From Pomphorhynchus laevis (lineage: Eukaryota; Acanthocephala; Palaeacanthocephala; Echinorhynchida; Pomphorhynchidae), in the NCBI GenBank assembly GCA_012934845.2, contig WNNJ02003544.1, positions 124,001 through 188,000 of the forward strand: a stretch of 64,000 nucleotides of DNA, written 5' to 3'. How positions within the stretch are numbered: position 1 is the stretch's first letter; each line of letters opens with the position of its first letter. The notes beneath the pieces were generated by a model. It saw only the letters and a list, made by a program, of their open reading frames with translations, had not been told where the DNA came from and did no database searches. A program made the translations under genes and the position numbers. This document shows, in pieces, positions 1 through 64,000 of this stretch.

Positions 1-56
1 TACAGTAACGGAGAGCGTTAAATGGGAGAGCGAAGAAGGGAAAAGTCGAGGAATTT

Positions 57-535
57 TCAAGAACGACACGAGATAATCTTTGCAGAAACATTGATTTTTA
101 ACAAAGGGAGAGAACATGTAACAAGGAAGTGGTCAGATATAGCAGGATTATAAATGCACAATGAAGACAAGGCAAGACGCAAAGGTAGGGCAACAATATC
201 GAGGGTACAGTTAAGAATATGAGTAGCAGAAGAATGATGAGGAGACATGATTTGAAAATCATGATCGATAAATGTAGAAATCGTCTTTATGGTATTGGAA
301 TCACAAGGACGGTCTAAGCGAGCATTTATACTACCTAGTACAACGTAAGGTAAACCGGAGAGGAAGATGAAAGTAAGTTTGACAGTTCACAGAAAAAAGT
401 GTTAGACGGATGACATGATCCAGGCCAATAGAATAAGTAGATATTGAGAAACAACAAGCCGGCTTTTACATGGAACCCAAGTAGTTCGAAAGCGAGAAGA
501 ACAAATGGCAACGATGATGATTGCAACGGAGACCA
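57..535 (-). mobile_element. LINE endonuclease fragment (APE type), decayed
   Basis: Reading the minus strand with frame changes gives the second half of an apurinic-type LINE endonuclease. A segment like FNARLDRPCDSNT lies near 310-330, and TLDIVALPLRL followed by YNPAISDHFLVTCSLP lies near 110-190; the latter is the conserved LD...SDH end of the domain. Stops and frameshifts separate the pieces, so the copy is dead. The element would continue past the left edge into its reverse transcriptase. The style resembles the L2/CR1-like LINE seen at 39.9-41.2 kb, but I cannot show that they are the same family. Confidence 0.6.
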
Positions 536-549
536 ATGGTGAGAGAAAG

Positions 550-3500
550 CTATAAAACTACCGTGGTTAATTGATCAATTTGAACTAACAAGTCGTTGAC
601 GAGTTTTATCGACCATAGAGATATTTAAAGAGCGGAGGCGTTTTAGAGAGTAATCATTCTGATCAACGTGCCAAGATTCGGTTAAACACAAAACATTTAA
701 AGATTTATGAAGTCCTCTTAAGCCAAGAAGCAAAAATCGTGATGACATCGGTTGAATTCTTAGCAAATCTAATCGAGATGCATAATCCAATCTCGCATTC
801 GAACATAAACGAGAACCTCGCCTTAGGACTGACTCTATATATGTCCTTTCTTGTTTGGTAACCGGGAAAGAATCCTGAATTGCATGATCTAAATGCGGAC
901 GAACCAACTTGTTAAACAAATTTCTAAAGACATTAGTGGTAATCTTAAGGAATGAGTTTTTTATAAAATATAGTGCACGAGTAGCGCTTTTAATTGCTTT
1001 TTTACTGTTAAGTTTAGTTTTTAATGATGCCTGCGCGATAATTCCTAAATCCCTATAATGTGATACTTCAGTAAGAAGAACATCGCCGATATGATATGTA
1101 AAATTACGGGATTTTTTACCCATCCTCAGAAGTATACACTTATCAACGTCAAGATGTAATCAAGTAGAGCGGCACCAATCATGGACTCGATCCAAGTCTG
1201 CCTGTAAAGATTTACAGTCATCAATATCTCGTATAGCAGTCCAAATGTTAAGATCATCTGCGAATGCCAAGTGAGTGTTCTCAATACTTAAGAGTAAATC
1301 GTTAAGGAACGTGATGAATAATAGGGGATCTAGTGCAGTACCCTGAGGGACACCTGTCGACATACCTCTTTCTGCAGGTGAAGACTCACCAACTCTAACC
1401 TTAAACGTACGCAATGAAAATTTTTTTAATCCAAGAGCAGATTACACGAGAGACGCCGTAGTGAATTAAGAGTGACACAGGACATTTATGTGGAACACGA
1501 TCAAAGGCTTTCGAAAAATCTAGAAATTAGACGTCAAGACAAAGTCCTAAGCTTAGTACTTCCATGTAACTCTCTCTCATGGTAAGCAAGTTAGATAGAC
1601 ATGAAGGACCTTGTCTAAATTCGTGTCGAGAATCTGTAAGAATGCTGTTAAAGTTTAGATGCTCGAGTAACCTTTTGGCAATAATTCGTTATAGTAATTT
1701 AGAGAGAACACTGGTCAAACTGATAGGGCGATAATCTAAACAAAAAGTCCCTGGCTGTTTTTTAGGGATTGACACAACAAATACTCATCTAAGTTTTCAG
1801 GATGGGTTCGAGTAATAGCCCACAGGGCATTGCACAGTTTCAACACTGCATGAAGTTCATGATCAAACCACTGAGGGCGAGTGTAATTAATGAAAGCTCT
1901 CCGTTTCGAAGCGAACTTATGTGACAAATTTAAGGAAACGTTATAAAGAATGGTCAGCAGATCTGAAACAGTAGTAAACCTATAACTATGAGAAACAATG
2001 TTGTAGAAAGCAGCTAAGAGATGTTGGGTATCCACCCGAGTTCAATTTCACTTCGGATAACCCAATTTTGACCTATAAACGATCTTGGACACTAATTTAA
2101 CGGAGAGAACACAGTGATCACTGTTACCTAGAGGAGTATAATACGCAATGATGTTGATATCTTCAATAAATCTTGTAAGAAGAAGATCTAGAGTAGCACC
2201 CTTGACATGAGTTGGCTCTCTACAATGTTGCACTAAAAGCAGGTCAACAAGAAATAAATCATGAAATTGTTTTGATACGCCGAGCAGGGTTGACACCCAT
2301 TCATATTCCAATCTACATTTGGAAGGTTAAAGTCACCTAAAAGGACAAATCGTTGGGATGAACAAAAATTAGATAAATAGTCCTTAAGCCTATCTGTTAT
2401 CAAAGTGAAATATAGAGATCTATAAACAATAAAAATATTTAATTTCAACAATTGATGATTACAATAAAAGACACTCATATGACCACTCAAAATCACAAAG
2501 ATATAATATATTTGATGTTAAGAGATCATGTCGAACGAATGATACAATTCATCCACCTCGCATACCAGGAAAACGATCCGCTCTTATTAACTTATAACCA
2601 ACAACATTAAACAGATTATCAGAGATGCAACTATGTAGTCAAGATTCTGAAATACAGAATATATCATAATGATTATCAGCAATATAATCGAGCAAGAAAG
2701 GAAATTGAGATGAAAGGCTTCGAACGTTTGAGTAACCAATATAAAGCGAAGCCTCTGATAACGTAAAGGTTTTGCCAGTTTTAGCATGTACCTCAGAAAA
2801 ATCAATAAAATCATCAAAATTGGAATCAGAATAAAACCCATTTCTCTAGTTTGGGAGAAGCGGGGTCCAACGTACAGATGGTCCCCACCGAACTATTTGA
2901 AAATTTCTTATGCATAGATTCGTCTCTCTTTTGCTTATTCTACCCTGTATCTCCTCACGAGACTTCCTCAATTTCAAACAATCACCAAAACTAAAGTCTC
3001 TCAGTATTCTTATAGTAGAATCTTTTTAGAGGTAACCACGATGAAGCAACATATTAGCGTGGTTAGCAGAACTTAAAACGACCTTCAATAAGCGAGGTTT
3101 CTCTGTGGTACGCTTCCCAAGACGAATCAAACTCCGAACTTGCAGCTTCATAGCTACATTATTATCTTCTTACTTAAGAAGCCTGGTAAATACTGCACGC
3201 GCACGAGAAACGTCTTCATCAACTCTTACTTGGGAATTGATCATACACTACTCTTCAATTCCATTTAAAATAACATTTATACTTCTGTCGTAATTCCGAT
3301 ACCTCTCTTTTCTTATATTGGCTGCTTTGCTTGAGAAATTGTCCTCGTCATCAACACTTGCATCACATGAAATTACGGTCTTTCTCAGTTCATAATTTGA
3401 ATCTCCACTATTTGAAGAATCTGTTCGTCTATGTTTGAAATCTCAGCTTATATTCTTTTGTCTAAAACGTCAACAGATTTATCAGGAAGGCGATCATTAG

Positions 3501-4040
3501 AGTTCTTTATATGAGTAACATCTATGTAGCTGCTTAAAATATTACTTTTAATTTCGCTAGCCTTATGAATATTATCTTGATGTTAAATGTTATTTGACAC
3601 CGAATGATTTGCATTGTCTCTATTTTTTGTCAAATTTGTACTGCGTTCTCTAGATTCGTGTAGGGTATGTGACAAATGTTCTTGATCCGAAGTTTCTATA
3701 GATTTGATGCAATTGTCTTCGTGTAATTCCGATAGAACCGTGTTCAAGATAATATCATGGTTGGCTGTCGATTGTTGAAAAGTGTCTTCACAAGACACCA
3801 TAAATTTATCATATGATGATTGTTATATTTGTTTAAATAGTATTTCATCAGTGTTAGTAGACACAGTACATCGAATTTTACGATGGGGACATTAGCAAAA
3901 TCCGCAGTAAAATGACATACCTTTCGAGCTCAAGTCCATTAATTTAGGAACCGTAATATGTGTCCATACGTCACAACCAACTGTAAAACATGCTACTTGT
4001 CTTTCCATAAACTCCAAAGTACTGTTGACAACATTATTAT
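550..4040 (-). mobile_element. Decayed CR1/jockey-like LINE, ORF1 plus ORF2
   Basis: A nearly complete non-LTR retrotransposon lies in reverse. From its 5' end, ORF1 starts with a PHD-like zinc finger (about 4030-3890; CDVWTH...FYCGFC.CPHRKIR) and a disordered stretch (3801-3583). A conserved ORF1 tail follows near 3090-2860 (PRLLKVVLSSANHANMLL, then RDFSFGDCLKLRKSREEIQ). ORF2 then shows an APE endonuclease (ADNHYDIFCISES at about 2680; LLGDFNLPNVDW at 2345-2310; NSDHCVLSVKL near 2110). Its reverse transcriptase has GVPQGTALDPLLFITFLNDL and FADD near 1360-1230 and a thumb/C-terminal region to 575. Many stops and frameshifts show an old copy. The 3' part recurs on the plus strand at 9.8-10.3 kb. 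Confidence 0.8.
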
Positions 4041-4690
4041 ACTTCACTTAATTAATTTTAATGTTCTATTTGACCATTTCGCAATTATGTGAATTATCTT
4101 GTCTGATTTAATTTCTCTTCGTTATTTGTAGCTTGTATAGTTTAAGTTTCATTATCCCGCAATCGTAGCGAGTTTAAGTTCTTAAAATTATAGTTTAAGT
4201 TCTTAAAATTTTTTGTTCTTTTTAAATTATAAAAATTTAAAAATTATATTTAGATAAAATGGATTGATCTTAACCATTTGATCTTAATTTTAATTGAAAG
4301 TTGAGTTGTAAATGCTTGTTAAACATACTTAATTCGAAAATTGAGTTGTAAATATTCTTTAATCGGACTTAAATAGAAAGTTTGGTTGTAGATATTTGTT
4401 AAATGATTTAAAAACGAAAATTGAGTTTTTGAATATGTATCGAATTTAAATTGAAAGTTGAGTGGTAAATGCTTGTTAAACGGATTTAAATTATCTAAAT
4501 AATAATTTAAATTATAATTATTAATAATTATAATTCAAAGTTCAGTATAATAAAAAACGACTGCGTCATCCATTAGCTGTCTTCTACATTCGGTTATGTA
4601 GTTGCTTTTGCCCCATGAGACCGCCTGATTTCCTTTATTTGACTTTTTGATTATTAATCGATGGAAACTGCCAAAAATTTAGAAGGAGAA
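4040..4690. repeat. AT-rich spacer with ~50-base minisatellite
   Basis: No gene is visible. Between about 4290 and 4490 a degenerate unit of roughly 50 bases occurs four times, each containing a version of GAAAGTTGAGTTGTAAATG followed by CTTGTTAAAC. The copies differ by several substitutions each. Confidence 0.5.
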
Positions 4691-4697
4691 AATCTAA

Positions 4698-6640
4698 TCA
4701 TATTGTAAGATAGGCGTTATAATTATTATATCTTTTTCCGAATATAAGATTAATTAACTTTACTAACGCTTCTTTAATATCTACTAAATCTAGATTTGTA
4801 TAAAGCGTACTAAAATCGTGCATATTTATATTCTGAAAATTTAATTCTTTTGTCTGTTCTAAAAATTCTTTTGTAGAATTAATACTGAAATAGTGTTTAG
4901 TACCAATATTAATTTCGATTACCTCGCAATATTTTTTAAAGTGTGCTTTAATTACTTTAAGTATTTTATTCATATAGACAGAAAGTGGTTTTAATGTACA
5001 TTTAAACGCACTACATATGAACCTAGGTTTTATTGGATTTTTATGTAATTTTGGATTCCAATATAATATAGGTATAGTTTTATTATCTAATTCAACCTTT
5101 ATACCCTTCTTATCTATTATAGAACAGTGACTTGTAATAATTGTTTCTAAACTTCAATCACTACGTTCATATGTTGTGTTTATATTTAAATCATTATAAT
5201 TAACTTCTTTCATTAGTATATCAAAATAAAGCTTTTTGCATATGAAGACAATGTTATTAGTAACTTTATCAATAGTTGTTATTATACAGTTTTCCTTTAA
5301 TATAGTAAGTTCTGTATATATCTTTATTAATTTTATCTTTGCTTTTATAATTGTTTGTTATTTTCATTTTATTTTTAATTTCATATATCTTAGATATATT
5401 CGAGCTTTCACTATTAATCAGCTTACTAAAGTAATCATTTAAGTTATTATATAACGAATTGTAAATTTTATTTATGTCGTTGTTATTATTTAATCTATAT
5501 TTATACCCTTTTATAGCATTTCCCTTAATTTACTGTTTTCAATTAATTCTAGATTATGGGTACATATATGTTCATTTATTTTATCGAAATTAAGACTTGC
5601 AATCACATTCAGTTTCTAGGATGTTTCTAATATTATCGTTACATATTTATTTTAATTCTTTATTATAATTACAAATGTTTGGTCCTAATGGTAGTAGGAG
5701 TTTATACCTTATTTTAGGAATATATTTGCTTAAATCTGATCCTATTATTTCTTTACTTTTAGAATTATTTAAAAGTCTACCTATATTTATGTTATCTATA
5801 CATTTATTAATGAAGTTTATGGTTAATGTATATTTTCTATTGTTATTATTAACATTTATTGTACGATTATAGTATTTTGTATTACAATAACTGTCTATTA
5901 TACAACTTAGCCTATCATAGTCGTTAATTAATTTTTGATTTATTGAACATATGATATCTTTAGAAAAACTTCTTATATTTACATAAAGATCTTTTAGCTT
6001 ATTATCTCTTAAAAGTTGTTTTAATATTTCTAATTGTTCATTTATATACATATCTTTTTTAATATTTTTAACTCTATTTTTCCTATTCCTTTTATCACCA
6101 TGACTTCTTGGTTTGCGTTTAACCGGATTATTCAATACCGTGTACCACGTCATTCAATCCTAATGGGTACATGGAATTAAGCGTTTTAATCCAAAAATCT
6201 TCTTTTTCTAATAGTTTTTGATTTAATATTGAAATGTTTTCTTCGATAATATGTTCTAAAATAAATAATTTACAGTTTTTAATATCATGTCCTATTAATC
6301 TCATATGTTTATGAAATATAGTTTGACTATTATGCTGTATATTATATATGTGTTGCCTAAACCTAGTTTTTAACATTTGATATGTTTTTCCTATATATTG
6401 CAATCCACATGTACATTGTATTAGATACACTACACCTGCGGTATTGCAGTTACAATTATTATTAATATTTAATGAAAAACATTTGTTTGTCGTATTACTT
6501 ACAATACAATTATTATTTATAACATCACAAACTATACAATTTTTTCTGTTACATTTAAAAGATCTAAAATTAAAATCATTAGTACTTACGTATTTTTCCA
6601 ATATGGTTGAGTACATGTAACTTTTAAGTCATAATTTTTA
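4698..6640 (-). mobile_element. Penelope-like element with N-terminal GIY-YIG (Naiad-type), decayed
   Basis: The first reading frame (6616-6128) is a GIY-YIG nuclease. It has paired cysteines (CNRKNCIVCD), then NCNC and GVVYLIQCTCGLQYIGKT, an arginine/histidine helix (TRFRQH) and the end motif DFWIKTLNSMYPLGLND. After a frameshift near 6135 a basic linker and palm lead-in follow (6153-5647, ending YKLLLPLGPNICNYNKELK). The reverse transcriptase core then appears (about 5240-4698): PILYWNPKLHKNPIKPRFI, KPLSVYMNK and motif A MHDFSTLYTNLDL. The YADD region is missing, so the 3' end is truncated. Canonical Penelope elements place GIY-YIG after the RT; the order here matches the permuted Naiad/Chlamys group known from invertebrates. 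It is not functional as it stands. Confidence 0.82.
6128..6616 (-). pseudogene. GIY-YIG endonuclease part of the Penelope-like element
   Basis: This 162-codon frame is the best preserved part of the element. The cysteine-rich N-terminal third (pairs near residues 21-31 and 53-55) is followed by the VVYLI...QYIGKT signature at about residues 62-77. The TRFRQHI helix follows at about 84-90, and a closing KEDFWIKTLNSMYPLGLND lies at about 138-156. The frame stops at 6128, while the same protein continues in another frame from 6153. A single frame change therefore separates the nuclease from its RT. Confidence 0.75.
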
Positions 6641-7900
6641 ACGTTGCTTTTTCGGTGTCGCCACCTAGTTTAGTTGACTCAGACTAAACTTACAACGGGC
6701 CATCCAGCAGCATCTGACAGGGGGCTGCCCTGCTTAAGGCGGTTGCAGGCTGGAACAAGATCTATAAAGATCTACCACCTTCACTCCACGCGCTACGCGA
6801 CCTAGCTATTGGCCATTACCTGGTCTCTTAAATGTGATCACGTGAAGCAGTTTACATTTTAAACTGTAAACACCTTAGGATGCAAACTTATCCCTTTTTT
6901 AAAAATTAATAATTTACCAAACTTGTTTAAATATAAGAAAAAATAATAGTAAAGTCGTAACCAATAATACATAGGTTCAGTGTTTCTGACAGTATTTCAG
7001 TATTTCGGTCATATTACCGGAAACCGATATTACAATGGTCATTAGCGGAAACTGATTTGAACTCGATCAGAAATCACGATCAGAAATTAGATTTAGCCAA
7101 GATAATCGATTGCGATCTGTGAAGTTTTTTACTTTGATTTCCTGTGATGCAACTTGTAAAGAGTCTTTGACTCACTGTGCCAAAGACAGATAAGCGATTC
7201 TAGTTATCTGATAAATTGTTCAATCGACTGATCAGATTGTTGACCCAGGTTATTGAGTTGATTGCGAAGAAAAATATCTCCTCGTTGTCTTACAAATGCA
7301 GCAGATAAATCAAAGATTGCTTTTGCGTATGAGTTGAGGTAATTGAATTCGGCAAGTTGAGGTAATTATATTCGTAGACATTTAGGTTTGTTAGATATCA
7401 GGTCATCTGAAGAGTCTGTCACAACTGAGTTATCACCTTGATTGGTGATATTTGAATAAATTATACCCAAAAAGTGTAACCGATTGAGGTATTTATTCAA
7501 ACATCTAAAAATGCAACAAAAGTTTTCAATAAACACAATTATATGACAATGTGTACAATGTTGAGAATCCAAATTTGTACTCGTTCAAATAATAATCATA
7601 ATAAATAATGTTGTTATATCACCGTTTGTTTCCCGTATCTTTTTATTTAAATATGTCATTGTAGAGATATAGCTGTCATAAGCATACACCTAAGCGGCGT
7701 CTCTAGAACAAAATAGCAAACTCTGAATAGATAGTTGTATTTTAATTTATAAAAATATATAGATAGATATATAATTATATAGATAGATATACAATCTATA
7801 TATAGATATATCGATAGATATAATATATTTTTGTATATATACAATTATATTTGATAAATATAAGATTAATTTGAATTTTCTGAATTATAATATAAAATAA
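6640..7900. other. GC-richer leader, then AT-rich spacer with ATAG microsatellite
   Basis: Bases 6640-6890 are clearly GC-richer than their surroundings and directly precede the Penelope-like reading frame on the minus strand, so they may be its 5' untranslated region or terminal repeat; this is inference. From 6890 to 7740 nothing recognisable was seen. Bases 7741-7815 are an interrupted ATAG/TATA simple repeat. Confidence 0.4.
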
Positions 7901-7921
7901 TGTACTATTGCTAGGTGTTCA

Positions 7922-8157
7922 ATCACTAGCAATAGACAAACAGCTTATGCAACAATAGCATCTCAAAATTTAAATCAAGATTATACTGCTTCGTTGTTTC
8001 AACTATTAAATCTTCTTTATCCCCAGCAACATCAGCCGACAAATCAACAACCAAACCAAACTCCAGAACAACTTTATGCATCCGAAATTGAACAAATGCA
8101 GACAATGGGATTTCATAACCGTGATGCAAAACTTAGAGCGCTTTTGCATCTATGGGG
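7922..8157 (+). pseudogene. Ubiquilin-like UBA pseudogene fragment, copy 1
   Basis: The plus strand encodes a ubiquilin-type C-terminus: a Q/N/P-rich linker (LYPQQHQPTNQQPNQTP) followed by a UBA domain start (EQLYASEIEQMQTMGFHNRD then AKLRALL). The MGF loop, NR-A and LRAL positions match the ubiquilin UBA. A one-base loss at about 8139 shifts the frame, and the sequence diverges at about 8157, before the end of the domain. Ubiquilins carry ubiquitylated clients to the proteasome; this piece cannot encode one. No other ubiquilin exons were found nearby. Confidence 0.65.
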
Positions 8158-8751
8158 GACGCATCTATAATGGACACACGATTAAAAATAAAATCAATTT
8201 TATTATTTTATAATATTTAATGTGATTAAAAATAAATTAAATTGATTTAAATTAAATTTATTACAATAATTGCACAGGTATTAAGTAAAATATTCATCTT
8301 AACTGTTCATATTCGTTACAAACCAGTCAACTCACGACTACTTTCAATTATCGTTTTAATAATGTAATTTCTCAAGTTTTAAGTGAAAATCAATTTTATT
8401 ATTTTATCATATTTTATGTCTCGTGATTTAAATTAAATTGTGATATGAGCAATAATTTGAAGAATATATTTAAAGAAAATAATTTATACCATTGAAGCAA
8501 TGTTTAGTTCATCTTTCTACAAGCAATTGGCTTTTCCGATATATGAGTGCTTTTAACTATTTGAAAGAAGAAAGAAATTCGGGTGATAAAAAAAATATTT
8601 TTTTAATAGAAATAAATTATCAATTTTAGATTCAAAATTAAATTTTGAATAAATTCTACTCAAGATCGTTTCTAAACTTTTTTGATTTAGAACGCCAATA
8701 ATTACTAGATTAATGCTTCCATATTCTTCCATAAATATAATGCTTCCATAA

Positions 8752-8898
8752 AGAACAACTTTATGCATCTGAAATTGAACAAATGCAGACAATGGGATTT
8801 CATAACCGTGATGCAAAACTTAGAGCGCTTTTGCATCTATGGGGGACTTAAATATGGCTGTAGAACGTATTGAAGATTCTTGTAATTTTGTAGTTTAA
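8752..8898 (+). pseudogene. Ubiquilin-like UBA pseudogene fragment, copy 2
   Basis: About 95 bases (8754-8849) are almost identical to 8062-8157, including the same one-base loss before the GCATCTATGGGGGAC stretch. This copy continues through the rest of the UBA domain in the shifted frame (GDLNMAVERIEDS) and ends in a stop at 8898. The shared lesion shows that the two copies arose by duplication after the gene piece had already lost its frame. Confidence 0.65.
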
Positions 8899-8899
8899 A

Positions 8900-9770
8900 T
8901 AATGTACTTGTCATTTAATTAAAAATTATGCTTAAAAATTAAATTAAATTACTAAAAATTTAGAATTGTTATCTAATACGCAGGTTCAGAGACATGGAAA
9001 ACAAACTAAGGTGTTTTTGTAAAGAAAACAAATCAGTTCCCTTGTTTGTTTAAATTGAAGCTTATAGTTTTGCAAGAATCGTCAACAATTTTGTGTTTGA
9101 AATCGACTGTTTTTTAAACTGTTAGCAAATGCTGTTATGCTAGCTGTTTACAAATGCCTTTAGATGTGCTGATTCCAATTGAACAATTTATTACTTTGAT
9201 GTCTGTCAATTACAATATCTGACAACAGATAATTATTGGAATCAAGGTGCTTTGATTTATAAAACAACATTATTGCCAGCCTTTTCTGTACTTTATCAAC
9301 GAAACGGTTAGAAAATGAAATTTTTAGATTTTGATGAGCATACAAAAATAGCTTTTGAATTGTTTGGTGCTGATTCTTCGTACTGCGCTCGAAATTGATA
9401 GTGTGTTGCGACACTGTTTCTATTTCGTCTATTATATACAAGCAAAATGAACTCTCTTACTCATGTGATGGAGCACGGTAAATTACGATTGTACAATAGC
9501 CTTACAAGAACGAAGGTAACATTTTGTTCATGATCTAAAATATAATACAAATTTTAATGCACAATTTCAATCAATTTATTTAATTAAATTTATTAAATTA
9601 TAAATAAATTTTAATTTATTTAATAAATTATAAAAAATAGCGTTGAACCCAAAACAATCTGCAAACTACTGGCTTGATGTTAAGACATGCATTTTATCAT
9701 ATAGATTGATAAGTAGAATCTTGTTTAATATAGAGTTTTTATTAATAGCACATCTGGGAACAGACAATCG
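8900..9770. other. AT-rich spacer, no recognised gene
   Basis: Apart from a 93-codon minus-strand frame without recognisable motifs (9441-9160), nothing coding or repeated stands out here. Confidence 0.3.
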
Positions 9771-9774
9771 ATAA

Positions 9775-10300
9775 TGTTAGTGCGCGTTCAATACCAAGAC
9801 GAGGTCATGGTTTATGTTCAAATGCGAGAGTGGATTATGCATCTCGATTGGATTTGCTAAGAATTCAACCGATGTCATCACGATTTTTGCTTCTTGACTT
9901 GAGAGGAATGTATGTGCTTGTACACCGATTGGATGGTTATCCAAGTGGTTCGATCACATTACGTATATCGATTTTGAGAGGTCACAGCAAAACTGTCTAT
10001 AAAACAAGGCATGGTAGGTATCCAAAATGCTGGATACTGTCGCACAGGGTACTTAATATGTGGAATTCTCTGCCTGAGGAAATTGCTTCAGCCCGGAGTC
10101 TGTATTTGTTCATAAAATTATTAAAGATATGGATCATCAAGAAGACGAGAAACGAGTCATGGACATATTTGTAGTGATTTGTTTTTTGCTTGTTGACTTC
10201 TTTTTCTTCTTTTCTTATTTTTTAGTTTCATTTTTTTAAAAACTGTGATCAGGCAAAATAGCCTTATGGCTAAGCCTTGTAATAATAATTTTTGATAGTA
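9775..10300 (+). mobile_element. 3' end of the CR1/jockey-like LINE
   Basis: This is the C-terminal end of the same LINE family found in reverse at 550-4040. The segment ARVDYASRLDLLRIQPMSSR (about 9824-9880) is nearly identical in the two places. The frame continues to MWNSLPEEIASARSLYLFIK, the usual LINE terminus, and stops at 10174. A T-rich 3' UTR follows, ending with CTTATGGCTAAGCCTTG and a short TAATAATAAT tail near 10290. The copy is 5'-truncated, as expected for target-primed insertion. Confidence 0.75.
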
Positions 10301-10612
10301 AGGTCAATCGGTCTTTTGTAGATATTTGTGTTTCCAACGATCTAACTCCGTCCTATGCTCCCAAAATGGCGATATCCATAAATGGCGATACCACGGAAAT
10401 CACTAAAGATCCAAACGAAGTAAACGCGTTAGCCACATAGAAGATGATATTTTTATACCAGCACTCGATTTAGCTAGTGTAAGAATTGGCAAGGAAGTGT
10501 ATATCCTATTAAGGAAAGCTGCGCGGTCTATTAGTTCCAAAAGCAAACTAACGATATATGCATATCGTTTCGTATATAAAAAATGTTTCACAATAGAGAG
10601 TTACAAATACTT
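10300..10612 (+). pseudogene. Frameshifted coding-like fragment, unidentified
   Basis: Two adjoining open stretches in different frames look protein-like. The first (about 10310-10437) includes DICVSNDLTPSYAPKMAISI. The second, in another frame (about 10433-10615), includes IPALDLASVRIGKEVYILL and ends at a TAA. I do not recognise the family; a retroelement or dead gene piece is possible. No splice signals support an intact gene. Confidence 0.25.
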
Positions 10613-10623
10613 GTAAATAGCTT

Positions 10624-10835
10624 ATAATGATTCATTATTGATAAAGAATTATTCGAGCCGGATCAAAAAATGAATACATTTTTATTTGATATTTCGCTAA
10701 CTTCTGTTAGCATCTTCAGAAAATTACCTTAATTTCCTACTTTAAAATTACCTGAAGTAATTACCAGAGGTTAGTGAAATAACAAATAAAAATTTATTCT
10801 TTTTTGATCTAGCTCCAATAATTCTTTACTTACAG
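10624..10835. mobile_element. Foldback MITE, copy 1
   Basis: A palindromic element begins TGATTCATTATTGATAAAG and ends with its inverse. Each arm carries GAGCCGGATC (GAGCTGGATC in other copies), a TTTCGCTAAC block and GCATCTTCAGAAAATTACC near the centre. Other copies lie at 42.1, 50.6, 50.7 and 62.8 kb. No internal coding sequence is present, so it would depend on an unseen transposase. Confidence 0.7.
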
Positions 10836-11224
10836 ATACTAATTATTGTTTACAAGCAGTCCAGTTAGCTACTAGTCAAGATTCACAATTAAACGATTAC
10901 ATTAAATATATTATGTAAAAGTAATATATATAATATGTCATAATCCATATCTTATATTTTAACAGATACATTTATATAATGAAGATTTTTATTGTAAATC
11001 TTATATATTGAAGATTTCCATTGTAAATAATACATTGCAATTTATCTAAAAATATTGTTCATGCAATATTGTAATGGAAAATATTATAAAATATTATAAT
11101 AATATTAATATTATAATATTAATCCTTACTTGATTTAGTTAATTTTTAATGGAATGATTTGGTTCATTTTTAATAGAATACAAGTTTCAGTCAATTACAC
11201 TGATTTATACAAAAATAATAAATG

Positions 11225-11720
11225 ATCTATTAACTGGTACTTATCAGTGCCAGATACCTCCTACTGCTGGAAGCAGGGGTGGGCTGGTGGCCGGCACAAG
11301 AATGAGTCATTTGTATGATGTACCTGAAAGATTTCTGGTAACTTCACATTGAGTGCTAAATCAGCACTACCGCTTCACCATATAGGATCATTTGCAAAAG
11401 CTTGCAGAGGACGATTGGCAGACGGCCTAAGACACGACTCAAGATTATGAGGTACTAGAACAACACTAGTAACATCATGGGGTGCTAAAACAGCACGATT
11501 GCTTCACAAAATAGGATCATTAGCAGAAGCACTTGCAAATGCCGGCGCAGATCTCTCAGGCTTACTTGTTTTTATGAATTTCTCAAGAGAGAGACCAATG
11601 ACTCATTACCGAGAGACTTTCTCATAATGACTCATCATTGAAGAGTCATTGTGATGACGAAACGGTACGTGTTACCGTTTTGTCTGTTTTCTTTCGCGTT
11701 TGTCTTGAATGAGTATAACA
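11225..11720. repeat. GC-richer segment with 129-base imperfect direct repeat and hairpin
   Basis: Two related blocks start at 11353 and 11482 (GTGCTAAA-CAGCAC, then GCTTCAC and ATAGGATCATT). A 12-base-pair hairpin (GACGAAACGGTA with its inverse) lies at about 11655-11685. The second block translates to a protein-like stretch (GAKTARLLHKIGSLAEALAN) with no recognised family. A degenerate mobile element is likely. Confidence 0.4.
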
Positions 11721-12134
11721 TAATGATTCACGAGGTATAATCTTACTATCCCCTGAGAAATTTAAATTAAATGATAATAAAATTGTAGATTTTGTACTAA
11801 AACAAAAAATATAAATTGCAAAAGCTGCATTGTCATTCACTATGTACGCTGCAGTAAAATATTTTAAAATTCCATTTTATTTTAAGGTTATTCATTACCA
11901 CCGAATGATTATGATTATATTATTATTCCCGAAATTATTTGCAAAGTGCTATCACACTTTCCAAATAAGTGTGATATTACCTATTTGGAAATGTTACTGT
12001 CTGTAGTGACATCTCATCATTTAGGAAACACTTTGGTATTTCTAAATAATCCATAATTTCAGCAGCTTTCCCAACATTTTTCATTAATTATCAATCATTA
12101 ATCATTAATTATCAATCATTAATTACAATTCAAA

Positions 12135-12244
12135 ATGTTTTATTTAACTTCGCAGGAAATTTTTACACCAAAAGATCCGAATTTAGTAAAATGGTATATA
12201 TGTGGACCGACTGTTTACGATTCTGCTCATATGGGACATGCAAG
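12135..12244 (+). CDS. CARS1: CARS1 exon 1
   Basis: It holds the start codon and the HIGH motif (SAHMGHAR). It ends in phase 2 at AG before GTATTAAG. Confidence 0.93.
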
Positions 12245-15200
12245 GTATTAAGAATTTAATTTAACATACACAAAAATTACTATCTGAGCTTAAATATTTA
12301 TTTGATAATTTTGTATTTAATATCAATTAAATATTAACTTGAATTCTTAAAACACTTTAATGAAATTCTGTTATTTATTTAAAAAAATGATTTTTAAGAT
12401 TTATGTAAATTTTGAACTAAGCTGAATTTGCGAAGAATTTGGCCCTGCTGGTATATTGGGTCGATTAATAGGGGCTGAAACCATAGCATAGCAATTCCTC
12501 CTGATGACCTATAATTTCTAATATATATTTATGTTTTATCAATAAATATTTTGTTTTATCAATCAATATATTTTGTAAATTATAAACTAAGCTGAATTAG
12601 CGAAGAATCTTGCATTATAGTGCAGTCAGAATTATGTAATACTGCGAAAATGTAATTTTTTGGTATAAATCTGTCATGAACAATCGTGTGTTTTTTAAAT
12701 TGTTGACAATTGATAAAGTTGGGTCTGTATTATACAATAGATAAATATTACTTAGCTATTGTTTATCAATATTTTATCAATTTTATGCTTTATCAATATT
12801 TATGCTAATTTTTATTTATTTTTTCTAAAAATTAAAATATATTTGGTTTATATTTTTTTCTTAATAATTTTAATAATTCTTAGTAATTTTACGATTTTAG
12901 AATTTAATGATGTTGTTTGTAAATTTGATAAAATATTTTAAATAAACTATTTATTGTTTAGTAAATTAAAACGAACCGAGTAATTAAAAATCAATAAGAG
13001 CGTTTGTGTTTTTTACTCTAAAGTTTGAAATGCTTTGATGATAGCACATTGTCATGTGATTCACATTAATTAAATTTAATTGTCAAGTGATGACATTATT
13101 GATTAATTATAGATTAATTATAGATTAATTATTTAATTATTGATTAATTATAGATTATTATTGATTGATTATAAATTATTGATTCGTTAGTTAAAATTTT
13201 CACGTATTAAATAATAACGATTTAATAGTTAATTATTTTTGAATTTTATTTAAATAGTTATTTAATTTTTGCGTTATTTTATTTACGATTTAACCTAATC
13301 ATACGTTGAATATTAGAACATATATATCGTTTGACATTATTCGTCGATTACTTGAAGACTATTTTGGCTACAATGTACTTTATTGCATGAATGTTACGGA
13401 TATCGATGATAAGGTTATCCAATTTGAATTTCCTATAAATATATTCTTTCTTACAGATAATTAAACGTGCGAGAGAACAACATCTTCTAAATCAGTATTT
13501 AAATTCAAAACATTCCGAAAACAGCATTAACAGTGACGTTGTTTCGGCATTAAAGGTAGAACTTGTTTAATTTAATAATACTGACTTTAAAATTTTAGTT
13601 TCACGAACGATTAATTGGGACTGAAGATGATCCAGAAAAAAAGGCTTTGAAAGAAAAAATTTTTAGTGAAGCTAAAGAGGCTTATCGCAGAAGGCTGAAA
13701 TGTAAACAACAAAACCAGCTTACAGAAGACGTATGTAAATGTCTCTAAGACCAATTTTCATTACAATTTTTTAAATCATTACAATCTTCGTAATGATTAA
13801 AAAATTTAAATTCAATTAATTAAGTTAGACAAAGATTTTTCATATTGCAAATATTGCTTACATAAGCCGCTATTCTTCACTGGTCGGTTTCATATTATCC
13901 TCGTGTGGTTGTTTGAAACCTATTAGCATCACTGTACACTACAATCAGCGTGGGTAGACCTCATCAGCAGTGAGCCCACGCCTACATTTCGTGTCGGTGT
14001 GTGGTAGATTCGAATTGCGAATATTAGTTACCGCCCACAACAAATATAGAACACATTAATTGTGTAATTTGGTATATAAGCCAAATATAAACCAGCATTT
14101 CGGCGACAAGGAATCAGCAGAAGCAGTAACAGGACCGAAACATGAAACGTAGGCGTGGGCTCACTGCTGATGAGGTCGACCTACGCTGATTGTAGTGTAC
14201 AGTGATGCTGATAGGATTCAAACAACCACACGAGGATAATATCAAACCGACCTGTGAAGAAAGATTTTTAATTTAAATCGTAGGTTAAAATTATTTTGCT
14301 AAAATAATCTTTAAAATAATCTTTATAAGTTCTCAATTATTGTTATCAGCGATACTTAATTTTCTCTAATATTCAATTGAACAATGCTGATTTTGTAAAT
14401 TATTGAATTTTTTAATTTAATTTTTATTTAATTATGTGCATAAACGTTTATGCATCTGCCTGTGAATAAGCAAAGTTTCGTTTTGATCACTTAATTTATT
14501 TAATTCTCTTTAATATTCGATCGCATAATCTTATTGTAATACATGATCTGTACAATCGATTTAATTTAACACGTTTTTTATTATTATTTATTATTCATTG
14601 TTATTTTAGAAGAATTTGAACGTGTTATAAAATGAAAAACATCAATCTACGATGGTTACATTTCCTCCAATAACGGTCACCGAAAATCGATAATCGTTTT
14701 TGATAATAGATTAAATCGATTATCATTTATCCGGTAGTTGAGGTATAATTAAAAACATGTGATATATGTTATATTAATATGTTATATCAAATATGTTATA
14801 TTAATAAGTAATAATAATATAAGGTCTAGGCCTAATTGACCGTCGACCTCAAAAACACAAGACAACAGAAAAACATGACAAAAAGGTCACAAGTACTAAT
14901 TAAGCAGTCTTGGCGACGTTCGACGATCGGCAGCAATTCCTTCCAAAATAAGCAGCTATTGATATTGAATTCGGGATCAGCTTGCATTAGATTTTGTAAA
15001 TATGATCGATTTTGATTCTCATGTGTTTGTTTAAGGCTGTAATACAGCAAGAGAGCGCCAAACTTGAGGCGTTATGCAGTTCTCGGACAGCTGTGACTAA
15101 AACGAGCTATTGGCATGTTCTTATTAATGTCGGGACAGACTCGCCACGTCACGAAACTAAACTCATATTGAGCTAGTACGGCATTTTATAGGAATAAAGG

Positions 15201-18200
15201 AACCGCCTCATATTCCACCGTCGCAATAGCTTCGCCGCTGCTTGTCCACGACTACCTATTCGTCGGTCCGAAGACCGCTTATTTCGCAGATTTCCTTAAT
15301 ATACAAGGGAAGTTCCTCTACCCGCGACACAGAGGACCCGCTCGATAGCTCCAGCTAAGCCCCGAGAGTAAGTAATAACAGTCAAGTCATTGACTGTTAT
15401 AAGTAATGATTTCAATAAAAATGTATCTTGTAACTTGACTGTAATGTCAAGTTACAAATAATACCATATGTATTACTATTATATAGTAATACAATATAAT
15501 ATAATGAATTGACATTATAATATATAGTAATATAATATGTTATATTATATAGTAATACAAGTTGGACTTGTATTCCAACAACTTTAATATAAATGTAACT
15601 TATAACTCTTTGGATATTATCTAGAATAAGATGAATTGACATTATAATATATATTAATATAATATGTTATATTATATAGTAATACAAGTTGGACTTGTTT
15701 TCCAAGTTGAATTGACATTATAATTCATATAAATATTAAACCACACGCAAAGAAAATACCACTTATTGTCCGTGTCCATATACACGAGTATAATGATAAG
15801 CTTTGCATAATCAGTATTCTGTGCCACGACTGTTCGATTTATTGCCGCTGTAAACTTTGTTACATTCAATGTCCACCTATTTCTCATCTGTTTCATTGCA
15901 CTGTCTTTTCCAATTTATTACTTAAACAAATCGATTTGCTACCTGCAGAACTTACCAAGACCCTTGATTCAAACCAGCTAATCCCAATGCAATAGCTAAG
16001 CTATCGAATAAGTGGCAGATAATTTAAATCCTAGTGAATAATTGTTGATTTCATGAATGCAAGCGTATTGTATTTGTATTTTATTATTTGTCTGTATGTA
16101 CATTTTTGTTTTACGACTCCATGCCGAAAGGCTACAGTGGTATAATTAATATTCATATATTATTTATTAATTCCAATCGCCGGATCCTTATTGTTAAGTT
16201 TGCTTTGTATCGTTTCCAGTTTCTGCATTTTTTCAAAGATACAAAATACGTCATCGACGTATCTTCACCACTTAACTAAATACGGTAGTTATTCAAAGAT
16301 ATCTTCCTATCACTTCGTCATGTAAAGGTCAGCTATTACAATAACTTAACAATAAGTATCCGGACACAGAAAACGGGGTATACAGTTTTGTACTCCTTTT
16401 TGGAACACTCATAGCCCAATTGAATACAAAATCCCAGCGGATTGGGCACTTCTAAATATAATACAACGTATTTGCTCAAATCTTATTGAGAAAAAATATA
16501 AATGTAGAAAATTTGAGGATATGCTAAAGACAGAGGCTTTCCTTAACTTATTATACGAAAGGCTTACCATCAGGCAAAAAACCTCCTAAATTGAATTCTT
16601 CAATTAATAGTAATACTGATAAGATCTATCTTGTCACCAAATTTGCTAGCGATCTTTGTACTAATCGTTTAGAAAGGACATGTCGGAAATCCAACTTGAA
16701 TATACAGTATTGTTTCACAAAAAGAAACCCACAATTTCAGACGTGAGCCGTCTGAAATTGTATACATGATACCTGGTTCTCAATGTCTAAGCAAATATGT
16801 AGGTCAAACTAAACAAGAATTATAAACAACAGTATATCAACACAAATACACACTCAAAAGTGGCGATAAATTGTCGGTATTGGTCAACCACTGCCCTGAC
16901 CTTTCCAGATTGTTACTCAAGCTTAATCGATTTGCTAGCTACTGACCATACCTATACAATTGACCCAAACAAACTAATCTCAATGCAATTGCTAAGTCAG
17001 GCAGTCGAGCAAATGACCGGTAATTCAAATCATAGCAAATGACTTTTGATTTCATGAATGTTTTCGTTTTGTATTTTATTATTTGTGTGTATATTTTTGT
17101 TTTCATCCAATGCCGAAAGGATAAAGTAGGCATAATAAATATTCTCATATTATTGACGAAATGTCAATTATCTTAAACAAACTCTTAAAAAAGAAATGCA
17201 TTATTATATTAACATTATCACTATTACATTATTATTGTAATGACCTCATTATTGACGTAATTATTAATCATTACTAATGTCATTTGATTCACAAATGACG
17301 TTCTCATGTAAGACAGGTGATTTAACATTGATACTTCACAAATACATTAGAGACATCTCGCGGGTTTTTGTGTGACGCTTGTAATAGTGTAGAAACCGAG
17401 CCCGCACTCTCACTAATTCACGATCATATAGTATTTAGAAATGCGACGACGATGATCGATGATTTGTGTGGTGCATTGTTTGATAGTAGGTTAAAGCGGA
17501 CGTTTCTTGACGTCGTCATATTTAATGTACATGCTCCTGCCTTTTCAAGTAAAGGTTGCAAGTCAGACTAAGCTTATCACGAAAGATGTAAAGTTTCAAA
17601 GTACAGTTAGAGAATATCAATAAATGAAATAAGCAATATTCTGTCCAGTAGATTTTTCTACTTCTGAAAGCGCAAGCCATAAAACGCGCAATGTACTAAG
17701 AATCATTGCGACTAAACTCTCTTGTAAGAGTCATACACCAAATAGCAAAGTCTTAAATCATATAAATAGTAAAATCTCATTTTATCTTATTCGAGCTGCA
17801 TCAGCCTGCCTGCGAGCTCGTCGTTCGACCTTAAATGAATATTGCAGAAACATCTTAAATTATTAAAGATGATTTAGAAAACCGCAATGATAACTTATTG
17901 TCCTACTTGCGGAAACCGTTATTGTTGTATTATTTTATTTTGTAAAAAATATTAATAAAAATATTGTAATATTATGTTATAATATTATAATATTATATAA
18001 TATATAATATTATAATACTATAATGTTATGTATAATATTGCATTATTATACATTTGCATTAATATAACATTTGCGTTTCGATGGGATTTTTATGAGTTGT
18101 TAATAAAAAATACTTTTTAATTGACTTACATGGAAATACTAGCGTGTTTTAGAATCATCTTAATGAGTTTGAGCAAATATTGCCTGAATGGCTTGACAGC

Positions 18201-21200
18201 ATTAAAGGTTCAACCGTACAGGATACATCTATATTTATTGAACTGGCGAGATATTTTGAAACTGAATTTCACATGGATATGAAAGCTTTGAATATCAAGC
18301 CTGCAAGCGTTTTAACGAGAGTATCCGAATATATTAATGAAGTTATTGCCTTTGTTGAAAAGATTATTGAACATGGTTTTGCTTACGTTTCGAACTCATC
18401 CGTATACTTTAATACTGAGGCGTATAAAAGCTCAGACACACATTCCTATCCAAAACTTTTACCCGAGGCCGCTAATGATTTGCGATCGTTGACTGAAGGC
18501 GAAGGAGCGTTACTCTCGTCGCAGAAAGCATTAAAAGATAAAAAGAACAAGAACGATTTTGTTCTTTGGAAAGCAAGCAAATCGGGAGAGCCTAGTTGGA
18601 CATCTCCATGGGGAAAGGTAATTTTGTATTTGACCGTCTAATCTTTGAATTTTGCTCTAATGTTTTGAGTTTCTGTTTAATGTAAATGTATTAAGTCAAA
18701 ATTGTTAATTTTGATTGTTAATTTTAAAGGGTTTTAAATGCTAGTTATTGTAAATTATTCAGTCATTTTAACAATTTATATATCATAAAAATAATATATC
18801 AAAACTCTAATGCTTTGATTTTATCTTTATCGATTTATATTCTTTAACTATATTCTTTTGATTTACCAAAAAATATATTTTTTATATATTACACTCAATA
18901 TACAAATTGAGTGTAATTTAAAATATTTAAAATTAAATTTTTTTACAGATATTTACAGTTAGTAAATTCACTGAAACGAAGAATGGCAGGGAAAAAACTT
19001 TATATTAAAAATTCAGCATTTTGATAGTTATTGATATCAAATCTTCAGGAAATATAATCAATTCTAATTGACATGTCTTCAGTTAATATACACAATACGA
19101 TAAATCTCATTTTTAAATAAACTATAATTTATTTTACAATAAATTATATTTGTTGATCTGCTGGTAGTTTGTTATATCATAAAAAACGTATATTTTATAT
19201 TAAGTAAAGATTAATTTAAAGAGGTCAGGATGATAATTTTATTTTGTGTAAATTGCTATTTCGTGCTTAGCAGAATTTTGAAATCTGTAACTTTTTAAAT
19301 TCGTTTCTGATTGAACAAATAAATTCTTGTTTTTAATTAGATTAATTGACTATTATATTAATTATTTTAATTTTTCATGTAATTTGAGATAACATTAAAG
19401 TATTCACCATCTAATTACTAGTTAGCAGACTCTTTTGGCAATATCCCATAGGAATCGTGTACAGTTAAAGAAAACATTGTAATATTCAATATTAAATATT
19501 TTAAACATTTAATAGTATTTTCAAAACTATTAATTTATTCATTTATTATTTATAATAAATTATTATTCATTTAAAAATTAACTAATTAAATTATTAATAA
19601 ATTATGCATCATCTTTATAATGCTATTTATATACAAAATATGTTTGTATATAATGATTTTGATACTATGTCTTCAATATTTTTAAATGTACCAATTAAAA
19701 ATATAAAATAAAGTTTATTTGTTACAACCCTTGTATACTTTGACTCATTGCATTGTGCTAGGGTCGACCCGGATGGCACATAGAATGTTCCGCAATGGCT
19801 TGCTCTATACTTGGCAAGGATATGGACATTCACTCTGGTGGAATTGATCTAAAGTTTCCTCACCACGAAAACGAAATAGCTCAAAGTGAGGTATTCTAAA
19901 TTTGCACATTCGATCGAATCTTGTATAAAATTCATTCTAGGCTGCATATAATTCAGATAACTGGGTTAAATACTTTCTGCACAGTGGCCACCTCACAATA
20001 CAGGGTTGTAAAATGTCAAAATCGCTTAAGAACTTTATAACAATTCGTAAAAGTCTGGAAATGTATTCCTTCAGGTATTTGCATTTGATTATGAAATTGT
20101 GTTTGATCCTGAATTTTGTTTTATCTTAAAATTTCTTAAAGTCAAATTTCGAAGACAAAACTAAATGAAAAATAATGTCAAGCTACCATTTGATGTTTCT
20201 TAAATATAAAGCTAAACAAAAAATCATCGCATTCATTGATTAAATATAACTGATCTTTTGATTTAATTTTAAATTTTCTTGCAAAATCAATAAACACTAA
20301 TTTATTTTTATATTTCACAAGCTACCACTACTCGGTAAACAAGAAAGCGAAATTTATTTTGAGCGGCAAATGCGCGCCAAAGCGCGCTTACAAGCCCACT
20401 GAGAATAATCAAATTTTCAAACTAATCAAGAAAAATAATCCCGTAGACGAATTCAACCGAAACGCGTTCAGTCGGTTCTTTCTGTTCGTTTATTTTGTCA
20501 GTTCGATCGTTCCGTCTAATTGATACACTTTATTGTCTATACTCCCTTCCTAACAAGATGAAAGTATAAGACTCCCTTCTTGTTACAGACTCCAAACAAC
20601 GTGTCTGTAACGTTTGATTTCGTTAACTACTAATTTTGGGAAGCTTATTTGGTTTAAATTTTAATGCGTTGATTTTAATACCTTAAGCCCGTTCGATATC
20701 ATCGTCTTTATATACACTTTAGTCGATAATATGCTTAGAATTTCCAGTCTAAAACGAACAAAATTTCTATTTTTCAAATGAAATTTTTTTATCGAAAGTG
20801 ATATTAAACCTACTTTAAATTAAGATTAAACACAGGTTGACACATTTGAAAATGTTTTTGATAATTCATGTGAGCATGTATTGGATAAATACGTTTACTT
20901 GAAAATGTTTTTGCATGTACTTTTTCTGCATCAACAGCAATAAAGTTTAATAAATGTAATCTTGATATTATTATATTGAATTATTAAATTATTGGATTGA
21001 ATTATTAAATTATTGGATGATTATTAGTATACATGGGATTGAATTAATAAATTATTGGATTGAATTATTGGATGATCATTAGTATACAATAGGCGATATA
21101 TGTTAGCAACATACGATAGTACTTAAGACTTTATTGGGTAACATTCTAGTAGCTCTTCACATTCTAGTCAGTTTTATCCCATTGCTTTAATGCAAATTCA

Positions 21201-24200
21201 AACAATAGATTAATTAAATCAACAAATCGAATCAAATGATTTCAGGAATTTGCCATAATGTCTTAGAGGACAACAAAATGCAGTCACTGTTTCGACTGTA
21301 ATATATTTTGGTTGTCGATCACATAATGATTTTTAATTATTTCGACGGGATGAAATAAATCTATTATTTTTTATATTTCGCCATCTTCTGCCAATTATCT
21401 TCTAATTGTGTTAGCAGAATCTAGGTAGTATATCAATTATATATTATATTATATATCTTTTTATCAATTATAGGCTTTAAAATTTCTAATTTCTTTATCA
21501 AATTTAGGCTTTAAATTGTAGGTTGGATTTAATAAGAGGTTTGTTGTGTTATTTATAGATACGTTGTGTTATAAAAAGGTTGCTGGTTGGTCATTCACTG
21601 ATATTCAGTTTAAATTTTATTTTATAGACAGATACGCTTGTTATTTTTGCTTCATACATGGAACGATACACTAGACTTTAGTGATAGTGCTATGAATCAC
21701 ACTTTACAGTACGAAAAATTGTGCCAGGTAAATCGAGTTCTATTTTCGACGTCTAAAATATTTTGTTGATCAGGAGTATTTCTTGCTTGTAAAAGATTGG
21801 ATTAGAAATTCAAATCCTTATGAAACCGCTTCTCAGAAGAAATGGACTAACCGTGAATTTACCCTAAACAATGAGTAATGAATTTTTTTCGACTAATAAA
21901 CGTAAATAGTCATTTAGATTTAATGAATGCCGAAAAAAGGTTCACGAAGCGTTATGTGGTAAGAACTTTTTATCTGTGATGAAAATTTTATTTAAATTGT
22001 GGGATTTGTTTAATAAATGATTAAATGACCTCTCCATTTATTGCTAATGATAACGATATACAGATTGACCTATTGAATATCGAAATAAACAACACCTTAA
22101 GAGTAATTACGTTGAAGCATTTGCTTTTTTGCAAAGAGTGAATATCAATTAGTGATCTAGATACAACATAGCTTACAAGTGTATACCACTGTCGAAATTG
22201 AACTTTGTTTTGAAATATACCCGCTTTGATCAAGTGTGAAAGAACAAAATGATGGGATGGTTACTGTAGCTTGTATGATAAGCGATATTTGCGAGTGGTC
22301 TTTAATGCTGTGGTTCTGGGTGAGCAAAACTTGTTTTGAAACTCATTATTAAGTTACAACTTTGATCATCATCAATGGTATACTATGATTTCATTTGCGA
22401 GTTAAATCGAAACTTTTTATTTTTATATACTGTCACATCTCTATCATTAACTCTATTCGAACTATTTTACAGTTTTGGTGGACTGATTGAAATTGTCTAG
22501 TTAGTAGAGGTTTAGCTATTAAACCTATTTATTGTTAAAAATTATTGTTTATTAATAAACTTTTTTAAATGATAGATAAAAGTGTATAGAAAACAAATTA
22601 CGTACAAATTAAAGTTCATTGTAAATCACTTGATTGTTGCACAATTGTTTATTATAAAACTTTGACGAAGTCAATAGTTCCCGAAAATAGAACATCTCAG
22701 CAAAAAAACCTTTTTGTTTGTTTAAGTAAGCAGTTTTTGTTGCGAAATAATCAGTACACTTCTGTTGGTAAGATTGATTTGATTCGTTTTCTTCCCAGAG
22801 TATGCAAGCTGAACCAACATGCAAAGTGAGAATGTCACTTTTCGTTTCATTTTGCATATTAATTCGTCATAGGACCGGATAGACATGTTTGCTTTTGATG
22901 AAACCATGCACTTTAATATTTCACTAGCCTTCCAACCAATTCCCTTATACGATGAGATTACCTTCGGTGCTTTGCATCTTTTTAATGAATACGTTGTTTT
23001 GTACTTTATCCAGTCTTGTTATATGTAAAGAAAGAGAATACGGAGTTATAAGAGGAAACGGCATGTGTATTAAAGACAACTACCTGAACAAACATCCGCT
23101 CGTAAAGTTTCTCATACAAACTACTGCAAACTACATCCAATCTTGCTTCCGGATATAGACATGTTGTTACTTTAACAAATATGATCTTACTTGCAATGCC
23201 GGCTTTACTTTTAACAGCATAACAAACCGTGGCTAACTTATTTGCTAAAATATCTCGAATTACATTGTATGGGGCAATTTGAAGGCCATATCGCTTACAT
23301 GATAGTAAATAATTTTAATTAGCTGCAGAACCACAAACAAATTCTCTGTTATAAGCTTACAGGTTCCTATTTTAACCACAAGGGCAATGCATCCCTAAAT
23401 TCTAGAGGATTAAGATTGTAATTTTCGCTAACCAATTGTAATTCACTTAACCATCAAGATGCGCCTTCCGCAACGGAATGCTTCAAGTCTAACTGCTCAC
23501 TTGGTGCTATCACAGATGGTGCATATTTAAAGTGTTGAGTAAAAGGTGATTTTCTCATTTGACCAATCTCTTTACACACTTTTCATTGTGAGTCACTCAA
23601 AGAATGCGATTGCAATCCATACAAATAAGTTTGCCAGAATTTATCTGCCAAATTTATATTCCAGTTTGGCTGAATTGCGTCAGTTTATTAAACCCGTTAC
23701 GCCAATCTTAATAAGATAGCTCAGTATCGTTACCAAATCCCTTGATATCGTGCTCTAAATAAGATACGGAATAAACACGGATATCGAATTACTAAGTTAC
23801 ACGTTCTGAAAAATTTCAATCACAGCTCTGAAAACGCTTTATCATCACACAAAGTTAAACGACAAATGGATCTATTTTCGTTGTACGGATTGTTTGAATC
23901 CAGTAAATGCAACATGCAGATCGATTGATGTCATTTTAGAAAGGCGGCATACCAGCTCAAACCATATTTTGTTTCTAATGTTGTGACTTCTTCGACATAT
24001 TTTGGTGAGCCAATTGGCACGCTAAGCACCTCAATTTCATCTAGCTTTCTCGTGACCTTACTAAATTTGACATTCGTAGATTCAATCAAATTAATTCAAT
24101 TAAATTTAGGAGCAGTTACGTTTTGTTCTGATTGACTCGGTAGTATCCATATTTCGGACCTTCCATTTCTAAGATATCCCAAACAGAACTTAATTCAACT

Positions 24201-27200
24201 ATACTCCCCACGACATTTGTGTCATCTTCGAACCACCTCCGTTGAACATTAGGAACTCGAACTTTGATTGTTCTTATCAACGGCAATGGCACCGTCGCAA
24301 AGTTCGTCATCGCGGGTTGATCCACCTTGTTAAATCCCTATGGTGAATAAATGACAACTCCTTTAAGTAAATATTATGACCTTTGAATATCACCTTCTTT
24401 GAGTAAATATTTGTCAAAACACAGGATAACCCTGGACAAGTATACTGAACGTTGTGTAATGCAATTCGGCGATTTGCTGAATTAAGCGCGTTACAAACAT
24501 CTACTGATAACAAACCATTAGCAGTTCGTGATTCAAATTCATTTCTTAACGAACATATGACAAACCTAACAAACTACACTGTGATGCACACAATTGCATG
24601 TTCCCATCAGCATCTTGTAGATCACTTCTGATAAGACGATTTTCCTCACTGAATCAGCAACACTAATAGGTCGTATACCTCTACCACTCTTTACGTTTTG
24701 CCGCTCTGACAATTGATTCTTCCTCAATATCTAGGAATATTGAAACAGAATGCTCTTTGGCTTCGGGAAGAATATCCTTTGAGATAACAGAACTGTTTAT
24801 ACCCAAATGTTCCTGCGGAGTTGTAAATAATGTTTACCCGCAATCTCGTCTATTAGCTGGTCAAATTTCAAACATCCTCTGATTTCATGCTATTTCAGTA
24901 CATCGGTCGAAGAACTCAATTTACCTGCCTTTACAATAGAACAATATTTCTTGAGGCACATTGGCTGTGCCACTCATGCTACATGGAAATGACTAGTGTT
25001 GCAGCACTTTAGCTTCTTTGAAAAAATCAATCGCTTGTCCACACTCCCATAGTTCTAGTCTTCACACTGTAGAGATTGAATTTGGCCATACTTTATATTA
25101 AAGTGGCTTATACAAATCTCTTATAATATTCTACTTTGCTGATATCGTTACCGGTATGTAAACGGTAGCGATGCGATGAAGTATACAAAATAATCAAAAA
25201 CATTCGGTTATCATTAATTACATTCATCGCGATGTAATCTCCATAAACCGATATATTAAAAGAATCTTGCTTTAAAAAGATGCTTACATTATAAAATTAG
25301 ATCAATGATTGCCGATTACTGCAGTTGGTCTCGAGTAAGTGCGTAAAGACGTTGTGGTTTCGAACTTCTATAATTTCGTTGGTAAAATTAGAAATCGACC
25401 AGAGCAATTTTGTGTGCCATTCACTTCATAAGCTTAAAGGCATATTCTCTGGCTCCACTAATAAACTGACCTTATGCTGTTTCAAATTGTGAGTCTCGTC
25501 AGTAGGGGATGCTGAACAACTGGATTGAGGTGCAGCACCTCTATAGAGCTCAATAAGTCCTTCTAGTACACACCCATGTACTAGGAATTACACTGGTTAG
25601 AACATTCATAATGAATAATTCGCATACAGGATCTAACAAGTAGGATTTAAAAGCACTCTTATCGATCGCGCATAAACCATACTCATTACTTCCCCACATA
25701 GTTCTATTATAATTAGCGGAATCGGGAAGACTTAAACTGCATAAACTAGCTTCATACTGTTTCTTCTTTTAAGTCTCATCAGTTGGAGGCTGCTAAAATC
25801 CTGGATTCAAGTGCAGGACCCCCAAGTTATTTAATTGCAATAAGAAAAATCTATTTGTTATCGAGCTATGGATTTGTGATCACAATAAAAGATATGCAGT
25901 CAATTAACTGGAATTAATCAATTGTAATTATCTTGAATTAATTTCCGACGAAAGGCCTCTTCACAACGCATAATGACACTTTATGCTGACGATTTATTTA
26001 TACTCTCAGTGTCGCTTACAGAGTCGCAAGATGCATTAAAAGATCGATTTGTTAATTAATAAATTAACAAATCACAATAATAACGTGTGTATACGTACAA
26101 ATGTTTTAGGGTTTTAATTTATTTTTCATTAATTAAAATTTCATTTTATGTATTATATTTTATATTATATGGTATGCATGACTGCTCATAAAAATGTTTG
26201 CGAATTTAAATATGTCATCTAAATAAATAAACAAAGTTTATTATTTATTATCTTTAAAAAGATTCTGAAAGAAATTTCTGCTAATGATTTTAAATATTTT
26301 TTTAATATTATTGTGTTTATTTATATATTTTACTATTTTCTGTTTGATTGTATTTTTTAAATAATAATATATTATTTTAAATAATAAATAATTATAAATA
26401 ATAAATAATTGTTATACAAGATTTTATATAATTTATATACAATTAAAATTGAAATATAAAATAAACGTCATTTTTATGAATTGACTAATAAATAACATAC
26501 GTTGTATCAGAAAATAAGGATTAGAGGTCATCAGCATGAACTGCTATGCTATCAGGTTTCGACCTCTAACTCCTCTAACAATAATAAACAATAATATTAA
26601 ACAATAATATAACAATAACATTTTATCCAATATTTAATGCTAACTTGTGCGTATTTTTCACTATTGTAAGTTTTGTCAATTGCGATGTCAGATTCGATTT
26701 GCGATGAGACTAATCTATCCAAGTTGAAGATTTGCAGAGGCGATTGTTACGTACGCTAATACTGTTTATATATTAGAAATAATATGTTTGATTTTTTTAA
26801 AGTTATAGTTATTTGGGCATCACAATGACCTCACGGTGGTCATTTGCGAAACACTTTGAAAGCATTGTTTACAAATTGATAAGGAATACCGCTCAGGCTT
26901 TCGATCTCGGTAAACTGTCTTTCGAAGAAGTTCTTCTCTTCTTCTGAACCATGTTAGTACCGACAATTGAATACGGACTGAGAGGGATGCGGGACGATCT
27001 AACGGTAAACAATTTTAATTAAATAGATAGATGACAATGGCGTTTCATCAAACGCATAGTAGGGATCTTTAACGAATGAACAATATTATGTTCATTTATG
27101 ACCCCCTCAGTAGCATTGTTAGCAAAAATAACACTGGTTTCTGAAATTATGTGAGCCCGTTTAGCATTTCCTGTAACAGAAGCTTTACACTTAAATTATA

Positions 27201-30200
27201 TGCAGCTGTAAGATAAAATAACACAGCTAGATTCGGATCGACTATTTCATCAGCTTGCCAGCAAGAAAATTGGCAATTGCCTAGGTACACCAAACGACCC
27301 TTTGTTTGGCGTGTATCAATACATGAATGTTGCGATAAGTTTTGCATAATACGGATCCCTGTACACGAAAGAGGACCATGTCGTATATGCTATTTTTGCA
27401 ACCAATTGTGTTCGTCGATGCGTCATGTTTTCGAATGTTCTAATTTAAAGAAATTGTCGTTTGCGGAAGTAAACAAACTTGGGAAATACATTCGACAGTG
27501 AGCCTTATGAAAATTTTATCAACTAACAAACGCTCTAGAGATCATCACCATTCTGATTTTGTCAACGTCATTTCCAAAAGGCTGGATTATACCGTTGTTT
27601 TTATGTCTGTAACGTGATTTATACAATTTGTAGTTTTTGATGTTTTTTAATAACATAAAGTCGAAAGTCGGAACTTAGGTTAATACGATGAGATTTATGC
27701 AGTTAATTAATTGAAATTAATTGTATAAGCTCATCCATGCAGCAAATTAAACCAGGTAAAGGTAACGTGGAATTCAAAAGTAGTGGAGTTTCTACCAAAG
27801 TAGCCCAAAATGGTAAAAATGCATTTTTCCACTATACCAGATTTAAAATAATTGAATATACCAACATTTAAGCTGACCTTAGTAGCTAAGTGAGTGGTCT
27901 AAGGCAAATGTTCAGTAGCCTGATTTTTTGTAGCCCAAGCTGGCAACACTGTTGATGAAAAGTTATATATAATAAGTGATTTTATTAATGATATTTAATG
28001 ATATATTCTATATTTAATAATTCTAGAATACCAGATATATAATTATAATTTGAGAATAAATGAATATTTCAACATTTTAGCTGATTGTATTAATTTTAGC
28101 TAAAGATGATACCGTATAATGATTACGTTTCAATGTGCCAACAAAACAATATTTTATTTGAGCAATTTAGACACTATTTATTTTATTGTTTTAGACTCGT
28201 TTGACACTCCTACCGTGATGAAGGCAATGCGAGAAATGATTTCTTCTTGTAACACTTACATGGACGACAGAGTAAATGCTAGTTCATTAAACATCTTATT
28301 AGTAAAAAATATCGCCTCGTATATTGATCGAATGTTTAAGGTAAAAACTCATCGGTTGTTTCAACGTGCCGACAAGTTTTTTTATTCGTTTAAGATCTAA
28401 TAAATACTTTGTGCTAATTAATATGCAGATGATTTAATTCATTTTTCATTAATGTCAGTAATTTGTTATCTAATCAGATTTTAAATTTCGTTATTTTATG
28501 TCAATTAACATGTTCTTACGAATTTATTGAAATTATATAAAAATAAATATATAAATAATTAAAATATCGACAATTGAAACTTGCGTATTTAATTAATAAA
28601 TAATTAATGAATAAATATTAATTAATAATTAATTATAATTTTAATTAATTATAATTAATTATTAATTAATTAATTTTGTTAATTTTAAATTCATGACTTG
28701 TATGAAGTCAATAACCATAATTATCTGTATACGGCTATTATTTATCCATATCGCTCTGTATAAATTAATTAATCTGCCTGCCAAATTAATTTGATATTAA
28801 TTTATGATCAGATTTAATGCCAAATATGTCCGATCTTTTATAAAGTAAACGCTTAATGTTTTTATCAGAGCATTTTTCTATCTAGACATGAATATATTAA
28901 CTCTATATAAGTACCCGATATATATTTGATATATACTTTTTTATATTTTTAATATTTTTAAATATATTATAAATATACATTAATAAAATATATATGAAAA
29001 ATTAAATCAATTTATTTTTTAAATCAAACTTGATTCACGAAATGGAATCAAGAAATGTAATGTTTATTTCAAGAAATATAATCTAATGTATATTTTAATT
29101 AAATTTGATATATTTTAATTTAATTTAAAATATTTTAATTAAATTTAATTATATTTTAATACTTGTGGGTGTAATATTTATAAAATATTAGGAATTTTAA
29201 AATTGAAGAATATAGAAACTCGACTTTAACTAATTGAAATTTAAGAAATTAAACCTGAGTTAAGTAATCTTTTGTATTGAGAAATACTTTGATAACGATG
29301 GGTTCGCTGTGAACCCATCTTCATCACAGTACGACGTAGTAAAATAGTACATAGTACATAATGTAAAGATGTACATCATCATCGTAGTAAAATGGATGAT
29401 AACAAATTTGATTTTAAATTAATATTAAAATATAAATAGTTTATTTTTAATTTTGTTTTTATACTTTTATTTATATTTTTTCGCTTTTCTACTTTTCGCT
29501 TTTCGTTGACTAAATGTATTGTATTTTTGATTTCTTGTAACAAATAAAAAATTTCTGTTTTTCTAAACAATTAAACTAAAACTCGTTAAGCATCTGCTTT
29601 GAAAGTATAATAGAAGATACTAGTATCTTGTATTAAAGATTCTATTAAACTTCTATTAAACACTTCTATTAAACTTCTATATTCTATTAAACACGGGGCG
29701 TACGACCTCGTGGCCGTCCTAAGAAAAGATGGATACCATCCATAAGGATTTGAAACATGTAACCTGGTGCCAGCTCTAGCACAAAACCGAGAGGTATTGA
29801 GAAGACATCAAAGCCGCCGACCTTGGCCTGCTAGGAAAAGGCAAAAAAATAAGATGATCTTATATTAAACATTGATCTTTTTATTCATATTTTAATATAT
29901 AAATGGAGTCTAACTTATGGATTTCTGGAGGTAGTTATCTAATTGTCATCTATATGTATTTACATATAATATTAATTCAATTGTATTTTATTTGGGTAAT
30001 TAAAGGAAGATTTAATGTGCACGTTTTCTTATTTATTACTTGCATTGCAAAAAGAACCGTCTATTGCATTGATGTTTTCACAATAATGTGTTCCGCCTTT
30101 TGATATTTTAACTAATTATCTTTACTAATTTTTTTCAAACATTTTCTTCCAAAAATGTTTAAAATCGTAGTATATTTTTATCAATTTTGTTATTATTATA

Positions 30201-33200
30201 CCGTATTTTAGATTTTTGGATTAATAAAAGAACAAGATGATTTTGGATTTACTAGCTCGACGGGCGATAATTCTTCTTTTGTCAACGTATTTGCAATAAT
30301 ACTATTTTCATTTTTTATCTAACTCTAAACACCTAGTTTGAAAACAAGGTACTACCATACGTTAAAGCACTGGTCGATTTTCGAGATACAGTTAGGACAA
30401 TCTCTCTCAAACATAAAAGTAAAATTTATATTTATTACTTTACAATAAATATCCGTTGAATGTTGTTTAGTTCCGGCTATACTCAACGAATGTGATAAGA
30501 TTAGAGATAAGCAGCTAATTGATCTCGGTGTTAAACTCGAAGATAGAGGTAATTTCTTAAGCTCAACTTTAAATTAATTAGAGTTGCTTTTACGGTTTTA
30601 ATTGTTACGTGAAAATATTATTTAACAATAATAAATCCTATGAATATGTAATATATTAGATTACATTATCAAATGTAATTATCAAAGTAATCCTGTAATA
30701 CAGGATTACTTTGAAATCCTGTATTTCAAAGTAATCCATAAATCTTAATAATCCAGAATTTAAAATTTTGGGGATATTAATAATCCTTTAATTTTACAGC
30801 ATATATTCTGACAGTTTACAAAAACTTCCGGATCATAACAACAACTTCCGGTTTTACTCCTAGCGCATAAATATTCATGATTGATATTTGAAGAAAATTA
30901 AAAATGCCAAAAATACTGAAATTGTTATTGACAAATCGACAATAAATCGAAAATTCGATTTGTTTGACCGGCTATTTAACATTTTTTTAATTTTAATAAA
31001 TTTAGTCATTAAAGTCCAAGATTAAAATATGTTCTTTATATTATAAATTCTCGTCAACGTGAACGTTGAAGAGTGGATATTTCTGGTTATCTCTTAATAT
31101 TCGACATTTTTCAATATTATAAATTATGAGGGGCGTGAATATGTCTGGTCATCTTTAATATTCAAATTATTTAATATTAAGCCTCATATTGAGTTTAGTT
31201 TTAAGTCATGTCGATGGTGATCGTGTCATTGATAATAAAGAACAAGCAAAACATGTATTTTCAAATAAAATAAAGTTTTCTTTTATTTTATTACTTATTA
31301 AATATTTTATTTATAAAATATTAATTTATCAGTGACTAATGTGTTTTTATATTTATAATTTTATATTTTATGTATTTTTATGTATATATATTTTATTTAT
31401 TAATTATTCTTTCGTTTTCAATTGTCGTTAAAAATACAATAAAGTTTAAATTTTTTTAAAATAATTATAATTTTTTTTTAATTAATTTTTTAATAATTTT
31501 AATATTTAACGCTTTATAAACTCATTCAAACATGTGATTTATCTTTAGATTTGGGCAGTTTAGAATAGCTCTTGGATCTTTAAGTGTTATACCTAAACCG
31601 CATTGTAATAAAGAATCGATTCATAAATGAATTAAATTTGTTAGAATAACGATTTGATGCCATCAGGAATAACTGCTATGTTATGGATATTTAGCACTTA
31701 GTCCCCAACCCGCCTTACCAGCGAGGTCAAATACATGAAAAGAATTTATTTCTACTAATATAATTTGGTTATTTAGCTTTGTTTTCTAATATAACAGAGT
31801 ATAACATATTTTATCATTCCGTAAAAATTTCCACTTAGATTAAATTTTTGGTTTGATTTTATTTTGATTTCATAAAAATACTGTGTATTATAATATTTTT
31901 TGAATAAACTGCATTATAAATTGATATTAAAATAATGTATAAATTACCATTCAAAATGTAATTTATTTTTTGATTACGTAAAACTGTAAAATTTCTAATA
32001 ATTATTTTCAATTGATAATTACAAAATTCTTAGATTTTTTTATTACATTTTTGCATGATTAAAATAAAATTAATCATAGTTTATAAGATAACATGAGATT
32101 TTATATTTTGTGGTTTAATATACAGTATAGAATTAAAATTAAGATGGACGTACCGTGATAAAAATTTACGACCCAGTGGTCTTAAAGCAACAAGAAGCGG
32201 ATCACAAGCATCAACATATTGGAAAGGTATTTAAATGTGCTATTAGATATGATATATGTTTGAATTTTACCAAGGAATTAAATGGCGATGTTAATACTAA
32301 CGACGACAGTAGTAAGACTGATCAATTGAAACTTAAAGCAAAAAAAGTTATATTCATGAACTTGATATGATATAGTAAGGTGTAATTTTTAGAATGAACG
32401 GGATGCTATGAAGAGAATACCGCCTAACGAATATTTTCTGAAAGATACTGATAAGTATTCGAAATTTGACTCTACGGTTAGTAGATTGTCTTTATTAATT
32501 GCATTTTCTCTGATAATACGAGGATATATGACATCGATGACACTATCATTAATTTAATAACGTATCAAAGTATTCAAACGAATCGAAGTAATTATTTAAT
32601 TGTTTTGGCAATAAGTAATATAATGTGGTATTATAATCCGTCATATTTTCAAACAGTCACATCTAATGCTTTTATAAACACATCGACATTTAACGGCCAT
32701 GTCGATATCATTAAACAAAATTATGTTGTAATTATCCCGAATAATATTTTAAGTCAAATTATTTTATATTTACAACTTTTTATTATTAGTTCATTATTAG
32801 TTTGCCAAAACTAATTGTTTGAACACAAAGTTTAGTTCACTTAAGATATATTTTTTTGATTGTTTAAAATCACATAAACGCTATAATCTAGCAGTTTATC
32901 AAATCATATCTAATCTACTAGTTTAAGTGACATTAAATGTGGTTGTCAAGCTTTCAAATTTAATTTAATAAATCGAGTATGATAAAATCTAGAATAGTAT
33001 TGAAAATCCAGAAAATTTTAATCAATTTTCAAACATCTGCTATGTGAGTGTTGATCGTACTAAGTAAAATATGAACTTTCCACGGTTGTATGATACCTTA
33101 TTATATCTCTCTTTTCTTTTACATTCATATTAATTGACCAATTTAATTAATAAAGTTATTAATGAAGTTTTATAAAGTTAAAGTTAATTTAAAGTTATTT

Positions 33201-34171
33201 TTCAAGTATACCGTATCATATTTCTTTTTATTTAATATTAATTAACATCATATTTTTAATAAAAAATAATATTACATTAATATTATGTTAATATTACATC
33301 AATATAATATATTATATTAATATTATATATTATATTAATATTAAAAATTAAAATGTAGCAGCTTTCTGCTAATTTTAGCTCGAAGTTTGTGAAATTATAA
33401 TAAACCCTATTCTTAAATTCTCGAATATACGGATTTAGGAATATTCGCTTATTAGTACTCCGTTCCTTAATCCGATAAACCGCGAATTTAAGAACAATGT
33501 ACTTCGCATTGTTAAGTATATACGTATGTATCATATTTAGATCAAAAATCTTTCAAATATCATTCTTACATTCATATCATTTTTGGATAGGCAATCTTGA
33601 AAATGTCAATATTTCGAACTCTCGCCGTGTACATAATTATCACATAAAGTGATTTTACATTTTTAAAATATAATCGTAAAATTACAATAATATCTTCACT
33701 GTTATATAAATTAAAATAATCTGATTTAATAATCATTATGATGGATATTTTAATATTTATCATCACGATGGATATTAAATATATATTAAATAATAAATAT
33801 TTACTATTAATAATGTTACTATTATAATATTAAAATTGAGAATTTGTATAGTTGCACAATGATCGATATTTGCAGATTATATCGTTTTTGTATCTTGTTT
33901 TGTAAAAATCTATCCTTATTTTGTATGAAATGTTAAATCATTTCTTTCAGAGGATAAAGCAAATATTATTTAATTTATGAATTAAATTTATTTAATCGTA
34001 AATTATTGATTTATTTAATCATAAATCATGATTTAGGGATTTCCAATAGCTGATATAGATGGTAAACCACTTACAAAGTCTGCTATCAAAAAACTAACCA
34101 AGGCGTATATACTTCAAGAGAAGCGTTATCAAGAATACATACAAAGTGGAAATAAATCTTCCTCTGAATAA
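12135..34171 (+). CDS. CARS1: Cysteinyl-tRNA synthetase, cytosolic, 17 exons
   Basis: This enzyme charges tRNA-Cys with cysteine in the cytosol. Seventeen exons join with consistent phases and GT-AG borders into 692 codons: 12135-12244, 13317-13413, 13457-13555, 13599-13730, 18153-18617, 19762-19890, 19941-20074, 21628-21727, 21774-21874, 21918-21958, 28195-28340, 30212-30286, 30349-30418, 30471-30548, 32144-32226, 32393-32476, 34037-34171. Class I signatures are clear: [18 protein letters not shown] (HIGH motif) in exon 1, [12 protein letters not shown] in exon 6 and KMSKS in exon 7. The animal-type insertion between the catalytic halves (exons 3-5) and the C-terminal extension (exons 15-17, [16 protein letters not shown]) identify the cytosolic enzyme. 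The length is slightly below the vertebrate form. The start is the first ATG of exon 1, aligning a few residues after the usual N-terminus. An AATAAA lies at 34185. Five introns are 43-62 bases long, while others reach 6 kb and hold retroelement debris. The gene appears intact. Confidence 0.96.
12425..12520 (+). repeat. GAAAC/CTGATGA structured motif, copy 1
   Basis: Within intron 1, GGGGCTGAAACCATAGCATA and CAATTCCTCCTGATGACC form a block related to minus-strand sequence at 26.5 and 31.7 kb. All three share CATAGCATAGCA and CTGATG, which implies a dispersed element. The function is unknown. Confidence 0.35.
13317..13413 (+). CDS. CARS1: CARS1 exon 2
   Basis: It encodes [16 protein letters not shown] and NVTDIDDK, the Rossmann-fold strand after HIGH. 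A 43-base intron follows. Confidence 0.93.
13457..13555 (+). CDS. CARS1: CARS1 exon 3
   Basis: Thirty-three codons begin [15 protein letters not shown]. This is the start of the animal-type insertion; a 43-base intron follows. Confidence 0.92.
13599..13730 (+). CDS. CARS1: CARS1 exon 4
   Basis: Forty-four codons of charged, helical insertion sequence ([16 protein letters not shown]). It ends before GTATGTAAA; the next intron is 4.4 kb long. Confidence 0.9.
13872..14268. mobile_element. 390-base near-palindrome (foldback element) in CARS1 intron 4
   Basis: The left arm (about 13872-14000) reappears inverted at about 14130-14268 with few mismatches; landmarks are CCTCGTGTGGTTGTTTGAA and CATCACTGTACACTACAATC. 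Inside each arm, GCGTGGG and its inverse form a smaller hairpin around CTCACTGCTGATGAGGTC. The unique centre is about 120 bases. No coding sequence is present; this is a foldback transposon or a structured intronic insertion. Confidence 0.7.
14830..15402. other. GC-rich island with terminal hairpin
   Basis: About 570 bases are much richer in GC than the neighbourhood and contain no convincing protein. The right end is a perfect 11-base-pair hairpin (ATAACAGTCAA and its inverse, 15376-15401). A solo LTR or non-autonomous element is possible; no second copy was found in the window. Confidence 0.35.
15505..15704. repeat. AT-rich 73-base direct repeat, two copies
   Basis: The segments at about 15505-15577 and 15632-15704 are nearly identical, running from GAATTGACATTATAAT to CAAGTTGGACTTG. 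A third partial start follows at about 15708. Confidence 0.6.
15735..16165 (+). mobile_element. LINE 3' end with CCHC remnant, copy 1
   Basis: The translation [18 protein letters not shown], then [19 protein letters not shown], matches the C-terminal zinc-knuckle region of the intact LINE at 57.7-60.6 kb (CRFCGLSCCDLLHLFSC). A shared 3' UTR follows, ending CATGCCGAAAGGCTACAGTGG. The same tail occurs at 16.9-17.15 and 44.26-44.69 kb. The copy is 5'-truncated and decayed. Confidence 0.6.
16400..16892 (+). mobile_element. Penelope-like fragment with C-terminal GIY-YIG, decayed
   Basis: Pieces of RT end are followed by a nuclease start. [18 protein letters not shown] lies near 16630-16685, and [20 protein letters not shown] (about 16750-16810) is a GIY-YIG core with the YVGQTK signature, then a YQHK helix. 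Here the nuclease follows the RT-side sequence, the canonical Penelope order, unlike the element at 4.7-6.6 kb. Several stops are present. The fragment breaks off where LINE tail sequence begins at about 16895. Confidence 0.5.
16895..17155 (+). mobile_element. LINE 3' tail, copy 2
   Basis: From TTTCCAGATTGTTACTCAAG to CCGAAAGGATAAAGTAGGC this matches the 3' end and UTR of the LINE fragments at 15.7-16.2 and 44.3-44.7 kb. It directly adjoins the Penelope fragment, so one inserted into the other or they recombined. Confidence 0.55.
17345..17640 (+). mobile_element. C-terminal fragment of an unusual RT element
   Basis: The frame [19 protein letters not shown] then [20 protein letters not shown] and [11 protein letters not shown] matches the C-terminal domain that follows the RT in the decayed element at 22.6-25.0 kb ([18 protein letters not shown]). 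Related sequences are common in cnidarian, sponge and other invertebrate genomes. There is one stop before AYHER. The fragment is dead. Confidence 0.5.
17650..19760. other. Intron sequence around CARS1 exon 5, no other features
   Basis: Outside exon 5 (18153-18617) this is AT-rich intron with runs of ATAATATTATA near 17950-18050. No element was recognised. Confidence 0.4.
18153..18617 (+). CDS. CARS1: CARS1 exon 5
   Basis: The largest exon (155 codons) includes [39 protein letters not shown] and PWGK, all strongly conserved in the enzyme. Confidence 0.95.
19762..19890 (+). CDS. CARS1: CARS1 exon 6
   Basis: Forty-three codons from [12 protein letters not shown] to [20 protein letters not shown], including the zinc-binding cysteine and histidines of the active site. 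Confidence 0.95.
19941..20074 (+). CDS. CARS1: CARS1 exon 7
   Basis: It carries [20 protein letters not shown], the KMSKS loop, and ends in phase 2 before GTATTTGC. Confidence 0.95.
20330..20640. other. GC-richer patch in CARS1 intron 7
   Basis: About 300 bases with CGCGCCAAAGCGCGC and two CTCCCTTC blocks stand out from the AT-rich intron. No coding frame or matching copy was found; a non-autonomous repeat is possible. Confidence 0.3.
20975..21095. repeat. GGATTGAATTATTAAATTATT minisatellite
   Basis: A roughly 20-25-base unit containing ATTGAATTATTAAATTATTG recurs four times, the later units adding GGATGATTATTAGTATACA. Confidence 0.6.
21628..21727 (+). CDS. CARS1: CARS1 exon 8
   Basis: It encodes [17 protein letters not shown] and [10 protein letters not shown], the stem-contact helices after KMSKS. 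A 46-base intron follows. Confidence 0.93.
21774..21874 (+). CDS. CARS1: CARS1 exon 9
   Basis: It encodes [12 protein letters not shown] to EFTLNNE and ends in phase 2 at GA before GTAATG. A 43-base intron follows. Confidence 0.9.
21918..21958 (+). CDS. CARS1: CARS1 exon 10
   Basis: A 41-base exon encodes [13 protein letters not shown], matching the helix before the CDxxDT motif. The next intron is 6.2 kb long. Confidence 0.88.
22600..25000 (-). mobile_element. Decayed reverse-transcriptase element of the EGTTQGDP-like family
   Basis: Read on the minus strand, [20 protein letters not shown] (about 24505-24430) is RT motif A of a family whose usual form is [30 protein letters not shown] leads to FEDDTNVVG (24280-24200), where the YADD box has become FEDD, and then [14 protein letters not shown]. 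Further on, [18 protein letters not shown] lies near 23450. A C-terminal domain follows (about 23210-23070: ARLDVVCSS then [14 protein letters not shown]). Stops, frameshifts and a damaged catalytic box show a dead copy within CARS1 intron 10. The family is known from invertebrate genomes; I cannot assign its clade with certainty. Confidence 0.65.
25430..25735 (-). mobile_element. Hammerhead-bearing repeat, copy 1
   Basis: On the minus strand about 240 bases match the plus-strand repeat at 36597-36860, from CGCGATCGATAAGAGTGCTT through CTCTATAGAGGTGCTGCAC. The 3' part carries CTACTGACGAG, then about 9 bases, then TTTGAAACAG, the two conserved boxes of a hammerhead ribozyme. The upstream part reads [19 protein letters not shown] in one frame, so the repeat may be the end of a larger coding element. 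Confidence 0.5.
25740..25870 (-). mobile_element. Hammerhead-bearing repeat, copy 2 (partial)
   Basis: The minus strand reads TCCTGCACTTGAATCCAGGA, then CAGCCTCCAACTGATGAGAC and AAGAAACAG. It corresponds to the 3' part of the adjacent copy and the copy at 36.7-36.84 kb. Stem II is weakened, so activity is doubtful. Confidence 0.45.
25975..27515 (+). mobile_element. Decayed LINE RT/C-terminus, interrupted by an AT-rich insertion
   Basis: [20 protein letters not shown] (25977-26045) is an RT catalytic box with following helix. The protein then breaks and resumes at about 26816 as [17 protein letters not shown], then [14 protein letters not shown] and, near the end, [20 protein letters not shown] with [17 protein letters not shown] (CCHC). 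Both halves align with the intact LINE at 57.7-60.6 kb (YLGIVLNSKWTFSKHI; RPLVWRISTHGYHDKFC). The 770-base interval between them is AT-rich and probably a later insertion. A T-rich 3' UTR follows 27500. Confidence 0.6.
26513..26580 (-). repeat. GAAAC/CTGATGA structured motif, copy 2
   Basis: On the minus strand TTAGAGGTC and its exact inverse GACCTCTAA enclose GAAACCTGATAGCATAGC and CAGTTCATGCT. The outer 9-base-pair stem is perfect. It is related to the sequences at 12.47 and 31.7 kb. Confidence 0.4.
28195..28340 (+). CDS. CARS1: CARS1 exon 11
   Basis: It encodes [19 protein letters not shown] and [10 protein letters not shown]. The leading AC completes the Asp codon begun in exon 10. Confidence 0.93.
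28341..29690. other. CARS1 intron 11, AT-rich, no features
   Basis: Long AT tracts and AATTAATTA runs (28560-28680) are present. Nothing coding or repeated was recognised up to the LINE tail at 29.69 kb. Confidence 0.4.
29693..29852 (+). mobile_element. RTE-like LINE 3' terminus
   Basis: [13 protein letters not shown] followed, after a frame change, by IHKDLKHV and then [20 protein letters not shown] is the typical C-terminal end of RTE/BovB-type LINEs. Only the last 50 codons remain, a strongly 5'-truncated dead copy inside CARS1 intron 11. Confidence 0.6.
30212..30286 (+). CDS. CARS1: CARS1 exon 12
   Basis: Twenty-five codons from [13 protein letters not shown] to FVN, with the donor at GTATTTGC. 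A 62-base intron follows. Confidence 0.85.
30349..30418 (+). CDS. CARS1: CARS1 exon 13
   Basis: It encodes [19 protein letters not shown] and ends in phase 1 before GTAAAATT. Confidence 0.88.
30471..30548 (+). CDS. CARS1: CARS1 exon 14
   Basis: It encodes [20 protein letters not shown] then KLEDR and ends in phase 1. Confidence 0.92.
30549..32143. other. CARS1 intron 14, AT-rich
   Basis: It contains a palindrome-like GTAATCCTGTAATACAGGATTAC-type stretch (30690-30735) and the third copy of the CATAGCATAGCA/CTGATG motif near 31661-31735 (minus strand). Nothing else was recognised. Confidence 0.4.
32144..32226 (+). CDS. CARS1: CARS1 exon 15
   Basis: It encodes [20 protein letters not shown]. 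The acceptor is AAAATTAAG, and the first AT completes the split Asp codon. Confidence 0.9.
32393..32476 (+). CDS. CARS1: CARS1 exon 16
   Basis: Twenty-eight codons encode [19 protein letters not shown] of the C-terminal extension. The donor is GTTAGT. Confidence 0.92.
32477..34036. other. CARS1 intron 16, AT-rich, no features
   Basis: Runs of ATATTAATATT near 33270-33345 are the only structure seen. Confidence 0.35.
34037..34171 (+). CDS. CARS1: CARS1 exon 17 (terminal)
   Basis: It runs from [19 protein letters not shown] to the TAA at 34169-34171. The lysine-rich helix matches the cytosolic enzyme's C-terminus. Confidence 0.94.
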   Translation, partial: GFPIADIDGKPLTKSAIKKLTKAYILQEKRYQEYIQSGNKSSSE

Positions 34172-34184
34172 TCTTTAACTTTTA

Positions 34185-34190
34185 AATAAA
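34185..34190 (+). promoter_or_regulatory. Candidate CARS1 polyadenylation signal
   Basis: AATAAA lies 14 bases after the CARS1 stop codon. It is the nearest canonical hexamer, though common in AT-rich DNA. Confidence 0.45.
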
Positions 34191-34895
34191 TCTTCCGTGT
34201 TGCGTTAAGTTGTGAAACTTAAAACTCTTCATTTATTAGCATTTAATAATGAACATTGATATACATATTCAATATTAAATAAACTAACATTTTGCCTTCC
34301 GTTAATTTTCAAATGGAAAAATTTTTGATGTTCAGAAATTAAAGGGTTTCGATATTTTCTGGAATCCCTTGTTGCATTCGATGAAGGTAACAAAACGAGC
34401 GATATTTATAACCGCTTAGAATTTAATACAATTAATTAGAATTTAATTCCATACACCATTGTTTGATGATACTACAGTTACCGGCAAAATATAAAAGTTT
34501 GAATAAAAACAGCTCTCAAACTTTGAATTTTGGAGCAGATCCGAGATTCGAGCTGTCGCTCTCCGTGCTTGGCTTGCGCTCTTGACTGCTAGGCTACGAA
34601 TCCAGGATTACCAGATTTCACACAGTATATGAAACCTTCCATCATGATATCCAGAAACTGCATTGTCCGATATGCTTCTCTGGCATGCTTATTATAGATT
34701 TTATCGTATGAGATCATGAAGATCGATTGAAATCGGGACTGGTGATCCTTTGATGGATGCTTATTTATGTAATGAATAGTTGCTAGGTCACACGAGGTGA
34801 CTTTCGCATTGACAACCAGCTACAGAATTCTTCCTTCATGATATCCAATTCCATACACCCTGACTACTAACGGCGCCATTGCCACAACCGTTTTC

Positions 34896-34941
34896 GTTTC
34901 GCCCGCTTTTTGCCACATGTTGGTAGCCCCGGGCTCGTCAG
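34896..34941 (-). ncRNA. Hammerhead-like core, array unit 1
   Basis: On the minus strand CTGACGA is followed by GCCCG, a 24-base loop, CGGGC and GAAAC, so the conserved boxes bracket a perfect 5-base-pair stem II. Upstream AAGGC (34977-34973) can pair with GCCTT to give stem I. Stem III is weak. Confidence 0.55.
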
Positions 34942-35338
34942 AAGGCTGACTACCAACTCTTCGCCTTTTGAAATTTGACTTATCCGAGATTCGAGCTGTC
35001 GCTCTCCGTGCTTGGCTTGCGCTCTTGACTGCTAGGCTACGAATCCAGGATTACCAGATTTCACACAGTATATGAAACCTTCCATCATGATATCCAGAAA
35101 CTGCATTGTCCGAGATGCTTCTCTGGCATGCTTATTATAGATTTTATCGTATGAGATCATGAAGATCGATTGAAATCGGGACTGGTGATCCTTTGATGGA
35201 TGCTTATTTATGTAATGAATAGTTGCTAGGTCACACGAGGTGACTTTCGCATTGAAAACCAGCTACAGAATCCTTCCTTCATGATATCCAATTCCATACA
35301 CCCTGACTACTAACGGCGCCATTGCCACAACCGTTTTC

Positions 35339-35384
35339 GTTTCGCCCGCTTTTTGCCACATGTTGGTAGCCCCGGGCTCGTCAG
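35339..35384 (-). ncRNA. Hammerhead-like core, array unit 2
   Basis: Same core as the unit 443 bases to the left, unchanged in both boxes and in stem II. Confidence 0.55.
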
Positions 35385-35851
35385 AAGGCTGACTACCAAC
35401 TCTTCGCCTTTTGAAATTCGACTTATCCGAGATTCGAGCTGTCGCTCTCCGTACTTGGCTTGCGCTCTTGACTGCTAGGCTACGAATCCAGGATTACCAG
35501 ATTTCACACAGTATATGAAACCTTCCATCATGATATCTAGAAACTGCATTGTCCGATATGCTTCCCTGGCATGCTTATTATAGATTTTATCGTAATAAAA
35601 ACGCATTGACATCGTAATAAAAAAAACATTGACATCGTAATAAAGACGCAATATCAAACTGCATTGTTCGAGAAGCATCTCGGACAATGCAGTTTCTGGA
35701 TATCATGATGGAAGGTTTCATATACTGTGTGAAATATGGTAATCCTATATTCGTAGCCTAGCGGTCAAGAGCGCAAGCCAAGTACGGAGAGCGACAGCTC
35801 GAATCTCGGATAAGTCAAATTTCAAAAGGCGAAGAGTTGGTAGTCAGCCTT

Positions 35852-35897
35852 CTGACGAGCCCGGGGCTACCAACATGTGGCAAAAAGCGGGCGAAAC
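35852..35897 (+). ncRNA. Hammerhead-like core, array unit 3
   Basis: CTGACGAGCCCG and CGGGCGAAAC occur as in the left arm but on the plus strand, preceded by GCCTT, which can pair with AAGGC at 35826. Confidence 0.55.
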
Positions 35898-36196
35898 GAA
35901 AACGGTTGTGGCAATGGCGCCGTTAGTAGTCAGGGTGTATGAAATTGGATATCATGAAGGAAGGATTATGTAGCTGGTTTTCAATGCGAAAGTCACCTCG
36001 TGTGACCTAGCAACTATTCATTACATAAATAAGAATCCATCAAAGGATCACCAGACCCTATTTCGATCGATCTTCATGATCTCATACGATAAAATCTATA
36101 ATAAGCATGCCAGAGAAGCATCTCGGACAATGCAGTTTCTGGATATCATGATGGAAGGTTTCATATACTGTGTGAAATCTGGTAATCCTGGATTCG

Positions 36197-36250
36197 TAGC
36201 CTAGCAGTCAAGAGCGCAAGCCAAGTACGGAGAGCGACAGCTCGAATCTC
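36197..36250 (+). promoter_or_regulatory. tRNA-like internal Pol III boxes of the 443-base repeat
   Basis: TAGCCTAGCAGTCAAGAGCG resembles a tRNA A box, and AGCTCGAATCTC, about 40 bases later, resembles a B box (GGTTCGAANCC). Spacing is as in tRNA genes, but the arms do not pair well enough for a real tRNA. Equivalent boxes lie at about 35754-35807 (plus) and in the left arm on the minus strand. Confidence 0.6.
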
Positions 36251-36294
36251 GGATAAGTCAAATTTCAAAAGGCGAAGAGTTGGTAGTCAGCCTT

Positions 36295-36340
36295 CTGACG
36301 AGCCCGGGGCTACCAACATGTGGCAAAAAGCGGGCGAAAC
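36295..36340 (+). ncRNA. Hammerhead-like core, array unit 4
   Basis: Identical core 443 bases after unit 3. Conservation of both boxes and stem II in all four units argues against chance. Confidence 0.55.
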
Positions 36341-36596
36341 GAAAACGGTTGTGGCAATGGCGCCGTTAGTAGTCAGGGTGTATGGAATTGGATATCATGA
36401 AGGAAGGATTCTGTAGCTGGTTTTCAATGCGAAAGTCACCTCGTGTGACCTAGCAACTATTCATTACATAAATAAGCATCCATCAAAGGATCACCAGTCC
36501 CGATTTCAATCGATCTTCATGATCTCATACGATAAAATCTATATATATTCCTTTAATTATAATTTAACTAGATGGGAAAAGTAATTCATTTGTTTA

Positions 36597-36860
36597 TTCC
36601 CACCAGCAATGAAGGAATATGGTTTATGCGCGATCGATAAGAGTGCTTTTAAATCCTACTTGTTAGATCCTGTATGCGAATTATTCCTTATGAATACTCT
36701 CACCATTGTTAATTCTTACTACATGGATGTGTACTAGGACTTATTGTGCTCTATAGAGGTGCTGCACTTCAATCCGGTTGGGCAGCAGCCCTCTACTGAT
36801 GAGACCCAAAATTCGAAACATGTTAGAGTTTGGCTGTTTAGGCTGTTTGAGTCTTTCCGA
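36597..36860 (+). mobile_element. Hammerhead-bearing repeat, copy 3
   Basis: This matches the minus-strand repeat at 25.43-25.73 kb. The first part reads [20 protein letters not shown] in one frame. The last part has CTGATGAG (36796-36803) and CGAAAC (36814-36819). Stem I pairs CAGCC+CTCTA (36786-36795) with TAGAG+GGCTG (36824-36836), a type I arrangement. ACATGT after GAAA is self-complementary, which would allow the dimeric form known for short-stem-III hammerheads of Penelope-like elements. Stem II is degraded. Confidence 0.55.
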
Positions 36861-37413
36861 TTTATTCAATCAAAATCATATTGTTTCAATTGTTTAAAAA
36901 TTGAACAATTTGTTTAAATGATGTTTTACACGCATGCGATTAAGCTCAAGCATTCAGTTAATAAACTAAAATCATTCTATGGTAAAAGCTTGTTCCTTCG
37001 AGCATAACTTAGAAATAAAATACATTTGAGTGTTAATTTTTTAATTTATTGATGTTCTAGATTTATTGTTTAAAATGAAAAAATGATTTATTTTATTACA
37101 GATTCACCTAAGTAACGAAATAATTGTTTGTTAAACAAATATTAAACTGGCTCGAAAAACAGTCAAAATAATTTTCTAATTGTAGCAGAAAAACTTCCAC
37201 TTAAATTTTAGTCTTAAATTTTATAACGGACTTTGTAAGCTATTTCGATTTACAAAGTAGAATTAAAAGTAGTTACAGATATTTTATTTGCAGACTAAAA
37301 TATTCGGAATACAAAGAGTAACATGTCGGTAAACAAATTAAAGTAAAATAAATCAAAATGAAAAGCGGAAAAATCTACTTGTTAGACAAATTATTCGATT
37401 GACTACTTTGTAA
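36860..37413. other. AT-rich spacer, no recognised feature
   Basis: Nothing coding or repeated was seen between the hammerhead repeat and the minus-strand terminal exon at 37414. Confidence 0.35.
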
Positions 37414-37569
37414 TTACAACAGCGGTCCTTCCAATAAAAGTCCACGTGATTTATCTGCATGTTTAAAGTCATGACAGTCGAATGCCGAAGCATTAAAATA
37501 CACTGGATTATGCACGTCTACTGGGTTGTTTTCGTTGACTCGTATTGCTAGTCCATGTATCCGACAGTT
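37414..37569 (-). CDS. Terminal exon of an unassigned gene
   Basis: A strong acceptor (AAATATTTTTAG) opens 51 codons in phase 0 beginning NCRIHGLAIRVNENNPVDVH, including NPVYFNASAFDCHDFKHADK and ending LLLEGPLL with a TAA at 37416-37414. Composition and the clean border make a real coding exon likely. I do not recognise the protein. The nearest upstream minus-strand gene is the DHHC palmitoyltransferase 9 kb away, and this could be its tail, but nothing in the sequence proves it. Confidence 0.5.
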   Translation of the reverse strand, partial: NCRIHGLAIRVNENNPVDVHNPVYFNASAFDCHDFKHADKSRGLLLEGPLL

Positions 37570-38487
37570 CTAAAAATATTTGTTTTAAATAATCAACGGT
37601 ACAAATTTAAATGTCAAGATGTACATGCTGATCATGCTTCTCTATAAGTATATAACAAAGCATTTATATTATTACATTATATACAGCAAAGCAAGCAGCT
37701 AATACACCTATACCGTGATAGCTCTTACCGTGATAGCGCGGTTCTAACTGTCAAACAGGCTAAAATAGACAAAATGTTTTATTGAAAATTAATGCACGAC
37801 ATAAAAAACCGTACACAAAAGATATTATAGTATAAAGTTGTGTTTAAGGCAATTAAAATTCATAAGCAAATATTTGCCAACTTATATTTTTACAAAACAA
37901 ATATTAATAACTTTATAAGAATAAATTACTTCATCCCTAAATAAAAAATAAAATTTTCATTTTACGTTGTTTTACAGATGTCTCATTAAACATCTACTTT
38001 GAATTTAATACTTTTATCCAAAAAATAAAATTTATTTTAAAAATAATTATAATATTATAATAATATAGTTATAATATTATTAAATATATTATTTGATAAT
38101 AAATTTTGAAATAATATAAATTTTTGTTTTATTTTGAAAATTCAAAGCTTAACTCCATGGAAGAACCAATACATTTATGCTATATCATCTTTAAGTGCCA
38201 ACCATGATAATTTCAAGTCCCAGTTAGACTTGTTGCCTGTCATGGGCTATACTGCGTTGTATATTTAAAGATTCCTTTATCAATCGTATGGTTGTGCTTC
38301 TGTCTACAGGCAATCTTTGTTTTCTCGAAGTTGAAAGAAAGAGGAAACAAAGACTGTCTGTGTATGTTTTGCACTCAAAAATTGATTATTTATTGATACG
38401 TAATTGTTGATACACACTGGTATCATATTCATAAAAGAAGATGTTCATGTGTTTATGAAATAAACACATGAACAAAAAAGAACAAAC

Positions 38488-38630
38488 CTGAAATAATGAT
38501 TGTTAGCTCGATCTAGACAACATTTAGCCTTTGCAATCACTACATATATTGATTTTAGTTGTGCGTCGTTTAGTTTAATCACTTGACATTTACCTTTTAT
38601 AATCACATTTTGAGTGGCGCTGCCATAATC
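38488..38630 (-). CDS. Candidate internal exon of an unassigned gene
   Basis: An open stretch reads YGSATQNVIIKGKCQVIKLN then IYVVIAKAKCCLDRANNHYF and ends at a CAG|GTTTG donor. The phase does not match that of the downstream exon at 37569, and the acceptor is unclear, so an exon may be missing or this may not be coding. Confidence 0.3.
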
Positions 38631-38982
38631 TCCATAAATTGATGAATTTATAAATTACAAATTATAAATTTGAAAAATGATGAATTTATAAAAATTATAA
38701 ATTTAAAATTACAATAAAATTATAAAAAACAATAAACTGTAATTTTATTTTCGTGACTAATTTATAATTTTATTTACATCGATTTGGGGGAACCTTATAT
38801 TTTTTATTCAGTTTTTATTAATCGTCTTACAATTTTTATTGAATATAAATTTTATTTAATTCAATTTAGTCACGAGACTAAATTGAATTGAAAGTTCAAA
38901 TGTAGTTACATTCGAACTTTAAATAAACCATATTTTTGGTCAATTTCCAACTTTAATTTTACAATAAGGATTGCTTATCAAG

Positions 38983-39461
38983 TAGAAAGTGGAGCGACGG
39001 ATTTGGAGTACCCGGGTGTGGACCCCAGGAGTTAAGGATATCCGTAACAGATAGATCCCTACTCCCTGAAGTTACACCAAGGCGGGATTGGTTGAGGTGA
39101 TAGAGTGGCTCCATAGTTGTGCAGGGCTAGTGACTCCTCTAAAACTTTATCAAAGCCTACGTTCCCTACCCAACCCAATGCTCTATCCTTTCAGCAAACA
39201 AACTTCTCCTTCTTGAAAATCTTCCAAAAGGAAGACTGAAAAGGATTAAGGCGAGCAATACTCGTCCTATCCCTACTCAGCTGGGACCTAGTAATCCAGT
39301 ATTCATTCGAGAGAGCCTGTCTGGCGGAATCAGAGAGATTAGGGAGGTTTAGCAATTTCTCTAGGACCTTTTGTTTCGTCGGAGTGAGATTGTATATACG
39401 ACCTTTATAGGTAGTCGATAAAATCGCGGTAGCTTGCGAGAAGAGGTAGGTATTTAATTTC
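38983..39461 (-). mobile_element. 479-base insertion flanked by a 36-base duplication
   Basis: The 36 bases at 38947-38982 are repeated exactly at 39462-39497 (CCAACTTTAATTTTACAATA onward), so the GC-richer DNA between them is a recent insertion with an unusually long target-site duplication. On the minus strand it encodes an open frame (39454-39191) including TYLFSQATAILSTTYKGRIY and LTPTKQKVLEKLLNLPNLSD, which I do not recognise. After the stop a related frame continues toward 39000. It may be a retrocopied transcript or non-autonomous element. Confidence 0.7.
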
Positions 39462-39586
39462 CCAACTTTAATTTTACAATAAGGATTGCTTATCAAGGTC
39501 TTTGAAGGAAGTACCTTAATTCATTAGTTCCTTAAGCTTTTTAGCAGAAAAAATAAAACCTGTAATTAAACTCAACATGAACTTAC

Positions 39587-39692
39587 AGTGGTTCTTTCTT
39601 TATAACTTTTGAATCGATTGTAGTCTTTTATTTTATTACTTGAATAATGTATACTGGAAGCTTCACTATCCGCCACATTTGAAGATAGCTTT
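39587..39692 (-). CDS. Candidate internal exon, Ser/Lys-rich
   Basis: Between a good acceptor (GTTTTTAG) and a consensus donor (CACT|GTAAGT) lie 35 codons beginning KLSSNVADSEASSIHYSSNK and ending FKSYKERTT. It looks like disordered cytoplasmic tail sequence. It may belong with the exon at 37414 and perhaps the palmitoyltransferase upstream; this is inference. Confidence 0.4.
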
Positions 39693-39899
39693 CTAAAAAC
39701 AAAATTTATATTTAATATCATAGAAAAATACAACATTTTAGAATTGGGTATTTTAGAAATTGTGATATTAGGCGAGGTTCCCAGATTGTAAAACGGCTAG
39801 CGAAAATGACTACTTACATTTAATTATAAGTTTGGAAGCGAAATGCTTAATGTCATATATTAAGTGACAGTATGTCTGTTTAACAAAATTTGAAATAGA

Positions 39900-41225
39900 A
39901 TTATACGTTGAGTATTCCAGTTTTGGTCATTCAACTCGCTCTTTTCCTAACTTCAATGTCTAATTATTCGTAGTGGCTATTTCCCCCTTAATGGAAATCC
40001 GCCATAATTCGACCACTACTTAAGAAGCCTTCCCTTGATAATTTGCATTCTTCCGCATATGACCCAACTCTAACCTTCCAACTGTTTCTAAACTTCTTGA
40101 TCGTCTTGTGTTGAACCATATTAACATATATATATATATATCTTCGTTTAAACTCTATTCTTCTTTTCAATCTGATTTCCGATCTCACCATTCTACTGAG
40201 TTAACAAGCATCAAAGTTTTCTCTGACTTACTTCTTGCTAGATATAATAAACTCTGCAGTGTCGTAAGTTTCCTTGACATTTCTAATGCATTTGACATTG
40301 TTGACCATTTAATCCTCCTTTATCGTATTCGCCTATGGTTTTCTATGGGTTTTTTTCTGCTAATAAGTCTTGGTTCTCATCTTATCTCTCTGAATATTTT
40401 TTCCGTTTCTATTCCGATGCGTCTTTCTCTATCCCTTCCTATCTCTCCTGTGGCATTCCTCAAGGATTTGTGCTCGGACCAAGTTTTTTCTCTCTTCTCG
40501 TTGACGATCTCTCCGGCATTGCATGTGATCACAACTTCTGCATCATGTAATATGCTGATGATATTCTTCTTTACTTTCATTGTTCTGTTCATCTTATCGA
40601 TGATCTCCCTGCCTCTTCTACAAATTGTTTTCTCTCAATCTTCGAGCATATTTCCTCGATTCGTTTGTATCTTAACAATTCCAAGTTTAAAATCATATGG
40701 GTTGTCCTTTATTTCCTCTCTGTTTCTCTTCCCTCGTATTTTTTAATTCGACCGTTCTTTCTGTTATTGATGATCTTCTTATGAGTGTTCACTTCGACAA
40801 CTATCTTTCACTCGATCCATTTGTTCGCCACAAAACCGATCTTGCAATCTCCTACTTCACGACCTTCGCCTTGTTAGGAGTTCGCTTGATTTCAACTCTT
40901 GTCACTCTCTAGTGGCTAACTATATAAAACTTCATTTTATGCCGTATCCTTTGTATTACTGTTCGACTCTTTTCTCAAACTCGCCTTCAAATATGCATCT
41001 TCCTACACTTACCGAAACCCGCCTCACCTCCATAAATATTTTTTCATGTGACTCTCTTTTCCATGTTCCGCTATTTTTTCAAACTATGACAGGCATTCCC
41101 TTTTTATTGTCGTTCTTATTCTCTGAAATAAATAGCCTCCTGCCATCGGTTAAACTGCCTCCTTTTCATCTTTCAAACAGTATCCGCTCATTTTTGTCCC
41201 TTAATAATTGATTCAATTAATCTAA
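39900..41225 (+). mobile_element. Decayed L2/CR1-like LINE reverse transcriptase
   Basis: Across three frames the plus strand gives FQSDFRSHHSTELTSIKVFS, then VVSFLDISNAFDIVDHLILL (motif A), FSANKSWFSSYLSEYFFRFY, SCGIPQGFVLGPSFFSLL (motif B) and YADDILLYFHCSVH (motif C, about 40550-40590). The C-terminal end runs to 41211. A TA dinucleotide run interrupts near 40125. Frameshifts show a dead copy, and no endonuclease part remains. Confidence 0.7.
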
Positions 41226-41229
41226 ATCT

Positions 41230-42125
41230 TTAAAACTCTCATACGCTCCCACACATCAACATCAATCTATTGACATTACTTTTGTTTTTTGTTATTTTTC
41301 ATTTAAAAACCCTTGTGGCGATTTAAAAAACATGGGATGATATCCAATAGCGTAAAACTAAATCGAATAATATTTTAACTGTTGTTCGTTGAGTTTTTTA
41401 ATCCAAATAAAAGCAATTATTCTTAATATATAATTTATCTATTTAATATATTTTATAATATATTTTATCTTATATAAATACATAATTTTTAATTTATGAA
41501 TTTATAAATCGAAATTATGTAAACATTTGAACAACTATTGTGATTATCTCATCTTATTACGTTAGTAATAAGATGTAATAATAATAATCGCGAAGTGGTC
41601 TATGGTCATAAAATTTCATTATTGAGTTCACAAATAATAGGTTAGTAACAAGCTTATAATAAGATGATAATAATAAATACGTAATGGCATGAATCAATTA
41701 AAACTTTATATTTACCTAATATTGAATAAGTTAATTATTATCTAATATTATTATTGCTTTCATTTTAAAATGAAGATAATGGCTAGAATAAAATGTCATT
41801 TTGCATGAATTATCTTATGGTGATTATAATTTAGGCAATGTTCAAGAAAATAAAATTAATAAATTAAAAATTTATATCTACCTATTATTAATAGATGCAC
41901 AGAAGATATTTAGATAGTTCCGAAGAACACCTCGATTAAATGGATTTACGTCGGCTTTAAATTTACCCGTCACCTAAATTCTCAAATAATATAGAAAGCA
42001 GTTTAACATTTAAACAAATTTAGTTTACAAAAGAATCTAATTAAATCTAATTATATTTTAATTAAAATTCTAATTAAATTCAAAACTATTAATAAAATTA
42101 TAGACACCAGTATTTATTTTTTAAA
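41230..42125. other. AT-rich spacer
   Basis: Two related stretches with GTTAGTAATAAGATG and GTTAGTAACAAGC near 41560 and 41640 are the only repeats seen. No gene was recognised. Confidence 0.35.
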
Positions 42126-42127
42126 AT

Positions 42128-42332
42128 AGTTGATAATGATTCATTATTGATAAAGAATTATTGGAGCTGGATCAAAGAAAAGATTGAAAATTTTATTTAA
42201 TATTTCGCTAACCTCTATTAGCATCTTCAGAAAATTACCTGGTAATTTTTCCTGAAGATGCTAAAAAAGGTTAGCGAAATATCACTTAAAGGTTTCCCCT
42301 TTTTTGATCTAGTTCAATTAACTCTTTATTTA
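42128..42332. mobile_element. Foldback MITE, copy 2
   Basis: A full palindromic copy: TTGATAATGATTCATTATTG and GAGCTGGATCAAAG at the left, TTTCGCTAACC and GCATCTTCAGAAAATTACC to the centre, then the inverse order to TTGATCTAGTTCAATTAAC. A further partial piece (CTTCAGAAAATTACC with TTTTCTGAAGACGCTAAC) lies at about 42520-42565. Confidence 0.7.
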
Positions 42333-42639
42333 AATTAATTTGAATCTGTATTGTAATCATGACAATCTGACGTTTATTATAAAGACATGCTCAATGATTT
42401 ATGTGTTCAAAATGATTTTTACATTTGGTATGCTTATGTCCATAATAGTTGGTTATACAAGCTTTATTGCTTTGTGTGCTATTGTATGGAATCAGTTAAT
42501 AGCAAGAAAATTAAAAAAATTACCTTCAGAAAATTACCAGGATTTTCTGAAGACGCTAACAGGTCTTCTAACTAAATTTTACGATCACTTCATTTGTACG
42601 CCAACTTAACACCTAAAGCATATCATATGTATTTTCGAT

Positions 42640-44690
42640 TGAAACTAATTTACGATAATTTAGTGAAACAGCTCCATCAAGAAACTCATATGCATGATGA
42701 GATTAGACAACTAAGAGAAGCTGAGAAGTTCTAGTGAAAACTTAAATCCACTCGAAACGGAACCATAAGAACTAATATATCAATTAATGCATGGGAAACA
42801 CACATCAAAACGTTATATGATCCGTCTGAGAGTTTGAATAGTAATAACCGTTTTGACAAGCTTTTTCTCCCGACTGATCTTATCCACTCTCTAAACTAAC
42901 TATTTTCTTTCAATGAACCCCTAAATGATCTAACACATCTCAATAATCACAAAGCCACCAATACTGACAGTATTGCAAATGAACATATTAAAAATACATT
43001 TGAAATACATTTGATATACATTTGGTCAATATTGGACTAATCTGTTTCATCGGTTCCCAAGTCCTGGCAGCAATCAATAGTTAAAGTAGTATATAGGGGT
43101 TCTATCGACATTTTCGATCCAAATGCATATCGCAATACTTAATAATTCTTTCCAAATCTCGAAATCCTTGCTTTCACGTCTTTTTCCCACCTATTCTGAG
43201 CAACTCCTGCTTCCCGAACAACATGGATTTCGAAATCGACATTACACCAGCACTAACCGAAACTCATCATACTATCTTCATAATGATATCGTCCAGTCTT
43301 CGCGCATACACAATTTTCGTCGACGTTTCGAAAGCTTTCGATAATAAAAACCGTTAATCTATTAAAAAATACTTAATTTTCAATATAACATATCCGGTGC
43401 CTTCCTCGACGCATAACATAATATATTGTTATCAAATGAATTGTGCATTTTTGATAGTGTTTATCTCATTACTTAACACAAATAAGTAATGCAAGGTGGC
43501 CCACTAAGTCAGCTCCTTTTCTCAATCTTTGTTGGAGATTTACCAGCTGACTTGAAACGACACCAACCCACTCCAAATAAGTTATTTTTGCTGACGACAT
43601 GTTAATACTTTACAACTATATTCAAATCGCACAATTCATACTTGATCGACTCAACTTGTACTTTATCATAAACGGCTTTACTGTCAGCATGATGAAGACC
43701 AAAGTCATCAAATTTCGCCATAGTGGCCCCTTACCAAATTCGATACACTTTCGCTAGACTGTCGACCTATCAAATTCATCAACTAAAATATAAATATCTA
43801 GGAGTGATCACATACACATATCACAAACTTTTAAGTATGTCCTTATACGGTGCCATTCGATTCTTTAAGGTTATGCTAAAACCCATGATAACTTACACCC
43901 TACCTGTAATTAGATATTAAATTTTATAATTTCTGCCTGAATGGCATTTACTGATAGGTATTTATTTCAAATTAAATTCGACATACCTGTTCATTAGTCG
44001 TCCTTTCAAGTATCAACTTTAAGCAATTAGATGCATGTAAATGACGCTTCATCAAAACAGTGTTTGACCTATCATCCAAAATTCAGTTAATCCCTATTGC
44101 ATTAATCACAACGATTAAAACCCTATCAGTAGACTATCGACATTTTTCTTTCCCTATAACATCCTCTTTCAAACAGAACACTGAACAATTAACTACTAAG
44201 CTATTTGCAATCGACCCTGACATATCATCAGCCTCAAATATCTTAAAATTACTATGACATAAACCACACGCAAAGAAAAAGCCACTTATTGTCCACGCCC
44301 TTATACACGAATATTACGAAAAGCTTTGAATAATCCGTATTCCGTGCCACGACTGTTCGAATTATTGCCGCTTTATATTTTGCGACATTCAATGGCCACC
44401 CATTTCTCATCTTTTCATTGCAATGTCTTTTCCAATTTGTCACTCAAACAAATCAATTCGCTACCTGCAGAACTTACCAAGACTCTTGACCCAAACTAGC
44501 TAATCTCAATGCAATTGCTAAGCTATCGAATAAGTGACAGATTATTCAAATCCTAGTGAATAACTCTTGATTTCATAAATGCAAACGTGCTGTATTTGTA
44601 TTTTATTGCATATGTACATTTTTATTTTCCGCATCCATGCCGAAATGCTACAGTGGCTTAATAAATATTCTCATATTATTTATTAATTAC
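42640..44690 (+). mobile_element. Decayed LINE related to the intact copy at 57.7-60.6 kb
   Basis: In shifting frames: SIANEHIKNT, SWQQSIVKVVYRGSIDIFDP then NAYRN, VIFADDMLILYNYIQ (about 43580-43625), SMMKTKVIKFRHSGPLPN, MLKPMITYTLPVI and finally KPLIVHALIHEYYEKL with a CCHC remnant. A 3' UTR ends CCGAAATGCTACAGTGGC near 44660. These match, in order, the reverse transcriptase and C-terminus of the intact LINE. About one stop every 20-30 codons marks an old copy. Confidence 0.6.
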
Positions 44691-44804
44691 AATTAATGTA
44701 ATATTTTTGTTAATTAAATTTTATAATTTCTGCCTGAGTTACATTTACCGCTAGGTATTTATTCCAAATTTAATTCGACATACCTGTTCATTGGTCGTCC
44801 GAGC
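43920..44804. repeat. 88-base direct repeat pair in LINE debris
   Basis: TTTTATAATTTCTGCCTGA through CGACATACCTGTTCATT occurs at about 43920-44008 and again at about 44718-44804 with few differences. The second copy lies just beyond the LINE 3' UTR. Confidence 0.6.
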
Positions 44805-44809
44805 TCGGG

Positions 44810-46390
44810 CAATAAGAACAAGATGAAATCCAGAGAGTCCACCAACTGGAATAATTAGAACAACTATGAGGATGATTAAGCAGACCGTACACTGATTGTA
44901 GAATGAAAATCCGAAACTTTATGTGATTTAATAATTTTATACATAAAATATTTTATACATATATTAAATTATATATTAATTTATATATATTAAATATTAT
45001 ATACATTAAATTATATATTAAATATTGTTTGTTCTTTATATCTCAGGTGAATTTAGGTTTCTATGAAATTGCCAGAAACGTTATAGCGAAAATAATTATT
45101 AACACAAAATGACATATTTTTATTGATATATGTAAATATATCTCTATTCAATGTATTATATATTTAAATATATTAATATATTTAATACATAATTTAATAT
45201 GTAAATGTATATGTATATATTTATATTAATAATATTAAATACTATATACTATAATAATATAAATATTATATACTACAAATATTAATACTCAATAATATAT
45301 TTGTCTGTTTTCGAACAGACAACTGAGTATTATTATTAATATAAAACCTAGTTTTATAAAAGTATCATTATTGATATAAAACCTAGTTTTATAAAAACTA
45401 CGATATATATTTTATCTATACTTCTCACATGAACAAGAAAACGACAATTCGTTCATCGACAAATCTATAATTGAAACACACATACATCATGAATAAAATA
45501 AAGGTCATTTAAACTTTAGGCAAGTATGGTTCAAACTTTCGACAAAAGTTTGCTCTTAGAAGTTCTTTTTCAATTCTATTAGAAATCATATAGATTTTGT
45601 TCGAGAGAATTATGACAACTTAGACTTTTAATAAATTGCATGCAGCATTTGTTTAAACATGCTTGCTTATTTTAATTAATTGAACTTATTATAGGCCGCA
45701 CAATTAATAATTTATATATTCAATTGCATGCTCAACATGTTTGCTTAGAAAGTTTTGGACACGAATCGGTCTAAAACTTAGGCTACCGATCCCTAGTTAC
45801 AACGTCAATTTCAAGATGTTCTGCAATACCTATAGCTTTAGAAAACACAGTAAAATCTGTATTTGTGCTCGAATTACTATGCTAATCGGTTAATAACGTA
45901 GTTTCTATGCAGAAATTTAGACAGATGTTACTATAACCAACGTGATTTTGAAATAAATGTTTCAAAATCTAAATAGGTTTACGAACTTGAATTAAAGTTG
46001 TATGGCTGAATAGTTTTTTAAAAATAATGGTTTTATAGTAGCTGTAAATACTAAGTAGATACGCCAGTTTAGATAAGCTATTGCTAATCGGATTATACTT
46101 GACCACCATAGATTTGCGGGAATTCTTAATGTGGAATAATAACGCAAATTTAATTCACTGAAAAATATTGAGATTACTAAATTACGCACTAACAAGTGCT
46201 TATATATTAAAGGTGAATAGGTAAATGTGAAAATTATTAGATGCAATATTTGTTAGGTGTAGATTTGTATATTTATAGAATTAAAAATTAAATAATGTAA
46301 ATATTATTTAATATAATAAGTCTCATTTCTCTCAGATTAAAATCGAATAATCGAATCTTCAATCAAACAATTCAGCAGAAAAGGATATGA
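44810..46390. other. AT-rich intronic or intergenic DNA
   Basis: Tracts of TATTAATATA-type sequence (44940-45300) and a tandem AAAACCTAGTTTTATAAAA pair (45345-45400) were noted. No exon of the neighbouring minus-strand gene was found here. Confidence 0.35.
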
Positions 46391-46393
46391 TAC

Positions 46394-46561
46394 GATAGTT
46401 GTTATTTGCCGTATTCTAATGATGTTTTTGATGACGAAATAAATGCAGAACACGAAGGCCAGTAACATATGCACAGTGGTAGTTAACAGAAACATTATAA
46501 AGTATCGATAATTCCGACGTCCGACACAGTTGTTAATCCAAGGACAGTGATGATCAAAATT
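46394..46561 (-). CDS. DHHC palmitoyltransferase exon 4 (catalytic DHHC, TM3)
   Basis: Fifty-six codons begin [20 protein letters not shown] and continue through a hydrophobic TM3. The donor GTATCATA at 46393 is plausible. The preceding intron is 1.75 kb long. Confidence 0.92.
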
Positions 46562-48899
46562 CTAAAAGTAGATATAATAATAATCTGGAAATATTTGGAC
46601 TGTTTATTTAAATCAATTAAATTTTTATTCAAAAAAGAAGTGATAAAATCACAGGTACTTGTCTTTTATAAAAATCTTTTATTGCCGGATTAGTAGATGA
46701 TTTTATAAATTATGGCGAAATGACTTTTATATAGAAGTTCGTTTATTTTTCTTCCAGCTTCAGACACATGGTTTGTTCGTTTCCTGTTCTCACAGCTTCT
46801 GATACAATAGTGGAAAGTTCGTTTCTTTTCTTCCAGCTTCTGACACAATTATAGAAAGTTCGCTTTTTTTCTTCCAGCTTCTGACGCAACGATGAAAAGT
46901 TTGTTTCCTTTTCTTCCAGCTTATGAGCAAGAATAAAGAAAAGCTAGCAAACACAATTTGTGTTTATAAATTTTTTGAGCCCATTAGAAGTAGGCTGTCT
47001 TCGCTGCTTATAAAGAGAAGTATCTTCATACTAACATTGAAGGCAAAAATATGGCAAAACGACTTTCATTAAGAAAGCTCAGATCCTTCCAGATTATGAC
47101 ACGTCGATTTACTGAAACGATATTTTACAACCATATTAATCTTAGTTAGACTATATTTCTAACGATTTTAAGAAATTAAAATGATTCCAGGTAGTTTAAT
47201 TAAAATTAAAATGAATATAATAAAAATTATTATATGTTAAAGTATTCATATTATTCTCTTCTTTTTCTTCAGCATTTGTCCCCAAGGAAATAAATAATAA
47301 TATGAATATTTAATATATAATAATTTTTATTATATTCATTTCAATAACATATATATAGTCAATATAGTCATTATAATATAGCCAATATAATATAGTCACA
47401 AATATAGTCAATTTTAATTAAACTATCTAAAATAGAAACTGTCAACGTTTTATTCATTAAAAAGAGTATGCATATTATTCAAATTAGCACAAATTATTAA
47501 CTTATTATACCTAATCACATAAGCTCTGTTAATGATTCAATGGATGCTAAATCATACGCTATTCTAAAAAAGCACTTGATTTTTCCAAGGCGTAAAATTA
47601 AGGATGCAATTACACAATAAAAATAATGATTTTAAATACTAACAGGATTACAGGAAAGTTTACCGACGAACGATGACATGTGCGTATAGTGTTGCTTTCT
47701 TTACATTTGAAAATGTTGAGCCTGTTTGACTCCGAAATATCAAAAAATAAATAATAATGTTTTCTTGCCTTTATGTGGTGTTAGTTATGATTAATATAAT
47801 ATTAATATATAATTAATATATTTATATAATTAATATAAATATTTTGTTATTCTTAATGCATTTAAGTCGAGCATTCTATTTTATTTAAATATTTAATGAT
47901 AAACTGTTATCACAAAGCAAAAACGTTTTATTCCTGATGATGACCGCAGTTGATCATTGAATGCTTAAAGAAAAGATAAGTCAAATTTTCTTCTGTTTTG
48001 TTTAAGGATTAACATTAGAATTTTTGAGCAGAATCAATAAAATTATTTTATTTTTATATTTCCCAAACTGCTGCTAGGAAACACATCATCAGAAATACAA
48101 ATGTACGTTTTTGTTTGTTTTTGGTGATGCTAGCATCAGCTAGCGAAAAAAAAATCTGATTTTATCGCTAGTTAATTCTAATTTTATTGAAAAATAATTC
48201 GGCTCAACAATTCAAAATTTAAGATGGATCAACATTACTTATTTCATATTAGCATTAAATTATAGAAAGCATAATGTAAATAAACTATATCTACAATATA
48301 TAGATTTACCTCAATACATGCGTCACATGAACTGCAGTGTGAAGATCTAGGAGGTCGGTAGAATTGACATGTAGAACACCATTTCATTCTTACTAGAATT
48401 CCGTTAATTTCAACCGATTTGAATAACGGTGAGCGAAAATCATCGTCATGACATTCATCTTTCGAAGCTTAAAATTATACAATTATTGAGAAACAAAATA
48501 GCAAAGTGCACCAGGTGAAAAATATCCAGGATCAATAAATGTTGCAACTAGAAAGTTAACTATTCCAAAAAGAACGATTACAACGTGGCAAATATGTACA
48601 GAAATCGGAAAATCAAGTAGAGATGGAAAGCTAAATAGGTAATTATTAAATATTTGCAAGCACGTAAATGTTACTTACACAAATACATAGTATGCACAGG
48701 TACCCGCAATTAAAGATGCCCAAGCGGCAAAACAAGGAAATCGTTTTGAACATTGTCTGAGAATTTGTATTTTACTAAGCAGAAATTCGTGTAACTGATC
48801 CCGTTTGCAGCATAGGGGAATGCAGCAAAACGTAAGAATATCTACTTCATCTTCCTCTGCTACCTTGCTTTTCCTCATCAAAGACGCGCGAGTACGCAA
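46394..48899 (-). CDS. DHHC palmitoyltransferase, ZDHHC5/8-like (3' exons not found)
   Basis: This membrane enzyme attaches palmitate to cysteines of target proteins. Four exons are visible: about 48899-48679, 48630-48512, 48467-48310 and 46561-46394, with phase-consistent GT-AG borders. They encode TM1 ([20 protein letters not shown]), TM2 ([20 protein letters not shown]) with the following DPG, the cysteine-rich domain ([17 protein letters not shown]...CDACIE), the catalytic [20 protein letters not shown] and TM3. The stretch [20 protein letters not shown] and GRRNYRYF are characteristic of the ZDHHC5/8 subfamily. The first exon's true 5' end is uncertain; an ATG at 48899 opens the frame. 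TM4 and the long tail should follow below 46394, but no convincing exon was found; LINE insertions occupy part of that interval. Confidence 0.85.
46734..46930. repeat. Four-copy ~50-base minisatellite in the DHHC intron
   Basis: A unit like GTTCGTTTCTTTTCTTCCAG then CTTCTGACACAAT is repeated four times with substitutions. On the plus strand each copy carries a polypyrimidine-CAG acceptor-like sequence. Confidence 0.65.
46935..48305. other. Rest of the 1.75-kb DHHC intron
   Basis: AT-rich; nothing else recognised. Confidence 0.35.
48310..48467 (-). CDS. DHHC palmitoyltransferase exon 3 (Cys-rich domain)
   Basis: Fifty-three codons hold the zinc-binding cysteine/histidine pattern CSTC...[11 protein letters not shown]. 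It ends in phase 0 before GTAAATC. Confidence 0.92.
48512..48630 (-). CDS. DHHC palmitoyltransferase exon 2
   Basis: It encodes [17 protein letters not shown] through [13 protein letters not shown]2 and the DPG motif. A 44-base intron follows. Confidence 0.85.
48679..48899 (-). CDS. DHHC palmitoyltransferase exon 1 (5' end uncertain)
   Basis: It encodes a charged N-terminal stretch and TM1 and ends in phase 2 at a TTTGT|GTAAGT donor. A 48-base intron follows. The N-terminal 45 residues have no clear match and could be intronic if an acceptor lies inside. Confidence 0.6.
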
Positions 48900-49154
48900 T
48901 AATGATTATACCTTTTTAAAATGCTTGAGACCATAGTGGATTAACTCTTAAAAATTTACATAATACAAGTTAAGGTCTGTTGAATTTGATGTAAGAGTAC
49001 AGAGTTAAACAATTATTTTGATTAATAGGAACAATTCAGTTCAGACTAATAATAGAATAATAATAGAATTTAAGCCAAATTCGACAAATTTTAAATGTTT
49101 AATAACAGTATTTTATTTCCTACAGTAATGATATTTGATATTATATTTGTTAAA

Positions 49155-49336
49155 CAGCTGATAATGATAAAGAATTATTGGTTCGCGAAAAATGTGCGAA
49201 CCATAAAAAAGTACATAAAACTATAAAAAGTACTTTCGGAACTTCAAAAGATTGCAGTTTACCAATGGAAACAGATCAAATTTTCTTCGAAAGTGGCCCA
49301 AAAAAGGTAAAATTAATACGAAATCGTTGGAAAAAG
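49155..49336 (+). CDS. Exon-like open stretch, unidentified
   Basis: After an acceptor-like TTAAACAG, an open frame reads DNDKELLVREKCANHKKVHK to KKVKLIRNRWKK and ends at AAAAAG|GTCAGT. It is lysine-rich and I do not recognise it. Its first 20 bases resemble the foldback MITE end (GATAAAGAATTATTGG), so it may instead be part of a mobile element. Confidence 0.25.
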
Positions 49337-49800
49337 GTCAGTAACGTTTCAATTGTTCACCTTTACGGTAAACTGGTCGGCGAAAGCTGACCTGGATAGA
49401 TTCAAACGTATCCTGAAGAAAGCTAGGTGGATCCTGAAACAGGCTCAACATCTGTTATTGAAATGGGAAATCCAGGTGCGCTACTGGGACGCTTGTGATA
49501 TCTCGGGATTAGTCTTATTTTCTAGAGGACGTCCACCAGAGCAAAGGCTAAGGTTTCTAAAGCTTCTCGTCTCTCGTTTACCCAGCATAGTCCACCTCGA
49601 TTGGATTCTTCGGGGGTGAAAGACCCCCGGTTGTTCAGTCGGAAGGCGGCGTGTTGAATCGGTTGGGGGGGGCTCAGATCCATCTGGACCTGAGGCCGTG
49701 AGTCAGGTAGGAAGACTAACAAGGTCATTATCGATTTGTTTTCGTCTAGCTTTTTGCTTTCTGTTTTCTCTGTTTCTGTCGGTTATCCTTATGTTTAGTT
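49337..49800. other. GC-rich island
   Basis: About 460 bases are markedly GC-richer, with GGGTGAAAGACCCCC and a run of eight G. One plus-strand frame of 88 codons (49353-49619) has no recognised motif. MITE-like sequence lies at both sides (49155 and 49823), so this may be the inside of a larger element. Confidence 0.35.
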
Positions 49801-49822
49801 ATTTCAGAAAACCTTTACTTAC

Positions 49823-49883
49823 TAAGAATTATTAGAGCTAGATCAAAGATACATTTTATTTGATCCAGCTTTATAATTCTTTA
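49823..49883. mobile_element. Short foldback MITE remnant
   Basis: AAGAATTATTAGAGCTAGATC and its inverse ATCCAGCTTTATAATTCTT lie back to back with almost no centre, matching the terminal 30 bases of the MITE family. Confidence 0.55.
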
Positions 49884-49889
49884 TAATTG

Positions 49890-50570
49890 AATTTATTGAT
49901 TTAAGAAATTCATGATTATAATTGAATTTATTTAAGAAATTCATTATTATAATTGAATTTATTTATTTAGCTACGGGCACAATTACAAACCAGTTCATTA
50001 AGACAATTATCATCAAAGTTATCCGAGGTCAATCTCAACATCTAGCAATTTTGAAATGTATTAGCAATCTGGTACATTCGCACTTCGTCGAGCATACTAA
50101 ACTGATCAAGAAGAATTTCACGAGCAGTTTTATGTAAAGTAGTTAACTTATTATGCAATTAATTATTATTTAATGAAAATAATAACGATGATAAAATAAT
50201 GATATATTAACATAGGCTAAAACCTTAATTATGACTTAACTTAGTCGTACAACAGCAACACATAACAGAGTTAGTATTGTATGTACTTTAAGGTTAATGT
50301 TGTATGCAATAACTATTCAAATGAAAAATAGATTTTGAATATTTCGATGTCTGTGGGTTCAATAATCATTCTGATACATAAAAAAATTACGAACCTAGAA
50401 TTTTAATTCACAAAAATCATAAACTAACCAAGTATGATGAGATAATTCAGCTACTTGAGATGCAATAAATGAATCTTATTACTTGAATATAAAGTAATTG
50501 CGACTCATGAACTTGATTTCATGTTCCACTGCAATATTACCTTTTAATACCAATTTTTAAATTTTAAATA
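49890..50570. other. AT-rich spacer
   Basis: A short tandem AATTGAATTTATT repeat (49885-49970) and otherwise no recognised feature. Confidence 0.35.
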
Positions 50571-50573
50571 GTT

Positions 50574-50955
50574 GATCATTATCTATTATTGATAAAGACT
50601 TATTGGAGCTGGATCGAAGAAAGAAGGAAAATTTTATTAAATATTTCGATAATTTCTGTTAGCATCTTCAGAAAATTACAACTTGATAAAGAATCATTGG
50701 AGCTGGATCAACGAAAAAAGGAAAATTTTATTTGATATTTCGCTAACCTCTGTTAGCATCTTCAGAAAATTACAAAATTTGAATTGCTTCAAACTATTCA
50801 AAGAAGAAATTACACGCTCATAGGTATTTATATCTATTTTCTCATATTCTTTCGATAATTTAATTAATTTTCTGAAGATGGTGCAGAGATTTGCGAAATA
50901 CCAATAAAAAATTTCCTCTTTTCTTTTATCCAGCTCCAATAATTTTTTACAAATT
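50574..50955. mobile_element. Foldback MITE, half copy plus full copy 3
   Basis: The half copy at 50574-50680 (GATAAAGACTTATTGGAGCT to GCATCTTCAGAAAATTAC) is followed at once by a complete copy at 50682-50955 whose centre holds about 100 extra bases. The head-to-tail position suggests insertion of one copy into another or tandem duplication. Confidence 0.65.
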
Positions 50956-51060
50956 TGTTTAATTATCATTAGTTTAAGGATTATTAATACTTATTTGCTT
51001 AAGTATATAATATTATTTAATATTATCCTTTTGTATGTAGACAAATTTCCAATCATAATA

Positions 51061-51232
51061 AAAGATTTAAAGAAGTAGAATTAGATTTTTATTTCTAAAA
51101 CGTTACAACGTTTCAAGTAGTACTACCGTCATCGTCAGGTACATCAACGATGTACTGGCGATGACGGAAGTAACCGTGGAAACGTTGTAACTTTTTTGAA
51201 ATGCAAATCGAATTCCACTCCTTTAAATCTTT
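51061..51232. mobile_element. 170-base near-perfect foldback element
   Basis: Arms of about 85 bases meet at 51146: AAAGATTTAAAGAAGTAG and CGTTACAACGTTTC at the left, their inverses at the right, with TACCGTCATCGTCAGGTACATC flanking the centre. There is almost no loop and no coding sequence. It is unrelated to the MITE family above. Confidence 0.65.
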
Positions 51233-51234
51233 AA

Positions 51235-53415
51235 TTAATATCATCCGATTGCATATTATACAGCATAGATATATAATATTACAATAAAATAAAATTAGAT
51301 TCAATTATTATCAATAGAATACAACCATATTTTAATATTATATTTTATAACATAATTTATAATGTTATATTTTTATGTTATTATAAATTATTAATTATTA
51401 TAAAATATTTTAGTTTATTATTTTATTGTCTGCGAGAAGGACGAAATAAACATTCTTCCAGATCGCAAATAAATTTTCATCTTAAGATGTTATGAGTGTT
51501 TAGCTGATTCACGGTTAATGCTTTAAACAATTCAAAAAAAGAGATTACAGATTCATAGACATTTATTTTTCTTATATTCTTTCGGTATTTATTGTTATTA
51601 AATGATATAAATAGTATTCCTATGATATATAAAATATACTATAATATACTATCGTGTATAAATCCAATTCTATATTTTCTTATAAAATTTAAACTTATAT
51701 TGTTTTTTAAAAATTGTAAAGAAAAAATAGGAAATTTAAAGAATAAAAATATATTATTGACAATAGTCGACTGCGAATTCAGTCAGCTCTTTAGTTGAAT
51801 ATAAATTATATTTTTCTTTATATTCCGAAGTAATCTGATATGTCGACAATATGACATTCGAAAAGTCTTGCATTTTCTCATTATATTACACTTCTGTAAT
51901 TAAGATTTTCATTTCTCTACAAATACATTTTTCTTCAAATACAGAGGTATTTGTAAATAAAAGTAAATTTGTTAGTAATTTAAATATAGCAAATCAAAGC
52001 GTCGAAAATATTGTGAAATATATCAATCTATTTTGCATAAGTTAAGCTGATATTATATTTGTTCAATTTATGATAAAATTTAAAGTAAATTTACAAAGTA
52101 AACAATTCTTTAAATTTATCAGTGAAATAAACTGTGATGACTTATGAACGATGAAATTTCTTTATTTTTTTGAACAACTAAATCAAAACAGGCACACCAA
52201 GACAGCTTCATCTATTTCTAATAATGGCATCGATAATAGTTTTAGATATTTAATATTGCAATTATTAAAATAAATGGAAATAAAAAAGCAATATGAGCAG
52301 TCTTAGTTGTTTAAGAAGCGTTCAAAATGCAGTTTAGTTCTCTAGGAAAGAGTTTTCAAAAAACAATATTCAAAATAATATTTTATAATATAAAATATTT
52401 TTCAAATAGCCTAACTTACAGAAAATTTAAATATATTAACTTTAAATTACGCAAGTTGGTCTAAGACTAACTGCCAAATTAGTAAATTATCTTAATCGAT
52501 ATATTGTCCCATTACAACGATTGAGACGAAAAGTGAAATTCACTTATCCTAATACATACCATATATAATATTCATAAAGTGTGCCTGCCTGCAGTTTTAT
52601 AATATCACGATATCAGTGAAAACAATTTATAAATCAATAATTGTTGATGATATAAGATAAATAATGAAAAACACTGTATTTTACCATGATCCAATAAGAT
52701 ATATTTCTTTTTGTAAAAGATGATTTTATTTATCAATATTTTATCATGTCATATTGCCTAATTAAACAAAAGAATGGTAGCTGCGCAAAATAATGAGTGA
52801 GAAACAAAGATTAAAGAAAAATTAAATGTTATGAATTAGAGAAAATCATAAAACAAAAAGATTTACGCAAGGTGACTATACGAAAGAAAACATTTTAAAA
52901 AAATTACGATGTAATTTATTATAGATTAATTTAAATCTTTATTCATTAAATTAGGATGTAAGATGATATGTCTCTTTTGTAGAGAAAAATAATGTTTTGC
53001 AATAGTTTTTGCGGCAAAAATATATAAGAAAATATACAACAAAAATTATATAAGGGAAATAGTAATTAAAATAAATTTGAGCAAATAACAATCGAATTTA
53101 TTAATAAATTAATTTTAGTATTATATCAGTCATATATCCGCTATATGTTTTTCAAATGAAATATTTTTGAATTAATATTAAAAAACGATTGGTTTAAATA
53201 GACATTTTCGAGCTACAGTTGAAATTTATCAAATTATCAAGTTGGGAGAATGTGCATTTTGTGTTTAAATTTGAAGAACCATTTTGTTTTTTAAATTACA
53301 TTAGGAATCACAAATTATTGATGACAGAAAATGTAAGTTTTTAAGTGAAAACATTTTACGAGTGGATAATAAATAATACACTGTGATATATTAAGATATT
53401 GATCTACAGAGCGAT
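51235..53415. other. AT-rich DNA, no recognised feature
   Basis: Open frames here are short and leucine/isoleucine/phenylalanine-rich, as expected by chance in AT-rich sequence. Confidence 0.35.
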
Positions 53416-53418
53416 GTT

Positions 53419-53495
53419 ACATCAATGGAAATACACTATTTGTTTGTATACTACCTACATCAATGGAAATACACTATTTGTTTGTATACTACCTC
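53419..53495. repeat. 38-base tandem duplication
   Basis: ACATCAATGGAAATACACTA through GTATACTACCT occurs twice in a row without difference, a recent duplication. Confidence 0.8.
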
Positions 53496-54247
53496 GCTGT
53501 GCTGGGATAGCGAGAAACAGAAGCTGAAATCTGATAACATAAATCCTCTATAGTTCATTTCAAAGATCTATATTACTTTATATTTGATAACTTAACTTTA
53601 TAATATAAAATTAATATATTATTTTAAAAGAAATATATCATTAGCATGGTGTTGAATCAAGGAATGAAATCGCGAACTCGACAGCAGTCCCACCTTAGCA
53701 TCAACTTCGTTCTAGCTATTTATGTAGATATAAAATATATTGATATGTTTGTAAATGTCATGAAGTATTAAATGAATTTTATGCAATAAATTTTACAGCA
53801 TAATTTATAATATTATTGATTCAATAACATTGTATAATAATACATAGTGTTAAAACATTATATTATTACATAATATTATATATGCAGTAATACAGATATA
53901 ATGCATATAAGATATGTTTTATATATACTATACATATATTAATATAACTGGTGACGCTCTATCAATTAGAAAGATTTTTGCTAAAACTTTTATTAATGAC
54001 GCAAACAGGAAAGTGTAAACCTGCATGCTATTTGCAAACTTCATCCGATAGCTTAACCCGGAATGCGCCTACCACAGACGTCTAACCCCAACGAATTGTT
54101 TTGATCCTAGTATACTCATCACTACAGGGTGGTATCATCAATGTGGCTAAGTAGCTACACAACTTTGACGGCACTCATTCGCTCAGCGCACAAGAAGTAG
54201 ATCATCGCACTTATTAAACTTGTTATTAATATGTACACACTGTAATC

Positions 54248-54406
54248 AAGATGCAAAAATTAATCAGATCAAAGGCTGAGTTAGTTATTATATATTGCCA
54301 AAGCTTTCGCCGCATTACGGCTTCGTCAGCGGCTTTGTCAATGGCTTCTTCGGTGACAATTTATAATAACTAACTCAGCCTTTGATCTGATTAACTTTTG
54401 CATCTT
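54248..54406. mobile_element. 159-base foldback element with 50-base arms
   Basis: AAGATGCAAAAATTAATCAG through TTAGTTATTATATATTG (54248-54297) is repeated inverted at 54357-54406 with two mismatches. The 59-base centre is GC-richer (GCCGCATTACGGCTTCGTC). No second copy was seen in the window. Confidence 0.7.
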
Positions 54407-54409
54407 AAC

Positions 54410-57400
54410 AACATGAAGCTGATAGATAAGCGGGCATTTAATTCTACAGTGTAATTATCCTGGATTATTACTGTAATCATACTGCAATCACATTGATTAT
54501 ATTATCTTTTAGATTTTATAATTCATTAAAGGAATAATCATGTAAATAATTATAAAATAAAAGTAAAACAAAATATTATTAACTTTACATTAATGTTATA
54601 TTAATAATATCATATAACTGAATAACAGATTATTAAAAGTAAATTTAAACCTCGATGGGAAACTGTTGTTGGATAGTAAACCATATTATGCTGTCAAGAA
54701 AATGTTTGCATATTTTAACTATTAAATTCGGATATATCGGCTCAAACAATTATTTATTAAATTGAAAATATATTCATTTATTTCCACTGTTCTTCTTCGA
54801 TAGGTGTGTTAGAAAACAGTTCTTTGCAAGTCACAATCCGTTCGAAAAAGAGTCGTTATTGTCGAATAATATAAGGGCAAATAAAAGGACGTTTCTTTTT
54901 TGTTTCTACTCAATTCATAAGTCATTAATTATTTTTTGCTTATCTAATCTCTCCAGTTGTTAGAAATCATCGTTTATGTCATGCCTAATTCAGAAGCAAG
55001 CTCGCTAATGGTTGCAGGTAGATTTCGGACTTGAATTGAAATAAGAAATTGTTCGAATTTGCTTCTTGTCCATATTGTATGCAAAATATGATGATGACAA
55101 AATATTATTGTTTTAAATTAAAATAATTTAATAGAACGGAAAAAACTCTTTATAATGATATATAAAGTAAAAGTGATATATCCAAAACATATTTGATTAT
55201 ACGTCATTTTAAATCAAAATTAAGAATACCGCATTAACCTTCGTGACAACTTAATACATTTTTGCTATTTTGATACATTACTTCAGATCAAAGATGGGCA
55301 AGCTTGGGCACTTCGTGGGCCATATGTTCATCCTGTTCGTACGTGTGAGAAATTTAGTAAACTGAAATAAACTTAATATATCTAAATATATCAGCTTCAA
55401 ATTCTGGCGGGTGGCCGGATGAAATTTCTTGGCAGCCCGGCGGTTGCCCAAATGTGCAACCAGTTAACCACATTTGGCGGTTGCTCAAATGTGCAACCAG
55501 TTAGTCTGACATTATATTAGATGGAAGAATTTCCCCCGTTACCATATTTGGTTGAGAAACTAGATTGGTATCTAATAATTTAGCGGTTTTGCTAAAAATT
55601 TCCTATCTTTATTTTAATATAGAGTTAAACATCGATTATAAATAAAAAACGTTAGGAATTCTTTAAAATAATAAATTATATTCAGCATTAAATAAAGTTC
55701 ATTTTTATATTTATTTTTATAAACTTGTATTTAGTTAATCAAAATAATCAGCTTTCGATTTCTTTAATATGATAGCAGGAGCTATCGAAAGATTGTTAAT
55801 CTTTGGAATAAAACTATTTTGGCTTATTTTCTTCGTTCCTATAAATTTTCAAAAATATATAATGTATTTCCAATATATAATTTTTGCCAAATATTGTGAA
55901 ATAAACTACCATATACGCTATTAATACGAAAATATACGCTCTTTGAATTCGTTACAATTGGAATAGAAACAGCATTATAATATCCTAATATATTCATAAA
56001 ATATTACATAAAATTTTATTTAATATTATAATTATTAGTAATTCTGATAATTAAATTGCTAAAATACTAATTAATATTAAAAAATAATAACATATTAGTA
56101 TGCTTCAAAATTAAAATTATGATATTAAAATTATGAAATTATAAAAAATATATCTAACAATTATTAATTATGAAATTATAAAATTAAAATTATGTCTAAT
56201 AATAAACATAATAAAGAATGCATTTAACCTTATATGAAAAGTCGAGACTTCAAATACATTGCCTTCAGTTATAAATTGTTGATTTCACAACAATTTAGTT
56301 TTTAGTTTGCACTTAAGTATAAAAACCAGGTTGTGCATACATTTCTTTTTATATATTGTGATGCAGTTTATAGACAATAATTATAAATATTTAAATACAA
56401 TTATATTTTAAATAAATTTAAAAAAATATGCTACAAGCATAATTTTGAATTTATTAACAATTTATTTAATTTATTCATTTCAAGACAAAGCAAAATAAAA
56501 ATGATATATATATGCATTATTCACTTGATTTGCGTTATAAGAATGCTAAAAAGATGTAGGTAATTCTATCGAAAAAATTATAAACTTACTCTGGCACAAA
56601 TTTGCAACTCTCAACAAATACAATGCATTGAAAGTGCACAGACACTAAGTTTCTGATATTTAGTAAAAGAATCCATTATTATTAAGTTTCTGATTGAAAT
56701 ATGATCTGTTTTTCCGACAAACGTATCGAGTGATGTATTTAAGCTATATATAATTAACATACAGATAATTGACAGGCGAATGACTTGCCAGTTTAATATT
56801 GTATTACAGTAATAAGTAATTATCCCGAAGCACTAATTATTTATCTTAAAAAGTACGTATACAATACAAATAAATATGCAAAACCATAAAGTTAATTTCA
56901 TATTTGGTTTCAACAAAAGTCTTCAAATCCAGAGTCCTAAATATAATAATATTCGTATTTAGACTCATCATTAATCTAGTTGAATGAGTAGCCGAAACTT
57001 TGATTTGTGTAAAATATTAGATTTTTGAATCAAATTTTTCTTAGTGATCACATATTCGGCAAGCAACAGGATAATGATAATTTAATATTTTGGTTAATTT
57101 TTTAATTTTAATTTTTTTATTCGCGACTCGATAAAGTCGATTAATAAGTAAGGAGTATATTGGTGTTATGTATCCTTTATAGGGATGGAGATATTCATAG
57201 ATAACAAACGAATAAACATCATGCAAACATATTATCAAGTACAATATATCTATTATCTGAAGCCTTTAACTGAAAATTAAATTTCACTAAAATGCTTAAA
57301 TTTATATTAATGTTGTAAAATATGTGGCGATATACATTCTTACTGTTTTCGAGCAACTAAATAAATACTAAACCCATAATCTTCTTCCGTTTCAAATATA

Positions 57401-57640
57401 AAGTTATTACAGGAACAAAGAAGCAGTAATTATCCTTTATTTGAAAAATAATCTATATTTCGATATAGAAATATTAAATATATTAAATATTAATAATATA
57501 TTTTAATATTGATATTAAATAATTTATTACAATAAATAATAATCTGAGAAATTTTATTTTCCTCACTTCCGCTTGTAAGCGATGGAGGTAGAAAATACAG
57601 TCAATTTATATACAAAAATGTCAGCTTATTATTGTACTTA
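54410..57640. other. AT-rich DNA, no recognised gene
   Basis: A 29-base near-direct repeat (GGCGGTTGCCCAAATGTGCA at about 55439, GGCGGTTGCTCAAATGTGCA at about 55475) was noted. Nothing coding was recognised. Confidence 0.35.
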
Positions 57641-57659
57641 TCGAGCTAGTCGTCATCCA

Positions 57660-60554
57660 TCACGAGGACGAAAAGTGTGCAGAAGTTGTGGGAACGTTAC
57701 GAAATGACGATATCGAATCTACTTTGCGCAAACTCCATGTAGAAAGAACTGAACATGAAAACAGATGGAGAAGGTCACAACATGAAAGTCCACAGAAACG
57801 ACAGTAACAGTCAGAATTTCTTGAATGACAAGGCAACCTGATCATACAAAATTTGTCATGGTAACCATGAGTAGATATTCTCCAAACAAGCGGTCGGTTT
57901 GCATTAAATGGCATTTTCCAATTATTCTGAAGAAATACCGGAGTGCAATAAATAGCAGGATCAAGTTTTGCAACAGAAATCTGCGTATTGCTGAGATGGA
58001 TCGAGAGTGCCGGTGTTATAGGCAGATTAAACGAATTTGCAAAGGTATACGCACACGATGAGAGTTGAGATAACGCTGACACTAATGTCGAAGAGGTCAT
58101 GGGTGAGAGCCCTGTGATACGTTTAATATACCTCCATTGAAGCGAATCAAATTTGCGGAAATTAGCAGTAGTAAGATCAAGCCAGATCGCCTGAATACCA
58201 TATGTCAATATAGGAAGGATCATCACCTTAAAGAATTTTAGGGCACCGTCGAAGGACAAATTACCTATGTTTCTGAAGGAATACATTCTTTCAGTTGCCT
58301 TGACACACTTGTTGGAAATATGTTTCGAGAATGTCCATTTCGAATTTAAAACAATACCAAGGTAGGAATACTCACAACAAAATTCAAAATTGCTATTTCG
58401 ATATTGCAATGAGTCATCACCGCGTAGACGGCCACCCTTCCTGAATTTTATAGCTCGGGACTTATCTAGATTTACCACTATAAAATTTTGTGTGCAGTAG
58501 GTATCTAGACGATTCAATGACATTGTTGCTGAATCAATATCATGAGAAAGTATGACTAAATCATCTGCATACATTATGCAGCTGGATCTACCGCTTTGAC
58601 AAACAAAGAAGGGAAGGTCACTAACGAATAGCGTGAAAAGCAGCGGGCTTAAAGGATCCCCTTGTAACACCCCTCGATTTTGGATCAAGTGTTGTGACAA
58701 TTGCAGTCCATCCGAAATACGAATTTCATTAGGCGACAATATGGCTGCAAGTAGTTTTAACATTGGACCGCGTATGTGAAACTCGAAATGAAGCTTGCTT
58801 AGTAAGAGAGACCGATTCACAGAGTCAAACGCCTTTGTAAAATCAATAAATAACGCATGCATGCATGAATTTGCTGCGAAACGCTGTTTTACCTTTTCTC
58901 TTAAAGTAGAAATCGCCCCAACTGTAGATCTACCTGGTCGAAATCCATATTGTTCATTCGCTATACGTGAACCACATGATCGCATAATACGACGGTGAAC
59001 TAGCGAAGTCAATAGTTTATAGGCATGATTTGTTAAGGCTATTCCTCGATAAGAGTTCGTAGATAAAGGATCTGTTTTGCCTTTATACATAACTTTTATG
59101 GTCGCTTCTTTCCAGGACTTAGGAATAGGACATCCAAACAGAATAGAATTGTAAAGCCCCAACCAGAATGGCTCTAATATATGTAGAGACTGTTTGATAT
59201 GCTCTATGCATAACCCATCAGGGCCAGCCGCCTTTCTTATCGATATAGAAAATACACAAGCTCTTAACTCCTGAAGAGTAAATGGAGAATTTAAGATCTG
59301 ATCAATGTCATGATTTATTTCCGTAAAGGAGAATTGTGAAAGTAATAAAGGATACGAAGAAGAAACATATTCATTCAAGGGATCGTACAAAACAGCCCTG
59401 AAATGATTTTCCCACTTATCAAGAGGAATCTTAGATGATAATGCAAGTTGTCTAACTTTCAACTTCCAAGGGTATATTTCAGCATCCTTTAAAATACGTT
59501 GTTCTTCGGTCTTAAAATGCTTGTCTTTCAAACAATTAATAGAAGATCGATAGATCAACTTTAAGTCCCTATATTCCTTACTTTCGCGTGCTCTGAATGT
59601 CGGAAGTTTATGCATAGCAATGAGTTTACTACGAAGTTGACGCAAATACAGAGGAATTTTGAATGGTGAGCACGTCGGTTTCTGAGTAGATGCAAAGCAA
59701 CATTCTAAGAGTGTATCTCGAACTTCGAGGTACCTCGAACCATCAGTACCAAGCAAATTAGTTGTAAGCGATGATAATCTAGGGTTTCTTAGATCTAGTC
59801 TACGACTCCGCTGTGAGATCGACTGTACGAGTGATGACGTCATCACATCATCAAGAATGAGCTTGAAAATGACTGGCTTATGTTTTCTGCGTAAAGACCA
59901 TTTGCTTTCTAGGCATAGGCGAGCTGATGTTACTTTGCAGTTTGTAAACAAAATATCTATACAACTTCTTCCCCGATCACTTTCGTAGGACCAACCCTCA
60001 CTAGGGTAGCTAAGCTGAATGCCGTACGGAGTTAACGAATTGACAATGTGCTTTATTTTATCCGACAATGGACTACTTACATTGGCATTAAAGTCACCTG
60101 CTATAATTATAGGGTGATTTTCTGGTAGAAAGCCTATGATATCTACTAAATCAATGTTAATGTCAGAAACATCAATAGTTGGATTGAAATAACAACCCAC
60201 GATTGAAATATGTGGGGTATGAACGATAACGCTAAAATCACTGGAGCTTGCATTCCAGGTCGAAATGATTGGCTTAACACCCACTACGATGCCTCCTATG
60301 GGACGACCTCGAATAGGGGCTTTTGCTAATTTTTCAAATACGTAAAAACCTTTTATGGATATCGGGTTACAGCAAAATGTCTCTGTTAATACTATGATGT
60401 CATATCCTCTTAAAAAGGAGTCAAATCCTTCAGATAAAAGCCTATCAAGACCTTCTGCATTAAAAACCAAAACCTTCACAATTGAGGCGGAATCAGAACT
60501 CTGGTTAAGAGCCCGTGAACTAGTCGGGTGTAGACCAACAATGTTGGTCTTCAC
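57660..60554 (-). CDS. Intact LINE endonuclease/reverse transcriptase (ORF2)
   Basis: An uninterrupted 964-codon protein nicks target DNA and copies its own RNA. The APE endonuclease spans residues ~25-235: N32, E58 (VLTE), AGDFNAN at 152-158 and SCID at 197-200; the final SDH is altered to RRKHKP with H225 kept. The reverse transcriptase spans ~435-745: KAAGPDG 441-447, EQYGFRPGRST 534-544, motif A FIDFTKAFDS 569-578, motif B GVLQGDPLSPLLF 628-640, motif C YADD 662-665, then YLGIVL. A CCHC knuckle, CRFCGLSCCDLLHLFSC, lies at 918-934 near the C-terminus. No RNase H domain is seen. An in-frame stop lies 34 bases upstream of the ATG, so no longer start is available. A complete ORF in a region of decayed relatives suggests a recent insertion. 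The clade (R1/jockey-like or other APE group) is uncertain. Confidence 0.93.
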   Translation of the reverse strand: MKTNIVGLHPTSSRALNQSSDSASIVKVLVFNAEGLDRLLSEGFDSFLRGYDIIVLTETFCCNPISIKGFYVFEKLAKAPIRGRPIGGIVVGVKPIISTWNASSSDFSVIVHTPHISIVGCYFNPTIDVSDINIDLVDIIGFLPENHPIIIAGDFNANVSSPLSDKIKHIVNSLTPYGIQLSYPSEGWSYESDRGRSCIDILFTNCKVTSARLCLESKWSLRRKHKPVIFKLILDDVMTSSLVQSISQRSRRLDLRNPRLSSLTTNLLGTDGSRYLEVRDTLLECCFASTQKPTCSPFKIPLYLRQLRSKLIAMHKLPTFRARESKEYRDLKLIYRSSINCLKDKHFKTEEQRILKDAEIYPWKLKVRQLALSSKIPLDKWENHFRAVLYDPLNEYVSSSYPLLLSQFSFTEINHDIDQILNSPFTLQELRACVFSISIRKAAGPDGLCIEHIKQSLHILEPFWLGLYNSILFGCPIPKSWKEATIKVMYKGKTDPLSTNSYRGIALTNHAYKLLTSLVHRRIMRSCGSRIANEQYGFRPGRSTVGAISTLREKVKQRFAANSCMHALFIDFTKAFDSVNRSLLLSKLHFEFHIRGPMLKLLAAILSPNEIRISDGLQLSQHLIQNRGVLQGDPLSPLLFTLFVSDLPFFVCQSGRSSCIMYADDLVILSHDIDSATMSLNRLDTYCTQNFIVVNLDKSRAIKFRKGGRLRGDDSLQYRNSNFEFCCEYSYLGIVLNSKWTFSKHISNKCVKATERMYSFRNIGNLSFDGALKFFKVMILPILTYGIQAIWLDLTTANFRKFDSLQWRYIKRITGLSPMTSSTLVSALSQLSSCAYTFANSFNLPITPALSIHLSNTQISVAKLDPAIYCTPVFLQNNWKMPFNANRPLVWRISTHGYHDKFCMIRLPCHSRNSDCYCRFCGLSCCDLLHLFSCSVLSTWSLRKVDSISSFRNVPTTSAHFSSS

Positions 60555-60736
60555 CGCGACACCATGTTCAAGTCATATAGGAGTAGATGGACAGAGAGGT
60601 GACGATTCCATGGTTGAAGAAGGGTCTTCACCTCGCAGCTCAACGTGGGAGATTTCCGAACTAATCGGATTATGAGGAACAATATGAACTTGAACAATTC
60701 TGTTTTGTCGAATTCTAAACGATTTTTGTGGCTCAT
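60555..60736 (-). other. Likely 5' leader of the intact LINE
   Basis: GC-richer sequence upstream of the ORF, partly open in the same frame before the stop near 60580. It ends abruptly at about 60736, where a short tandem repeat starts, so the element's 5' end may lie there. Confidence 0.4.
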
Positions 60737-60805
60737 CGATCCTACAAAATAATCAAATAAGATCCTATAAAATAATCAAATCGATCCTATAAAATAATCA
60801 AATAA
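60737..60805. repeat. Three-copy 24-26-base tandem repeat
   Basis: GATCCTATAAAATAATCAAA is repeated three times, directly abutting the LINE leader. It could be 5' terminal repeat units of the element or a pre-existing target. Confidence 0.6.
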
Positions 60806-60809
60806 GGAT

Positions 60810-61670
60810 AATTTCTGTTTCTTTGTTCCTGTAATAACTTTATATTATTTTTATTAATTGATTATTGTAAGAATTAATTAGTTGACAATACTAATTGATG
60901 TTGTGAATACTAATTTCACATTATTTTCTAACTCGTAAATGTAGATTATTTTATTATAACTATGTGTTATAATAACATATTATTGTGTTATATTATTAAT
61001 AATAATTAATATTTTTTTTATTTTTTTAAAAATATGTGATATAGTCCAAATATAGCATAAACATGAAATCAAATATTAAACTACCGAGTTACGCATAATT
61101 GTTATTTATAATCCGACGTGCAACGTCTCGAAATTTCTATTCTTATTTTATTTAGTTGCTACATTGAGCAAGTACGAGGATAATAAACTTGATATCACAA
61201 CATTTGCACAAATATATCACTGATCCTCAAGAATACATTTCATATTATATATGATATAATAATGCTATTTAAAAACATTTAATGCTATTTAATGTGATAG
61301 AATTACAATCGTGTGCCAGCTTATGTAAAATGCCCTAAAAGGCATTTTACTCACGCGAGAACTGTAATAATTTATTTGACGTTTTGGCTAATCTCAGTGA
61401 TTTTTTGACGTGAATAACCAAGCCAAATAAACACCAGTTTTTCCAACACAAGACCTAATCACACTCAATATATCATATGAACAACAACTGTTCCAGCATA
61501 ATGACAGCTAATCAAACTTACTATCGCCACATGAACACCAACTATTCATGTTGTTATGCCATTAACCACATGCCGCTATTATTATGCAGTTATTTAATGT
61601 TGTATAATATTAATAAATTTATATTATTAATTTAATATTATAAATTTATTATATTTTACTGATGATACGG
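60810..61670. other. AT-rich spacer
   Basis: A perfect short hairpin (AAAATGCC CTAAAA GGCATTTT, about 61327-61348) is the only notable structure. Confidence 0.35.
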
Positions 61671-61674
61671 CCAC

Positions 61675-61872
61675 GTGTTGCTGGCTAAAAACTGCTTCTC
61701 GTAAAGACTATTCCGAAGCATGAAATCGGAAGTAAGCGCCCGAAAGGTCGACCAAAACCAGAATGGCTGGATGGCCTATACATAGATCTCAAAACTTCCG
61801 AATTTCATCAAGGCTAGGCTTCGATTAGGGCGAAACGGAGGACGTCGACCTCACCTCAAAGCTGGATAAAGA
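61675..61872 (+). mobile_element. RTE-like LINE 3' terminus, second copy
   Basis: IGSKRPKGRPKPEWLDGLY then IDLKTSEF, continuing after a frame change as IKARLRLGRNGGRRPHLKAG to a TAA. This is the basic C-terminal end of an RTE-type LINE, related in style to the fragment at 29.69 kb. The rest of the element is missing. Confidence 0.55.
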
Positions 61873-62747
61873 ATAATGAAAAGTAATAAGATATTATAAA
61901 TTTATTATATTTTACTGATGTATATATTAAGTATCTTTATCAAATTGGGGTTAAGAAATAACAAATATTTTTAAATATATTTGTATAAATAAGGAATGTA
62001 ACCTTTTTAATAGCAGTTACGAAGAAAAGAGCGAAAAAGGAAAAAAAAACGTTCACAGTAATCCATATGAAGATGATCACGTACTTTTAGCAAAAATGCC
62101 TTTTCATCTATACTAATTTTGCGTATCTACTACTTACCACCTGTACTCATCTCGTTGTGTTTTAAATTGAAAAATGTGGTTAACATAACGGCAAAGCATT
62201 AATTTCTTTATTGTACAAAATATGTTCTATTAATTGAAGAGCAAATTAATAAAATAAACATGTTATAATGCTTAAATTTTAAAATTATAACATGTATTTA
62301 AGTTATATCACATTTATGCCTAAATAATTAATAATTATTTTGAATATTTAATTCAATTTTATTTTTATAGTACTTTAACACTGCAGTTAGCTGACAAAAT
62401 ATTGCTATTTTTAATATTTCGGCTTATAAAACTATGGTCTTATTTGTTTCATTGAACTTAAATCACAAAATAGGAAAATTTAATTAACAGTTAATTAATT
62501 AACTTTATTAAATTTACAAAATTCTTTTTTTTAAAACGAAAATATAATCGAAAATTTAAAATTGTACATGTCTTGTAAATAAAAAAGTGTGCCACAACCA
62601 GAAGAAAAATAAAAAAGTTTAAGTAGGAAAAAGACTTTATAATCTTGCGCAGAAGAATTACTTGAATTATTAAATGACAATCCAATTTTTTCAAATATTT
62701 TCGCAACCCTATACACTAGCACGAATATGTACACAAAAATAGTATGT

Positions 62748-62962
62748 AAATAATTATTGGAGCTGGATTAAAGGAAAGAAGGAATTATTTTTGATATTTC
62801 GCTAATTACGGTTAGAATAGTCAGAAAATTACCAATAATTACAAAATTAATTGTAATTTTCTGAAGATGTTAACAGTAGTTAGCGAAATATCAAAAATAA
62901 TTTATTATTTCCTTTGATCCAGCTCTAATAATTATTTATCAATAATGGATCATTATCAACTA
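62748..62962. mobile_element. Foldback MITE, copy 4
   Basis: A complete palindromic copy: ATTATTGGAGCTGGATTAAA, GATATTTCGCTAATTACGG and CAGAAAATTACC, then the inverse, ending GATCCAGCTCTAATAATTAT and TCATTATCAAC. Confidence 0.7.
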
Positions 62963-62964
62963 TT

Positions 62965-64000
62965 TAAAAAATAGTGTATAATGAATTCGTAATTATAGTT
63001 AACTCGTGTTATTTAAAAGTTCACATAATTTTCCATCACATATTTAATGTAACCTCGGCTCAATGGCATCTAATCTTAAACACAATTTAATATCTAACTG
63101 CTATAGATTCATTAAAGATTCAGTGACAATTGATAAAGAGGATTCCCGTCGACTGGTACATGTACCGTTTTCGGAAGCTTAATCAGTCAAAGGCTTTTAG
63201 AGATGGAATTAATACAATCCTAGCCAATTATGTTTTCATTGTGAATTTTTACTTGCTTTCTTATCTTTCCAATAATTAGGTGCATAAAATATTTAGAAAA
63301 CATTGTATCAAATAGTGGAGTTTAGTGCATCATCCTCAACATCAATTAAACAGTTCGAAGTAATTCCTTTTTTGACTGATAACCATTTGGTAGATGAAAA
63401 CTCTATTTATCTTGATTCATTTGCAATAAATGTTTGCTAATTTCATTATTGTCAAGAATACATTTACGAGTTTTATGTTATAAATGTAATATGAATTATT
63501 AATTATTATGATCCAACTTTAAGTGGCAAATCATCCCAAAACTTATCTTCTTACTTTCATATTCGTCAGATAGTATTTATTCATTGTATTATAGACTTAA
63601 CCTCCTTTATAAGGAGGATACTATGAGGCTTTTACCTCATACATAAAAACTTAATAGACAGATCATCATTAAAGACAAATAAACGGTAAAGTACGATAAT
63701 TTTCTCTGAAGATCCTCTTAACAATTTCCCAAAAAACTGTCGTAAGCATTACTATTCGGAAAGGCGATTATCGTGTTATCATTTCTTAATGATAATAATC
63801 ATATTAATCATTTCTTAATTAAGAAATGATGAATGAAAGCTTATTCAAACTTAAGTCAAGATTAATAATATTGAACGCTTCCTGAAAGAATACAGCATTG
63901 TTAGAAAATCATTCTAACTAGAAAGTATATAATAAGTTATCAAAGAAATTCAAAATCTGGTCTCAGTAGTCAGTTTCGCGCTCTCGGGAGCTACGTCTCC
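62965..64000. other. AT-rich DNA at the right edge
   Basis: A TCATTTCTTAATTAAGAAATGA palindrome near 63807-63828 was noted. The last 40 bases are GC-richer and may start another feature beyond the window. Confidence 0.3.

Follow-up and report, generated by a model that had tools for sequence, protein, structure and literature searches.

The locus consists of two arrays of a 443-bp tandem repeat lying head to head in the window, the 64-kb stretch of Pomphorhynchus laevis DNA analyzed here (Table 1). Tandem Repeats Finder returned a period of 443 in each arm, exactly as the preliminary description had read it, and the inverted arrangement claimed there was matched by 98% complementarity between the arms over an 872-nt stretch. 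The spacer is slightly longer than the 67 bases first given, at 75 nt by the program's boundaries. No open frame of ≥100 aa was found inside the arms or between them, so the element encodes neither RT nor GIY-YIG. A transcript through both arms had been expected to form a hairpin of ~1 kb, which is not supported as the main point of the locus; the inversion recurs at many loci and more plausibly results from the way the element inserts. MicroRNA-precursor rows of an Rfam scan lay across the inverted repeat and were discarded as its products. The window copy is atypical of its family, with its left outer end and central joint away from the usual sites. Unit positions are numbered from window 35700 in the right arm (unit 1). 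An exon of a cysteinyl-tRNA synthetase gene, a LINE and a fragment of a Penelope-like element (PLE) are also present in the window.

Table 1. Features of the window, in order of position (arrows mark junctions)
Feature	Position	Strand	Details
PLE fragment, N-terminal GIY-YIG	4703..6670	-	very abundant young PLE; full frame ~908 aa
Cysteinyl-tRNA synthetase gene exon	18153..18641	+	Pfam PF01406
Left array	34539..35594	-	2.4 copies of 443-bp unit, 98% matches (Tandem Repeats Finder)
Type I hammerhead, left arm outer copy	34857..34946	-	predicted cut 34862/34861
B-box-like, left arm copy	34988..34996	-	placed by unit mapping
A-box-like, left arm copy	35029..35039	-	placed by unit mapping
Type I hammerhead, left arm inner copy	35300..35389	-	predicted cut 35305/35304
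Spacer between arms	35595..35669	.	75 nt; about three ATCGTAATAAAAACGCATTGAC-like repeats
Right array	35670..36543	+	2.0 copies of 443-bp unit, 97% matches; stops at 401 site, then TATATATTCC
A-box-like, right arm copy 1	35754..35764	+	unit 55-65
B-box-like, right arm copy 1	35797..35805	+	unit 98-106, one mismatch
Type I hammerhead, right arm copy 1 (stem I to stem I)	35847..35936	+	predicted cut 35931/35932
First reverse-transcription start site (putative)	36014..36031	+	unit 315-332, CTATTC[AG]TTA↓CATAAATA; internal here, array end in (TA)n at other loci
Type I hammerhead, right arm copy 2	36290..36379	+	predicted cut 36374/36375
Second start site (putative)	36526..36543	+	unit 384-401, CATACGATAA..CTATA; 3' end of right arm
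LINE	57660..60572	-	970-aa open frame with endonuclease and reverse transcriptase domains

Two complete hammerhead cores were found in each arm, and all four carry the perfect stem II, GCCCG/CGGGC, reported earlier. As drawn, stem I is GCCUU/AGGGU; the core CUGACGA is followed by stem II with a 24-nt loop and then GAA, and stem III is formed by A-U and C-G pairs plus an inner helix, AACGG/CCGUU, beyond an internal loop. The cleavage site, previously considered uncertain, is now predicted at GTC↓A (GUC↓A in RNA), unit 232/233, and the 5' ends of insertions agree with it independently (see below). A type I hammerhead descriptor, with thresholds fixed after the unit had been read, matched only the four window units on both strands of the 64 kb and 0 of 4000 Markov sequences. 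The Rfam covariance models proposed as a check gave no hammerhead match on the 443-bp unit. With E up to 1 they also gave none at L070 and L071, two loci with other pattern-matched cores, and since these cores were missed too, this silence counts for little. No pairs with double changes were seen in the predicted ribozyme stems and hence no covariation. Paired cells made up 95.5% of the predicted stems versus 23–42% when the stems were slid, with shuffles scoring equally well, and an alternative fold that pairs part of the core is more stable (-30.1 vs -13.6 kcal/mol).

The sequences upstream of the hammerhead resemble a Pol III-type promoter. The A box at unit 55–65 fits TRGCNNAGYNG fully and the B box at unit 98–106 fits GWTCRANNC with one mismatch, these being what we take to be the A- and B-box consensus sequences. 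Such a pair arose in 35 of 5000 Markov sequences of equal make-up, and the boxes noted earlier in every unit can be retained. Sm-alpha joins a SINE-like head to a type I hammerhead in satellite-like tandem copies with a unit of 335 bp. The 443-bp unit, longer by comparison, would have the same head, ribozyme and tandem copies, a likeness of architecture alone, which supports the parallel with Sm-alpha and animal retrozymes first drawn for this locus. Sm-alpha is named as a schistosome SINE-like element in PMC8490949.

At least 193 matches to the family were found in the host assembly (249 Mb, 3242 contigs) when the unit was searched genome-wide, as had been advised; the count is a lower bound from the part of the candidates that was scored. 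The sample comprised 33 loci fetched for the 443-bp family, four more and the window, taken from the best matches in one genome, with old copies under-represented. In 38 sources, 149 of 156 segments kept CTGANGA, GAAAC and the cut triplet together by a strict pattern, the count adopted here (152 by a looser one). Nearly all copies thus retain these boxes, the opposite of what had been named beforehand as counting against a ribozyme. The sole common variant within CTGANGA was N7, the core base that hammerheads leave free (C in 65 and T in 39 of 104 full units, 34 sources). The other ribozyme positions with a minor form of ≥5% (174, 207, 218 and 219) are all unpaired in the drawn structure. A divergent member, L066 (79–85% identity), keeps the core and has a stem II G-C changed to G-U. 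In part of the L019 array (1871-5414), units of two sequence types take turns, a pattern that amplification of a dimer would produce.

These properties compare closely with the metazoan non-LTR retrozymes of Cervera and de la Peña (2020; PMC7229834), which are likewise non-coding tandem units of 150–450 bp with a type I hammerhead and many dispersed arrays. Here the repeat is dispersed, non-coding and 443 bp long, and the hammerhead in each unit is recognized by the descriptor and core conservation rather than by an Rfam score or covariation. Known from its DNA alone, the element has the sequence features of that group. In contrast to the retrozymes described in PMC7229834, it has Pol III-like boxes and a large-loop ribozyme missed by Rfam, and its insertion ends are resolved: the 5' end lies at the cut, the 3' end at either of two sites in (TA)n, and arrays occur head to head.

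The 5' breakpoints were mapped in 31 sources among 37 loci and the window (n = 60). Seventeen, from 12 loci, fall exactly at unit 233, where 0.14 per position would be expected if they were uniform; some loci contribute two or three of these from fold-back pieces. Other recurrent positions were 232 (two), 234 (two) and 165 (four). More than one base from the predicted cut lie 39 of the 60, of which 15 fall within the ribozyme (units 148–231). Joints such as ACACCCT↓AGGGTGT at L018 bring two of the ends at the cut head to head. By the author's account the placing of the cut at GTC↓A preceded the mapping of the array ends, the order being undocumented and the first written record later than the mapping; read with that limit, the insertion 5' ends lend the predicted cut independent support. 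A triplet-based breakpoint control was confounded by polymorphic sites and dropped.

Ends at the cut bear on the nature of the RNA template. In the published model RT travels several times around a circular template, and circular RNA is reported for other animal retrozymes (PMC7229834). Multi-unit arrays of near-identical units, differing by a mean of 0.77% (median 0.23%) within arrays versus 2.17% between loci, would suit such copying, although this difference does not decide between a circular and a linear template. The insertion 5' ends at the cut argue against a closed circle, which lacks such an end, unless the ribozyme reopens it, and so does the mixing of haplotypes in the arrays of L013 and L014. 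We regard a circular template as having slightly less than an even chance. The published model has to account for these 5' ends, whether by circle reopening or by linear multimers.

At the 3' side, 52 array blocks were examined, four of them truncated by a contig or fetch edge; 20 stop at unit 401/402 and 15 at 332, within TA repeats that are mostly long but short in some, e.g. L010, L030, L034 and the window. The last base necessarily derived from the element is unit 324, closing ..CTATTCGTTA, or 393, closing ..CATACGATAA, an interval of 69 nt. Junction words to (TA)n occurred genome-wide 129 times for site 332 and 40 times for site 401, with 0 in reversed controls. The 3' ends were taken from array-block mapping and these pattern counts; the 5'-breakpoint script finds just two at 332, its filter comparing (TA)n with an A/T-rich continuation and so under-counting. 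Hairpins with a 4-bp stem and a 6–7-nt loop lie 11–14 nt past all five start sites tested, the PLE long end excluded; they were noticed post hoc against a background of 322 of 1223 positions under looser limits and serve as a lead only.

Such ends are hard to reconcile with ordinary satellite DNA in which a hammerhead-like core is present by chance or as a vestige and inversions arise by recombination. The lack of an Rfam match would fit a satellite, and unequal crossing-over can lengthen homogeneous arrays such as the long one at L023 (17–18 copies). However, the arrays end 5' at one base and 3' at two sites in (TA)n, occur at many unrelated places, and conserve the core with N7 left free; we judge a satellite origin very improbable.

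Genome-wide, the type I core pattern gave 4510 matches versus 35 for its reversed control, in several families, and one place can yield two matches. A second hammerhead tandem repeat, of ~463 bp, ends in (TA)n at either of two sites separated by 55 nt (87 and 66 matches) and is probably a second retrozyme. Its assignment as the pLTR of a PLE was withdrawn, as it repeats at ~463 bp and the RT fragment at L070 is 92–95% like the PLE family of L069 and L012. In the translation of the PLE a YVDD motif was read, with a C-terminal GIY-YIG domain after it (19.5 bits, below the Pfam cut-off of 22.6; E 0.0012); the PLE also has a small hammerhead-like core of its own. Its ends are ..GTTTAACGA↓(TA)n and, 55 nt on, ..AATATTCA↓(TA)n, with 16 and 50 matches and 0 in reversed controls; they were read in sequence at L012 and L069 only, the remainder being pattern counts. 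At these two loci the PLE adjoins retrozymes and shares a (TA)n tract with them. Retrozyme and PLE are alike in combining a (TA)n target with two alternative 3' ends, the pattern looked for in a passenger. Facing ends within 300 bp formed 15 pairs among 359 listed ends versus 0.04 expected if evenly spread, and nine of the 15 join two different families. A shared preference for (TA)n would explain these pairs, which thus point to common target choice and not to common events.

Further hammerhead families include CTGATGAGTCATAGTGATGACGAAACG, tandem at ~305–323 bp, CTGATGAGGCTTCTCAAAGGCGAAACG, and a third whose stem III is long and perfectly paired (example loci in the host assembly: C10:13992-15666, C22:20415-23571, C13:891-7965, C73:8163-8749). 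At L071 (C19:269600-271700), two copies of another family lie head to head round a short palindrome and belong to no tandem array seen there. The PLE fragment in the window belongs to a family with an N-terminal GIY-YIG domain, an order we take to be of Naiad/Chlamys type, and many copies are 97–99% identical in that domain. It was set aside as a helper since the 3' ends of fetched copies (..AGCTGATTTAAT) lie outside (TA)n and no pattern-matching hammerhead core was found within the 3.1 kb that its copies share.

The two putative start sites are usually used together in head-to-head inserts. One outer end was found at each site in 24 of 27 scorable inserts (p 2.5e-5 versus one half, presuming equal usage of the sites): 12/14 for the retrozyme, 8/9 for the 463-bp family and 4/4 for the PLE. 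The same site was used twice in the other three. The count drew on 100 listed of the 129 site-332 matches, and fetched loci were classed by eye; contig-edge cases were left out, as were the window, L014, L024, L026 and L067, whose outer ends are not both known sites. At L017 and L027 one end lies ≤5 nt from site 332 without clean (TA)n, and in L039 an internal deletion precedes the end at site 401. The four loci with full units in both arms are L015, L024 and L032, where the arms are nearly alike (0–0.5% difference), and the window, where they differ by 2.9%. The inner ends of both arms at L018 fall at the same base, and short palindromic fold-backs occur at some joints (L031, L036, L069). At C1072:19773-21019, left uncounted above, one end of the 463-bp family and one of the retrozyme lie head to head at a distance of 1.2 kb and may stem from a single insertion that used two different RNAs.

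Two other origins for the inversion were considered. The tRNA-like boxes and the LINE frames in the window would suit a SINE moved by a LINE and inverted by twin priming of the LINE-1 kind. In that process a single RNA is split, whereas here both arms span the same unit region, the L018 arms share one inner base, the outer ends lie at two different start sites, and the target and two-site plan are common to retrozyme and PLE; movement by a LINE appears quite unlikely. For Adineta, PMC3846280 describes PLE copies that are commonly head to head, with a tail on one of the inverted pLTRs, and proposes self-priming on an antisense template. The fold-backs at L031, L036 and L069 are in keeping with that proposal, but it predicts neither 5' ends at the ribozyme cut nor different start sites at the two outer ends (24/27), and it seems unlikely to account for the present inserts, if less so than a LINE.

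PLEs with pLTRs and a tail (PMC3846280, PMC11167929) are among the closest parallels. Like the retrozyme, they have hammerhead motifs, an AT-rich target and two RT start sites separated by an optional tail, and where copies lie head to head the tail is present on one of them. The retrozyme differs in coding for no protein, in targeting (TA)n, in its Pol III-type boxes and in the interval between start sites, 69 nt versus about 30–40. PAc is the first PLE protein for which activity in vitro has been reported (PMC11167929). It cleaves both strands and extends them, with a preference for AT-rich DNA, and initiates reverse transcription internally at two adjacent sites, the interval being the PLE tail. 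In the same study, insertion in vitro is independent of hammerhead cleavage, the start site shows no strand difference, and the ends of RNA reads do not coincide with the cut. The asymmetry and the 5' ends seen here are therefore either new or element-specific.

We consider it likely that the 443-bp unit belongs to the animal-type retrozymes, being non-autonomous and Sm-alpha-like in architecture, that (TA)n-targeting PLEs most likely move it, and that its inverted arrays are joined cDNA pairs primed from the two DNA strands. Multimers would be transcribed from the internal Pol III-type promoter formed by the A and B boxes, and each unit would be cut at GTC↓AGGGTG by the type I hammerhead. The RT/GIY-YIG protein of a (TA)n-targeting PLE would act as helper and open (TA)n tracts. 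Reverse transcription may then be primed inside the retrozyme RNA after unit 324 or 393, a few further bases being matched by TA, and proceed to the hammerhead-made 5' end. Where both DNA strands prime, usually one per site, the two cDNAs would be joined head to head to give inverted arrays. Self-cleavage, Pol III transcription, PLE action in trans and two templates per event are what we infer from the junctions and motifs.

This reading is favored by the 5' breakpoints at the cut (17/60), the intact cores (149/156) with N7 free, the 35 of 52 3' ends at two sites in TA repeats, and junction words that reversed controls lack. The YVDD/GIY-YIG PLE beside retrozymes, the use of both sites in 24/27 inserts, the alike arms of L015, L024 and L032, and the cleavage and extension of both strands by a PLE protein in vitro, with internal starts at two nearby sites (PMC11167929), also favor it. 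It is weakened by the lack of an Rfam hammerhead and of covariation, the stabler alternative fold, the 39/60 5' breakpoints off the cut, the behavior of PAc, the sub-cut-off GIY-YIG match, and the three of 27 inserts using one site twice.

More tentatively, and with odds falling just short of even, we hypothesize that the PLE machinery performs two-ended, two-template target-primed reverse transcription. A dimeric complex would open palindromic (TA)n, each strand priming on its own RNA at a different internal site, and the cDNAs would run to the hammerhead-made 5' end and join head to head. Retrozymes would be passengers, and the ribozyme would set the 5' end. No earlier report tying retrozymes to PLEs, or the cut to insertion 5' ends, was found in a literature search that reached few subscription papers. 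The junctions in this one genome link the retrozyme to (TA)n-targeting PLEs and the predicted ribozyme cut to the 5' ends of insertions. Head-to-head PLE copies, for which another explanation was given in 2013 (PMC3846280), would have a simple cause in the same process.
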